64,000 nt of DNA, taken from NCBI GenBank assembly GCA_964036275.1, contig OZ038435.1, positions 9,048,310 to 9,112,309 on the forward strand. Reading direction: 5' to 3'. Position 1 is the first letter of the stretch. The number at the start of each line of letters is the position of its first letter. The translations under genes and the position numbers were made by a program. This document shows positions 1 through 64,000 of the stretch, piece after piece. The notes below the pieces were generated by a model. It was not told the origin of the DNA and made no database searches. It saw only the letters and a list, made by a program, of their open reading frames with translations. Source of the stretch: Litoditis marina. Lineage: Eukaryota; Nematoda; Chromadorea; Rhabditida; Rhabditidae.

Positions 1-77
1 GAACATAAACAGCACCAAATTTGTTACACTCTGTAATACATAAATTCATCCCCTCCCCCACAATTCTAACGTTTCAG

Positions 78-3000
78 GTCACGTGAGCATAGCTGAGATG
101 CTGTTGTCACGTGGCGCACGTGTGAACAGCACCAACATGGGAGACGACACTAGTCTACATCTGGCGGCAGCACACGGACATAGACAAATTGTCGTGGTAG
201 GTTTCATCCCCTTTTCCTTTCTCTTACTCTCTTTTTCTTTTTTTCGGTGTCTACGTATTTTGTAACACTCAATTTGTTATTTATCTTTATGCATTTACCA
301 TATACGTACTTGTGAAGAAGTTGTATGGTAATAGATCTTTCAGAAGATGGTCACTGGCCAAATTCTTCTCAAACTAAATCTTCTCGAACCAAACTCGAAC
401 CTATTCTTTTAATAATAATAATAATAAACTTTATCAGTATAGTGATGAACAAACAATGAGTTACGAATTTAAACCATATGAACTGATATTTGAGAAAATA
501 AAGAAAAAGAAAAACTAGTACATACGCAAGTTGCTAATTTGTTGATACTACTGAGACTCAGTGAGAAGACCGAGATGGAAAGGGTACCCAAGATTGATTG
601 ATGTTAAACCGGAAACCATAGCGATCAAAGTTCGAACCGAGTAGTTCGGTACGGTTTGGGAAGAATCGGCTCGCTTTTGGTTCTGGTAGATCCGATTCGG
701 GAATAAATTTACCTTAGTCACTGGATAATTTGCTTGTTTCAGTGTATTGTTCATCGTTTCTGCTTTCTGAGCCTTCATTTCTTCGTTTTCCAGAAACTTC
801 TGGCCCGAAAAGCAGATGTACACGTGACGAATGAGCACGGAATGACGCCTCTCCACTATGCCTGTTTCTGGGGCTTCGAACAAATCGCAGAGGTATTTTT
901 CTATTATGATTACTACTTTGAAATAACATAAACGTTATCTTTTACCAATTCTCAACTCTTTGAATCTGTTCTCTCTTGCTGCGGCGCATTGCCATTCCAC
1001 TGAAGTTTTGAGGTTGAATTAGTGCAATAAGCGAGAGTACACTCTTTCCTTGTTCAACGTTACAGTGAAATTACTAGTAAACGGATGTAGTGTCGAAAAA
1101 TTTCACAGTAATCCTTTGCGAATTTCCGCTGTAAGTTGTAGGGCCTGTTTGTCAAGATCTTCTCTCAACTAAGAGAACGTTTCACATGGAGAAAAAAGGA
1201 TTGGAAACGCGATACTGTACGTATACACGTGTATGTGAAACGAAACAAATACTCCCAATCTTTCAGGACTTGATAATTTCGGGAAGTCTGGTCGGAGCCT
1301 GCAACAAACGAGGTCAAACTCCATTGGACGTGTGCCAACCGCAATGCAGACAGACGATTGTCGGTACGTTGGATCATGATTTTTTATTTTTCTATCACGT
1401 TCCGCATCAGGTACATGATAGTCGCCATATTTTCGGCCTGGCCTCCTACAGTATGAAGTGTTCAAACTGTTCTCCGATATGGAAAGTTCAAAAGCATTTT
1501 CGTTAGTGGCTCCGTACTATTGACAATTGACAGAAACAACTTTTCGTTGAGTTTTCTCCGTTCTTTTCACCGCGAAAATATGCGAATATTGATTGAAGTA
1601 ATAATGATTGATTTTATTCTCAGAAATCGCGAAGGAGAACGGTCAGAACCCCGCTGACCGTATCCAGTTCAAAGACGAAACCTGGAAGGGAACACGCTCG
1701 CGCACACGCGACGCGACTCTCTCCCGATACACTGGGGTCGACGTCAGCTCACTACATCTAGTCACAAAGGTATACTTACACTCACATCAAACTCATTGCA
1801 CAACTTTTAAGAGGTACAAAACAACGATGTGACATTTTTTTCGCTGAATTGTTGGTATGAAAATCTCTCCAAAGTATAGCACGGCAACGTCGGTACTAGG
1901 GTTGTAAAAGACGAACTCGAAACTCGACTCGACTCGAAAAGTTTCCGATTTTTTAACTAATTTCTTTAAAACTCGATTTTTTCTGAAAATCAAAAACTCC
2001 GAAACTCGATAACTCGAAAATTTCCAAAACTCGAAAACTCGAAACTCGAAATTTTCAACTCGAAAGAGTACGGATTTGAAGGTAAAAATGTGAAAATTCA
2101 AATTTTTGGTCATGAAACTCGAAAACTCGATTTGTAAAACCCGAAAACTCGAAAACTCGATTTTTCGCAAAACTCGAAATTTTGAACTCGATTAACAACC
2201 CTAGTCGGTACATTTGTCCCAACAAACCTGTCAAAACCTGGAACAGATTTCTTAACCAAGTACAGTTGTCGTTGACACGATTAACGACACGTAATAATAC
2301 CACCGCTATTTGCTACTTTTTCAACTGAACCCACAAAGATAAACAACACATCCTATTCGATCTGAAAGGTAACTTTTTTCTCATGGAATCACCTCTCACA
2401 CCTTCATTCCAGATCGCCGAGTCTCATTCGGGTGAGTTGTGGAGAGGAAAGTGGCAGGGAAATGACATCGTCGCCCGGATTCTGTCCGTGCCGGAAGTCA
2501 CGCCCAGAATCTCACGAGATTTCCAGACGGAGTTCCCCACACTCAGGTAATCAATCATTTGAAATGTTTTGAAAAAAATCACGTCGGAAGTTGAATTCGC
2601 TTAGACACTGTTATGCGGCTATGGTAGAGAAGTTCACAGAAGTACTTGATATAGTCGTCGCCAACAGAAAGGCGAGAGGGTACTGTATATCTCCCTTCCC
2701 GCTGTGTACGCACACATGTCTTCAATTCCAAAGCCTGCCAGCTATCTGCTCCAATAGCGCAGTGGTTTAACCCTGCTACGATTGTTTTGCTCGCAATCGA
2801 GTTGTTTTGCTAGGTTCGATTCCGGCGAGAGACAGACATTTATAAATTTGGCACCCACTATATCAGCATTTGTACACGTATGCACTAGGGTTGTTAAGAT
2901 CGAAATCGAAAATCGATTAAAGTCGAAAAAAGTCGAAAATCGAAATAATCGAAATTTCGCCAAAATCGAAAAAGTCGAAACTCGAAAAACAGAGATTGGA

Positions 3001-4701
3001 CAAATTTCTTCAAAATCGAAAATCGAAAAAGTCGAAAATTTTCAGAATCGAAATGTCGATTATTTTCGAGTTTCGATTCTAGTCTTGAAAAATGGTCAGA
3101 TTTCGATTAGAAAGCATCATACGGTAGTTCTGATATGAGTATAGCGCATCCACATAATTTATCTAGCCCATGGAGTTAGATTTCTATTAAATAACGGAGG
3201 TCGAAAATGGAAATAATCGGTTTTTTTTCGAACATACGCAAAATCGAAATCGAATCGAATCGAAATTTCAAAATGGCTCAAAAGTCGAAAATCGAAATAA
3301 TCGGTTTTTCATAATCGATTAACAACCCTAGTATACACCTGTTCCACACGTTTTATGTGATTGATATAGTTGTTCATTATTCCTATACTATCATTCCAGG
3401 ATATTCGCCCATTCCAACATCTGCCCCGTGCTGGCCGCCGCCAACCAGCCGCCCTCATTGGTGGTCATCAGCCAGTTCATGCCCTTCGGAAGTCTGTATA
3501 ATGTACTCCACGAACAGAGCTGTGAGTATACTGTAACTCTTATAACGCTGTGTGAAAATGCAATCACAACAGCGTCCCAGAAGCTGTCCATGGTGTGGCA
3601 CAGCAATCTGAGCTCATGATGAGATCGGGATTATCTCACTAGTTTCTCGGTTAAAGAAGGACGATTATGTGGACCAATTCCGTGTCATCGGTCCTTAAAA
3701 CTGCAATTGAAAAATTTATTCCGGTTTAAAGGATTGAAGCGTTGGGATTGGACCACATAATTGTCCTTCTTTAATTGTCTTATCTACAAATAAAGCAGAT
3801 TAATCACCACGAGAAAAGTCCGCTAGTAAATTGTAACATGAAATGGGTAAGGCAATCAGAATCTGGAGCCGAGCTGCAATTGGATTGTTTCACCCCTTCT
3901 ATTCCAGCCGTAGTCATCGACCACAACCAGGCCCTCCGATTCGCCATCGATATTGCCCGCGGAATGTCGTATCTGCACAGTTTGGACCCCGCTGTTTTGA
4001 GGTGCGTGTAGAACTTTACGTTTTGTTCATTCGAATTCTGTAGTACCTTCCAAAAATTCGCCTAGGATAAAACTAATTGTTCGGTGAGATTCAGACTGCC
4101 AAGCCTGTGTGACCACGAATGGAGTGACCAAATCGTCGTTGTACTTTGATCTCAACAAATGCCATAATGTTCGCTTTTGAAACGAATGTAGTAATGGGAT
4201 AAAACCTGAAACACAGTGGTGTGAGGCCTACTTCGACGTGAAGTCTTGTTTTGGAATGAGCGAATCCTCTGAAACAATGTGACTTGTATATTACCCAGAA
4301 CTTCAGGAAAAACTTGTATATTTGCCAGGACTTCTGAAACGCCTTGTATTTTTTACCACTTTGTCGGATTTCCTAACCTTCCAAAACAATAACGCAACAG
4401 CTTGACTTGTATATCGTCAACATTGGGATATAAAAGTTTATGCTCCTGGCAATCTACAAGTAGCATTGTTCCAGAGTCGAGAGTCGAACAAAAGGATGTA
4501 CACAGCATGAACCAGACATACAGTAAGCTGCCGCAATCAAAGAATTGAACTATATACTCTGCTTCAGGTACTTCCTCTCCTCCAAACACATTGTGGTCGA
4601 CGAGGAGTTGACCGCAAAACTATCGATGGCCGACACGAAGTTCTCCTTCCAAGAAGTCGGCAGATACTACTCGCCCGCATGGATGAGTCCCGAAGGTAGG
4701 C

Positions 4702-4751
<50 letters not shown>

Positions 4752-6197
4752 CCTCTCTCTTTCTCTCTCTCTCTAACTATCTCTCTCTCTCTCTCTTTCT
4801 CTCTTGTTCTCCAGCTTCTACATTTTGTCTATCACCTTTTCACTTTCTAGCTTCTTTTCTATCTTTCTCTCTGTCACTCTCTTGATTCCTTCATCTTCTC
4901 TCTCTCTCTCCATTGTTCTCTCTATCTCTCTTTACATATATTTGTTTCTCGCCCTCTATTATATTTTTTCTTTCTATCTCCCTCTCTTTTCCTTTCTCTC
5001 TCTTCATCTCTGTCACCCACTGCCCGTTCCAATCCCTCCCTCTGCCTCTCTACCACCCTCTCCCCTCTCTACCACCCTCTTCCCTCTCTAATCTCTCTCC
5101 CTCTCTACCACCCTCTTCTCTCTAATCCCTCCCACTTCAGCCCTCCAACGAAACCCCGAGGACCTGAATATCCGAGCAGCCGATATGTGGAGTTTCGGTA
5201 TTCTCCTGTGGGAGTTGAACACCCGGGAGGTCCCGTTCTCTGACCTACCCCCCATGGAATGCGGAATGAAGGTACGGTAGCTATAACTTTGAGATGTGCA
5301 AAACAGTGGTTACTTGGTTACGTATACTGTAGCTCTGACTAGACGAGTAACTTATTCGCTACTAATGTGCAGAACCAACCGAGATAATGGTACGAACTGT
5401 AGTTTGAACATTGACCGTACTTCTGCGTTTCGATAGCAATTTTTGATATTTCTACAAAAAATATACTATTGTAATCCCTTTGTCAGTATCGAATTTTTGT
5501 AGAATGGTAGTGATATAGTCAAAATCAATATGGGTTTCGTCTGAAAAAATCAGCCAGTTTATTTTGGTTCGTAGCTTGATTCCGGGCGAATTCTTGATTT
5601 AACCCGGTATTTCGTCAACCCTAGTCGTTAACCATTAACTGGGTTACCTGGTTAATCCTTAATCACTTGGTAACCCTAAATTTGCCCCAGAAGACATTAT
5701 AAAAGAGGGTTAACACGTGGTTAACAAAAGGGTTAACCCGGTTAATTACCTGATAGGGTTAACGAAATAACGGGTTCCTTGTGGAATTGGCCTTGATTCC
5801 GCCCTCAGCAGACTACGATTCGAACTTTATCCCTCCATTCGCAAGTCCCTATCTATATCCCTTTCCAAGTACCCTATCTGTAGTTTGCTCCAGGAATCAA
5901 CAGAATAGAATTCAAAAGTGACCCCTATCCAAGTTCTATTGGAGTCTCTTTCTATGTCCTAGCTTAGTTGTAGTCTGATCCCAATATGATCAACATCAAA
6001 ATTCAAACGTAACTCCCTACCCAACTCCACATCTATGTCCCTCTTTCCAGATCGCCCTAGAAGGTCTTCGGGTCCAGATTCCACCCGGAATCGCCCGAAA
6101 CATGAGCAGATTGATGAATATTTGCCTCAACGAAGATCCCGGCAGACGACCAATGTTCGACCAAATTATACCAATTCTCGAGAAAATGACTTTGTAA
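78..6197 (+). CDS. pat-4: Integrin-linked kinase (PAT-4/ILK), 3' ten exons; 5' end outside window
   Basis: ILK is the pseudokinase scaffold of the ILK-PINCH-parvin complex at integrin adhesions (dense bodies of worm muscle). Exons seen: 78-196, 794-892, 1267-1363, 1624-1769, 2413-2546, 3400-3521, 3908-4001, 4568-4695, 5141-5271, 6051-6197 (TAA 6195-6197). All are GT/AG bounded and join in frame, giving about 404 residues. The first exons encode ankyrin repeats ([28 protein letters not shown]). Next comes the linker with TLSRYTGVD, then the kinase-like domain ([17 protein letters not shown]). Catalytic landmarks are degenerate, as expected for ILK: no HRD motif ([15 protein letters not shown] instead) and SMADTKF replaces DFG. 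The domain ends with [19 protein letters not shown]. The start codon and first ankyrin exon lie left of position 1. Introns carry several mobile repeats and a long polypyrimidine tract. Identity is very secure; exon borders were placed by eye. Confidence 0.95.
1896..2204. mobile_element. CTAGGGTTGT-ended element filled with CTCGAAA repeat, copy 1
   Basis: Ends are CTAGGGTTGT and ACAACCCTAG, flanked by a perfect 6-bp direct repeat TCGGTA (1890-1895 and 2205-2210), which marks it as a transposition product. The interior is mostly irregular CTCGAAA/ACTCGAAA repeat. It lies in a pat-4 intron. Confidence 0.8.
2751..2900 (+). repeat. tRNA-derived SINE-like repeat, copy 1
   Basis: Contains Pol III A-box-like TAGCGCAGTGG (2755) and B-box-like GGTTCGATTCC (2813-2823), as in a tRNA, but the tRNA fold is not complete. 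After the B-box the sequence GGCGAGAGACAGA ... TAAATTTGGCAC is shared with the 39.2-kb copy, so homology extends beyond the tRNA part. It runs into the second CTAGGG element. Confidence 0.65.
2885..3331. mobile_element. CTAGGGTTGT-ended element filled with TCGAAA repeat, copy 2
   Basis: It has the same terminal CTAGGGTTGTTAA / TTAACAACCCTAG as copy 1, flanked by TATGCA and TATACA (5 of 6 identical). The interior is ATCGAAAA/AGTCGAAA-type repeat, with a unique stretch near 3090-3190. It lies in a pat-4 intron. Confidence 0.75.
3651..3774. mobile_element. Foldback MITE family A, copy 1
   Basis: A near-palindromic 124-bp element begins TTAAAGAAGGACGATTATG and ends with its reverse complement. 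The central arms are rich in AAACTGCAATTGAAAAAT-type sequence. It lies in a pat-4 intron. Related copies lie at 8376, 12033, 14311, 15786 and 28242. Confidence 0.88.
4703..5139 (+). repeat. (CT)n-rich polypyrimidine tract filling a pat-4 intron
   Basis: Almost the whole intron between exons 4568-4695 and 5141-5271 is CTCTCT/TTTCTC/CCTCCC sequence, merging with the polypyrimidine tract of the acceptor. Confidence 0.95.
5588..5792. mobile_element. Inverted-repeat element family C, copy 1 (GGTTAAC-rich)
   Basis: Shares its whole length with 26311-26514: GAATTCTT start, TTTAACCCGGTATTT, many GGTTA/TAACC motifs, and the end GGGTTCCTTGTGGAAT. The ends are imperfectly inverted (AACCCGGTATTTCGT versus the reverse complement of the right end). 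It lies in the last pat-4 intron. Confidence 0.7.
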
Positions 6198-7094
6198 ACA
6201 CACGGATAAAAGATGGTTGGGTAACCGGGGAACCGTCACGTGTTTTCACGTAAAAACGTGTTCTTCAACACGTGTTTTACGTAGAAAATTACCGTGATTT
6301 TGTGAACTTTTGTTTCCCCGGTGACCCTACTAGAACTGAAACTTGCTTTGTTTATAGTTTCAATTCATTCATCCATCTTCCCTAAATTTTTCGATAATTC
6401 AGCTGACAATTGCCGTCAAATCTGCCGCGAAAAGCTTTAATATTTTATTTTCGAGTGTAAATACGTAGAGAATAGGTTTAATTTAACATAGTTTGTTCTT
6501 TGCATTTTGTAGTTTGCTCTATTTTCGTCGTTTTCTTGTTTGTTACATAGTCAGCCTTGCTACTTACTAATTTTGGCCAAAAACGGTGCTTCAGTTTCAT
6601 GTCAACTTGGGATTTCTATGGCGAAATCTGCAGATAATTCGGTTTTTGATCTCATCAAAATGTTTGATCTATTTGGAAAAATCAATATTTACACAAAAAC
6701 CGGATTACCTCGAATATCTCGCCACATTTTCGTCCCTTCGTATATGCCTTACACGATCCAGTTACAAATTGCCATGCTCAAATAACAGATAACCTAGCAT
6801 TTTCTCTTCTCTTGACAATGTTTTATTTCTTTTCACTGCCAGGAAAGTCACACAGGATAATAATAAAATATGATGAACGTCGAATTGTTGATGATCTAAA
6901 TGGAAAGTACTCGTGGAACAACTCAAAAGTCAAAAGGTAACAAAGTCTTCGGAATCAGAAAAAAGAGAACAAAAGTGGAAACAAGGACTGGAGGTCACAA
7001 TGTTTCCTAGCCAACTATAAAGAGAACAGCGACATGAAGAGAAAGAAAAGAGAAAGATAGACAAGTGGAGAGAAAGAGAAAAAGAAGAGGGGGA

Positions 7095-7095
<1 letters not shown>
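6198..7095. other. Interval between pat-4 and spt-4 3' ends
   Basis: The two genes converge here. A short foldback of CACGTGTTTTCACGTAAAAAC type lies at 6235-6290. Nothing gene-like is seen. Confidence 0.6.

Positions 7096-7152
<57 letters not shown>
7096..7152 (+). repeat. (AG)n microsatellite downstream of spt-4
   Basis: About 28 AG units directly beyond the spt-4 stop codon, where the 3' UTR on the minus strand would read CTCTCT. Confidence 0.95.
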
Positions 7153-7156
<4 letters not shown>

Positions 7157-7171
7157 GATAGAACAAAAGAT

Positions 7172-8598
7172 CTACTTGGTGGCAGTCTCTCGCATGTTGG
7201 CCTTGTACCGGATTCCGACCCCTCGCAACTCCTGTACAACGGAGCTAGGAAGGGAGCCGGACACAGAAACAGCATACATCCCCTTCGACTTGCGGTTGAT
7301 TTTCTGGAGCCAGATATAAATGAGACAAAGTACCAGTAGTAAATGCAACATGAAACGTGAGCAAACATCAGCACGTGTACATTCTACGTTAACAATACAC
7401 GTTTCTGTGCTACTTCACATGTTACACGTCAGGTGTATGTCCTTCAGACCATATGACCTACTATGACGTTTATTTATGCGGTATGGTGCTTCCCAAAAGA
7501 TATCGGTCAAGCTACTTCGCCCGTGAGCATTTTAGTCTTTCAGTTTCGAGATTTAAAAAGAATATGATTCAAGTTTCCGTCACCAAAAGAGGAGTGTGAA
7601 AAATCGTGTTAAATAGCAATGAACTACTGTATTCCATTCAAGAATCAGTTCAAGAACTGACCTGCCATTTGCAGACCCATGAATCTTCCGGATGCATAGC
7701 AGCGATCAAGCCATCGAAATTCGTACTGAAAACACATAATTCAAGCTCGCTATCCTTGACATCATGCTAGTCTGAAGTGAAGAACCGTAAATACGAGCAT
7801 ATTAGTTTTGCCAAAACATTGGAAGAAGCATATATGGGAGGGTCTGAGATCGTCAAACATCAATACGTCTCACAAATCGTGGAAACTGTATCGAAATCGG
7901 CAGAAAATGTGAACTATAACAAACAAAGTGCAGTAAAACCACGAAAACTCGAAAACAACATACCTCGTACATCCGTATACCTTGTCGGCGTCTCCCTTCA
8001 TGTGCAGTACTCGGTCACAGTTGTCGCAGCCGTCCTGATAAATGGACAGATATGTATTCGCGATTTAAAACGTAACTTCCCACATTGTTATGCATACACC
8101 AGTAAGGTCCCACTATTCAACAAAGATGAGTTCGTTCCAAAAATTAAAGGCTGGACAAATTCACTTGTATGTTGTTATATGTGGGACTCCAAATAATTAG
8201 AGGGAAAAGTAAGATGACGGGAATGGTGTTCGCTGCTCTCACAGTACAGAGCATGCTTTTACGGTGTATACTGTGCTATTCCGCTGCGCCTGTAGTTTGA
8301 TCCGTTGATTATGGGTTCAAATTAGTTAGTTATGGTGTGTATCGAGATCAAACTACAATGAAGATTTGGTCGATATTAAAGAAGGACGATTATGTGGACC
8401 AATCCCGTGACAACGGTCCTTTAAACTGCAATTGAAAAATGTATTGCAGTTTAAAGGACTAAAGCGTTGTGATTGGACCACATAATCGTCCTTCTTTAAC
8501 CGTGTTACCTGCTCGAATTGATCGATCGATTTGACCAACGAACAGAGAAGACAAGCACGCAGGCCACGCAGATCACGGGGAATGGAGTCGACCGACAT
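7172..8598 (-). CDS. spt-4: Transcription elongation factor SPT4, four exons, complete
   Basis: Spt4 is the small zinc-binding partner of Spt5 in DSIF, which controls promoter-proximal pausing and processivity of RNA polymerase II in the nucleus. Minus-strand exons: 8598-8509, 8034-7964, 7725-7662, 7303-7172 (stop 7174-7172). All are in frame, giving a protein of about 118 residues, the usual Spt4 size. Visible family signatures are [15 protein letters not shown], then DGCDNCD, together supplying the C-x2-C ... C-x2-C zinc site. [29 protein letters not shown] and a C-terminal GIRYKA follow. The ATG is preceded by TTTCAG nine bases upstream, a good candidate spliced-leader acceptor. The gene lies about 900 bp downstream of the zinc-finger/AT-hook gene on the same strand, so an operon is possible but not shown. 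Intron 1 carries a foldback MITE close to its donor. Confidence 0.95.
8376..8499. mobile_element. Foldback MITE family A, copy 2
   Basis: A 124-bp near-palindrome with TTAAAGAAGGACG ends. It lies in spt-4 intron 1, ending 9 bp from that intron's donor (on the minus strand). Confidence 0.88.
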
Positions 8599-9110
8599 TT
8601 TGGGAATCTGAAAACTATCATGAAATGATGCAGAGTTGTACAGTATTATTATTATTGATTATTTCATCATTATTAACTACCAAGTAGGTAACCAATTTAC
8701 AAAATATTGATTTTCTTTTAGTTAAGGAATCTTTGGGAAATTGCTTCTTCATTCTTCTTCCTCTTGTATTGCTTCTTCATTTATGAGCTAACGTGTTTTC
8801 AACTGTCCGTCGAAAACATAAAACTTTCGACAGTTTACTCAGTAAAACCATCCAAAGGTTCATGATAACAAACATTTTGTTACAAACGCATATAAAACTA
8901 TAATTTATAATGCACTGTGCTCTAAACTGAAAGATAAACTTGACAATCTTCAGTTTGATTCTTAAAAAGTCGCAAAACTTGTGAGACAGAGTACTATCAA
9001 ACTCCGGTCATATGGACTCGGTGCTAGCGAAATCCGCTCGACTTCTCTATAGCGTATCTTACAGGCGGAACTGCCAACGTGAACGGTTCCGTGTTGAAAG
9101 TACGCATGAA

Positions 9111-9183
9111 AGGGGCAGCGGCGGGGATCGAACCCTCGGGCGGCGGACTGTCGCTTAACCGACAACCACTACACCACGCGCTC
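9111..9183 (-). pseudogene. tRNA-like sequence (probable tRNA pseudogene or SINE head)
   Basis: The minus strand has A-box-like TGGTGTAGTGG and B-box-like GGGTTCGATCCCC with a plausible anticodon-stem (TGTCG/CGACA), but the acceptor stem does not pair. It lies between spt-4 and the zinc-finger gene. Confidence 0.5.
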
Positions 9184-9505
9184 ATGTTCACAGAGCGCGC
9201 AAATAGAACCAAGACCACCCACCTCAGATTAGGACGTTCAACACGAACAAAAGAGGCGAACTGCAAATAGAGACAAATATATAACTGCACATTCGAAAAA
9301 ACAATACATAGAACAAATTGGTGATAGAAAATTGAAAGATATTTCCCAGAAACGAACTGGATTGAAACATACAAAAAAACTTTTCTAAGCAACATTCATA
9401 GCATTTCTCAACAAAACCGAACATTCGAATATACAAATATCTATGCATAACTGATTGGAGATCGAAAATTGTGTCTCTCTTTGTAGTAATTGAACCCGCA
9501 AAATC

Positions 9506-12500
9506 CTAGGCATCCTGAAAAAAGTAAAATAAGAAATAGTTATTCAACAACTAAAAGTCGAATGTGTGTTGACTGTATAAGCAACAGACCGTTTTTCAGA
9601 GCTTCTCGCTAACTGGCTGCAGCGTACTCGCGTGAAGGAGAAAACTGAATCACGGGTAAGAAAATCAACTATTAGTCAGAAATACGTCATAACTATTGTT
9701 AACGACAATGTTATATCAATTTAACCAGTGTGATTCACGTCCCAGTATAGAACCCCCAGTCTCGAACCGTACCATACCACAGTGAAATCGGTGAAATAGT
9801 TATAAAAACGATATAGTCCTAAAAATGGGGCGAATTCACTGGAGAACCGGGTCCTTCCCGAACCAAACCGCAAACCGGTCACTGGAGAAACGAACCGACC
9901 GAACCGATTTATAAACCGACCGGTTCTCCAATGAATGCTTCGAACCGAACCGACATTAACCATTAATTAAAGCTTGAGGCGAAATCATGAAATTTCCCGG
10001 ATTTAAAAAGAACGGCTCTTTTTTGTAAGTCACACCTTACTGGAGTATTGGGGATCTACCGTAATCTCCCAAAACCTACCCTTTCGGGGCTCATCTCATC
10101 CTCGATGAGCTCTTCTTCCTCCATTACTTCTTCTTCGTCCTGAACGTGGTGCAGACCCATCAGGCTGGCGGTCGGCATCGAAATCGATTGGGTATTGATT
10201 GATGACGTCATTGACATCGATTGACTATCGATCGGGTGAGAAGATGACGTCATGGTCATTGACTGATTATTGATTGAATGATGAGTAGCTGATGTCATCG
10301 GCATCGATTGATTATGGGTGAGGTGAGTAGATGATGACGTCATGGACATCGGATGAGTATCGATTGAGGGAGAAGATGACGTCATCGGGCTATTGATCGA
10401 GGGCATCGATTGATTATTGATTGATTGTGAGTCCAACTGTTCGACAACCTGCGACAGACTTTGCTCCATCAGGTGCATCGACTGCTCATCGGAGAGATTG
10501 TTCATTCGATCTTTCAGAGTCTGGAATAAAGTGAGGTTATAGCGTTTACATTGAAAAAGGGGGGGGGGGCAGTCCGCAAAAATTCCACAGAAATCAATAA
10601 ATTAGGCGAGTCAAACTTGAGCTGATGAAATTAGACTAGTTTTTATCAGAAAAGACAGAAAGCCGGTTAACTTCCCATGTAGCACACGATCACTGAAAAC
10701 CCTCTTTCAAAGTTCACACTCAGTGACTGTTTTTTTTCTATATATGTAGTCAACAATTCCGTCTACACGTGACACGATTTTGCAACAAATATACAACCTA
10801 TTTCTCGACTTTGGCGAGAAAGGAGCCCGTTTTTGGATTTTTCTGGCTATTCGTACAAGTTTACTGGAGTACGGTATAATTTCGGGTGAAGTGGCTACCT
10901 GCATCATGTGCTCGATCCTCGCCTTTCTGTCCTCGTCAGTCTCCGTCTTGGCGACAATCGAGCCAGACACCGGCTGGTTCGAGTCGTACCGGTCCAGGGC
11001 CGGCGGGGCACCCATCAACTGGAAACATATACCGGCAAGGTGTGACTATTCGACCGAAAGTAGGACGTTTTTATCGAACACGTGAAACTGAACGATTTTG
11101 TGTCGAAAATGAAGAACTTTCAACGTTTTCGGCGAGAAGGTAGTCACTCCATTTTTTTCTGACTATTCGGACAACTTTACCGGGGTATGACTGGAAACCA
11201 CAAGTAGGATGTCACTATTCTACAAACGGACCCGTTTCTTGAGTTGGTAAATGGCGCCATAAAACGCGCCAAAAGAAACCATAAAGGTGACACAGATGTA
11301 ACGAACAATGCTTGCAATACAAGAAAATAGTGAAAACGTTTCGAATTTAAATTTCCCAATAAACTGTGAGCAGCATACCCCATGTCGTTATATAGACTAA
11401 GCCGGTCACTTTGATATACTATTGTAAAACTAACATAAGCATAAACAGCATATTATAGGCATCTTTCCAAATGTACAGAAAAAGGTGTATCTCTCTACAC
11501 CTGATCAATGAATCCATGAATCTCTTTGACCTACATCTTGTGACTGGGTGAGTTGTCCGGCGAGTTGATGTTGCATGACAATTCCGTCTTCCTCCACTAC
11601 TTCTTCCTCTCGAACCACGTCATCAAACACCTCCAGCTTCGCCCGTTTCAGACCACTTTCAACCAGACACTCCTCCAATCTGGAAAAGTGACGATCAGAT
11701 TTCAAGAGATGAAGAATGCATATGATTCATAAGATGGTTTAGCGTTTCCGCAAGATATCACTCTACGAAGTTTTCGACACACGTGAATCTGTCATCAAAC
11801 ACACAGATCTACTCAGAGATGAGTCGATTGATTGATTTTATTATGTCGAGCATGATTCTGATTTTGATTACGTTACGTGAAAAAAGCCATATTCTGGCCA
11901 TGACAGCAAATAACGTAACCTACCCAACGGCATCCTCATCCACGTGACAATGTTGCACCAGTGTACCATCTGCCATCACGTGACCGGGATCGCTGGAAAC
12001 ATCACTCATCATTTATTTGTAGCTATATGTACTTGAAGAAGGACGATTATGTGCTCCAATCTCGGCGCGCCAGTCCTTTAAACGGCAATTGAAAAATGTA
12101 TTGCAGTTTAAAGAACTAAAGCGTTGAGATTGGGGCACATAATCGTCCCTTTTTAACCTAAACCTTAAACGTCATGCATGTTTGACACGTTCCATTACAA
12201 TAACAGACTAGTACAGAAACACAATGAAAATCAACCTAATTATCGAAACAAGTAACAAGGCTTGTTTGTCTTCATCAGTTCTAAGCTTCAATCGTAAGCG
12301 GAAGAGTTTGTTGGCATAAGATTGAACTGATAAACGAAACTCACATGTCCTCGTACATTGGAGGCACCTGTCGCGGCGGTTCGATGGGAGCTGTCGCGTA
12401 CAGACCGGATGTCTGGAAACAGCAATTAAGTATAAAATAACTTATAAATATAGACATACTGAATTAGGATCACAATTTATCTGTCTTGTTCCCTGATACA

Positions 12501-15500
12501 CAATACACAAAACTCCATCCGTGGTAATTCATCAGCCAACTGAAAGGCAACATGTCATTACTTTAACTTTACCAACTTCAAGTACCTTACTGTTTTCTGA
12601 GTATATTGTAAACTTGTAAGCAAAACAAAAACCAATAGTTGGTCTTACCACGCAATTGTTGAATTCGCTGATTCGATCATAGAGAAGACCAACATATTCG
12701 TCCAACCTCGAACACTGCTCACAGTTCAGAAAACGCTCACGGAACATTCTGGAATAAACAAATGACTACATCTCGCGAAATTATTCAAATTGAGATTCAA
12801 GTCATGCACAAACTAATTTGGGTACCACCTCTCACAACTCACAACTTTCTAGAGCATTGAGTTTCGGTATAAGGAACCAATAAGTTCATCAGTACCTGCT
12901 AGCGATCTCGAGTGTCGGATTACTGTGCTCGGTCAGCGGATTTCGATTCAGAGGAGTCCATCTGAAAATGAAATAATTATTCAATTTAAACTTGTTCGGA
13001 CACCAATTACCACTATATTCACACTCACTCCACACAACAACTCATGTCTATCGAATGAATGTTTCCCGAATGTAGAAGAAAAGTTTCAAACGTTTGAACC
13101 CGGACCTTATCGGTCACAATTCGTGAAACGTGGCTTGCGTCGAGATCAAAGTACAAACTACAATTCAGATATGGCCACTGCCTATACCTCTTGGCGTATT
13201 CGGGGTCGGTCAGCTGGGCGTCGAGTGTCTGTGCCAACTCGTCCAGCTCCATCTCCCGCAATGCCTCGAACATGTCAATCACCATTCCCTCGAACAACGT
13301 CGGCTCCGAGGCACTGAAAAACATACACGTTTTTCAATCAAATTCCGAGACTTCAAAGACGAGTGAAATGACTTCGTTTGAGACAGGGGCCGACAGAACA
13401 TGGTTCAATTGCTTCTTTCGTTGGTTTGCCAAGCCCTAACCATACGCCAGTAAGGTCTGACTGAGCGACATAAAGTAGTCCGTTTTCAAGTATAAAGACG
13501 TGAAAATTCAGGATTTCTCATCAAAAGTAGACCGATTTTCATCCTTCCGACTAAAAAGTAATCGTTTTTCGAAGTTTTCTGACTATTCGGACAACCTTGC
13601 TGGTGTATGGCCCTAACTGCCCGCCCCCGATTCGAGACAGACACAGAGAGCGAGTCCTCAACGTTGTTCTTTCGACGTGAAATGACCGAATGCCATTGAG
13701 ACCGCTTGTCTGTCAGCTTCTACAAACTACAGTTCTTCTTGGTTGAAAATTCCCATTTCCATTTTATGATGTTATCATAAAGCAACTGAATCGAACAGAT
13801 CCGCCTAGGTCGCAATCTACGGCTAAAGAACAAATCACCTCACAGTAAAACTAGTTAAATTTTTTTCGAAAGCTTATAAATGAATGACTTTTTGAAAAAA
13901 ATTTCACGTACCGAATCCATCTTCTGAGAATACAGAGCAGAGAGAACTTGTCCACCTTGTTGTGAACCAACTGGTCAATCTGATTCGCCCACTCGGGAAG
14001 AAGGTGCCAGTCGGCTATCTGAAACACACTTTCTGAGGGATAAGTGTCCTAAGTCCCTTTCTGAGTAATGTGTCCCAACAATTTCAAAATGCTTCACACA
14101 TCAAAGGATTTGAATCTAAACAACGGACCGAGTAAGATACGAAACAAAACGATACTGTATAGGGTTAAAGCTGGTTAGCACATGACTTCTTCATTCAAAT
14201 GCACATCTTAACGGAAAAGTTCGTGCATTCAGGTTTTTTAGGGTTTTTTCTTAACAGATGCGTGCACTCGGGGCATAATCGCACAGTTGAAATTGCAAAC
14301 AGGACTCAATTTGAAGAAGGACGATTATGTGGACCAATACCGACGTATCGGTCCATTAAACTGCAATTGAAAAACACATTTCAGTTCCTTAATTTAAAGG
14401 TCCGAATCCGAAGCGTTGAAATTGGTCCACATAATCGTCCTTCTTCAAGTCAAACCAAAATATGAGAGATGTATGCTTAAATTTCCACTTTCCCAGGTTA
14501 GTTGAGGTATTTATGTGTTACCCTTTTTATTTTCTAATAACCACCTTCTGCCCTCACCTGAATATCGGAATTGTAGGTGGCCTCCCCGAAGTGCTGCTCG
14601 ATCAATACGGGCCATTCGGGCGAGCAGTCGGTGACCAGAGTGTCAATTGCACCGTCGTGACTGCAACGGAGAAAATCAGTTCACAGACAAATCAATACCA
14701 TGTCTTTCAACACCACGAATTCAACCGATGATGAACTAATCGATTCTATACCATCTCAGGTTACCATTTCCATCTTCCCAGCCTGTTGGCTCACAAAATA
14801 CAGTAGCTTACATGTTAAAGTTCGACGAGTAGAAGTTGCACCTTCTTGGAAAAGAAAACACCTACACTAATTCAATGATAAAAACGGATTTGGATTTGAA
14901 GAGAGGTGAATTTCGTACTCACACTTCTCTGAGATGCTTGAGCAGCGGTGTTCTGTCGGCATTCTGTGAGATGTAGACACAGGCGCAGCGGGGAGTGTCC
15001 GTGTGGTCGAAGACGAGCACGAACATCAGACTCACGTCCCACGACGAGATCATCAGACGCACCTATACGGTGAATTTATTGAAAATGGATGAATTTTTGG
15101 AGGACGCACTTGATATCCTGCCCCAATACTTGCCCTGACTTAGTAAAACTAATGATGTTTTAACAGCTTCAAAATAACATAGTTTGCCGAGTGAATCGAT
15201 AATAGATCATTTTGAAGGGACAAATTATGTGATATTGTATGCCGGAGTTTCTCTAAACCACTTCGTTATAATTGTAACTTCTACTCACCTCCTCAATGCA
15301 AGTCGCACGCGAGCTATACTTTCTCCACAGATCCTTCATCGATTCCGTCATCAAACCTGGAAAACCGAAATAAAAATGCAATGATCAGTTGTCCCCACAT
15401 CAGTGACGTGTATTCTACAAAAGGGAATCTGTTCTGCGATTTTTATGAACTACATCATTTTGTATGAATATAAGACGAATTTTCCCGATATTGTCAAACA

Positions 15501-18500
15501 CGAGCCTATTTTTCGAGTGTTGGGTGTAGTTCCTTGTGGTTCCTATTCCTATTCCTATCACACATAGGCGAACTCTCGAAAGAGGCAATTATTTCCACTT
15601 TCTAATCTGCATTTTGCAGACAAACTACAAAATATAATGTATGATCTGTATTTCAAAAACAAATGATTCTAAATTCTAACCCAATGTCAATCCCTCTGCC
15701 CCTCCATCCACGCCTTGCGAGTCCGTCAGATTCACATTGAAAATGGAGTCCGGTGGGAAGATATTCGGATTCTGAAAAGATATACTTAAAGAAGGACGAT
15801 TATGTAGTCCAATCGCAACTCGCAACGCTTCAGTCCTTTAAACCGCAATACATTTTTCAATTGTAGTTTAAAGACCGTACACGAGATTAGTCCACATAAT
15901 CGTCCTGCTTTAACAAAATTCATCGACCATAAACGTTTGGGGCGTGATCGTGAATTGGAATGTGAAGAAAAACTCTACGCAGAACCAATTCAGAGGGAAC
16001 CGTTCAAGTTAATCATCTAACACCAGTGCATCATTTTTTACAACAAAAAAAAATCAAAACAAAAACAACAAACAAACAAACAAACCGTAATGAGTCCATT
16101 GAGTGAGTTGAGTTCGTTGGTCTGATCCACCACGTGAGCCGCCAGATCCTCTGCCGTACGTGGAATGACGTCATAGCCGTCTACGGCGAAGCCCTCCACG
16201 TCTGAAAACAAGTGAATTGGAAATACCTTCTCTGCCCAGGCGAGAAAACCACTTAGGCCTGATAGGGCGATTTCAAGTGGTCGAGTGGGTGCGAATCTTA
16301 TATCTACAACTTTTATTATTGTTCCTGACTGTGAACTGTGAAAACTGATTAGCACCACTCCAAGTTCTTCCATTCAATCCGCATATGAGCTTCGGCAGAA
16401 CGAAGAAAATGGTAAATTCTTCAGTATTTGGGACAAAATCTGCGTCCCTCACCTCGGAGTCGGTCGAGCATAAACTCGAGTGGAGTGTCGTCCTCCTGCA
16501 CATACAGATACTCGTCCAGCACCTCGCGTTCGGCCGGAGATAGTCTGGAAACACGTGAGATAGAAGGGTGACCGGTTTTTCATTTTTATGTTACCTACCC
16601 ATGCAACCTGAAAAAGGTTACCAGAAAACGGGTGGCATAGGGAATTCACCACTCTAACGGCCCATGCCCACAATACGGCCTCTTGGTTTCGTGAAAACGA
16701 CCACAGAACAGTCAGTGTGAGAGGAGGCAATAAAATATCGAATGATTTTGCAATTCCACTCACCTGAGCAGAGAAGTTCCCAGACGATGTCCCGTGTGTT
16801 CCACACATCCAACCACAGTCAGACGACCGTCAGTCCAATGAACAACCTAGAAGTATTCGACTATTCACCATAAACTGTTCTCCCACATCCCAGATCCCAG
16901 TGTTACCTTCTGAGCATACACCAGTAAGGTCCGACTATTCGACGGGGTCCGTTTCTAGATTATAACACGTGAAAATTGATCAGAGACAAAAATCAATTAT
17001 CGAAGAAATTTTCTCGTTTTTGGCGAAAAATTAGCGTCGTCTTCCTACACTCAAACTCCAGCAAAGCTGTCCGCATAGTCAAAATAAATCGAAAAACTCA
17101 CTACTTTTCACCGGAAACGAGAAAATTTCCTCATTTTTGATACAAAATCATTCATTTTTACGTGTTTGAACCTGAAAACGGACTACTTTTCGTCAAATAG
17201 TCAGACCTTACTGGTGTATGCCTACACTTTCAACATCCAGATTGTAAAACTGTTTCTAATTCGACTCACTCGTAGAAAAGCGGCGCAATTCTTTCCGCAT
17301 TTCGATAGAGATCTGGGATTGAGTCGTTTCTTGATGCAGTCCGCAATGTACGGATGACTGGTTCGCATTCGCTTCGGACGATAGCCACCGCTACGCGCAC
17401 AGTACAGATACAGAACCTTAAACGACAGTTATAGAATGAGAAATCGATAAACACACTCCAACGTTGGTATTGATTCTAAGGCCCAGAGGTTTTCCGTACC
17501 TTCCAGCTACCAATCAATATCATTACTATCCCGGAAACCTGATCGTCATCGGACATGTAGATCAGTTCGATGAGTCAGGAAACAATTTACCTACTTGGGA
17601 TTGCTTCCACGGAACAGGTTTGAAAAATTGATATGAAAACCATCGCAAAACGCGTAATATGGAGCCGGTATTCTATTGAGCTAGCATTGAGAATGAGTGA
17701 TAACCGAATGTCATACCTGATACAGCTCCGTCTGTTTGATTCCCATTCTCTTGACAAACTCCACAGAAAACGATTCCTGCACCGCATCGAACCACTCCTA
17801 GATGAAAACGAAGGTGTAAAGCTCAAAAACAAATGACAAACCAGCTTTTCAAATCCAGAATAATACTTTCCATGAACTTATAGACTCACTAAGCCTGTGG
17901 CCGTTTCCTCCGCATGAGAAAAATCATATTTTCTGGAAAAATGGGCTTTCACAACCTTAAACTGACCTCATAATCGCGAACATCCGTGAATTCTCTCTGA
18001 ACCAGTCCACCGATTCGATGCTCCGTTACCATGTGATCCACGAAGACCTTATGCGATGGACAGTTCACATTGCAATCACAACAAGGCAGCTGGAAAAGAG
18101 AGATAGAACAAGAATACGATGTACACAATTATTTCACGCTGGCCATTGAATGAGACACCAGACACCACTTAAGCATTACTAGGCGAATGAATTGAGAACA
18201 TACGAATCTAGGACTTCAGACGTATCACCTACATGCCCAATCGATACTTATTGAGGCTGTTGAAGTCACTTTTGAGTCGTGTCGAACTCGAAACCTCGTC
18301 ATTTTATACTCGACTACTAATCCCAATACTTCATTGTCTTTCGTCTAAAACTCGCGGAATCGCGGAAACCAAACGTTTAGCTGAGCAGTGAGAACAAAAT
18401 AACCACAACTCACACTTCTCTGAGTATAGATGGGATTCACGTATCCCGGATGGTGTTTCTTCATGTGAGCTGCGCGGGTCGAGCGAGAGGCGCCTCTCCA

Positions 18501-21500
18501 GCCACACGACGGAACGTGACACTCGTACTTACCGTCCGGAAGGAAACCGCCCTGCAAAAACTATGCGTTCAAAAAGTTTCCCGAATTGTAACGACGAACC
18601 ATCAAGGTGTGACTGTTTTACACAAATCAACCCACTTTTGTATTTAATACGTGAAACTGATTTTTCATGATTTTGATTTTGCATCCAAAATCATTCCCGA
18701 TATTACCAAAAGTAGAGTTTTTTTTTAATCTATCTGACTATTGGGATTGGGAGAACTTCACCGCAGTATGCATGCGATTGTGTCACACCCATGAGTGTGA
18801 CTGTGACGACTGAGGAGTACTAAGCGAACCATACGTAAAATACCCTCCTTTTTCGATATTGACTGATGCTCCACTTTTTTCGATTCCGATCGGGGCATGG
18901 TTACTTATTTGGGTAATTGTTCACAATCCCAGGCAAAATTATAATTATAACTTATTTTTGAATGACTCAGGCTCACCATTCGGGGTGCGCATGCTCATTT
19001 TTTCGCCCCGATTAGGACCTATTTTATGTATGAAGCGAACTCATTACTAAGAAAACAAAACGTACAGCTGGAGCCTTTCTTCTGAGCGGCTGGTACTCCG
19101 GATGAGCTGCACGCATATGAGCAGAACGAGAGGCTCTGGAATAAAAAGTGGACCAAGTTGTACCAGAGAGACGTCTTTTCAGTTCCACACACAAATCGTT
19201 CACAACGCTAGTTACAATACAACGTTTCCTCAGCAGATATGTTTCTCTCATAATAATAATAATCTTTTACGGCAACTATTTCAGCCGTGTATTACTTTAT
19301 TGAGAGAATTAGATAATCACACACAAATCATATATCAACCGTAGAAGGACTGTTCGTAGAGGGGGTGGAGATAGGCATGGGTGAGCTTTGTTACCAGCTC
19401 ATGCGGTCCGCCAGACAGATACCGCGGCGAGCGGGGATAGAACCCACGTCTGTGGAGCGACAGCCGAACGCTAACCACTTGACCACTCGGCCCCCTCAAT
19501 ACTCGAAATTTCGACTGTATCCGGTAACGCGAGAATTATACAAACTAGCCTTTCTTATCAAACTTACCATGCTGCGAATAAAGATGAATATGATGTCGAA
19601 TACCTGTAGTTTCCCTTCCAATCACATCCGGTAACTCCACAGCTGAACTCCGGCTCGTAGCTGTCCGCATCCAGGTAGACACCTTCTCGAGAGGCACGCT
19701 GAAAACGAAATTTCATCTCAACATCAAACAAAAACACTTCAACGTTTAGAGACGAAACGATGAAGTTAGATATAACCAGAAATATTACTCTCTCTTTTTT
19801 TTATAACACTGTTTACTTTTCTATAGTAACACACCTTTATAATTAGAGAATTCAACCAGATCTTATTATATAATAATACACATCATTATTTCTTTCTAAT
19901 ACACTAGTAAGGTGTGAACTGTGAATATGAGACAAAAAAGCTAGTTTCGATCAGAGATTCATGACCATTCATGTTTTGCATGAAAAAAAGACGGATTTTC
20001 CCAGTTTAGCAAAAAGGAAGTCCATGCCATGACCTTTTTGATGACGATACCTGTAGAATATATCTGGGTGGCAGTTTCCAGTCCTTGTGGCACCATCTCA
20101 TGTGATCTGCGCGAATCGATCGATATCCGCCCCTCCAGTCGCAATGCGGCAGATAACACGCGTATTTCCCATTCGGATCTCGCACGCGAATCTTCGAATT
20201 TGCAGCTGGTTCCTGCAAAAAACAAACATAATCCTGCGTGAGTTGTAGTTTATAGTCTGTTATTGGAACACAGCACGAATCCGAACTCTGTCTGAAACGC
20301 ATCGAAAACGAAAAGCTTCTCAAAGAGAGTATTCGACTAGAATAAATACGTGGAAAACATGCAAAACTTCATTATTTCGCATCCAAAAAAATTCCCGAGT
20401 TGGGTAAAAAGGAGCCCGTTTCTAGTTTTATGGACTTTTCTTAACTAATTGTCATAATTTTCATGAAACTACTGTGGCCGCAGTCTTCACTTCATAGAAG
20501 ACTCTTGGTCAAACGACTTTCAATAATACGGAAAAGAATAAAGCTTGATTGTAAACACGTACCGCTCCCGGTGGATTCTTGGGTCTTCCTCGTTTGCGAA
20601 TCTTCATGAAGGACGGTGTTTCGCCTTCCTCCATCTCACGTTCACGCGTTAACTGAAATGAATACGACGGTTTTTGCTTTTCCTTTCAACCCTGAATTAT
20701 TGTTTAGCGGAATTTCACTTCTATATTCTACCTAGATATGACGTGCACAGAACGAGAATGAAATGTACCGTTTCCCCAGATTCAATGTGGCCATTCTGAT
20801 TCTGATATACTCTTTAAACGTAACTTAATACACAACTTTTAGTCGTCTCAGAGTTTGATTCGTTTTCTTCTACACACCATACTGGTGAAGAAACAGTGAA
20901 AAACCTGATGATACTGGTGAAAATATACTACGATGGAAAAGATCGAATGAACAATAGTTGACCTTTCTCTCCCTCTTCACCGCCTTCTTCTTTTGCATAA
21001 ACTGGGGAATGTGGAAATCGACGTCGTCGTCATCTAACTCCGAGAAATGTTCCTCCTCCAACTCTGCCTCATTTTCCCAAGTATTCGAGTTATTCACGTT
21101 CGAAACCGCCTGCAATTGATAGTAAATTATCTATTATCAAATTCAAATTAGTTATCAAATTATGATTTTCAAGCATTTGAATGAAAAACGGATTCTTTGT
21201 AGTATAGTCACCCATTAAGTGTGTACTATCAATTTAATGTACTAAGAAATGAAAAGTACCTTAGAAGAAGTGGCGACTGCTGGGCTAGGAGTGTGAACGG
21301 CAGTTAGTTCTGCGGGAAGAAGTGAGGACAGAATAGCTTTCTCTGAACTCGGAGCCATCCTGGTAGTGCCAAATGGTTTCGGGTCCTAGAACGACGAAAA
21401 ATTGATCAAAGCCGAGAAGTTTGGCAGATGTTACATGAAAAAGAGGTTATTCATCATAAAAATAGACTCACATATTTTTGATGTGTGGATGGAAAAGGCA

Positions 21501-22981
21501 AATTAGTCAACCGGAGTACTACTTTGACATATAATTCTGAGAATGGAAACGGGCTGCTGGATTGGGTGGGTAATTTAATATCTAATTTTGACGGAAAATT
21601 CAAAGTAAGTCTGATCTTTAATTTCGCTCAGTAGTTCATGTGAAAAACAAACCTTTTTCTCCTTCTTTATCTTTTGCGTCTGCACCCTCTTCTTGTCCTC
21701 TCCATCTCCTTCTTGATAAACGTATCCCGGGTGATCAGTCTTCAGATGGAGATTTCTCTCAGTTCTCGTCTTCTCCACAACGAAACACTTTTCCACTGGA
21801 CACGGGAAGTAGTTGGCCTGTTCATCACTGAAATAATAACCAATTGAAACGATGATAGTACACATATCAAGGGTGATTGCAGTTTGACAAATGAAGATAA
21901 TGATATCTTGAGCTTTCTGCTTTGTCCCTGGATCAATGTCATGAGAACACTCAATAATCCACCATGATGTCTTCAATGAAAGAGGGATCAAGATCAACTC
22001 AGAAGAAACTGCTACTACGAAGATCTTTGACATGTGATGATCACCGCCTCGTAACGAAGCGACGTGAAAGAATAAGTATGAAAACATGAATATAAAAGCT
22101 TTCTGCTAACCGTAATCTTTAGTTAGTTTGAGGGTATAAATCACATATGAGTACGAAATGAGGGCTCTCAGCAATAACGACAATCGAGCGCAAATGTGAA
22201 CTATAAGCAATCAACCATACCGAATGATCAATCCATATTTATTTTCATCGATCATACATTACCATCATCGATGACTTCAACTTTAATGATACATCCTAAA
22301 GAACGAGGAGGATGTACTTACTCTATTGGAAGAATTGCACGTGCGGCCGATCTTCGCGATCCACGTTGGGAAAACGTGAGAATCTTCTCATCTTCAAAAC
22401 GAGCGGGCGCCTTAGGAACCTAGAAAGCAGGATTAATGAAATATAAAACAAATCGGTCAACATGACTCAAAACCATTGCGGTGAGGTACAAAAGAGCAGA
22501 ACAACACAATATATTATGTTGTTTTGTTGATAAGTGACATGTTGTGGTAATGAAATACATGCAACAACTCCGTTCTGATGTTTTCCGTTGGTATTGTCTT
22601 TAACTATTGCTGTGTTCTTTTATTTACCACTTTTCTACGAAATGAAGTACATATTTATGCGACTAACCCTCTTCGATCTTCCCCTTTTTGGCGTTGAAGA
22701 TTGTGTGGTGGAAACTGGAGCAGAACCTTCAATAAATGATTATAAATGAAGAATAAAGCTATAAATATTATTAATAATCTAAACAAGCTGGCAATAAATA
22801 AAACATATTCCAAATTACGTCAAACTCATATGTGACACTTACCAACGTCGATTGGAGTGTCGTTGTCATCTTTTCCCGATTTCTCTTTCGCTTCTATTAT
22901 TTCCATTTGCTGAGTTGCGGCCGTTGCGGGTACGTCCTCAATTATTATCTTTTCTTCTGTTTCTCCGTAAGGATCTTCCAT
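9506..22981 (-). CDS. attf-3: C2H2 zinc-finger / AT-hook protein with MULE-transposase-like domain (attf-3-like), 31 exons
   Basis: Exons (5' to 3', minus): 22981-22843, 22726-22668, 22419-22322, 21827-21653, 21385-21260, 21109-20963, 20652-20563, 20212-20051, 19698-19604, 19135-19066, 18551-18414, 18089-17967, 17797-17717, 17416-17270, 16846-16764, 16544-16453, 16201-16086, 15771-15681, 15356-15289, 15062-14923, 14660-14558, 14018-13912, 13313-13188, 12961-12896, 12748-12649, 12412-12345, 11992-11924, 11679-11535, 11018-10899, 10520-10080, 9514-9506. Phases match at every junction, giving about 1,197 residues. Four fingers of form C-x4-C-x12-H-x4-H lie near residues 107-130, 297-320, 352-375 and 398-421. 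An AT-hook (KRGRPK) lies at 268-273. Residues 502-575 (CGKNCAAFLRV ... VEHTGHRLG) and 700-800 (LVTDCSPEWPVLI, ADWHLLPEWANQI) resemble the N-terminal and DDE regions of MULE transposases. The C-terminus has QSM/SINNQ-type repeats and an acidic stretch. A TTTGCAG precedes the ATG by eight bases. If the last intron is retained the frame stops at 10056. Function is inferred: a DNA-binding nuclear protein. The symbol is from memory of C. elegans F54C4.3 and is tentative. Confidence 0.85.
9745..9960. repeat. CCGAAC/CGGTT-rich foldback repeat
   Basis: Dense alternation of GAACCG and CGGTTC motifs with complementary halves (TTCACTGGAGAACC against GGTTCTCCAATGAA). A similar CGAACCGAGTAGTTCGG patch lies near 630-700. 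Probably a decayed inverted-repeat element. Confidence 0.5.
11026..11189. mobile_element. MITE family B (CATACACCAGTAAGGT ends) with 8-bp TSD inside a splice acceptor
   Basis: Its terminal inverted repeats resemble CATACACCAGTAAGGTgtGACTATTCG. It is flanked by a perfect 8-bp duplication ACTGGAAA at 11018-11025 and 11190-11197. On the minus strand this is TTTCCAGT, the 3' splice site of zinc-finger gene exon 29, which is therefore present twice. An 8-bp TSD is typical of hAT-type elements. Confidence 0.85.
12033..12156. mobile_element. Foldback MITE family A, copy 3
   Basis: A 124-bp near-palindrome starting TTGAAGAAGGACG and ending CCCTTTTTAA; more diverged inner arms. It lies in an intron of the zinc-finger gene. 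Confidence 0.85.
13441..13609. mobile_element. MITE family B, copy with 8-bp TSD
   Basis: A 169-bp element with ends CATACGCCAGTAAGGT and ACCTTGCTGGTGTATG-like (CCTTGCTGGTGTATG), flanked by perfect GCCCTAAC at 13433-13440 and 13610-13617. It lies in an intron of the zinc-finger gene. Confidence 0.85.
14311..14448. mobile_element. Foldback MITE family A, copy 4
   Basis: A 138-bp near-palindrome with TTGAAGAAGGACGATTATG ends and a small inner insertion. It lies in an intron of the zinc-finger gene. Confidence 0.85.
15786..15913. mobile_element. Foldback MITE family A, copy 5
   Basis: A 128-bp near-palindrome with TTAAAGAAGGACG ends; one mismatch in the right end (CCTGCTTTAA). It lies in an intron of the zinc-finger gene, 15 bp upstream of an exon on the minus strand. 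Confidence 0.85.
16915..17220. mobile_element. MITE family B, larger copy (306 bp)
   Basis: It has the best-preserved family B inverted ends, CATACACCAGTAAGGTC and GACCTTACTGGTGTATG, extending about 28 bp (CGACTATTCGAC / GTCAAATAGTC). No clear 8-bp TSD now. It lies in a zinc-finger gene intron. Confidence 0.8.
19424..19496 (-). pseudogene. tRNA-like sequence (probable tRNA pseudogene or SINE head)
   Basis: Minus-strand GAGTGGTCAAGTGGTTAGC resembles a D-arm/A-box and GGGTTCTATCCCC a T-arm/B-box with one off-consensus base. The acceptor stem is not convincing. It lies in a zinc-finger gene intron between the two halves of finger 3. Confidence 0.45.
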
Positions 22982-22989
22982 TTTATTAT

Positions 22990-24010
22990 CTGCAAATAAA
23001 TACATAACCTGACTAAGCACATGCAATTTTGACCATTTTGTGAACTATGACTTTTTTCGCGAGAATTGATGCTTACAAATATACTAAAACCGCCCCACTG
23101 ACTTCGTTTGTGTTCATAGAATAATCAAAGAACGAACTTGTGTGGTAAGTCGCATGAAAACTATATATAAAATCGATAAATTCAGACGAACACACATTCC
23201 ATTCTCGATTTTCAAAATTTCCATTGATTTCTTTCTTCCCCGTTCGTTTATTACACGATTTCACTTCTCATACGCATTCTATTCATTCAACTTTACTCTC
23301 TGACCTCAACTGAAATAACCTTACCTCTTCAAAATCCAACGTAATTCCAATGGACGATCAATTGCCGGTGGTAAACAGAGAGCGGCGTGGTCGTTGGGAA
23401 GAAATTAGGCGGGCGAATTATTCGCATTGGGGCGCTGGTTTTCGCACTAGAGCGCGCTTTCTACCTTAACTGAGAGGCACCCTTTTTCTCGTTCTCGTAT
23501 TATAAATTCAGTCTATTCAATCGAATCCAGTGTTGATCTATCCAAAATTGGGTAGGAAGAGCATATCACATTTGCGGGATGAAGTTTGTCCGGTTTGGTA
23601 CGGGAGTACGGGACCCGCCACGCAATCTCATATTAACTACCGTGGCTGTTCAAAAATCGTCATTCAGGAATTTCACCACTAATAATCGAGAATTTGGCAA
23701 AATTAGCCTCTCCTCACACATAAATCGTCGTAACTGGTGTCTCAAAATTCTAAAAGTGATACTCGTGCACCTGAGAACTCCCCATTCAACCCTCCTCCCT
23801 CGTCTCATACTCGTCATTTACCTTATCCGTATTCTCAATGAATTTCTCAAAATCCTACAAGGGTACTCGTGGACCTGAGAACTCCCCATTCAACCCTCCT
23901 CCCATGTATCTTACTCGTCATTTACATTATCCGTATTCTCAATGAATGACACGGTTGTGGACTTCACTGTAAATATCAAGAAACATAGTTTTTCAATCTC
24001 GTCATTCCAG
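22990..24010. promoter_or_regulatory. Divergent intergenic region between the zinc-finger gene and mrpl-40
   Basis: No open frame of note. It holds both candidate 5' ends, each with an acceptor-like AG just before the ATG, a relatively GC-rich block near 23350-23460, and the 103-bp tandem duplication. No specific promoter motif can be assigned from sequence alone. Confidence 0.4.
23741..23945 (+). repeat. Tandem duplication, about 103-bp unit, upstream of mrpl-40
   Basis: CTCAAAATTCTA ... CCTGAGAACTCCCCATTC ... CCGTATTCTCAATGAAT occurs at about 23741-23842 and again at 23844-23945 with roughly nine in ten bases alike. The second copy ends about 65 bp from the mrpl-40 ATG. Confidence 0.85.
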
Positions 24011-27000
24011 ATGACGTCGCTTTCTGCGGTGAGCAGTCTAGTGGGACGTATCTCCCTTCTGCCCGCATCCGGCAGTGTCACCGGTCTTCGCGGGATTCAG
24101 ACGTCGGCCGTACAGAGCTCCGTGTTCATGAAGCGACAGAAGAAAATGGATCCTGAGGTAAGATACCCATACAACAACAACAGTAGAGTTCGCGTGATAG
24201 TGATAGCCACAAAAATTATAGAAAAACGGGCTACTTCCTACTTCTCACCAGTATCAAAACAGATGGACTATTTTTCATACGAACTCTCGAATTTTCCCGA
24301 ACATCAATTGAAAAATGGGTTCCTTTTCCTTCATGTGAGATAGTCGCACCTTACTGGCATGTGGTGATAGTCGATAATGTTTCATGTTTCGGACATACAA
24401 CTAAGACCAACAGAAAATAGGCGGTTCAAAAGTACAATCCAAAAGTATTGGCATTTTGAATCTCAAGGGCATGTTCAACATGTGTAATGCCCAGTTTTCC
24501 ATCAGTTTTTGAGAAAAAAGTTAGTTTTTCTTTATTCTCACACATCGCACAATGTCCATGTTCGACTATTGATCGATTAAGAATCGGTTCTTGAGTCAAA
24601 CTACGTCAATTTTCATAAGTTAGCCGTTTGCCTCCAAGCATACCGAACTTTTCCGATTTTGCAACAAAACAACCCGTTCTAATGCGTTTCATATTCATTT
24701 TCATAACCAGAGCATGATCATTCTCAGAAGGGCCTGACACATCCTGGCATGAAGTGAATGAGGCAGGATAACTAGGAATCTTTGCACCGCATTTGTAACT
24801 GGGCATATTGGCAATCAATATTGGCATGTCAAAAATTGAGTTTTCACCCTATCACGCAGTGGGTTGGGTGCTTCGCTTCAATTGTGGGTGGTCAAACTTC
24901 AGTGAAACTACACCGCTCACTGTTTCACTGAACATGTTTACTTTGTTGATGTTTAGTTGGAGTTTGAGAGTTTGAAACGCATTTGTATGTTTCAGGTTGC
25001 CAAGCAGCGCGAAGCTCGACGACGTAAGCGACTGGAGAAGGAGATTCGTCAGATGCAGAAGCACAGCAAAAAGCCGAAGCCGGTGGATGAAATGACTCTC
25101 GACATCAAGTCGGCCAAGAATTTGCAGTACGTTTTGTCTGTTTTTGCTCTGTTATTCTTCATGCGAGCACACACCAGTAAGATCAGATTGTGACTATCTT
25201 ACGAAAAATAGCCCGTTTTTGATTATAGTAACATGATAATCCGTCATTTTGCATGAGAAATGGGTCATTTCCTCGGCGAAATAGCCGGTTTTTACGCTAT
25301 TGAGACAAATTCTGAACTTTGAATTCTGTATTTTGTAAATATGTTCAAAAGTTCAAGATGAAGTCACAGATGCTTTTCTTAGGTAAAAACAGAACAATTT
25401 CCGAGTGGTTGCCGAATTGGCCTGTTTAAAATAGAAAAAAGGCATAAAAAGTTTTCGATGACACGATAACTATTCTGAAAAAGAAGAAAGTGTGCATAAC
25501 TTCCTTGTAGGTAAATGATATTGGTTAAATCGCCGCAATGTTACAAAAAGGGGCTCCCTTTTCCTTTGCGAAAGATTGGGGGAAAATCGACTATTTTTTT
25601 TCAATTTCAATAGAAAATCATAAAGTTTCACATGGTTTTAACCAAATTGAGTTTATTCTCGTAGTTATTCACTCTTGACTGGTGTGTTGTAGACTTTATT
25701 CCTATATTCTCTTATTACCGTTTTCCATTATTACTGAAAAACCAAAGAAAAATATTCTGTATTTTTCAGTGAGCGTCACAGAGAAAGTGTGGAACTCACC
25801 GAGGATCAAATCGACGAACGATCACTAGCTATGAAGGTAGGTTGTTCAAATTACTTTTTTCAAATTCATCCAGTGTACCTACCTGCATTGCACATCTTCA
25901 ACCTACTTGAGCTTTTTTTGAGAAGAGTATGAGCACACAATTCGCAGTCAAGTTGTTCGAAGTTCGATTAGCATGAAAAATTCGACAATCGAAAAAATTA
26001 GCTTACTTTTGGTACAAAGCCGGAATCCAAACTAGACGGTTCTTGCAATAAGGCCTTTTTGTTGAGCGATCTCTGTCAAACTTGGCTTTATAGCCAGAAC
26101 GTTCCAATTCTACGTTGTAATTGGGTAATATAATTCATTAGCTCTTCTTCAATAGCATGAATGTCTCAGTAAAGCTGCTAGAATAGTTGAAAAAACGGGC
26201 TCCCTTCTCGCCAATATCGGGAAAATATTTTTAATGCAAAATCTTATGATTTTCACTTACTTCGATTGAAAAGCTGATTCATTTTTATAGAGTAGTCACA
26301 CATCACTGATGAATTCTTTATTTAACCCGGTATTTATTTAACCCCAGCAGTTAACCATCAACCGGGTTACTTGGTTACCCTTCTCTGAACCACTTCTTAA
26401 CCCCGAATTCCCCACAAAAGGCATTGTAAAAGAGGGTTACAAAGGGGATAACGAAAGGGTTAACCAGGTAACCTGATAGGGTTAACGAAATCCCGGGTTC
26501 CTTGTGGAATCGGCCCACATTACTGCAATATTCATTTCGGTGATTGTTTCCAGGAGTACACCCGCAGTCGGAATGTGCTTCAGAAGCAGGACGACGCCTG
26601 GGTGCGACGTTCCATCGAAAATCAGTCGAAAGCCCTGCGCGAACTGAAGGCCTTGTCACCAGAACTATACGAGAAGGTGGGTTGTGTTTATCTAGTGGAT
26701 TTCCCTTTAGTTAATGTCCGCTGTGCTGTAATTATCTTTCTGAGAGACGTTTTATTCTATCAAGTTTTTTTTGGAACATGAACAGGTACCAAGATTAAGT
26801 CATTCGAAGTTGAAAGTCATTAAATTCACTTTTTGTCAGGAAAATAGAAAAATTTTGGAAACTTCATTTCTGATTCTCAACTGTTTCTGAGCTTAATGAC
26901 CTTCACTTTCAAGTGACTTTTACCTTAATGACTTTTAATTTTGAATGACTTATTCTGGTTGCCACATGAACATGAAATCGAGAAGATTAAAATGACACTC

Positions 27001-27641
27001 AAATTATTAAAATTTCTATTCTTGAAAAGGTACACCGGATTTATATTGAAACGGCAACTACGTATATTGTAAAACGTTGGAAATATGGCCAGTCTGATCT
27101 TGAATAGTAGTTTTCGTTTTCAAAGTTATTTGACTTTTTGGTCAACGTATACATATCACGATAAACTCTCAATTCAATCAGAACACTTGTGAAGCTGTGT
27201 GTACCGTACGCGCACCTGAATGTCTTAATTTCTAACGGCACAGATTCTGCCAAGATTGTCAATACGCCTCAGACAATTCCCAGCCAATTGGCCAGCCACT
27301 TTTTAAGTGGCTGAACGAGAGAGTGTGCAGGTCAGAGAGACGCAGACTGTCTTTGCCTGTCTGCGCGTCATTGACCTGCATGCTCTCTCGTTTGTGTAGC
27401 TGGCCAATTGCAGAAAATTGGCGCTAAATCGTTCTGAGTAGTCCATTTTTTTTCATGTAATTGACACTAAGTTTATTGTTTCTATATCTACATTACTTTT
27501 CCAGAGAAATCTATGTTACAGGCCGTCCAGCCGTGTTCCGCTCTGCCGGTGATAATTTCCGGTCCGGCCCTGACTCCGCCCATTCCCGGCTATCAGGCAC
27601 CCGACGGAGACTATATCGATACCACCCGACAGTGGGAATAG
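24011..27641 (+). CDS. mrpl-40: Mitochondrial ribosomal protein L40 (mRpL40), five exons, complete
   Basis: Large-subunit mitoribosomal protein, nuclear-encoded and imported. Exons: 24011-24157, 24996-25126, 25770-25836, 26554-26676, 27522-27641 (TAG 27639-27641), in frame, about 195 residues. The first about 35 residues are Ser/Leu/Arg-rich with no acidic residue, as in a mitochondrial presequence. The body is the basic L40 region (KQREARRRKRLEKEIRQMQ), followed by DEMTLDIKSAKN, VELTEDQIDERS and KALRELKALSPELYEKA. The tail GPALTPPIPGYQAPDGDY matches the TPPIP.YQ.P.G.Y ending I know from human MRPL40. The ATG directly follows TTCCAG, a candidate trans-splice acceptor. The last acceptor is taken at TTACAG (27519-27521); an upstream AG at 27505-27506 would add five residues. 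Introns 1-3 carry mobile repeats. The gene is divergent from the zinc-finger gene with about 1 kb between starts. Confidence 0.93.
25168..25689. mobile_element. Probable MITE family B, long copy in mrpl-40 intron
   Basis: The left end CACACACCAGTAAGATC and right end CTTGACTGGTGTG match family B termini. The interior has the family's GAAAAATAGCCCGTTTTTG-like and TTTCCTCGGCGAAA patches. TSD not evident. Weaker ends of the same family are visible near 10027-10052, 10840-10875, 18600-18772, 19902 and 24340-24360. Confidence 0.5.
26311..26514. mobile_element. Inverted-repeat element family C, copy 2
   Basis: Same layout as 5588-5792, including TTTAACCCGGTATTT and TGATAGGGTTAACGAAAT, ending GGGTTCCTTGTGGAATCGG. 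It lies in mrpl-40 intron 3, ending about 40 bp before exon 4. Confidence 0.7.
27282..27415. mobile_element. Foldback element with CAATTGGCCAGC ends
   Basis: Left arm CCAATTGGCCAGCCAC ... CGAGAGAGTGTGCAGGTCA is mirrored by TGACCTGCATGCTCTCTCG ... AGCTGGCCAATTG, so the 134 bp can fold into one long hairpin. It lies in mrpl-40 intron 4. Confidence 0.75.
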
Positions 27642-27934
27642 AAGTTTTTGAACTTTTATGGATTTTTCGTCTTTTGATCTATTTTCTTGTACACATTTGT
27701 CCCACTGGCAGTGCTAAGTCGTAGTTTGTAGTTGTAGTTGAAGAAGTTTGGTTACAGTAGTTGGTTTAGGTCTGTTACTCTGGTTGTTATCTCTTGTTTT
27801 TCGAAGTAAATGTTTGCTCACATGTATTTCATGCATCACAAAATCATTTGGGGATAAACACCTAGCGTAGAAATCAGTTGAGCAAGAAAGTTACAGATTA
27901 TCAGTAAGTAGAAAGGTTTCCAATTACATACATC

Positions 27935-28125
27935 GGGTTGCATCTCAAATGCAACCAAAATCACTTTACATAACCAAAAAGACAAATTTGGTTGCATTTG
28001 AAAAGCAATCCGGTTGTATTTGAAAAGCAATCAGGTTGCATTTGAAAAGCAACCTGGTTGCATTTGAAAACAACCAATGGTTTTGTACACATGCAAACAG
28101 GTTGCATTTTGGTTGCATGTGTAAA
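27935..28125. repeat. Tandem and inverted GGTTGCATTTGAAAAGCAA repeats
   Basis: About five head-to-tail units of a roughly 21-bp motif (GGTTGCATTTGAAAAGCAA, itself near-palindromic), bounded by inverted GGTTGCATCTCAAATGCAACC-type and TGCATTTTGGTTGCATGTG patches. Lies just after mrpl-40. Confidence 0.75.
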
Positions 28126-28241
28126 CCGCCTAGAAAGTTTTCTAACATTCGCTAAGGTTCGCGAACATGATGAAGTGGCTTGAATAAAACATTTTCACGC
28201 TCTGCTGATATGTCAGAGAATAGAGATGAACCATCTAGCTG

Positions 28242-28365
28242 TTGAAGAAGGACGCTTGTGTGGTCCAATCGCAACGCTTCAGTCCTTTAAACTGCAATAC
28301 ATTTTTCAATTGCAGTTTCAAGGACCGTTGACACGGGATTGGTCCGCACAATCGTCCTTCTTTAA
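28242..28365. mobile_element. Foldback MITE family A, copy 6
   Basis: A 124-bp near-palindrome with TTGAAGAAGGACG ends. It is intergenic, between mrpl-40 and the metalloproteinase gene. Confidence 0.85.
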
Positions 28366-29749
28366 CTGGTTGATTCTAGACGCAGCCAGCTGTCCCTTAG
28401 CACGTGTGATCCACGTAGGTGTGATGAGACAACATGACTGGAACCGGTCCCTACTACCTGATGTCTATCTGCTATGGCATAATTGAGATATTCGCGTAAT
28501 AATCGTGTTTCTAGGCGAGAAATCTCGATCGAATGATAAATGGACCCTGTTTTGCATATCCTTCTCTCATCTGTCAACTATTTTGTTACAAACTGGACGA
28601 GATGATGAAACATAGCTCGGAAACTAGCTGGTTTTCTCAATCTGATTGAGTAAACCGTTCAGTTTTCTGTGAAAAACGATCGGACGGTCACTTTCTTCAT
28701 TTTCTAATGTAGTTTGATGTCCCACACAGCAAAAATTCCGAGTTCTAAGTGAAGTTTGTGAACAAACGTTCATTAGTGCTAATGATCAGGCGTTTTGTGA
28801 TTGTGTGAATGATCTTAATAGATAGCCAAACTAGGTCTACGCGAAGTTTTCCGTCTTGCCAAAATGAGTTCACGTGACCTTGCACGTGAGCATAGTTCAG
28901 TAAGATTACTAGAACCAGCCGTATCCACTGTTGACAGTTGTAGATTGCAATCGAATAGAGCCGCCCTCTCATGAAAACGAGAAACCAAGTAGTTGAAGCA
29001 ATGGAGGAAGCGAGAAACCGGTAGTTGTACTAGCAAATGTCAAACACATGCAGAAAAGTAGTGCAAAACGTGCAAAGTTAAACCGTATCCTACTGACTTT
29101 TTGCTGATTTTAGTTTGAAACCCGAAAACAAACTTTCCGCAAGAACGTCCGGGCTAAAACTTCAGAAATCAAGAGATTCAGAGTGGAACGTCTCGGTTTC
29201 ACTTGAAACTAATATAGGGCTCGCCTATTTCAGAGCAAGCCAATACAATGTTTTCCCCTAGCCATCTCTGGGTTTGTAGTTGGATCCCGTTGTACTTAGG
29301 TCAAACTTTGTAAACTAGGCCTTTATCTTAATCAAACTACAACGATAATTCAGCCACCCTCCCTACAGTTGGTTTATTTGCACGTGAAAGTGGCATTTGG
29401 GCACGAAAGTCCTGATGTGACAGGAGTGAAAGGTTGCAACAATTGAACTTTACCCAACTGTGTCTGAGCAATTTTTGCGTTAGATTGAAGTGCATCCGGT
29501 TGTTAATTTTAGGTTACCAACCGGTTACCTATTGAGGTAACCAACAAACCCTATAATATATACATTATACATCCCTCACAGTCGTTTATTTGCACGTGAA
29601 AGTGGCATTCGGAACGAAAGTCTTGATGTGACAGGTTGCAATTCCATCCAAGGTCGAGCGAAAGCTGAACACTTTCGCTTAGCTGTTCAAGGATAAATCC
29701 AAGTGCAATGCTAATTGGGAAGATGGGTTGAGGGTGAAATTTATATACT

Positions 29750-30192
29750 CGAAGTAAAATGAATATTCACGTAAAGTTAGCATTATAATGAGTCATCGTG
29801 CACTTTGTCATTGTACGTTTCTGAGTTCTGCTGTGATTAACATGTTTTGCGTGACTGTGGATTTGACCAACAGAATTAAACATCTAACCGGGTTTGGTAA
29901 CCCGAAAAAGAGTTACCGGAAACCGGTCAGATAAAAGGAAAAAGAAAATTACACGCTGATACTTACAGTACCAGTGTGCAACTTCTAGAAAGTCTGTGGC
30001 GTTTGCAGGTTTTGAACAGATTTCACGAAGCCACAGAAGGAAGATAGTACACTTTAGTTCTGCATAACAATAGTTACAATATAAAAACACACAAATACAG
30101 TGAAATCAACGACAAAGACTAAAAACAGAGATTGAAACCTGAGAAAGATACTGCAAAGGTAGAAAGAGAGAGAGAGAGAGAGAGGGAGAGGA

Positions 30193-30226
<34 letters not shown>

Positions 30227-30568
30227 TGATACAGCCTTAAGGAGAGAAAAAAGACAGAGAGAGAGAGACGTCATGTGATCTGCACCCGTTTCCCACATCT
30301 GATCATACTCTTGTATTGTATCCGATTTCTCTCTTTTTCCCTTCCCCTTCCTTTGAAACTAGCTGATCTTTTTCACTTCTCGCCCATGATAGATGTGTTC
30401 GAATGATGGAACAGCTTGTATTGTCGTTGCGTTTGATGTTATACTAGAAGTAAATTGAACAGTCACGTGAAGTGATCATTCTAACGAGGCGTCGTGCACT
30501 TTGTTATTGCACGTTTATGAGTTCTCCTTTTTTTTCCTGTTTCACGTGACTGTGCAATTGACTAACAG
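29750..30568 (+). repeat. Direct repeat pair of about 120 bp (29750-29873 and 30445-30568)
   Basis: Both copies read GAAGTAAA ... CACGT ... CGTGCACTTTG ... TGAGTTCT ... CGTGACTGTG ... CAACAG/CTAACAG. A second short direct pair (TTGCACGTGAAAGTGGCATT) lies at 29369 and 29589. The interval otherwise holds no gene I can support. Confidence 0.65.
30161..30268 (+). repeat. (AG)n-rich low-complexity tract
   Basis: Interrupted AGAGAG repeat in the mrpl-40 to metalloproteinase interval. Confidence 0.9.
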
Positions 30569-31039
30569 TCTAGGCTGTTGGGGTTCCGGGCACCTTAATC
30601 GAAACTATGGCATGATAATCGAAACTATGGCACAATACATATAAGAACAGGAGGGCAGTTTGAATCTTTCACTTAGGTGTACAGTAAGAACTTGGAGCGT
30701 TAAAGTTGTTTTTGTACATTTCACCAACAAGTACAGCTAACCACTGATCTAATTACATAGCGGCTGAGCGGGCAGATATGGATTATATGAGATCGAATGA
30801 AGAAATGTGTAGATCAAAAACAGGCGAATGCGAACGTCTCACCCATCTTCCATGACAAAGCGGGATAGAAAATCGAGAAACATAGTCTGATCGGCCAAAC
30901 ACAGTAGAACTTCTACTCTCAAAAGGCACCGGGAAAACCAGAACACCGTCGAAATAGCAGAATGTCAGTTTTTTACCCTATGCTCACCAATTCCACAGAA
31001 TCGCGAATGTACGTTTCTCACAACTTCACCAAGACATCG

Positions 31040-31632
31040 AATATGCACCTTGTTTGCCTTTAGTGCCTTGTTTTAGGCGCGCTGAATAGGCATCGTTAAG
31101 TTTTCTCACGCGTGAGTCTTCCAACTACTTCAAATCAGGAGAAGTTACACGTTTATTCACGTTTATGTGACCTTAAAATTCACCAACAAGCAACAACCCT
31201 TGTTTTTGCCTAATTTTTCCGGCGTTTGATGCGTTTCGGTTGTGCGTGAACAAACGTGAGTCACCCAATCACTTCGACTTTGGCAAAATACCAAATATCT
31301 TTCCCACCTCACCCGTCTTCTCAGTTTAGGGCCTTGTTTTTGCCTATTTATTATGTACTGAAAGCAAACTACAGTAGCATGTAGATCAAATTACAACTCT
31401 GATGTTGTGACTCTCTTAATTGGCTTTCCACTAATTCATCAAGACCCCGAACATTGCTCGTCCTCCCAGTTCAGTGCCTTGTTTTCTTGCTTTTTTTACG
31501 TCTTCCATTTACTTCGAATTGGAGCAACGACACGCTTCTTCTCGTTTCACGTGACCCTACTATTAACGAACAAGCCACCACACATCTCATCCACCTTGCC
31601 TGTCTTCTCAGTTTAGTGCCTTGTTTTTGCCG
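31040..31632 (+). repeat. Four-unit irregular repeat with TTTAGTGCCTTGTTTT core
   Basis: The core (CTTCTCAGTTTAGTGCCTTG and variants) recurs near 31060, 31320, 31465 and 31605. Stretches containing CACGTTT and CCAACAAGC/GAACAAGCC lie between them. Unit spacing varies (about 140-260 bp). It leads straight into the candidate metalloproteinase 5' exon. Confidence 0.6.
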
Positions 31633-31652
31633 TGCCCGATCGGCACATTCGG

Positions 31653-31899
31653 ATGATGTTGTGGCTAACAGGCCCCGCCCCCTTTTCGGTGGTGGCGCAA
31701 GAGGAACCTGCCCCGCCGTTTTGGATCGACACGGCTATCCAGTCCCAGCTGATTCAAATGAAACTTATCCCCGAAGCTATTATACTATTATTATGTAATT
31801 ATGTAATAGAATGTACTGCGAGTGAGGAAAGTGGAGTTGCTGATTTGGGCTCAGATACGATCGAGCACGTAGAGGGAGGAGTGCGCAGGAAACGATACG
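31653..31899 (+). CDS. Candidate 5' exon of the metalloproteinase gene (pro-peptide with furin-type site)
   Basis: This open stretch is GC-richer than its surroundings. It begins at tandem ATGs (MMLWLTGPAPFSVVAQ, possibly a short signal segment) and runs through a GVADLG motif to VRRKRYG, after which a good donor (G|GTGGGT at 31900) ends it. In furin-activated MMPs a PRCGVPD cysteine-switch motif is followed by an RRKRY-type cleavage site and then the catalytic domain, so order and position about 3.4 kb upstream of the catalytic exons fit. Against it: the residue aligned to the switch cysteine reads Ser (ESGVADLG), and the exon that should link it to 35326 was not found. Could instead be chance or a different gene. 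Confidence 0.4.
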
Positions 31900-32164
31900 G
31901 TGGGTCGGATTTGCTCTGTGTCCATTGTGTTCCTTACTTGAATGTAAAAGAGTGCACTATAGGATTTGAGGGTTGCCCACTTCCTTGAGTTTCTCAAAAT
32001 AATCGTAAAGTGATACATGGGAGTAATACTGCAATCAAGTTAACCCACATATTCCAGATGTTTTTTTCTTCTTCTGAGTACTATAGGTTATGTTATACAT
32101 GTGCGATCTCGTTTTGCTCAGGAGCGAGTGGATACGGTGCCCCTAGCTCAGAGTACGTATTCTA

Positions 32165-32317
32165 GAAGATCCCGCCACTTTCATCCCATCCTGCGTCTCC
32201 TCGAACATACGCTGTTTCTCTGCTCTTTCATCCCGTTGGGATGTAAGAGAGGAGAAATAGTGAGGCAGAACGAGAGACGCAGGATGGGATGAAGGTGCCG
32301 GGATCTTCTAGCATACC
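32165..32317. mobile_element. Hairpin element family D, copy 1
   Basis: Left arm TTCTAGAAGATCCCGCCAC ... CATCCCATCCTGCGTCTC is mirrored by GAGACGCAGGATGGGATG ... CGGGATCTTCTAG. Imperfect inverted repeat over about 150 bp. Confidence 0.75.
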
Positions 32318-32529
32318 GTCTCTGAACCGATGTGTTTATAGACTGATCGTGTTATGTTTCGGCCGTAAATCGGACACTGTACCGTACATACATTAGATCA
32401 AAATACATTATTTCCTTTTTCTAAAACCTTGAAGTTCTTTGAGATCTTGTCCATTCCTTTACCTTTGAACTCTATGTACCTTTTTTCACAACCGGCAAGA
32501 TCTCACGTCAACCACGTGGGAATGTACTT

Positions 32530-33208
32530 CTCTGAACTCCCTGGGACTGGGACGTCGTAGCAGTCACGCAAAAAAAAAGCAGTCTCGCATTTTAGCTTGG
32601 TAGCAGACGACGTACGGGTCAAATTACTCAACGTAGCAGACGTCGTTGCACTCGCAATGATAGCTGTGTTGCCACTCGTGAACTAATCAGCGGTCCGGCC
32701 AGAATTAGATACGTACGTGCTAGAGGTGCCACTCTGCGCAACTCAGTCAATTTAGTTCATTCGAGCTAGGTTAAAAGCCGCTCTGACACACGAAAGAAGT
32801 GCTCACTTCGATTAGGTGTTGAAGAGAAAACATGCTTGTGCATATTCATTTGAAAAAAGTGTATTTTTTTCAAAAAGAATTAGCATTGAGATTTAAGTTA
32901 TAGTAACTTAAATCTTACTATCGTCCACAATTTCGCGTAGAATTTTTCGCTTTATGATTAGCAGGATTAATGTATATAAACATGAATGAAACATGAATAG
33001 AAAATATACTACCAAATGAATGCGGTTGTTTCGGAGTGAATCAGTAATATTATTAATCAATTAAATTTCGGAATGGTCTGGGGCCGCGCTGGCCCGGCTG
33101 ATCCTGACTAACCGTCTGGGACCGTAGCAGTCAATCCGTCTGGGACGCGTAAACATCGCGTCCCGGACGGTCGACTGCTACGACGTCCCAGTCCCAGGGA
33201 GTTCAGAG
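32530..33208. mobile_element. Non-autonomous DNA transposon with 36-bp perfect TIRs
   Basis: CTCTGAACTCCCTGGGACTG at 32530 continues to GTCGTAGCAGTC (36 bp) and is repeated in exact inverse at 33173-33208. The 679-bp interior has no transposase frame, and a second inner copy of CGTCTGGGAC motifs lies near 33110-33160. It is intergenic, between the candidate and clear MMP exons. Confidence 0.85.
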
Positions 33209-33259
33209 TTGTCAGGAATTTTCTCTGTTAATATTTCCTTCATTCCTGCAGTCGTCTTC

Positions 33260-33394
33260 AACATGGCTTCCCTAAGCTTAAGATTTGTTCAAGTGGAAAC
33301 TTGTATGAGGCTATCTCTATTACACATCTATAAACTAGTACAAGAACTGAATGAAGAAGCAACGCGACTATTCAATAATTATGAACAAAATTAA
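33260..33394 (+). CDS. Small open frame of unknown coding status beside a TIR element
   Basis: An ATG-started 44-residue frame (MASLSLRFVQVETC ... LFNNYEQN) follows a CTGCAG acceptor-like site and ends at a TAA. It lies just right of the 32530-33208 inverted-repeat element. No family is recognised. It may be a stray exon or non-coding; the only support is the acceptor and helix-like composition. Confidence 0.15.
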   Translation, partial: NMASLSLRFVQVETCMRLSLLHIYKLVQELNEEATRLFNNYEQN

Positions 33395-35325
33395 CTAAAA
33401 GTAATGTTAATTCTGTTTTCATGTTGGTGTTATGCGATGATTCATTAATTGCCATTCCGAACCTCTATGTGAGCAGAAACGAAACAATAAAAAGTTCGGG
33501 AAATCACCCACCCCTTTTTGATAAGTACCAAATTAGTCATTTTCTTCTAATTCTTCTTATCATGAGAACGTGTTTTCCGCAACTTCCATGTTTTTTTAGA
33601 AGTATCTCGATTCAAGTTTCGCTGATCTAGTAGTTGCGCGATTTAGCTGAAATCCTTCCGTAAGCCGCTTATTTAGCTGCTTTTTCGGACGGTTTTGGCT
33701 ACCTGTGGAGAATGAACGGTCTTGAAAAGACAACTCAGTTGAAAAAATATATTTATAAGAACTGTGCTCAGTTTGACTGAGGATTCGTATTGAGTTCGTA
33801 ATTTTCTGGGAAACAAGGAAAAAAAGTGCAATTTTCACTGGGGTAGGCAGGATAAAGTTCTGAAACTTTCCAAGTTCAGGAAATGCATTATAAAAATAGT
33901 ACCTCTGTGAAGTATTTTTCTCATAACCTCATATACCCGATCAATTTTTTGCACTTCGTGTGGCGCTTTTCTCCTAATAAGTGAATGGCGCATTCTCTGA
34001 ATGCAGAAAGACGAATGAACAGAAGAATATAAATCATGTTCCAGGGTGATGATGACTAGAAAAGTTCTGACTCTCGAGGGGTTGCGTGAACTACTACGCT
34101 CAAACTTCACAGCGACAGTTAAAAACCATTCCATACACGATTGTGATTGTAAATTAATGTTACAGGAGATTATGCCTATAAACTCTCGCACTACTACCTA
34201 AAACCATTTTCACCAAACATTAATTCGTCTTAACATGCGTATTTTACGGTCTTTGTGTAGCTTGCGCTGTATTTCGTTCTCACGTGCTCTTACAGTAAAT
34301 GGCATACTCCGTACTCTGGGCGTGTCTTCTTAGTTGAGTCAAATTTTTGATCTGACAGTAGTGAACCAGTTCCTTTTTACTATTTACATGATCAGTTAAC
34401 AGAATGGTAACCGAGAAGCTGGTTTGTGAAGGTCGAACAACAAACCCTCGAACGATTATGCAAATCTTGTTAGGTGTTCAATCGCGATCCCACTTACTGT
34501 TCGAAAATCGATAGCAGATCAAATAGTCACATACCCTGTTTTTTTCGCAGTATTAAAAACAAGATATGGGATTTCGGGAGATTTCACTATTTTGAAAAAA
34601 GCTAAAACTGTACATACTGTGCTATCCTGCTGTGTTTGTAGTCTGATCTCACTGCGTTTCCGCCGGAAAACATGATGTGTCTGGACAGCAAACTACAAAT
34701 TGATTGATTCATTATATTCATAATTGACTGCCCACATTGGAAGGATTTACACATAAAAAGAGTAAGGTTGTCTTTTTCACTAAACTGTGGATGAAACTTC
34801 ATGAAACGGATTTCAGTAGTTCGCAAGAAACGATGGAGAACCAACAAATTGACCTGGAAATTGGACACTCGAAATATAAACGAGGGAGACGAATACATTA
34901 TGAGGTTGGAGATGTTATCTCAACTTATCAACTAATTTCTCACAGTCTCCATGTTCCGCTGTCTATGAAACTTGGCGTGTTGTAGTATAATTGTTGGGTT
35001 TGTTTGCTGAACCAAACTGGGCATGTTATTGTATTGATGGTTTATTTGAGTGGCACCAACATAAATTTCATACAAGTAGTTTTTTTTGCTTCTATTTTGG
35101 GCCTGAGTTTTGGCGGTAATCCGGAAATTTTAACAGTGCGGAGATCAAGCTTGAAGTCTGGTTCGAAAAACTGACGGCGTAGAGATCAAACTACAAATTC
35201 AATTGGGAAGTATTCACGGCGTAGACATCAGATTAAGCCCTAATCCAAACACAGTGGCGTTGTGGAGATCAAACTAACAGATTCAGACAACTTTATAGTA
35301 TTTCAATAATTCCTTTTTTTTGTAG

Positions 35326-37502
35326 GAACACCCTGCACCGTGCCTTCCATCTCTGGGAAGCCGTTTCCTCCGTGCAATTGAAAGAGGAATACGAGGGAGA
35401 CACGGACATTACGGTGGCATTCGAGAGGGGGAGGCACCAGGACGCGTTCCCCTTCGATGGAAAAGGTACGTTCCCCTATGTGATTTTGGTATTTTTGAAA
35501 TATTGTTTTCGCTGGAAACTCAATATACCCTTCTCAAATTAGTTTTATTGCACAAACGAGATGACTTTAGCAGTCGAAAACTGTAAAAGTTCGACTCTGT
35601 CGAAAACTCTACAAGTTTTTTTCCCATTCGCTTGGATTGTCAGAAAGACAGATGTATAATAGTGAACAATAAAGTAGAACGGTGTACAACCACATATCTT
35701 AGCACCGGAGGACTTTACCGAAAAGTGGTGTCGTCAAACTTTTGTGTTGAATTAGTAGTCACTCGAGAATTATGATTTTTATATTTGGCACTTCCCATTT
35801 CAATGAATGAACTTTCACTTCCACGAATGTGTTAATTTACGTGTAAAATAACGCACGAGACTGTTCTATTCACTCGAATTACACTTTTCCACAGACGGCG
35901 TGGTGGCGCACGCGTTCTACCCTCGGGACGGCAGACTTCACTTCGACTCGGACGAGGACTGGACCCTCAATTCGTACTCCGGAGTCAACCTATTTCAGGT
36001 CAAACACATATGTGGATTGTTTCATTTTTATGTACCTACATTCGCAAAAACACACACACACATAGATCAAGATGTGTTATTAACAACTTATTCTAGAACA
36101 TAAAAAGAAGGACACTTCTAAATGCCTTTTATAGATTTTGTTAACAGAAACGAATCATATTAATAGAAGAGTTATAGACAGCAGTTCATGAGATCGGTCA
36201 TCTGTTAGGGTTGGAGCACTCTTTGGACCCTCGCTCAGCCATGTTCGCCGCAAAGAAATCGTATGATCCCGAATTCAAACTCGGTGGGTTGCTTCGGTTT
36301 TGACACTGCTCAGAGAGGACCGGGAATTATTTTTACCCATTGGCTAATGGCCAGTTTTTATGGTGAACCAATGAAAATAATCTTTTAATGGTAGCCTGAA
36401 TGGTACACTTCAATTCATATTCGGGAAATCTGAAAAATGTACCAAAAAATGGTTAGGTTTATAGGTTACTGGGAAAACAATTGGCTATATTGTTAGATTT
36501 AGCAGATCAAGCGTATCAAGAGCAGAGATATCATCCGTTCAACACGGTACAGTGTGCCACTTCCACCCGGTGACCATTCTTATTTCGCGTAACTTCAAAT
36601 TATCGATTGCATGTTGTCCTATTCTGTTGTCCTATTCCGTTGTCCTATTCTGTTGTCCTATTCCGTGGTGTTTGCAGTTTCATTCTGTCGCTTTTCGTTC
36701 TGAATTTGTGCAAGCGCGCGTACTGAGATCAGACTACATAAAATATTTTACCGCCACCTCTATCTGCAAATATGAAAGAGTGGAGCATTGAAAACGATAT
36801 GATTTACAACAAAATGATAAATATTTCAGCCGACGACGACGTTCGCGCCATTCGAGTTCTGTTCCCAATAGGCGGACAGCTGTCTTCGCTTGGCTCCAAA
36901 CTATGGGAAAACGGAGAAAAACAGATGAAAGTCACAGAAATTGTGGAAAATCTGAAGGGAAAACGAAGAGAGCAGGTGAATAGTCAATTCGATTCTGATT
37001 GGCATGCAATAGAGCTAATTGAACGTTTCAAATATATTTTGTGAAGTCTGTGTGAAATTTTTTACGCTTTTAAAGAAGAACAGAACAAAATGTCAGTTGA
37101 AGTGTAGGGTTCGCTCTACGCCAAGCAAGCCTCTACGGTGTGAGTTGCGTTCTATCACACAACTCACACCGTAGAGGCTTCTATAGATGTGAGAGACGAG
37201 AAATAGCGTATGTTTGAGGAGACTCAGGATAGGATGAAGAGGCCGGGATCTTCGTAGCATACGTACTTCGTAGTGTTTGTAGTTTAATTCCACGTTTTTC
37301 GGTCGAAAATCGATATGAAACTACAACGAAATTATTGTCATTTCGACTACCATTCACTACTACTATAAAAACCTTATTTTCAGTTCAAAAAGTTTCGGAT
37401 AATGAATGAGTATTTCAGGAAGCCCTGACGTTACAGGAACGAATGCAGTTTCCCTTTGGGCTGCCAATTTTGATGGAGACCAAAGATCAATTCAATTTGT
37501 AA
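35326..37502 (+). CDS. Matrix metalloproteinase (ZMP-type), catalytic domain exons to stop codon
   Basis: Zinc endopeptidase of the M10A (matrixin) family, normally secreted or membrane-linked and acting on extracellular matrix. Exons: 35326-35465, 35895-35998, 36178-36283, 36830-36975, 37419-37502 (TAA 37500-37502), in frame, about 192 residues. The start of the domain reads [17 protein letters not shown], followed by the Ca/structural-Zn segment ([18 protein letters not shown]). The zinc site is [11 protein letters not shown] (HExxHxxGxxH), with Met-turn SAMFA. The domain closes with [12 protein letters not shown]. Only about 70 residues follow, ending in [10 protein letters not shown], and no hemopexin repeat is visible, as in minimal MMPs. 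The first exon enters at phase 2, so at least one upstream exon is missing from my model. The 31653-31899 frame is a candidate. Nematodes have several ZMP genes (zmp-1 and zmp-2 in C. elegans); I cannot say which this is. Confidence 0.88.
36603..36668 (+). repeat. Minisatellite TTGTCCTATTCYG
   Basis: Five head-to-tail units of 13 bp in a metalloproteinase intron. Confidence 0.85.
37105..37262. mobile_element. Hairpin element family D, copy 2, with nested hairpin
   Basis: The right half (GAGACTCAGGATAGGATGA ... GCCGGGATCTTCGTAGCAT) matches family D copy 1. The left half instead contains a separate perfect hairpin, GCCTCTACGGTGTGAGTTG and its inverse (37129-37179). Confidence 0.65.
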
Positions 37503-38934
37503 ATGTGTTTTTCTTAGTTCAGTTAGCACTTGAAAGTCAGTCAGTGTTTTCAAAAATTTTTTTTTTCAACTTGTGTAGCCCAAATGTTTGACGAATGAGT
37601 CGTGTATGAGTTGTAATTGGATCTGAAAACATTTCTGAGACTTTGAGTTACGATTAAAATGTAACAAGATCGAATTACCAACGCAGTACATCATACGAAT
37701 ATCTTCCGTGCCAATCTCTCATCAACCTATCCCAACCAACTGCCTGAAACGGTTTTTGTTTACGTTTAGATATAAGATGCTTCAGAACTCCTCGACTTTT
37801 CGAATTCATGGATAGAAATAAATGTTCAGAAACATTGTTTAGTTTAGGTCATACCGTTTGCTAGATAATGTAGTTTATGTAGTTTTTTTATAACGTGTAC
37901 ATTGTGTGTCTTCTCAGCGTTTGCTTTGTTACGAGTATTATTGTCTAGTTCACGGAATATAAAGTGTTTCTCCTGTTTCGGCGATTTGTCTTGAAATTTC
38001 CTGAGAAATTTGGTGACGTTATCTTCGTGGTAGTTTGATATATCGATACGCGCCCCAATTCAGGGAGTTCGACCCGAAAGCAACTAAATCGAGCTTGAAG
38101 GAGATCGGGGAGCAACATGGTTTCTCGTAAAGCTGCTGTATCCTACTTTTGATTGGACGCGTTGCGTGTCGCGCGGCATTGTCATGTGATTGTCACGTGG
38201 ACTGATCAAAATAATTCACGGGCTATTTGTTCTCTCTGATCTCAATACAGTTGAAAGCAGCTCGAAACAAAACCTCTGCCAAAGTTGTGTACCGGTCTCC
38301 TTAACACAGTGGAACAGGGCAACATACAACTTTATGCTTGCTGAAAAAAAGCGAACCCAATGAAGATAAACATGTACTTTTCGTATAGTCTGTTCCTCGC
38401 ACTTCTCTCTATGAACGTTTGAATTGTTGAACTTCTTGCAAATCGAAAAGCATGAATTGCATTCATGATGGAACTGTCTCATCGTGGGAGACGCACTAGT
38501 ACGTCTACGTATTTTTGATCTACGGACTCTTCTGCTGGTAAATAATCAACGTTGGTCGTCTAATCAAGAAAACTCGCCCCGATTGCTCCATCGAGTTGCC
38601 CAAATTTCGAACTTATGGATAAAATTATACACCTACCGCACAATCAATATTTAATCGGCAAACGATAATAAAACAAAACAACGATCGTTAGATACAGTAG
38701 TTTCATGTCAAAAATCGCACGTTTTATGTTCTCTGTTTTCCCACACAATGTTGTCGTGGATTGCAAAGAAAGGAAATGGAAAACACACACATTCTCGGCA
38801 GCACTATGTGGATTCTCATTGTGAGTGGAATCTTTTCGAAGCCCATAGTCAACTTTAAAAGTTTGTACTCGTATTTCTTATATCTCAATTATTCCGAGAC
38901 AGATTCTTAAATTTTTCCGAGAGAGATGATGAGA

Positions 38935-39035
38935 GTAAGAGAGAGAGAGAGAAAAAAAAGAGAGAGAAAGAGGGAAGAAGAGAGAGATTAGAGAAGGAGA
39001 AAAAGAGAAGGAGAGATAGATAAAATGAGTAAGAG
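38935..39035 (+). repeat. (AG)n-rich low-complexity tract
   Basis: Interrupted AGAGAGAA repeat in the gene-poor interval after the metalloproteinase gene. Confidence 0.9.
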
Positions 39036-39139
39036 AATGAGCGAGATATCTTGTGAGCTCTCAAATGTAGAAATCTGTTACCAATATGGTTAACGTGATA
39101 ATGTTGCTCTGGAAAATCAAGTAGTTTTTATTCTTGTTT

Positions 39140-39243
39140 CCTGTTATTGTGAGTGCCAAATTTAGAACTTTCTGTCTCTCGCCGGAATCGAACCTGCGAG
39201 CAAAAGATTCGTAACAGGGCGGCTAACCGCTGCGCTACTACAG
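39140..39243 (-). repeat. tRNA-derived SINE-like repeat, copy 2
   Basis: On the minus strand TAGCGCAGCGG (A-box-like), GTTACGAATCTTTTGCTCGC and GGTTCGATTCCGGCGAGAG (B-box-like and downstream) follow in the same order as 2751-2900, with the shared tail TAAATTTGGCACTCAC. Ends lie close to the GC-rich element at 39270. Confidence 0.65.
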
Positions 39244-39269
39244 TACATGAGGAGCAAGTTCTGGCATAA

Positions 39270-40064
39270 GGCCCAAACATACTACGGGCGGCTGCGGGCG
39301 TCTGCGGGCGGCATATGATATAAGTATAGCGCCCTCAGACTATTGATCGAATGTGCGGCTGGCTGCGGCTCTCGGCGTTTTGGCGGGCATTCATACTTTT
39401 GCGGGCAAAAGCGGCTGCGGGCGTCTGTGGGCGGCTGTGGGCGGCCCCGCGCGGGGCCGCCAACAGCCGCAAACAGGGGTAGCGGCAATATTGGATTGAT
39501 TCAATAGGGCCGCGGCGGCTCTCTGCGTCTGTAAGAATCAATTGTGCTTAAACCCAAAAACACTTGAAAAAACATCATTTAATTTATATCAGTTTCTTTC
39601 CTAATAATTAATAAAAGTAATCCTTTGTCATTTACATGGTTTTCATTAAGTTTTTCCATATTTTTTTCTTATGATTTGAACGTTTCATCTCTTTTCGAAT
39701 CGAAAAGGCTTTTAAAAGCAAGAAGAATGAAATGTGGGAGGAAAAGCGAAAAAACATCCCGAAGAGCATTCACTATTCTGATCTTTGAAAGAGAAGGGAG
39801 CTCGATAACCACAACTGAACGGGTTTCTCAGAGAGCATATTGAAACACTTATTACTATCAATTATCAGTCTGAGTTCTCCAAAATCACTCTGAAGATAGC
39901 AGCGCCGCAGTCAGCCGCAGCCAGACGCAAACGCGCGTACATACTTCAATCAGAGTGCGTTTGCGGGCGTCTGCGTGCGTCTGCGGGGCGGCGCGTCAAA
40001 ACCACCACTCAGCCGCAGACGCACGCAGCCGCAGACGCCCGCAGCCGCCCGTAGTATGTTAGGC
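39270..40064. mobile_element. GC-rich TIR element (GCGGGCGGCTGCGGGCG arms)
   Basis: Left end GGCCCAAACATACTACGGG runs into GCGGCTGCGGGCGTCTGCGGG; the right end is its inverse (CCCGTAGTATGTTAGGCC). Arms of roughly 250 bp of GGGCGGCTGC-type repeat enclose an AT-rich centre (39540-39890) with no recognisable gene. Composition contrasts sharply with the surrounding AT-rich DNA. Confidence 0.75.
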
Positions 40065-41974
40065 CCTATAGAAGACATGTGTGCGTACACAGCGGAAAGT
40101 GAGATATACAGTACCCTTCCTCCTTTCCGTTGGCGACGACTATACTTCTTGTTCGCATTTGCCATGCGGAGGGAAATCAACAAAACCCCAAAGTTTCAAT
40201 GATGAAAGCACATTGTTTCAAACTTTAGCAGTAATGGCCTGATTGGACAGCGCTTCGAGCAATTCGGGATGAAAACAAGAAAAGAAACAAAAAGCGAGGT
40301 TTTAGGCAGAATAAGATCATCGTTAGGAGAACAATTGAAAGTGCAAGACACACATTCTTCATTTTGGTTTTTGCGATATCTGTCAATAGAATGTGAAGAT
40401 CAGTAAATTATCAATATTGTACTTCAATATTCTTGACTGAGTCGGGGTACTTTTTGACGTGAAGAAGTAGTTGAATAGCCGTGAAACGTTCTTACAAGTT
40501 TTTATAATAAAAATTAAATAAAAACATTTGTACTACCACATTTAATTTTGTTTTCAGCATTCCTCGTTCGTAAAAAGTGTGACGGTGCTCCATGGCGTTC
40601 ACACTTCCATGTGAACACGGTAGGTTGTGATCTACGTGAGAAGTAAGCGTTCAGAGTGTGAGACGATTCAGCTGAAACTGATTCACCTTGCGAGCTAAGA
40701 TAAGGAAATTTCACGCTGACATGTTCTAAGCTCGGCCTTCTGTTGAAAAATTCAAACAAATTCCGTTCCAGCTGAAAAGTTCAGGGTTAAAAGGGTACCA
40801 GCGCAATTGTGAAAGCAGCACATGGTTCCTTTGAAAAGTACAAACAGACAAGCAGAATCGGTTTGAGCTAAATCTTAACCCCCTGGGAAACCGACGTTTT
40901 CAGAAAAAACTGCTTTTTGAATACTGACTTCGCTGAAGGAATAGTGGTAGTGTTATATGTTATAGCACTGAGTTTCTTTTGTTTTGCATAACCATGGGAT
41001 CGAGAAATGATGACAGTTTCGGTTTTCAGGACACCTGCTATAGTTCGTTTCATCCCCACTGAGACCCGTTGGCATTGTGCCAAGGTTTTTGGATGGCTAT
41101 TTATCAGATCAGATACAAGTTTTATACAAACTTTTTTATTGTGACTTGTAGTTGAGAAACTGACAACCTTTAACAGCGATTTTCAGTTTATTGGAAAACT
41201 CTGAAGTGGTTAAAAACCGTTTGGAATATTCATTGGCTCGCTGCCAAGTCTCAGTGGGAATGACCGGGACTCTACATAAGAACAAAGCTAGCTTGTTCGC
41301 TGGTTAAATTCCTCACTCTCTTCGTGAGAGAAGAAATACCGCATGAAATTGAGAAAGATACATACATTAATTTAATTATTGGAAAGGCGCTAAGATCATT
41401 TCAAATTGGAAAACGTTAAAGTAAAAGTTAATTTAAAGAAAAGGTTATCAGGTACAGAAACAGTTGGGAAATAGAAATAAAGTTCCAATAGTTATATTCA
41501 AAACCTGACTAAAAAAGCTAATCCTTTTCATTCATTTTTAAATAATTTTACTTCATTTATTTTGAGATGACTTATTCTGGCTGACACTTGGAAATTCACT
41601 AACTTGAACACCTTTTATTGTAAATCAGTGTGAGAAATGATATTATCTATGATACACTGGAGGATGAAAATGTAGTTGTCATATTCATTTTTTCGTGTGA
41701 CTTTGAAAATCTTATATAGCGATTAAAGTATTGTAACTCTCATTAATGTCTAGTTTCCAATCGCTGCGCGACACGTAACGCTTCTAGTCAGAGCAAATTT
41801 CCCGGAGTTACAGTAATCTTATAGATTCTTTTATTCAATGAGCGCCACCAAACGACCTAGAAATAACATAAAGAGAATTTATTATTATCGAATTTTAAAA
41901 GATTAACATTTATCATATAACAGATGCTTTATAGAACTTTTCCTAGGAAAAAGTTAATCTTTTTTCATTTTCAG

Positions 41975-43888
41975 CCCTGGTAGCGGCATGAGGGATGGAA
42001 GTGACGATTCGGGTGATGAAGAGAATAGGTATGTTAGACATTTCAACTTTTTTTTCTAGTTTGTTTCAGTACTGGACAATGCTTTCAGATCAATTTTGAA
42101 AAATACCAGTAGTACCGTTAATTTTCTCAGTTATGAAATTTACAATTCCTTATATATAAATCGGTATTTTAAATTAAACAATGAAATCGTAACCAATTCT
42201 CTTTCGAGTTACCGTACTAGAAACACTTCACTGGTGATTACTGATACTTACTATTACATTCACTATTGGTATACAAGATAACTCGCAAATCACAAAACAA
42301 TACTACTTTATTCATTGATTTTTTCTTCCAGACCTCCCGTGTACCCTGCTGTGCGTCTGCCGTTGCATGACAAATTGGAGTTGCCGAGAGACGAGTTCGA
42401 AGAGTTCGAAGTTCCGGAAGATGTTGCACCTCCGGTCTCCGACGTTGACGATAGCTTCGGAGGATGAGGAGCAGCGGGAGAAGGAAGAGCACGACAGATG
42501 TTCAGTAAGTTTGTTCTTATAAATTTGTATTACGAGCGTAAACAGAGGATATTCATCCTCTCTTTATCATTTAATTAATTTGAAGTGTTTTAAAACTATT
42601 TTCTCTAAAAATACTCGTTTAATATGATTTTCCCAAAAAAGAGGTTAGATTTTGATCTTCTTAAGTAAGAAAAAGTAGTATATGTCCCCTAATTTAACCA
42701 CCTATCCCCTAATTTGACCATGTTTTGTGCCTGTAAGAATAGGGGACAGTGGCTGTCAGCCACGCCCCCAGCTGTCCCCCATATTTCGAAACAGTTCCCT
42801 AATTTGACCATATTTCCAAACTGTCCTCTAATTGGACCCTATTTCGAAACTGTCCCCTAATTGGACCCTATTTCGAAACTGTCCCCTAATATAACATGTT
42901 TTTGACCCCCAAAAAGTGACCCCGATACTCGAATGCTTTCTGTTGACTCCGCCCACCATCGGATACTTGGGAGGATGCCAATTGTGCAACAGCTGCACCG
43001 AGGTCACGGCCTAGCCAGCGTTATTATGGAGCATACATCTCCAACTATTGTCTAGCACACATATCGCAAGACTTAGTCTATCTTCTACTATTCAACTGTT
43101 CCTATACAATTAACGGTCGTTTATCCTTCTCTCTAAAATAATGAGCGAGCGTGAAGCATTGATTGACGACTCCATACTTTTCTGACTAAATAAGAGAAGG
43201 TGGAGGGACCGACGCCGTGGGACATGATGGCTACAGAACGTGAGGAGGTGAGAATTTCATATTTTATGGTATTCCTTGAGAATGTTATAGATAATCTCTA
43301 CTAGTAGCCCAGTTTAGACCAAGAAGCTTTACGTAGAAGTGATTTATTTTTGCTGAATACAACAAAAACAAAATGAAAGAATACCGATGTTTTCTATACG
43401 TTTAGTTTGTAGTTCTAATTTAGGTGTTTACAGAAAATAGAAGCCAGCTCTCACTTGTCTCTCATTTGTCGAAATATTTTTTGATTTGTTAGTTTTCTAT
43501 GAAGAACCTACCCTCAGTTAATGATTTTAATACCATACTTTTTCCAAAAGTTTTTTTCCCAATCACAAAACTGCTAGTGTGAAAACCCTAACCATTGTAA
43601 CTAGTGGAAAGAGCACATGTATCAAGCAAACGTTTCCACTGGTCGAGGGCTCGTGAAAGTCCAAGTAGATAAAGAGTTGTACTCAGTAAACGTAAGAGAT
43701 TATAACTGAGAAATACTGGCACGTACAGGGAAAATGAATGTAATTGTTTCAGAGCTACTCTGTTCAACTCGATGGACATCTCGTTTATCGACGAGGTGGC
43801 GGTGACGAAAGGTATGGCGCTAGATGAGATGTCTGAGGTGCCGGAGGCTGGGGACCCTTGGGTTACGGCAAGCCGCGAGAGGGAAGAG
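41975..43888 (+). pseudogene. Unidentified acidic spliced gene or gene remnant
   Basis: Four exon-like blocks. 41975-42028 reads PGSGMRDGSDDSGDEEN and has a GT donor. 42332-42507 reads PPVYPAVRLPLHDKLELP, then an acidic stretch; its frame meets TGA at 42465. A good donor (GTAAGT) lies at 42508, but only in another frame, where the sequence becomes EDEEQREKEEHDR. About 43196-43246 reads VEGPTPWDMMATEREE. 43752-43888 begins TLFNSMDISFIDEVAV and ends DPWVTASREREE. The last two blocks end alike (PW...REREE then GTGAGAATT), suggesting an internal exon duplication. Coding-like codon use plus the frame break favour a decaying gene. I do not recognise the family. The blocks may not all belong together. 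Confidence 0.35.
42690..42900 (+). repeat. Minisatellite CCCCTAATTTGACC / TTTCGAAACTGT
   Basis: Units of about 29 bp (CCCTAATTGGACCCTATTTCG) repeated five to six times, with one inserted hairpin (GGGGACAGTGGCTGTCAGCC). Confidence 0.8.
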
Positions 43889-43950
43889 GTGAGAATTAGT
43901 TTATACAAGAGTTTTTATTTGTAGTTTTTTAAATTTCTGATAGTTCTCGG

Positions 43951-45013
43951 TTGAAATTTGACATCATTAGGAAATTACATGAATGCAATTTTGGCACAGC
44001 CCACTTGGGAATCCAAAAAACTAAGTCCGTTGTGACCAATATCGCTATTTGGCGGAACATGATTGATGACGTAAAAACGGTCATCTCAAATTGCGAATCG
44101 TGTCAGCGCATTAAAGACCCTAATGCATACAGAAATTCGGCACCAATGCAAAATTTTGAAGTGCCAGTAACACCCTTCCAGCGCGTTCATGCTGATTTTG
44201 TTGGTCCACTGAAGTTAACCACAAAAGGCAACCAATACAAATACATTCTCGTTATTGTGGACGCGTTCACAAAATATGCAATTGCCCAACCACTCCCAGA
44301 TCAGAAAGCAATTAATACTATCCAAACAACTGTCAATAGAATGATCGCACGTTTTGGAGCGCCCGAAACATTCATTACCGATCAAGGCAGCAATTTTACT
44401 AGTAGGTACTTCAAAAACGCAATGCAACTGATGAACATCAAGCACATCACTAGCGTGGCCTACCACCACCAGACCAACGGACTTGTAGAGCGATTCAACC
44501 GCACATTAGAGCAACTGATCGCAAACGATATTGACAAAGGCAGAGAGAACTGGGACGAAAATATCCAACTTTTGGTACATGCGTATAATTCTGCAGACAA
44601 TGCGACTACTAAAATGAGCCCATTCTTTCTCATGCACGGTAGAATTCCACACTCACCTTTTTCGTTAGCTGTCCAGTCCCCATTCCTGCACTACACATCC
44701 TTCCAAGATTACGTTGATGACTTGAAGATGAACCTGCAACACGCATGGGAATTCAACAAACAATCAATTGCACAAGCACAAGTCGTACAGAAAAAAACAG
44801 TACGACATACGTAATCGCACTCAATTCACCCAATTTGAATTAGGAGAGAAAGTAGTCACCAGGTTGAATCGCCGCACAAACATCAACCCAATTTACGGAA
44901 AACCATCCCTCATAGTCGCACTCGACTATTCCAATTTAGTAGTAGAAGATGAAAACGGTCACAAAACGACCTTCCACGCCAACCAAATCAATAAGTTCAA
45001 TGAACTTCAATGA
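43951..45013 (+). pseudogene. Orphan Ty3/gypsy-type integrase with C-terminal frameshift
   Basis: Integrase joins retroelement DNA to the host genome. The frame from 43951 has an HHCC zinc-binding N-domain (HECN... HLG ... CESCQR). The DDE core follows with D in VHADFVGPLK, D in FITDQGSNFT and E in NGLVERFNRT. The C-terminal domain (FELGEKVVTRLNRR) continues in a second frame after an A-run near 44795-44802, so a one-base indel splits the protein into 43951-44814 and 44768-45013. No reverse transcriptase, protease or gag precedes it: a TAA and intron-like sequence lie directly upstream. It is probably the 3' remnant of a truncated element. It differs in sequence from the minus-strand element's integrase, so it is a separate family member. 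Confidence 0.8.
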
Positions 45014-45420
45014 TTGTTTTTAATACTTTGTTTCAACTTTTTTTTACAATCAAATATCATAATTATATCCCCTTTCATTCAATGTGTCTTAAATCTCTTT
45101 TTCTATTTTTGCCCAACCCCTTTTTCAAAGGAATTTTTTTTCGCATCTCCAACAAACCACCTAGCGTTTCACCACAATTTTGTTGTTTTGTCCCACCCCA
45201 CACCAGTCCATTTCCGCACGCAGGCACCACTGTCACGCACACTTTTGATAAAAGAGAAAATGTCCGATAGTTAGACCCCATTGTTCAGATGTCGAGTCTC
45301 CGGTCTTCCAACTCCAGTTGTTCCCTCTTGACAGAGGAGACCCCAGAGAACCACTTCACGAACTGTTCCTGTTGTGTGACGGTATGCCACAGATGCGTTG
45401 CTTCCCTCCGCAATGAGTGG

Positions 45421-45705
45421 TAAGAACAAATTGAGGAAGATTCCACCGACAAGCTCGCCCAGTTCACACAGGATTTTGATATTATGAACCTTCCAACCAC
45501 TTACCTTGCCCATTTCCCTCGTCGGTTCCTCCTAGGAACCCTACCATTGTACCTCAACGATACAGTCATGCATTTTGTGAACAACTCTGATCAGAATGAG
45601 GCCTCCACCATAATAACAACGCTTCACATGGTTTTCGCCGTTTATCTGAGATCCGTATTCGGCAATACTAACATAGCATCTACATCTGAACAAATTCTAA
45701 CATGA
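45421..45705 (+). CDS. Unrecognised open reading frame downstream of orphan integrase
   Basis: The frame is open from just after a TAA at 45420. It reads EQIEEDSTDKLAQFTQDFD, then MNLPTTYLAHFPRRF from an ATG at 45484, and ends at TGA 45703-45705. No domain is recognised. It may be the tail of the element carrying the orphan integrase (for example an accessory or envelope remnant) or an unrelated exon. Support is only openness and composition. Confidence 0.25.
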
Positions 45706-46433
45706 CAATCCTTATAATTATCGTAACATTCTCGACACCACTGCAGTAACATTTTTTTTATGCCATTGTCATAACACAACCCTATTTAGTATATATAACC
45801 TTGCTCAATTTTCTCAGTTGTTTTATTTTACCATTAACTCTCACCATGATCGTTTTAACGACCCTCCCTTATCTCAGGTTATTACTATTCTTTCAATTAT
45901 TGGCTCTTACAGTTTACTCAGCTTTTTGTTTACCCCTTCCACCTTAGCCATTTTTATCTTTCTATCCGAACCAGGTTTCTAATTGTCAGTAAACGATAAC
46001 CCACCATTTTTGATTTTTCTCACCTTCCCAGTTAAATCACCATACGTTATCCAGAATCCAATCACAAAGGTACATCACATCTAACAAACCATGTATGGTT
46101 CTACAAACAGATAGAAAGGGAGCATACGATTTGTCGTTCTCTCTACATACATAAGGGAATTAGTGATGAATTGTGAAATAACGAATGGTAAGGATAGTAA
46201 ATAACAACTTGGGAAGGCTTTACCAAGGCCGATGCGGTCAGAACTGAACAAAAACAACATGTGCGCGAGATCACGAACATAACAGAGGAAGATAATTTCT
46301 AGGTTAGAGATCTTAAGAAGTAACAACCAGAGTATTTTCTATACATGAGCAAAATGGTGACTGATTTCCGAAATGTCTACAGAGCTAACAATGAACAACA
46401 CCAGTTAGACAATTTTCTAGACCATAACGGAGA

Positions 46434-47240
46434 TTTGGTTTTCATCCTTTGGCTTAAAAGTGATGTAGACATCAGTCTTGTTCACTTTCTGAACATCCTC
46501 CTTCGTTCCTTTCTTCTCCTTCTTCTTTCCGCAGCACACAGTCCCGATCAGCTTGCAACAGGCAGACGGGAGCACTCTCTTTGAGCGCTCTCCCTTCCAC
46601 CAGTGATACAGTGATATCCAGCGTAGGCCAGGGCCCCGACACCAAGACCGGTCAATACGGCAACACCTAGAAAGGCCAGATAAATGATAAAATCAGGTTT
46701 ACGTTTGAAACAACCTACAGTTTTGCAATTCTCATTTCTGACTCATGAATGTGCCACCACTCACTAAGAGCTTTCACCATTTTTTAATATTCTCGCTTCC
46801 CGATAAAGTTTTTTTCTCGACCACGGTCTTTAATTCATCAGCACTGAGTTTCCCAGTATAATAATCTCAGTTTTATAAAAAACCCCTCTTTATTTTTAGT
46901 CACCACTATAACAAATAAATAACATGTAAAAATAAAAAGCGATGAATAATCCTAGTCTCCTTCTTATATACACCTGATTAATATTTGAATTCTCTTAATG
47001 TAACAGCTTCCCCCTAATAACACAACTTTCTTTAAATAACCCACTTGCTCCAAACCACGGTAATCCTCCATCTTCCGACGAATTCATAGGAGTTCCAGTA
47101 GTATCGATTCCACAGACAGCGTTCAATCCAGCCTCAAAACATGCACAGAGCCACTGAGCTCCATCAAAAACGCATTGCCCAGCGTGGTTGCACATATTGA
47201 GCGCTCTACAATGGTGAAGCGGAACGACACTCATTTCTAC
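46434..47240 (-). pseudogene. Remnant of a membrane protein gene with EGF-like exon, membrane segment and charged tail
   Basis: Minus-strand exons run 47240-47045, 46865-46719 and about 46666-46434. The first follows TTTCAG and encodes an EGF-like module (CRALNMC NHAGQC ... WLCAC ... VCG). The second reads YYTGKLSADELKTVVEKK and meets a stop after an A6 run near 46780; the next frame then gives ALSEWWHIHESEMR up to a GTAGGT donor. The third encodes a hydrophobic stretch (VAVLTGLGVGALAYAGYH), then a Cys/Lys-rich cytoplasmic-type tail (CCGKKKEKKGTKED) in a different frame. A tandem TATCACTG duplication sits at the switch. The design (EGF ectodomain, one membrane span, short tail) suggests a type I membrane protein. 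The LTR element abuts the first exon, so its 5' part was probably separated by that insertion. Confidence 0.5.
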
Positions 47241-47264
47241 CTGAAATAATAAATATGATAAGCC

Positions 47265-47735
47265 TATCAGGACTCTGGTCCTTCCTGCTCTCATACTGTA
47301 GTTTGTAGTGTGATAACAATGTTTGGGTTTTATATGTTTATTAGGATTTTTGTGGAGAACAGTATATAATACAAGTATGAGTAGAGAATGGCTAATCTTA
47401 GTTATAGTTAAGCCTAGAAGAGGGGACGAGAATAGGGCGGTGTGACCGCATGAGTAGTGGTCACATCTCAACTGTGTCGTCTATGCCTGGGGGTCTCTTA
47501 TATACTTCCTCGGCTGTCAGCTGTCATGTCAGCTGTTGTGCTCGGCTCTCTCATATTAGTATGATATCTCATTGAGGTATTTCACAATAGGTGTTTCACA
47601 ATATGTGAGATATAAGGAACAGGCGCGTCTGGGCAGAGACCAGGCGCGTTCGGGTCAAAGTTCATGGATCGTCTAGTTGAGGGACCAACACATATATGAA
47701 CTGGATGTGTGGGGTTCTCAAGGCGTACATGATAT
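47265..47735 (-). repeat. Probable 3' LTR of the minus-strand retroelement
   Basis: On the minus strand a purine tract ending in GGGGGG is followed at about 47735 by sequence matching 63463-63380. A TATA-like box (TATATAAG, about 47500-47490) and an AATAAA-type signal near 47340 follow. The inner edge toward the EGF exon was placed near 47265 by eye; it is not confirmed by a second full LTR. Confidence 0.5.
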
Positions 47736-48202
47736 CCCCCCTCATTCAGATAGCTCGTCCTCGAGCGAGAATGAGTCAAGAATGAGAAAATCCTTCTTTG
47801 AACCTGTACGGCAGAGACCGGAGTCTGCATACCTGAGGCAACGGCAGACATAAGTGGCTGTTTTACAAATATATTGGCTGTGTGCGAAAAACATAGTGAT
47901 TGTTTTTGCAAGAAACATATGTGCCATTTGTAAAAACTTAATAGCCTTTTCGATATTCTCATTCTCTCTATCTGTGATAGTTAAGATTATTCTACTTACT
48001 AGCCATTCTCTCTTATTATTATTATACAATTGGTCTATGGTGCATAAATACTATAAATCTACCTAATCTACAGTTATACATAGTGAAAATGAGTTTGGAA
48101 AGCTTATACTATTGTCTTATACGTGGTGAAACCTAAAATACTAGATACACTATATATTATTTCGGAAAAATGTTTCTTTCTACTTAGATAGTTGTTTACT
48201 GG

Positions 48203-49802
48203 TTATGAACTTTCTTCTGTACTACTATCGCTTTCATCTAGGTTGGTATCTCCTTTCTCTTTAGCTGTGTCTTTCGTCGTTTCTGTTGTGGCATCGAAAT
48301 ATTTCTTTATCCTGTTGATGTGTACTTCTTGTACTTTCTTCGGACTGCTCATCAGTTGTAGTTTGACGTTTGGTCTGTTTATTGCAATGACCTCGTATGA
48401 TCCTGTCCACTTTAGGCTGAGCTTCGGTTTGCTAGCCTCCACTCGGAGCATTACCAGCTGTCCGATCTTCAGTTCTTTCAAACTTACTTTATTCTCTTTG
48501 TCATATAGTTGTTTTTGTATGACTGCGGCAGCTTCAATCATATCTTTTGCTGATTGTTTAGCACTTTCTAGCGCTTCCACCAAATTAGTTTTAAAATTTA
48601 CATCATAAAAAGATTGGTGGGGAATATTATGAATGATATGAGCAAAAGTTTGAGCTTCTCTGCCATGCGCTAGAAAAAATGGTACTGTGTTAGTTGTAGT
48701 TTGTACGCTGGTGTTATATGCGAAAACGACCAATTGGAGAAAGTTTGACCATTCTTCTTTTGTGTCGTGTACGAAAGCAGTGAGAGAATCGTTTATAACT
48801 TTCACTATTCTTTCGGCATTGACCATTAGCTTTGTGGTTGTATGCGGTGGTTGGTGTGTGTTCTATTCCTATTATTTTACATATCTCTTGAAACAGTTCA
48901 CTGCAGTAATTTGTGCCTCTGTCACTCACTAATTGCTTGACTACTCCATGTTTACAAAATACGTCGTTTAGCAGTGCTTTTGCCACCGTTTCTGTTTTCT
49001 GATCAGGCAATGGTGTGCAAAATACATACTTCGTAAATGAGCAAACAGTAATGGAAATAAATTTGTTTCCATTGATACAGATTTGGAATGGGCCGACAAT
49101 ATCAGTATGAACTCTTTCAAACGGATATTGCGGAGTTGGAAAAATTCCCATGGGCTCTGAATACGTGTCATTCCACGTGCTTTTGATCGATTGGCACGTG
49201 TGACAAGCTTTGATGGTTTTGGTTACCGTTTTCTTGATATTGTATCAATGATAGTTTTTGCGAATGTTGTTTGTAGTTTTCATGATTCCCAAATGAGCCC
49301 CCTCTAATGGATTATGATGAAAATAATTGGTTATCTGAACTTGTTGGTTTTCATCTGTGATGATCATTTTTCTCTTCCCTTGTTGTTTAATGTAAAGAAC
49401 CCCGTCATGTAAACAGTAGTGTTTGAAAAATTCGATTTCTTTGGTCCCTTCACAGTTTGTATTATCTCCCTCCAAATACTCAATAATCTTATTGTAATCG
49501 GATTTTCGTTGTGCTGTGCGTATGTCTTCTATCTTAGGTAACTGTTGTGTAGTCTTAGCAGATGTTATTGTCCCAACTAAAGGATATCTGCTCAGAAAAT
49601 CGCATAGGGTGTTATGACGACCTTCTCGATATTTGATGGTAATATCGAAGGACATAATTGCACATTGAAATTTAGCCAATCTACCCGTTAGGTCTGTTCG
49701 GTGTAGAAGTGCCTTTAAAGGAGCGTGGTCGGTTACAAGTGTTACTTTAGCTTGGGCTACATATGGATAGAAGTATTTCAAACCATATCCCAAGTGCTCC
49801 AT
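48203..49802 (-). pseudogene. RNase H and integrase portion of pol, split by frameshifts
   Basis: Frame 49802-49245 carries the RNase H end (LVTDHAPLKALLH, IKYREGRHNTLCDFLSRYP) and the start of the integrase zinc domain (HHNPLEGAHLGIMK). A frame change near 49230 leads to 49151-48714. There the core has D in VHTDIVGPFQ, D in LVSDRGTNYC and AYNHKANGQ where the catalytic E segment begins. A second change near 48830 leads to 48826-48203, with ERIVKVINDSL and the C-terminal SH3-like domain (LKIGQLVMLRVEASKPKLS). The tail is Asp/Glu/Ser-rich. The three frames together cover the module, but at least two indels break it. Confidence 0.88.
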
Positions 49803-49965
49803 AAACCATATCCCAAGTGCTTCTAACTCAATAATGGAATAGTTCTTTTCATACTTAGTTAAGGGTCGGCTACAGTAGGCAATTGGGTGAACTTCTTTGG
49901 TTTCTGAGTTTTCTTGTAATAAACACGCGCCAATTCCTAGTAATGATGCATCGGTATGTATTTCA

Positions 49966-51024
49966 TTATGGTTGGCCTATTCTGGGAGATGCTAAAATTG
50001 GTGCTGTGCATAGTTTCCGTTTAAGTTCTGTAAACGCAGTTTCTTGGTCTTTCTCCCAGCAGAATTTCGCATCTTTTAAAAGAAGTTTGTTAAGTGGTTG
50101 TGCTATCAATGCGAATCTTGGGATAAACCTGCGAAAATAGGATGCTGCTCCCAGGAATGATTTTACTCCTTTTGGGTCAGTTGGTGCTGGTAGTTTGGCA
50201 ATGCTCTCTATTTTCTTAGGGTTAGGTCGCGATCCTTCTCGACTAATTAGTAGTCCTAGATAGCTCACTTCTCGCTTTGCGAATTTGCATTTTTCTTTAG
50301 TGAGTTTCATACCGAACTGTTCTATTCTCTCAAAAACTTCGATCAGATCTTGAGCATGTTGTTCTGGTGTGAAACTCGCAATAATGGTGTCATCTATGTA
50401 TGCAAAGCAACATGCTTTCAATTCGCGAATTAATTCTTTAGCTACTGACAGAAAGGTTTGTGGTCCTTCTTTTAATCCCTGGGCTAGGACACAGAACTGA
50501 TATAATCCCAAAAAACAGGAAAATGCTGTCCTCTCTTTGTGTTCTGGTTCCATAGGTATTTGAAAGAATCCTGATTTGAAATCTAATGTGCTATAAATGG
50601 TTTTCCCTGTGGCTAAATCTACAATATCTTGAACATGCGGTATTGTGTATGTCTCGCTCTGCGTGGCTGCGTTGACTTTTCGATAATCTACTGTAAATCG
50701 ATATTGATCTTTGCTTGCGCCCTTTTTAACAAGTACAATTGGGCTTGCGAATCGACTTGTACTTGGTTCGATGATTCTATCTTTCAGCATGTGATTGATT
50801 TGCCGTTCGATTTCCGTTCGCTTCTCCAATGGAACTCTATATGCTCTACATTTTGCTATTTGCGCATCCGGGGTAAAATCTATGCGATGAGTTATATTTC
50901 CTCTATATCTACCTAGAAATCCGTCTGGTCCCACAAAACAATCTTCGTCTCTTTTGATAATTTTAAATAAAGTTTGTGTTTGTTCTTCATTGAGTTCTGG
51001 GTCTTCGATTGTGATGTGATCCAA
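49966..51024 (-). CDS. Retroelement reverse transcriptase
   Basis: The 352-residue frame has the classic Ty3/gypsy RT motif series: SPIVLVKKGASKDQYRF, TVDYRKVN, STLDFKSGFFQIPM, LAQGLKEGPQTF, catalytic CCFAYIDDTIIAS and VSYLGLLIS. It continues into the connection domain (KSFLGAASYFRRFIPRFA). It copies element RNA to DNA. The frame ends before RNase H, where the DNA around 49800-49825 has a short tandem duplication (AACCATATCCCAAGTGCT). Confidence 0.93.
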   Translation of the reverse strand: MDHITIEDPELNEEQTQTLFKIIKRDEDCFVGPDGFLGRYRGNITHRIDFTPDAQIAKCRAYRVPLEKRTEIERQINHMLKDRIIEPSTSRFASPIVLVKKGASKDQYRFTVDYRKVNAATQSETYTIPHVQDIVDLATGKTIYSTLDFKSGFFQIPMEPEHKERTAFSCFLGLYQFCVLAQGLKEGPQTFLSVAKELIRELKACCFAYIDDTIIASFTPEQHAQDLIEVFERIEQFGMKLTKEKCKFAKREVSYLGLLISREGSRPNPKKIESIAKLPAPTDPKGVKSFLGAASYFRRFIPRFALIAQPLNKLLLKDAKFCWEKDQETAFTELKRKLCTAPILASPRIGQP

Positions 51025-51137
51025 AATGTTGTAGTTTGTTGGATCTGACGGAAATGCTGGTAACCCTTTTGCTATGTCTACCTCGGGAGGAATGTAATTT
51101 ATTTCTCTTACTAGTTCTGTTTCTCCTTTAGTGTTAT

Positions 51138-51641
51138 CTACTTTTTCTTCCTGATCGTTGTTATGTACTGAAAAAACGGGTTCCCACTTTTGGTCTTTGC
51201 CAAGATAATGTAGGGTGGGTTTTCGTTTTTGGTCACTAATAGGGTTACTGTCACGTTGTATGTTCCTATGATAATGTTTATCTTACTTTCTCCTATTAGA
51301 TTCATTTCTGTTCCATTTGCTACTGTACCTGCTTTTACCGTAGACCGTTCAATGTTCAGATTTAGAATGTTTGCTAGGTTATGATTAATTATTGTGAGGG
51401 AAGATCCTGTATCAAACATGGCTATCATATTTCTATTTCTAATTTGAATTGGGATATATATAGGATTGGCTGTGGTTATCGTATTTGCTGTTACGTTATT
51501 GCATGATAATGCGAGAGCGATAGGTACGAAAGTAAGAAATTTAGTTGTTTTGTTTCCTATATTATTAGATGTGGATGGTGTGTTTGTTGTTTCTGTGGTT
51601 GTATTCTCACCGTTTTCGACTATCTCTACATTAGTTTCCAT
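51138..51641 (-). CDS. Retroelement aspartic protease
   Basis: The 167-codon frame has an acidic/Thr-rich N-part. The retropepsin active site MFDTGSSLTIIN is followed by ANILNLNIERSTVKAGTVANG and the IIIGTYNVTVTLLV strand expected of the flap-to-dimer fold. It processes Gag-Pol. It follows the membrane-anchored tail of the envelope-like region with a 16-base overlap and precedes RT in another frame, so at least one frame change separates protease from RT in this copy. Confidence 0.8.
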   Translation of the reverse strand: METNVEIVENGENTTTETTNTPSTSNNIGNKTTKFLTFVPIALALSCNNVTANTITTANPIYIPIQIRNRNMIAMFDTGSSLTIINHNLANILNLNIERSTVKAGTVANGTEMNLIGESKINIIIGTYNVTVTLLVTKNENPPYIILAKTKSGNPFFQYITTIRKKK

Positions 51642-54115
51642 CCGTCTTTTTTTGCGTATAGTTGATGTTGTCTTTTCATAACTACATTATGTTTGGGTTT
51701 TCTCTTTCGACAATTATGTACTATGAAGCTGACTGTGCTAAAGACTTCGTCCACTACAATTCTAATCAGGACATATTGATAATATATATAAATCAAAATA
51801 ACTATACTACTTATTACTAATGTAACTTTAATGATAGTGGAGAGTGCGAAATGACTTCCTGCTTCCTTAAGTAATTTAGCTCCCCCTTTTTGTAGGATTT
51901 CCTCTCCATTTTCTTCCATTTTCTTTACAATATTCATTGTCTCAGTACCTAATGTGTCTGTCCAACTTTCTGATTGTGCGACGTGTTTGTTTCGATCAGA
52001 ACTTGATAAATAATTGCCGTTTACCGAAAGTCTTCTCAAAATCATCCCAATCGAAGTGGATACTCCAGCTAAATCGGAATGAAAATAGGTGGGTAATTAA
52101 ACAAAATATCTTGTTGTTGCTGAATATGCGGTAAGTTGAGGTAAATTTTCGTGACATGAGTATTTCCCTTTGGTGTTACCCAGTTTCCCTATATGTCTTG
52201 GAAAACACTAAACGGTACGTGTGCACACTCTACCTCGGCACTACCTGTCATTAAATCCCTGGTTCCCGGTTGAATGAAATAGATTGAGTTGTCTATTCTC
52301 ACAGGTGTGTCGGCAAAACACTTTGAACCTACTTTGTGATGTAAATACACTTCATCTGCTAATACCTCTCTACACTTTGTTATCATAAGGACATCTCCTG
52401 CTGCGAGGGCCGTTACGTCATTGCGTTTAAGCAACATGCGTGCCGCCGCTGTTGGGTCAATGCTGGCGAGACTGCGAATAGTTTGGATTTGAAAGTTAGT
52501 CAATCCACAAATTTGACTGTACAAGAAATTGAAATCTTCTTGTATGGTCTCGTCAATTTTGATTTTTAAGTATTGCAACTTGACATTGAGTTCTTTATGT
52601 CGCATATCCTGTCTTTGCTCATGAGTTAAAGATGGATCGGAGTTTAGCGGAAAAGATAGGGTTGAACTTTTCTTGCGATGTATCTCGCAATTGGGTCTTC
52701 TGCGTTTGTTAACAACCCTTCTGCTTGAACTATCGAATGAGAAATGTGTGTAATTCCTCTTTTTCCTCTAATGGTTTTGGAAAATGGAATAAATCGTTGA
52801 TTAACATGTGGTTTGCCTCGGAATCTGACTAATCTAGTTTTATGTTGCTCAGTGTAATCACCTGTTTTTTTTCCGTATTAAAGACTTTTGAAGAGATATA
52901 TCATTTCATGTGAACGTCTTCTTCTTCATTTATTGTTGTGAGCAAAATTTTTCTGGTTTTGTTAATAGGGTGAGAATATAGGGTTTCGTGAAATTTTGGG
53001 TTATGTTTGAAAAGGTAAAGTGGATGGTTCCCCTCTAATTCTGGAAGTTGTAAAAAAAAACTCCGTTATCCATTGTAATACTATCTACCGGTAAGCACCA
53101 TTCTCTCAACTGGTCAGTGTTGTGCGTGATATTTTGATACGTAAAGGCCGTTTGGATTCCGTCTACTAAAATATGTTTTTCTGTGATGTACGCTATGTCT
53201 TGTGCTGTTCTTTCATACCTGCATATTCGGTTCTTCATGCTATTGGGTGTCCAAATAATGGTTCCATATTCCATCTGACAGTCTCCGGACGAAAATGTGC
53301 ATTTTCCCATATCCCCAAACTGGCCCATCACGTTTTTTCCTAGTCTTTTTAATGGGTTTCCCAAATATTTTTTCGACAACGCTAAAGATTGACAGAGTGC
53401 TGAATCGACTGGGGAGGTATAAGTTTTGTCAGAGTTCGTTGTGAAAATTATATGTAAGTAGGAAGATGTGCAAACTATTCTTGTTTTGTTATAACAGTGA
53501 TGTGCTTCTAGAAAAACGGGGCTTGTTCTCTCAGTGTAGATGTTAACTAGTGACATACCGAACGTCTGTGTATTGTTGGGTTCTGTATCACACTGAATTG
53601 GTTCGGGAAAAGCTATGGGCCAACAGGCCAACAGGACAACAGTTTCCGCAAAGATTGAATGTTGGTCCTACTTTGGCGTCGGTGAAATTTATGATGCACA
53701 TAATCATGCTAATTAAAAAAAGTGATTTAGTTACGGAGAGCCCGTGTGAACTAGGTCGCGATTTTTCTGATACATTTTCAACCAATACTGGGTTGATTCT
53801 CCGTACTGGTGTGTTTGAGCGTGTTCTGTGATTGGTTGCACTGTTATTTTTGTTATTGTGAAACGTTACCATTTTTGTATCACTTTCCCATCCTGATTTG
53901 CGGTGATCTTCTTGATTATCTTGGTGTGGCTCCCTGCTTCGTGAACGATTTTCTCTCCGATTGTCATAGTCCACTCTTACCCATTTATGTTTGTTATTTT
54001 CTGGTTTCTGATAATCAGCCCCGCTTTGATATCCCCCGCTGTTTCTATGGTCTCCCATGTTGTTTCTATAAGGACTATATCTAGCCCCGGGTGGTCGACT
54101 GTATCTATCTGCCAA
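51626..54115 (-). pseudogene. Envelope-like glycoprotein region, frameshifted, located between gag and protease
   Basis: Consecutive frames overlap: 54115-53588, 53631-53035, about 53050-52905, 52605-52189 and 52045-51626. The first ends with a signal-like segment (SLFLISMIMCIINFTDA) before cysteine-rich sequence. The second is cysteine-rich with N-glycosylation sequons (NKT, NIT) and an SGDCQMEYGTIIW patch. The fourth has SIDPTAAARMLLKRND and a Cys pair. The last carries a strong membrane span (STIIKVTLVISSIVILIYIY) followed by a basic tail (NCRKRKPKH), the layout of a type I fusion glycoprotein. Frame changes occur near a T-run at about 53050 and at a short tandem repeat near 53620. The family is not certain. 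The DPTAAAR and Cys pattern loosely recalls chuvirus-like glycoproteins captured by other retroelements; that comparison is from memory. Confidence 0.6.
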
Positions 54116-55461
54116 TCTATTTTGTTGGTAGGGTTCATTTGGTGATCTACCAAATTTGGTTGATAGTATCCTCTAGGCTGGTTATTCCAGGGCTCTGATT
54201 GGTCGCGTTCCCTATTGGTCCACGGCGTGCTCCAATCACGTCCTCTGCTACTACTGTAGCGTCTCGTGTCGTTTTGATTTCTTCTATAGGGGTCGAATCT
54301 TATCGATTCTTTTTGTTGATAGTAACGTCCGTTGGTTCCAAAAGTGTCATTTTGTCTCGGAAAAGTACGGTTTTTATAGTTTTCTCTGTCCTGCTCTTTT
54401 TGCTGATTTTTTTCGATTATTCCAGAAAGGGAATCTACAATAGTATTGACCTTGTTCACTAAATTATTTTCTTATTTTGTTTGATAGTCTAGTTTGAGCA
54501 CATCAAAAATGCGTTCCGCGTCAGTTACTAGTATGTCCATATCGGCGTTCAATGGTCCCAACAGCAACAATTTGTGTTTAATAGAGTCCAATAGCCCTCC
54601 TACGAATGAAGGACGTTTCATCGTCGTGATCAAAGTGTTCTTGTTTGGGTATGCCTCGTTAAGAGTGTTGTGAATTCTTCTGTAGAACATTGTAGGACTT
54701 TCTGTACTTCCCACCTTCAAATCCATTACTTCTCCTTGTACTTTGTCCAGATAACTAGCTGATGTTAAAGTATCTTTCAGTTTTGTTGTTATGAGTTGCC
54801 AATGTTGTTTTTCCGCGTCCGTTGCACCTTCATAAATTGCTTTAGCTTTCCCTTTTAAATGTATTGGCAAAAGTGTGCATAGTTTAGCTTCGTCCATACC
54901 TAACGCCGTACCAATTTCGTTGGAACTTTCAAAAAATTTCCGAATTCCTTTAGCTTGTTGATCTCCTTTGAAAACTGGTAGTTCCTTAGCGTACCCAGCT
55001 AGAGCCATGTTGTTCATTGAGCCAGCTGATTTATCAAGAACATCTACGAGTGGCTGTGCCATGTTGTCCGTATCACTATCGCTATCGCTAGTTTGTAGTT
55101 CTGGAGATATATTATCCCTTTGGTTTAACCTATTTTCTAAACGATCAAGGTCTTCTAGTTCTTGTCGTAGAGTTGGGGGTTGTGCTTCTCTCCTTAGGTC
55201 ATTAGGATCGTAGTTAGGTTCGTACAGTACCCGTCGAAGGTTGAGTAAGTCAAACTCTCGTTGTTGGTTTCGATTGAATAGTCTGAGCTCTCTTTCACTG
55301 ATGTTATCTAATCCGTTACCTAGTCCTTGTTCAACTATAGTGTTCTCTAGGTCTGTGTCTACTGATGTGTTCAAATCTCGGTTTCTCTCTCTAGGTGTGA
55401 AGAAGTCTTCTCTATTGTCAGAACGGTTTTCCGATTCGTCGTCTGAGCTCCAGCCGCTCAT
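53977..55461 (-). pseudogene. gag (capsid plus Arg/Gln-rich nucleocapsid-like region) with in-frame TAA
   Basis: Frame 55461-54472 (329 codons) opens with an acidic Ser/Asp/Arg N-terminus (MSGWSSDDESENR). It contains a retrotransposon gag-like helical region (LPVFKGDQQAKGIRKFF, LLPIHLKGKAKAIYEG, LKVGSTESPTMFYRRIH). A TAA at 54474-54472 interrupts it, but the same frame continues without other stops to 53977 through an Arg/Gln/Asn/Tyr-rich stretch (SSRGRDWSTPWTNRERD) that could bind RNA. No CCHC knuckle is visible. The stop could be decay or a readthrough site. An upstream in-frame ORF (55764-55582, Pro/Ser/Thr-rich, MSSLSEEGYIGSTG start) may be a leader. Identification rests on position and gag-like composition. 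Confidence 0.7.
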
Positions 55462-56671
55462 GCAATTGGACCCAGAATTCTACTCTTGGGTGAACTAAGA
55501 ACAAAATTCTAGGCTAAATATACTACGTTTTGTTTTTGTTATTTGTTTTTGATTTTTTTGCACTTCGGAAGTGTACCTGGTTTACTGTAGTCCGTGGCCG
55601 GTTCCTTCCGGATTGTGAGTCGACGTTTTTGTACTTTGTTGCTGTGGTTGGCTCAGGTGTGGACTCGGTGTATGTTGTGGGCTGCTTGTAGTTGTACCAG
55701 GTGGCTGGATGACTTTGGTTTTGCCCGTCGAGCCTATATACCCTTCTTCGCTTAGAGATGACATGTCTATGGAGGTGTCAGATGATTAGTGCCTTGGGGC
55801 AATAGTACCTGTATGTGAGAGCCTCCAGCATTTCTATCCAAACTGTTAGGTGATAAATCGGTTTTCGGCTCTCTTACATCTTGTTTCCACCTGTTGTTTT
55901 CCAACTTTGTCTTGTTCTGCTCTCGTCTTCTTGTTTGCTCACTGTCACAAGCTTCTTTGTATTGTTCGATTGACCGCCTTATACATCATTTGCTTAATCC
56001 GTCCTGGCCGGCCTTGTTTTGAACTTGCCGCTGCGGTCTGTTCGTACTGTAACCCTGGTAACTGTAGTTTGACCCTTCACGTGGCTCCGCCTACTTTGTC
56101 TTGGGGCAACTGTTGCTTCAGGCGTGCATATAAGCCTCGTTCGAAAGCTGTTTTTCATTAATGTGAGTTGTACGTCTCTCGTTCTCCTCTCGTCTTTCGG
56201 GCTCTCTTAGGGGAAGAAAGTCTAGGGCCCTTTAGTTCTTAGTGGGGTGGTTTGGGGGAGTTGAGTGGGTTTGTGTCTCAATTTCTCTAACTGTAGTGTT
56301 AGACACTAATAGGGTCGTTCCTACTGTTTTCTGGTCTACTTCTTATTCTTTGATTAATTCCATTAAGGAAAAATTGATAACGAAGTATTGAAAACGGGAA
56401 ATTGACCATAATTTCGGAAGAAAAATCTCCAACTTTCATCAGAAAAATAATGTCATTTTTCTTGTTCGAAATTCCCTCTTTCCTTATTGTTGGTTGCCTA
56501 ACCGCGTGATTGTAGTTCAAGTTGATATGTTTTGGATTTTGTCTTGTTTTCTTCTCAACTTATGTGAATATACCATTTGATTCTCGCTGTGTTCAAAATC
56601 ATGATTGTTTTCTAAATGGTCTTTCGAAAGAAAAGTTTGAGATCGTTTCAATCTGTTTTTATTTTGTTCCA

Positions 56672-59432
56672 GATGTCGGATTAAATTCACGGTTGGACCT
56701 AGCCAAATGGATCAAATGTCTCTGTGCACGAAAACGACTCAGTGGTGGTGTTCAGGCACGAAGTAAGTTCTATTTTTACTAAGCCGCTAAGATTCTAATC
56801 GAAAAAAAGAGAATAATTGTTGTTTCTCAAATTTAAAAGCTGCGAAAAATGAAACCATAAGGCTTGTAAAAGTTATTAAAAGCCGAATTTGAAAGATTTA
56901 CAGTTTCCCAAAAACCGGATCTTTTTCGCGTTCTGGTTATTGTTTATTCTTCAACTAGTATTGGCGACAGAGATGTGATTTTAGTATTTCTCCGTGTGTT
57001 TTTCACGAAACATAAAAAAAATTCTAGTAAAAATAGTGGTTTATAGCAATTTTACTTTGAGCTGGAGGTTGGAAAATGTTGTGTTCGGTTGTTTTTGTTT
57101 TCTGTTTTGTTTCTGGACATGCGTGTTCTAAAATCAAATCAAACTCTCGCAATAACTTGTAATTCCAATCAGTGTCGGTTGTCTGAAGTTGATTGACTAC
57201 ATACATTCGCATAAATTCTTTTCTCCCGTAATTGTAGCGTGTTCACTATTCAATGACGACCAAAGAGATTACTGTCTGATTTTTGCTCTTCGTTTTTCTG
57301 ACTATATCTCCTTAAAAGCACCTCCAAAAGTAGATGTATCTTCTCTACTATTCTTTGTCTTGCGTGGAATTTTCTTTTCTTTCTGTTCGTAAAAAGAGAT
57401 GATACGTGTTCCGAAGGAATCGTAGTTTCATAATTGGCGCGTTCAAAATTTTTTTTTCGGTGTTATTAGGGGTAGTTCTTGCTTGATTCACATTTGTTCT
57501 TGAGTCATTTTGTTTCTTATTTCTGATAAGAGTAAACGTTCTACTACTTCTTGTTTCCCATCTTTTTTTGTTGGTCAGAAGGAGAGAGAGAAAAAAATAA
57601 CCCGGATAAGGAGTAGTTTGGATGTGTGGTGAAAAGTAATTTCGAAGGAAAAAAAAAGAACAGTAATGTGTCAAAATTGGTTTTCGCGCTCCTATTCTAC
57701 CTTTTATCCTTTCGATTTTATACTTTCGATTTTCTAATGAGGAATGCTCGAGTGTCGTTCTGACTTTGCTACATCCTTTGTATAATACGAGACTTGTAAT
57801 ATTCCAATTCGCAAAAAATTTGGACCTGGGTAGAAATTAATTGTTATTGATTCGTAATCTTCACTTCGCTTCATAGCTTGCTCACTCATCTATTGTCATT
57901 AGCAGGCTGAAATCGTTTTTAAGTTTCTGCTATCCTAAAAATAGTAGTTTTTCTTCGTGTATATCCAGATGGTGCAGCCTACCTTGATGAGCTGGTGACG
58001 GCCACCCACTCTCTCTCTTTTTCCTTTCTTTGCTCTACCTCGATGGTTTTTATATTCGTTGTTTTATGGTGAGCGCGAAACTTAACATATGGGGCGGAGG
58101 TTTCTGTTGCTCATTTCGAACTCCAGCAATAGCCAATTTTAGGTTCGAAAAGAAACAAAGGAAACCCCCACAGTTATACGTGCATCTAATTTCGTCTACA
58201 ACTATAAAGTGTACCAAATCTCTGGTTTTCAACGAAAAACCATTTGCTTCGTCTAGGCAGACAGGCAGACAGACAACCGGACAGACCCTACACCAAGTAA
58301 CGTTCTCATAGGAGTGAATAGTAATTAGAGGTAGACCGAATAGGTTTGTCAGTGGTTCATAATTCGATTTATTGTTGTTATTTTTCAGCTGTCCCCGTGC
58401 AGATGCACTGGTGATCAGTCGGCCTTAGAAGTCGCCCGCACTGAGTATGAGAACGAGCTGGGCCTGATTCGCCATGAGAACGCTTCCCTGGTTAGCGCCT
58501 TCTCCGAGACTTTTTCGGCCTTCCCTGATCTGCAGTACTTTGCGTCGACCCCCGTGCCACAGGTTTTTGGTGTGCCGGTTCCAACCAGAATTCATACCGC
58601 CATATTAGAAGCCTTATGTCGGGGCGACCTGTACCATCTATCGTTCTATTTTGCACAGACAGGCCTACCGTCCGTAGAGGTCAAATTCTCCGCCGATGAG
58701 CCGTCTCTAACAGGCTGGTTGTGTTTTTTTACTAGTGTTTATTCTTTACTGTGCGGGTGCTTATTCTGTTGAAGTTTCTATTTTAGCAGAAAAACGGATG
58801 TGAGCATAAAAAATTTTAGTAGTAAAAGGTTATCTGGTATGTAACTAAAGAAAATTCCAAAATCGATAAAAGAAAGAAAACACGTTTGTGTACACATCAC
58901 GAAAATGAGTTCTACCGTATCCTACGGCCGTTTTCGTATATAGTGAACTAAGTTGAGTAGTGGAATCTTCATAATGATAATTATCTCACGCGATTATGTT
59001 GATGGTTAAACCAGTGGGTTGATAGGTACTTTCTTTAGTAGTTTTTGGAGCAGTTTTCGTCTCTTTTCAATTTGTCTCCAAAAATTTTATTACGGACCTG
59101 ATTATTATTTCCTTGTACTTCCCTTTTCAGTTCCCATCCGAATTATGGAGACCGAGTCATTCACATACAGAATGACTCCTTTAGAAACGTGTTGGACTAG
59201 TGGGTCGCTCGGTATTTGCCTTCAATACCCGTCGGTGTCTATTGTGGCCATGACGCCGAATCTGGCGATTCCGTTCTCAATCTTCCATTCTTTCAAAGCG
59301 TCCTCTGTTATCTCGATTGCATTCCAAGACATAGATATAACTTCTCCTCCCATGAGATCGTTTATTTCGGAGATGGAGTCACGCGGGGTGCCCATCTCCA
59401 CCTCAATTTCTCGTTTTTCGTCCGGGGTTGAG
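56672..59432 (+). pseudogene. Unrecognised spliced gene, copy 1 (tandem paralogue)
   Basis: Exon-like blocks: 56672-56761 (VGLNSRLDLAKWIKCLCAR), 57969-57994 (GAAYLDEL), 58389 to about 58720 (ARTEYENELGLIRHENASL ... PVPTRIHTAILEALCRGDL, YHLSFYFAQTGLPSVEVKF), and 59131-59432. In the last block the pyrimidine-ending codon frame reads HPNYGDRVIHIQNDSF, is broken by one TAG near 59193, then continues VGVYCGHDAESGD ... HEIVYFGDGVTRGAHLHLNF to TGA at about 59432. A competing frame in the last block (to 59474) is open but has poorer codon character. The protein family is not recognised. Predicted beta-rich end and helical middle. Its order of motifs is echoed by 59680-61649. Confidence 0.5.
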
Positions 59433-59679
59433 ATTCTTCCCTCGACGCCCGATGACGATGTAATTTGTCTTTGACGGGGTGGATTATGTGTCTATTTGTT
59501 CTTTATTTGTTGCCTTATTTGTGTTGTTCTCCTCACTGCTCTTGTTGCCCTCTTATTCTAGCGTGCTATGTTTTTGTTTTGTTTTTTTATTTGTTCTTTT
59601 CGCTGTGTGCAGACACTCGTCTGCCGCGTTCATGCTGTTTTGTTGCTTTGTGTGGACTTAAGAATAAATAATTTCAGAT

Positions 59680-61649
59680 GGAACCGCAATCTCCCGAAGT
59701 TCTGGACTTCTCCCTTCCGTCGTCTCCGGTTTCTGATCTGTCGACCAATGCTGAATCTTCGGGATCTGGTGTTTTCCGTGCCCGTCGGTCCACAGCGCGT
59801 CGGAATTTAATGCCCCTCTATTTCCGCAACGGCGACAGTCGGGTATCGACCGGTAGATTCTCGCTGCGTTTCCAGCTGCCCCAGGAGGTAATTTACTTTG
59901 ATTTCGGTTTTCTCTCACCTTACTTATCTTTTTACCTTGGGGTCTTAACTCATTCGTTATTTTGGCCAGAATGTTTGTTCTTGAAAAAAAATATTGAAAG
60001 TGAGACTATATTTTGAAAGAAAGACTGTTGGGGAAATTCTAATGGCGAATGTCAGCGAGAACTTCTATCTAAATGGTCATTATGTTGATGTGGCTATTTG
60101 TCTGGTATTGGTGTAGACATACTTTTTGTGGGCATACAAAATCCGGTCGGTAAAAATTCTTTTGGAAAATTCGTTGGAATTCTATTTGGGCAGGTTGTGT
60201 TTATATGGTATCATGGGTGAACAATAGTTAGTTGGGGGGTGATTCAACCGTACAATAGATTAGACTGGTGGCTTGTTGGTTATCATTCATCGTGAAAATA
60301 ACACTTTTTGACACCTCATTGTAGTGTATTATTTCTTTATTTTCTGTTAGTTTACTCTATTCATTTTGGGTCGTATTTGCAGACGATCACGCAGATTGTG
60401 GCCGCTCCCCTTGCCCAAGAACAAAAGAAAATGTACAAAGAGCAAATTAAGCTGTCGGAAGTACGTTTTTTGTGCTCTCATTCTCCTTCTCGTTTTCTCG
60501 TTTTATTTGAGAATTTATTCTCGGTTAGCCATCCCGAATGTTAGAAACTGCAATAAGCTTTTCTTTTCTTTTTCAGAAATTAGTTTATAGAAAGTTGCTC
60601 TTTTTGCTGGCTGAATAGGAATTTGTCATATTTTTAATCAAAATTCCCCCTTAAAAGAATTTTGTTCAATGACAACTCTTGAATGGTCTCAATTTTCCAT
60701 TCCTAACTTTGTTGTTAATCCCTTTTGTTTTCAGTACTTCTCCCGCGCTCTGCAGAGGGCCTATTGGTCGATCATGGGAGCCTATTAGGTCATATGATTC
60801 GGGGCGAGGGTGTCCAATATGATTTTCACCTCCGATTGAATAATACACCGCAGCTCGGAATCACCTTGAGGCCCAACGCCCCCGGCTACTTAGGTATGTT
60901 TTCATTCTGAATCGTCAAGTTTTCAGTATCGCGCTGAACTTTATTCCAATGATCATTGTCAAAAATAGTTTTGGAGTTCGAATCTCTCTCCTCCCTCCGG
61001 CAAAACAAAAAGATAAAGAAAAAAAAAACTTTAGTGATATTATATATGTTCTTAGTTCCCTATGTTGTATATATCTCGTGAATTGAATTCTTTTTTTTCT
61101 GTTTCCCATAAAAATAAAAAAATAAAGGTATTCTGCGGGAAAATCTAATCGAATTCTGGGAATGATGGAGTGTGGTGTCACTGTATAAACTGTAGAACTG
61201 TAGAACTGCTCGGTAATTTTCGGGTACATGAAAAGTTGTGTGATTTTGAGTGGTTGTATGATTGATACAGCTTCTGTTTTTCAGCTATGTCATTTTATTT
61301 TTATTTTTCAGTCGACTTGTACAATGAGTATGAGCCCATCCCCTTCACTGACGGTACTGCCCAGGACAGCTTGTCGTGGGATGCGAATTCCATTGCTCCC
61401 GTGGTCACGATGCCGAAAATCAGGGTGTTTGCCCAAGACCCTTCCGTTCATCTTCCCAAGTTTTTGCAGCAGTTTCTAGCGATTGTTTCGTTTGAATCCC
61501 TTAGCATTTCGGAGTTGAAGCTGAATCAATTCCTGAGAGCCTTGTCGACCGTTGTGCCAATTCGGGTCGTGAATACTCTTTCACCCCCGAGGTCTATGTA
61601 GTGGCCCCTACCTGTGAGGAGTTCTATACTTTCCCTCTGTTCGTGGTGT
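59680..61649 (+). pseudogene. Unrecognised spliced gene, copy 2 (tandem paralogue), at least two frameshifts
   Basis: It starts at ATG 59680 directly after TTTCAG. Exons: 59680-59886 (MEPQSPEVLDFSLPSS ... RFSLRFQLPQE), 60383-60460 (TITQIVAAPLAQEQKKMYKE), 60736 to about 60893, and 61312-61649. In the third exon the frame YFSRALQRAYW meets TAG, while another frame (GHMIRGEGVQYDFHLRLNN, ITLRPNAPGYL) carries on to the donor. The fourth exon reads LYNEYEPIPFTDGTAQ ... PKIRVFAQDPSVHLPKF, then changes frame near 61545 to EYSFTPEVYVVAP ... TFPLFVV and TAA 61647-61649. Codon choice is coding-like in each used frame. YDFHLRL/ITLRPNAPG and YSFTPEVYVV resemble blocks of the preceding copy. Function unknown. 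Confidence 0.5.
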
Positions 61650-63379
61650 AAAAGGATTGTGTATCCTTTACCACTAATCCGATGTGTCTTTGACGTTCCG
61701 ATTTTTGGTTAAGAGCTGTGTCTCTGCTTGCCTCCTGTCTTTCGTTGTTCGTTAGACATTTCGAAACAGTATTGTTAGATAACTGATTTCGTCTGTTCTT
61801 ATTCGAGGAATTGTTGACTTGTTGTTTCCGATAGTCAATATGACTACTCGTCTGGTACTAGTTTCGAAAAATTTTGAGTTTACTCTGTGGACCAGGCTCC
61901 CTGTTGTTGTTTCCAGTAGCCTTGTATTTTTTTGATACTGACTATTGTTTCTGATCTCGTAATGAACTATTGTGCCTATAATGTTCTTGGTGTTTTCGGA
62001 AGCCACTAATCTATGTTCCATGCGAATAAGAGTTGATTTTGGGCAAAATACGACAATTCGTTTTGTATTCCTTCTGATCTTTGAATATTGCACAGAGAAG
62101 AAAGGAAAAGCTTTGTTTTAGAAGGTTTCTGAAGTATTTTTCCGGTCAAAAGGCGAATTTTGTGGACTGAGTTAATTTTGGGATTGATTTCCACCCAATT
62201 ATGTTTACACACACGCTGTACTTCTTGTAAACCTATTTGGGCTACCTCGTTATTATAACTTAAATACTGTGGTTTTTATTTCTGAAAGAGTAACTATGTG
62301 ATTCTTTTTGTAATCGTAGAATAATATTTCGGGTGTTGATTTTCACTGTTCTTTCCTTATTTTTGGTGAATTCGTAAAACTTGTTTCGGACGTCTCTGAA
62401 AGTTCTAGATTTCGTTTTTGTGTGCACTTTTCATGGTGGATATCCTCGGCCTTACTCAACCAGTTTTTCGTATACGTTTTAATTGGCGACATGAGTTCCC
62501 TATGGCGTTCGGTTTCTTTGAGGTGATTAATACGTGATCTATTTGTGCTATACACGGTAATTATCTGTACAGTTCACGGACGTTTCACGGACGTTTCATG
62601 GACTAGTTTCGTTTGAATTAAATGTTACACACTAATTTTTTTTTTAGTTGTACCTCTCTTGTACTTTATATATTTCAAATGTGCTCTACCAAGTTAGTTA
62701 TTCGGTTGTAGTTCTCTTTATCAATATCAGGTCTCACTCTTCGCCTAATATCCTCTCACCATGACCGACGCCCATGCCATGGGAACTCGTCGCCCAATTT
62801 TAAATTCGTGTTGTCGTTTATAATTCATCTAGATACTTTGTCTTTTATTTGCTCCTATTCCCCGGAACTTTTATCATTTGAAACATTCGAGAAGTTTTGT
62901 TTTTCATTACTCTGTTTTCTAGTATCTGCCATAACTTTGCCTAATTGGTAACCATTTAGCTAGAGAAAGTATTCACTGTCAACTGGGTATTTTCTTGCAG
63001 GACTATTCCCATTGTGTAGTCATTACTTGCTCAAAATGAAAATGTTCTACCTCGAAAATTATAAATTCGTGTAGTTCATTCTGATATTCCCTATAAGTGG
63101 TCACTTTTCGTATTCCGTGGGAATCGGTTCGGCAATTCTCGTACGAATCGTCACGAAGCACGCGTAAAACGATATATAAGGATTTTGACTTCTATCCTAA
63201 TTTATACTTTCCTCTTCTTTTTAATTTTATTTTTTATTTGACACCTTCTCTCACTCCTGTTTGGTCCGCTGTATACTTCTTCTTCTTGTTATTCGTTTAC
63301 TTCCTCATCCTCTTCGTCTCTTCAGTAGTCCTTCGTAGTGCATGCAAAACTATCCTGGTCCGGTAGGACTGAGGTTTGC
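61650..63379. other. T-rich interval with no supported gene
   Basis: Strongly T-rich on the plus strand, no splice-linked frames. It lies between the second tandem paralogue and the LTR fragment. Could be intron or 3' flank. Confidence 0.4.
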
Positions 63380-63463
63380 TTCGGGTCAAAGTTCATGGAT
63401 CGTCTAGTTGAGGGACCAACACAGATATGAACTGGATGTGTGGGGTTCTCAAGGCGTACATGA
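63380..63463 (-). repeat. 84-bp fragment matching the outer end of the retroelement LTR
   Basis: This stretch (beginning TTCGGGTCAAAGTTCATGG, ending GGCGTACATGATA on the plus strand) repeats 47651-47734 with about one mismatch, in the same orientation. The match stops abruptly on both sides. It is either a truncated 5' LTR of the 47-56 kb element, separated by later insertion, or a fragment of another copy. Confidence 0.75.
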
Positions 63464-63674
63464 TAAGCCTCTCGAATATTTTTCATTCACGATTCAACGA
63501 AACATCAACGAATCACAATGAATATATTAGAATCACGGAAAATATAAAATTATTACCGAAGAGCGCATATAAACTTTACTGTCATTCTTTCGAACACCCC
63601 ACTATTGACGCGTAAAACCAGGACAACAGTGCTGTCATTCCGAAAAGCCGTAGGAAACAAATGCTTTACAGCTA

Positions 63675-63976
63675 TGGAAGACACCCTCGATTTCGAGTTT
63701 GAAGACGAAATTTCAAAAAAGAGAAGTAGCAAACTAACTTTCAAGAGTAAGAAACATCTACCCAAAGATCAAGTGGTACGATCTAAGTTTCGCCCTAGAA
63801 TTACTGTCGCTGTCCCTGATGCACCAAAAACTCACCAAGCTCCTCAAGTAAGACAAGCTCAGAGCAACTCCAGCGCTCCAATTAGTGATACATCAGTCCA
63901 ACCTTTGACTGTTCCTGTCCCCGGTAGTCTAAAAACCATTTTCCAAGTCATTCAAAAGAACTCCCCCACCACCTAG
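63675..63976 (+). CDS. Unrecognised Lys/Ser/Pro/Gln-rich open frame at window edge
   Basis: From ATG 63675 the frame reads MEDTLDFEFEDEISKKRSS, then a basic segment (KSKKHLPKDQVVRSKFRPR) and a low-complexity Pro/Gln/Ser stretch (APKTHQAPQVRQAQSNSSAP), stopping with TAG at 63974-63976. An in-frame ATG-less extension reaches 63605. Composition would suit a gag start or a disordered nuclear protein. It lies about 210 bp right of the LTR fragment. No family recognised; may continue by splicing beyond the window. Confidence 0.3.
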
Positions 63977-64000
63977 TTCTCGTCCTCAAGGACCCACTAC

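What the first reader, a model, noticed from the sequence alone, without database searches (positions are those of the whole stretch)
48203..55461. LTR retroelement with an envelope-like gene between gag and protease
Reading the minus strand, gag (55461-53977) is followed by a Cys-rich, sequon-bearing region with a signal-like segment and a strong membrane span (54115-51626). Only then come protease, RT, RNase H and integrase. In known Ty3/gypsy errantivirus-like and BEL elements env follows pol. Insertion of a glycoprotein upstream of pol implies a different expression strategy (splicing, frameshift or one large polyprotein). I recall Cer1 of C. elegans having an unexplained long gag-to-protease interval, so this may be an under-described lineage trait.
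Basis: partly seen in the sequence, partly recalled or inferred. Interest (0 to 1): 0.8.

Follow-up and report, generated by a model that had tools for sequence, protein, structure and literature searches.

The report
Retroelement with glycoprotein between gag and protease
A worm genome carries a family of retrovirus-like mobile elements that seem to place a viral-type membrane-fusion protein in the middle of one giant protein, between the capsid part and the enzymes, rather than at the end as in ordinary retroviruses.

Summary
On the minus strand of 55479-48203 lies a decayed Ty3/gypsy element: gag, glycoprotein, protease, RT, RNase H, integrase. The middle block matches the class III viral fusion family Monjiviricetes_fusion (E 9.6e-20); a profile of its relatives hits only herpesvirus gB in the PDB (40 of 40 at E<=1, best 1.2e-5).

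The nematode genome holds many relatives. Of 55 fusion-family hits, 45 have RT downstream on the same strand; in 23 env and RT share one open frame. A young subfamily has identical 266-bp LTRs, 4-bp target duplications and one 2467-codon frame. The block is under purifying selection. Env precedes protease in Oesophagostomum and Ostertagia proteins too, and a second lineage (RT about 31% identical) has a homologous env in the same slot.

I infer a Gag-Env-Pol polyprotein: an internal signal peptide separates Gag from Env, and one membrane span returns protease to the cytosol. The Cer1 comparison is not supported. Ten paper searches listed no description of this order. Fold, fusion and expression mode remain untested or unresolved.

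The parts
54472..55479 (-). gag, capsid part (335 aa to the first stop)
   Evidence: 50 homologous places in own genome, with the same ORF length as env and RT in 9 of them. No significant Pfam hit of its own; the related gag-env protein P0001 matches Retrotrans_gag PF03732 below cut-off (E 0.0011).
53588..54471 (-). gag tail (basic, Asn/Arg-rich), read in two frames in this decayed copy
   Evidence: homologous frame open in L032 and L034.
53684..53740 (-). signal-peptide-like hydrophobic segment at the Gag/Env border
   Evidence: Hydropathy 1.84 in the homologous frame of L032; comparable segments in L033, L035, L036, L039, L071 and L034.
53035..53667 (-). N-terminal half of the glycoprotein ectodomain (Cys-rich, sequons)
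   Evidence: 31 matches in own genome.
52758..52769 (-). furin-like site RGKR
   Evidence: Read; same site in L032-L036. An R-x-K/R-R motif is in 12 of 14 copies, not always at the same place; RSKR in L071, RTKR in L072/L077.
52204..52590 (-). class III fusion core (Monjiviricetes_fusion PF24664)
   Evidence: E 9.6e-20, 70.5 bits, cut-off 27.
51788..51847 (-). transmembrane span of the glycoprotein
   Evidence: sequence; hydropathy 2.5-3.2 at the homologous place in L032-L036 and L039.
51483..51539 (-). second, weaker hydrophobic segment just before protease (role unknown)
   Evidence: Seen in L032, L034, L035, L036, L052, L057, not in L071; scored as a poor membrane span in L034 and L035.
51219..51452 (-). 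aspartic protease
   Evidence: PF13975 E 5.5e-7, over its cut-off.
49966..51282 (-). reverse transcriptase and start of RNase H
   Evidence: PF00078 E 2.1e-31; best PDB sequences 4ol8 (6e-55; Ty3 RT, recalled) and 7q5b (Ty3-G, 5.6e-54).
48203..49976 (-). RNase H and integrase, broken over three frames in this copy
   Evidence: PF17917 4.5e-24, PF17921 0.0026, PF00665 6.2e-15; in one frame in L005 as far as that locus reaches.

Best explanation
This is a decayed member of a nematode Ty3/gypsy lineage that carries a class III-type fusion glycoprotein between gag and protease in one continuous Gag-Env-Pol frame. Mechanism (inferred): full-length RNA is translated into one polyprotein. Gag stays in the cytosol; an internal signal peptide directs the following ectodomain into the ER, where signal peptidase cuts it from Gag. 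A furin-like protease cleaves the ectodomain. The single membrane span brings the chain back so that protease, RT and integrase are cytosolic, and protease frees them. The logic is that of a flavivirus polyprotein (capsid, internal signal, glycoproteins, then enzymes; recalled). Env would serve cell-to-cell or horizontal spread. Shown: order, shared frame, sequence homology, selection, recency of some copies, and no own start codon for Env in 2 of 7 copies looked at. Inferred: cleavages, topology, fusion, infectivity.
For: Fusion family: window piece matches PF24664 at 9.6e-20; 7 of 7 relatives match; 40 of 40 PDB sequences at E<=1 are gB, 37 so named and 3 as GP110/BALF4, which I recall as EBV gB. 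Order and frame: 45 of 55 env hits have RT 3' on the same strand, 23 in one ORF (frame checked 23 of 23). Gag has the same ORF length as env and RT in 9 copies. Young copies: 11.4 kb, identical 266-bp LTRs, TG...CA, TSDs ATGT and GTTG. Selection: in 5 divergent pairs fusion-core pN is 0.075-0.23 against near-saturated pS 0.69-0.80. No Met in the 140 (L034) and 124 (L071) codons held before the signal segment. No 3' splice-site-like motif in L071, gag tail to protease (no shuffle control). Other species: P0001 gag+env; P0002 and P0003 env+protease in one protein (protease of P0003 below cut-off). Second lineage with homologous env in the same slot (hhalign 96.5%, E 7.1e-10; profile E 1.2e-21 and 6e-21).
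Against: No RNA or protein data. Structure prediction failed: P0001 pLDDT 34; core 54.9, with no PDB fold match at E<=0.001. Equimolar Gag and Env would be unusual. 5 of 7 copies do have Met codons before the signal segment, one (L033) right at it. 3' splice-site-like motifs near the signal region occur in L034, L035 and L036. A second hydrophobic segment before protease in some subfamilies, if it spanned the membrane, would put Pol on the wrong side. 10 of 55 env hits had no RT row downstream. hmmscan of the two lineage-B proteins gave no PF24664 hit at E<=0.1, although the genome search scored one of them at 27.5 bits, just over the cut-off. No LTRs were found for the window copy or for three nearer subfamily copies in the flanks fetched.
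Confidence: 0.68

Rival explanations
1. Same element, but Env is made from a spliced subgenomic RNA (as in errantiviruses, recalled), or env is spliced out as an in-frame intron to give Gag-Pol; the continuous frame only keeps both options open.
For: Splicing is used by Cer1 for CERV (PMC10309623, passages); 3' splice-site-like motifs near the signal region in L034, L035, L036.
Against: No such motif in the gag tail-env-protease stretch of the young subfamily (L071), and no Met before the signal segment in L034 and L071, so an upstream exon would have to supply the start. Motif scans without a control are weak evidence.
Confidence: 0.25
2. The block is a separate nested insertion with its own boundaries.
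For: In the window copy alone the block is in several frames.
Against: Env upstream of RT in 45 of 55 hits, in one frame in 23; env and protease in one protein in other species.
Confidence: 0.01
3. The block is a membrane glycoprotein derived from a fusion protein but no longer fusogenic, used for budding or anchoring particles.
For: Fusion itself cannot be read from the sequence; the fold could not be modelled.
Against: Conserved cysteines and fusion core under selection, furin-like motif in 12 of 14 copies, gB-only profile hits.
Confidence: 0.1

Closest known systems
Atlas virus, hookworm BEL/Pao element (PMC9094657)
   Same: Nematode LTR element; single Gag-Pol-Env polyprotein of 2828 residues without stops or introns; 271-nt identical LTRs (passages).
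   Different: BEL/Pao, class II phlebovirus-like Env at the C-terminus after pol; here Ty3/gypsy, class III type, Env before protease.
Tas of Ascaris
   Same: Nematode element whose env is weakly gB-like according to PMC9094657; PMC7642597 assigns the sources differently.
   Different: BEL/Pao, env downstream of the polyprotein (PMC7642597, passages).
Anakin BEL/Pao elements of mosquitoes (PMC7642597)
   Same: Chuvirus-type glycoprotein in an LTR element (passages); that chuviruses belong to the Monjiviricetes class is recalled.
   Different: BEL/Pao, insect host; I did not check its gene order or frame.
Cer1 of C. elegans
   Same: Nematode Ty3/gypsy element; its polyprotein numbering runs to 2272 (PMC10309623, passages).
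   Different: No glycoprotein; its extra ORF is after pol and belongs to CERV.
Errantiviruses (gypsy of Drosophila)
   Same: Ty3/gypsy pol plus a captured viral env.
   Different: Env after pol and spliced (recalled); env from baculoviruses (PMC13269885, passages).

Membership tests
Ty3/gypsy (Metaviridae) | Order PR-RT-RH-IN | tested here: met
Ty3/gypsy (Metaviridae) | RT closest to Ty3 | tested here: met
   4ol8 (Ty3 RT, recalled) and 7q5b (named Ty3-G) are first of 109 PDB matches, 60 shown, E 6e-55 and 5.6e-54. PDB sequences only.
Ty3/gypsy (Metaviridae) | LTRs TG...CA with short target duplication | tested here: met
   Met in 2 copies of the young subfamily, TSD 4 bp; no LTR found for the window copy.
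Errantivirus | env downstream of pol | tested here: not met
   env lies before protease and RT.
Errantivirus | baculovirus F-type Env | tested here: not met
   Significant Pfam and PDB hits of the block are Monjiviricetes_fusion and gB.
BEL/Pao (Belpaoviridae) | BEL-type RT and protease | tested here: inconclusive
   No BEL-type family (names recalled) among Pfam hits and RT closest to Ty3, but no BEL RT was compared directly.
Class III viral fusion proteins | sequence homology to a class III family | tested here: met
   PF24664 over cut-off in 54 of 55 places, one of them only with its neighbours; gB in PDB. Lineage B: over cut-off in one copy, no hit, but profile E 1e-21.
Class III viral fusion proteins | class III trimer fold | tested here: inconclusive
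   Models of low confidence; Foldseek no significant match.
Class III viral fusion proteins | membrane fusion activity | not testable with these tools
   Needs an assay.

The most novel reading that the evidence does not exclude
Nematode Ty3/gypsy elements evolved a third retroviral genome plan, Gag-Env-Pol in one polyprotein with an internal signal peptide, convergent with flaviviruses. It is old enough to be shared by two deep RT lineages (in one, gag, env and protease form one frame and RT is reached by a +1 shift) and was still spreading recently.
Probability: 0.55. Interest if true: 0.87.

Novelty: new variant of a known kind. Interest (0 to 1): 0.77.

Why it matters
Where the passages I read state the order (Atlas, Tas, Roo, Cer-7, simple retroviruses, rotifer elements), env lies after pol, which lets Env be made apart from Gag and Pol. 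A gene order that puts Env into the middle of one frame, kept under selection and in recent copies, suggests that a reverse-transcribing element can run its particle assembly across the ER membrane. It gives a direct test of how fusogens are captured and of whether nematode gypsy elements move between cells or hosts.

Tried and rejected
Nested insertion: rejected because relatives share one frame. Cer1 lineage trait: rejected from passages of PMC10309623. LTRs of the window copy: none by repeats, blastn or relatives' flanks; for the copies at C4:27.6M, C4:32.9M and C16:18.16M none in the 2.3-4 kb flanks fetched. Structure: two predictions too weak, fold search without significant hits. RT tree: A (window lineage), B and the four env-less-type rows come out apart, but A+B against the rest has only 79/81 support with long branches, so one or two captures cannot be told; of the env-less-type rows only L073/L061 was checked for env. 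One Env alone against PDB: nothing at E<=1; only the profile works. Protein searches: 2, 4 and 3 proteins, six different in all, five named (1 Oesophagostomum dentatum, 4 Ostertagia ostertagi) and one unnamed; the searches scored 7684, 7681 and 7999 candidates (the last one capped), and no exogenous virus source of the env appeared.

Full report
What is in the window. On the minus strand of 55479-48203 the stop-to-stop frames and Pfam give gag, a glycoprotein block, aspartic protease, RT, RNase H and integrase. The gag frame has no significant Pfam hit of its own. The first PDB matches of RT are 4ol8 (Ty3 RT, recalled) and 7q5b (Ty3-G). The glycoprotein block holds a signal-like segment at 53740-53684, a Cys-rich ectodomain, a furin-like RGKR at 52769-52758, a core that matches Monjiviricetes_fusion PF24664 at 9.6e-20 (and herpesvirus gB PF00606 at 3.6e-7, below its cut-off), and a membrane span at 51847-51788. 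Gag, env and pol of this copy are all broken by stops and frame changes, and no LTR was found. The stretches compared within 47264-63211 are 91-97% identical to C3:11345454-11361897, whose copy keeps a 2162-codon frame. I take this for a segmental duplication.

Relatives in the same genome. The host (261.8 Mb assembly, unnamed) has 765 exact SL1 22-mers and none of the reversed control; SL1 is a nematode leader (recalled). Searches gave 99 RT matches, with 96 of 285 candidates scored, 66 for the fusion core, 31 for the N-terminal half and 50 for gag; such counts are lower bounds. PF24664 has 55 places, 54 over cut-off, one of these only with its neighbours; none of the 14 control genomes rings. 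I compared these 55, the window copy included, with 65 of the 99 RT rows: 45 have RT downstream on the same strand, mostly at about 1.3 kb, and in 23 the reported ORF length is the same for both. All 23 agree in frame, 18 with ORFs of 1900 codons or more. Gag matches report the same ORF length as env and RT in 9 copies; in one of these (C4:27.6M) the gag match crosses a stop.

Young copies. Two of the four copies with a 2467-codon frame were bounded: C4:38749625-38761037 and C4:51546308-51557723, each with 266-bp LTRs that are 100% identical, TG...CA ends and 4-bp target duplications ATGT and GTTG. In the first, the frame starts 1.37 kb after the 5' LTR and ends 2.1 kb before the 3' LTR. Its env block has the signal-like segment, RSKR, PF24664 at 1.9e-11, a membrane span and then protease, all in one frame.

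Homology of the block. All 7 relatives in alignment A2 match PF24664 and 6 match gB at E<=0.001. A profile of A2 against the PDB sequences returned 40 distinct sequences at E<=1: 37 named glycoprotein B and 3 named GP110 or BALF4 (EBV gB, recalled); best 1.2e-5. A single member had found none. Two AlphaFold2 jobs gave poor models (mean pLDDT 34.0 and 54.9). The core showed one long helix followed by strands, but Foldseek had no significant hit, so the fold is not shown.

Selection. I compared six pairs among five copies. In the five divergent pairs synonymous sites are close to saturated, while nonsynonymous differences in the fusion core are 0.075-0.23 per site, lower than in the protease block of the same pair (0.19-0.43). 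The N-terminal half of env is less conserved (0.13-0.34), about like protease. The one recent pair, L035-L036, has pN/pS of 0.03-0.19 over the env blocks. Saturation makes most dN/dS values unusable; the pN/pS contrast is the evidence.

Other species and other lineages. The protein searches returned P0001 (ENA, unnamed; gag and env in one 1106-aa protein, gag match below cut-off), P0002 (Oesophagostomum dentatum; env, protease, RT, RNase H and integrase in one 1593-aa protein) and P0003-P0006 (Ostertagia ostertagi; P0003 has env followed by a protease match below cut-off). In the own genome a second lineage (L072, L077; RT about 31% identical to the window RT) has gag with a CCHC-type motif (read by eye), a glycoprotein with RTKR and a membrane span, and protease in one frame, with RT in the +1 frame. 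Its glycoprotein aligns with A2 at hhalign probability 96.5, E 7.1e-10, over 125 columns and matches the A2 profile at 1.2e-21 and 6e-21; hmmscan found no PF24664 in either, and the genome search scored L072's place at 27.5 bits. A relative without env (L061, RT about 36%) goes from CCHC gag to protease (protease match below cut-off), and the profile finds nothing there (best E 0.17). Of 8 window-lineage loci given to the profile, one of them (L071) a member of it, 7 match; L026 looks like an in-frame env deletion, and L029 shows no env within 1.5 kb of RT. The RT tree cannot say whether env was captured once or twice.

How it probably works. In L034 and L071 there is no Met codon in the env frame for the 140 and 124 codons held before the signal-like segment; the five other copies looked at do have Met codons there. 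L071 has no 3' splice-site-like motif between gag tail and protease, whereas other copies have some (no shuffle control). A simple insertion score (recalled scale) calls the main span strong in three copies and the second hydrophobic segment before protease weak. I therefore favour one polyprotein with an internal signal peptide, Gag and Pol on the cytosolic side and Env in the lumen. The resemblance to flavivirus polyproteins is from general knowledge. Splicing remains the main rival.

Comparison with print. Ten searches of the paper library (lists capped at 20 where more papers held the terms) listed no paper that, from its title or opening abstract, describes env between gag and protease. 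Most subscription papers and most preprints are outside the library. I read passages of PMC10309623, PMC9094657, PMC7642597, PMC13269885 and PMC5408684 and the abstract of the first. Atlas virus is the nearest precedent for a single polyprotein, Tas and Anakin for gB- or chuvirus-type env. All three are BEL/Pao; env lies at the end of the Atlas polyprotein and downstream of pol in Tas, while for Anakin I did not check the order.

Verdict. A real gene order, under selection and present in recent copies. I class it as a new variant of a known kind (env-bearing LTR retroelement), with high interest and an untested mechanism.

Noticed in passing
L077:3489-3505 and the homologous place in L072: In the second lineage protease and RT are in different frames: the gag-env-protease frame ends at a TAG and RT continues in the +1 frame, in both copies read, which suggests a programmed +1 shift.
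   Followed up: partly
51483-51539: A second signal-peptide-like segment just before protease is kept in several subfamilies but absent in the young one; no role known.
   Followed up: partly
47649-47734 and 63380-63465: An 86-bp tract is repeated at 98.8% identity with abrupt ends, one copy near the 3' end of the element and one 16 kb away.
   Followed up: no
47264-63211: Stretches over about 16 kb including the element are 91-97% identical to C3:11345454-11361897; probable segmental duplication whose other copy keeps a 2162-codon frame.
   Followed up: partly
G000:C4:14922041-14923039, C1:15740093-15741091, C4:20233230-20233847: Gag matches in ORFs of about 440 codons (two of the three matches cross a TAG) with no env or RT match listed nearby; possibly gag-only copies.
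   Followed up: no
L067:1454-2053: In the young subfamily the 2.1 kb between the end of pol and the 3' LTR holds a 200-codon open frame, so an accessory product is possible.
   Followed up: no
L026: A copy in which most of env appears deleted in frame while the rest stays open.
   Followed up: no
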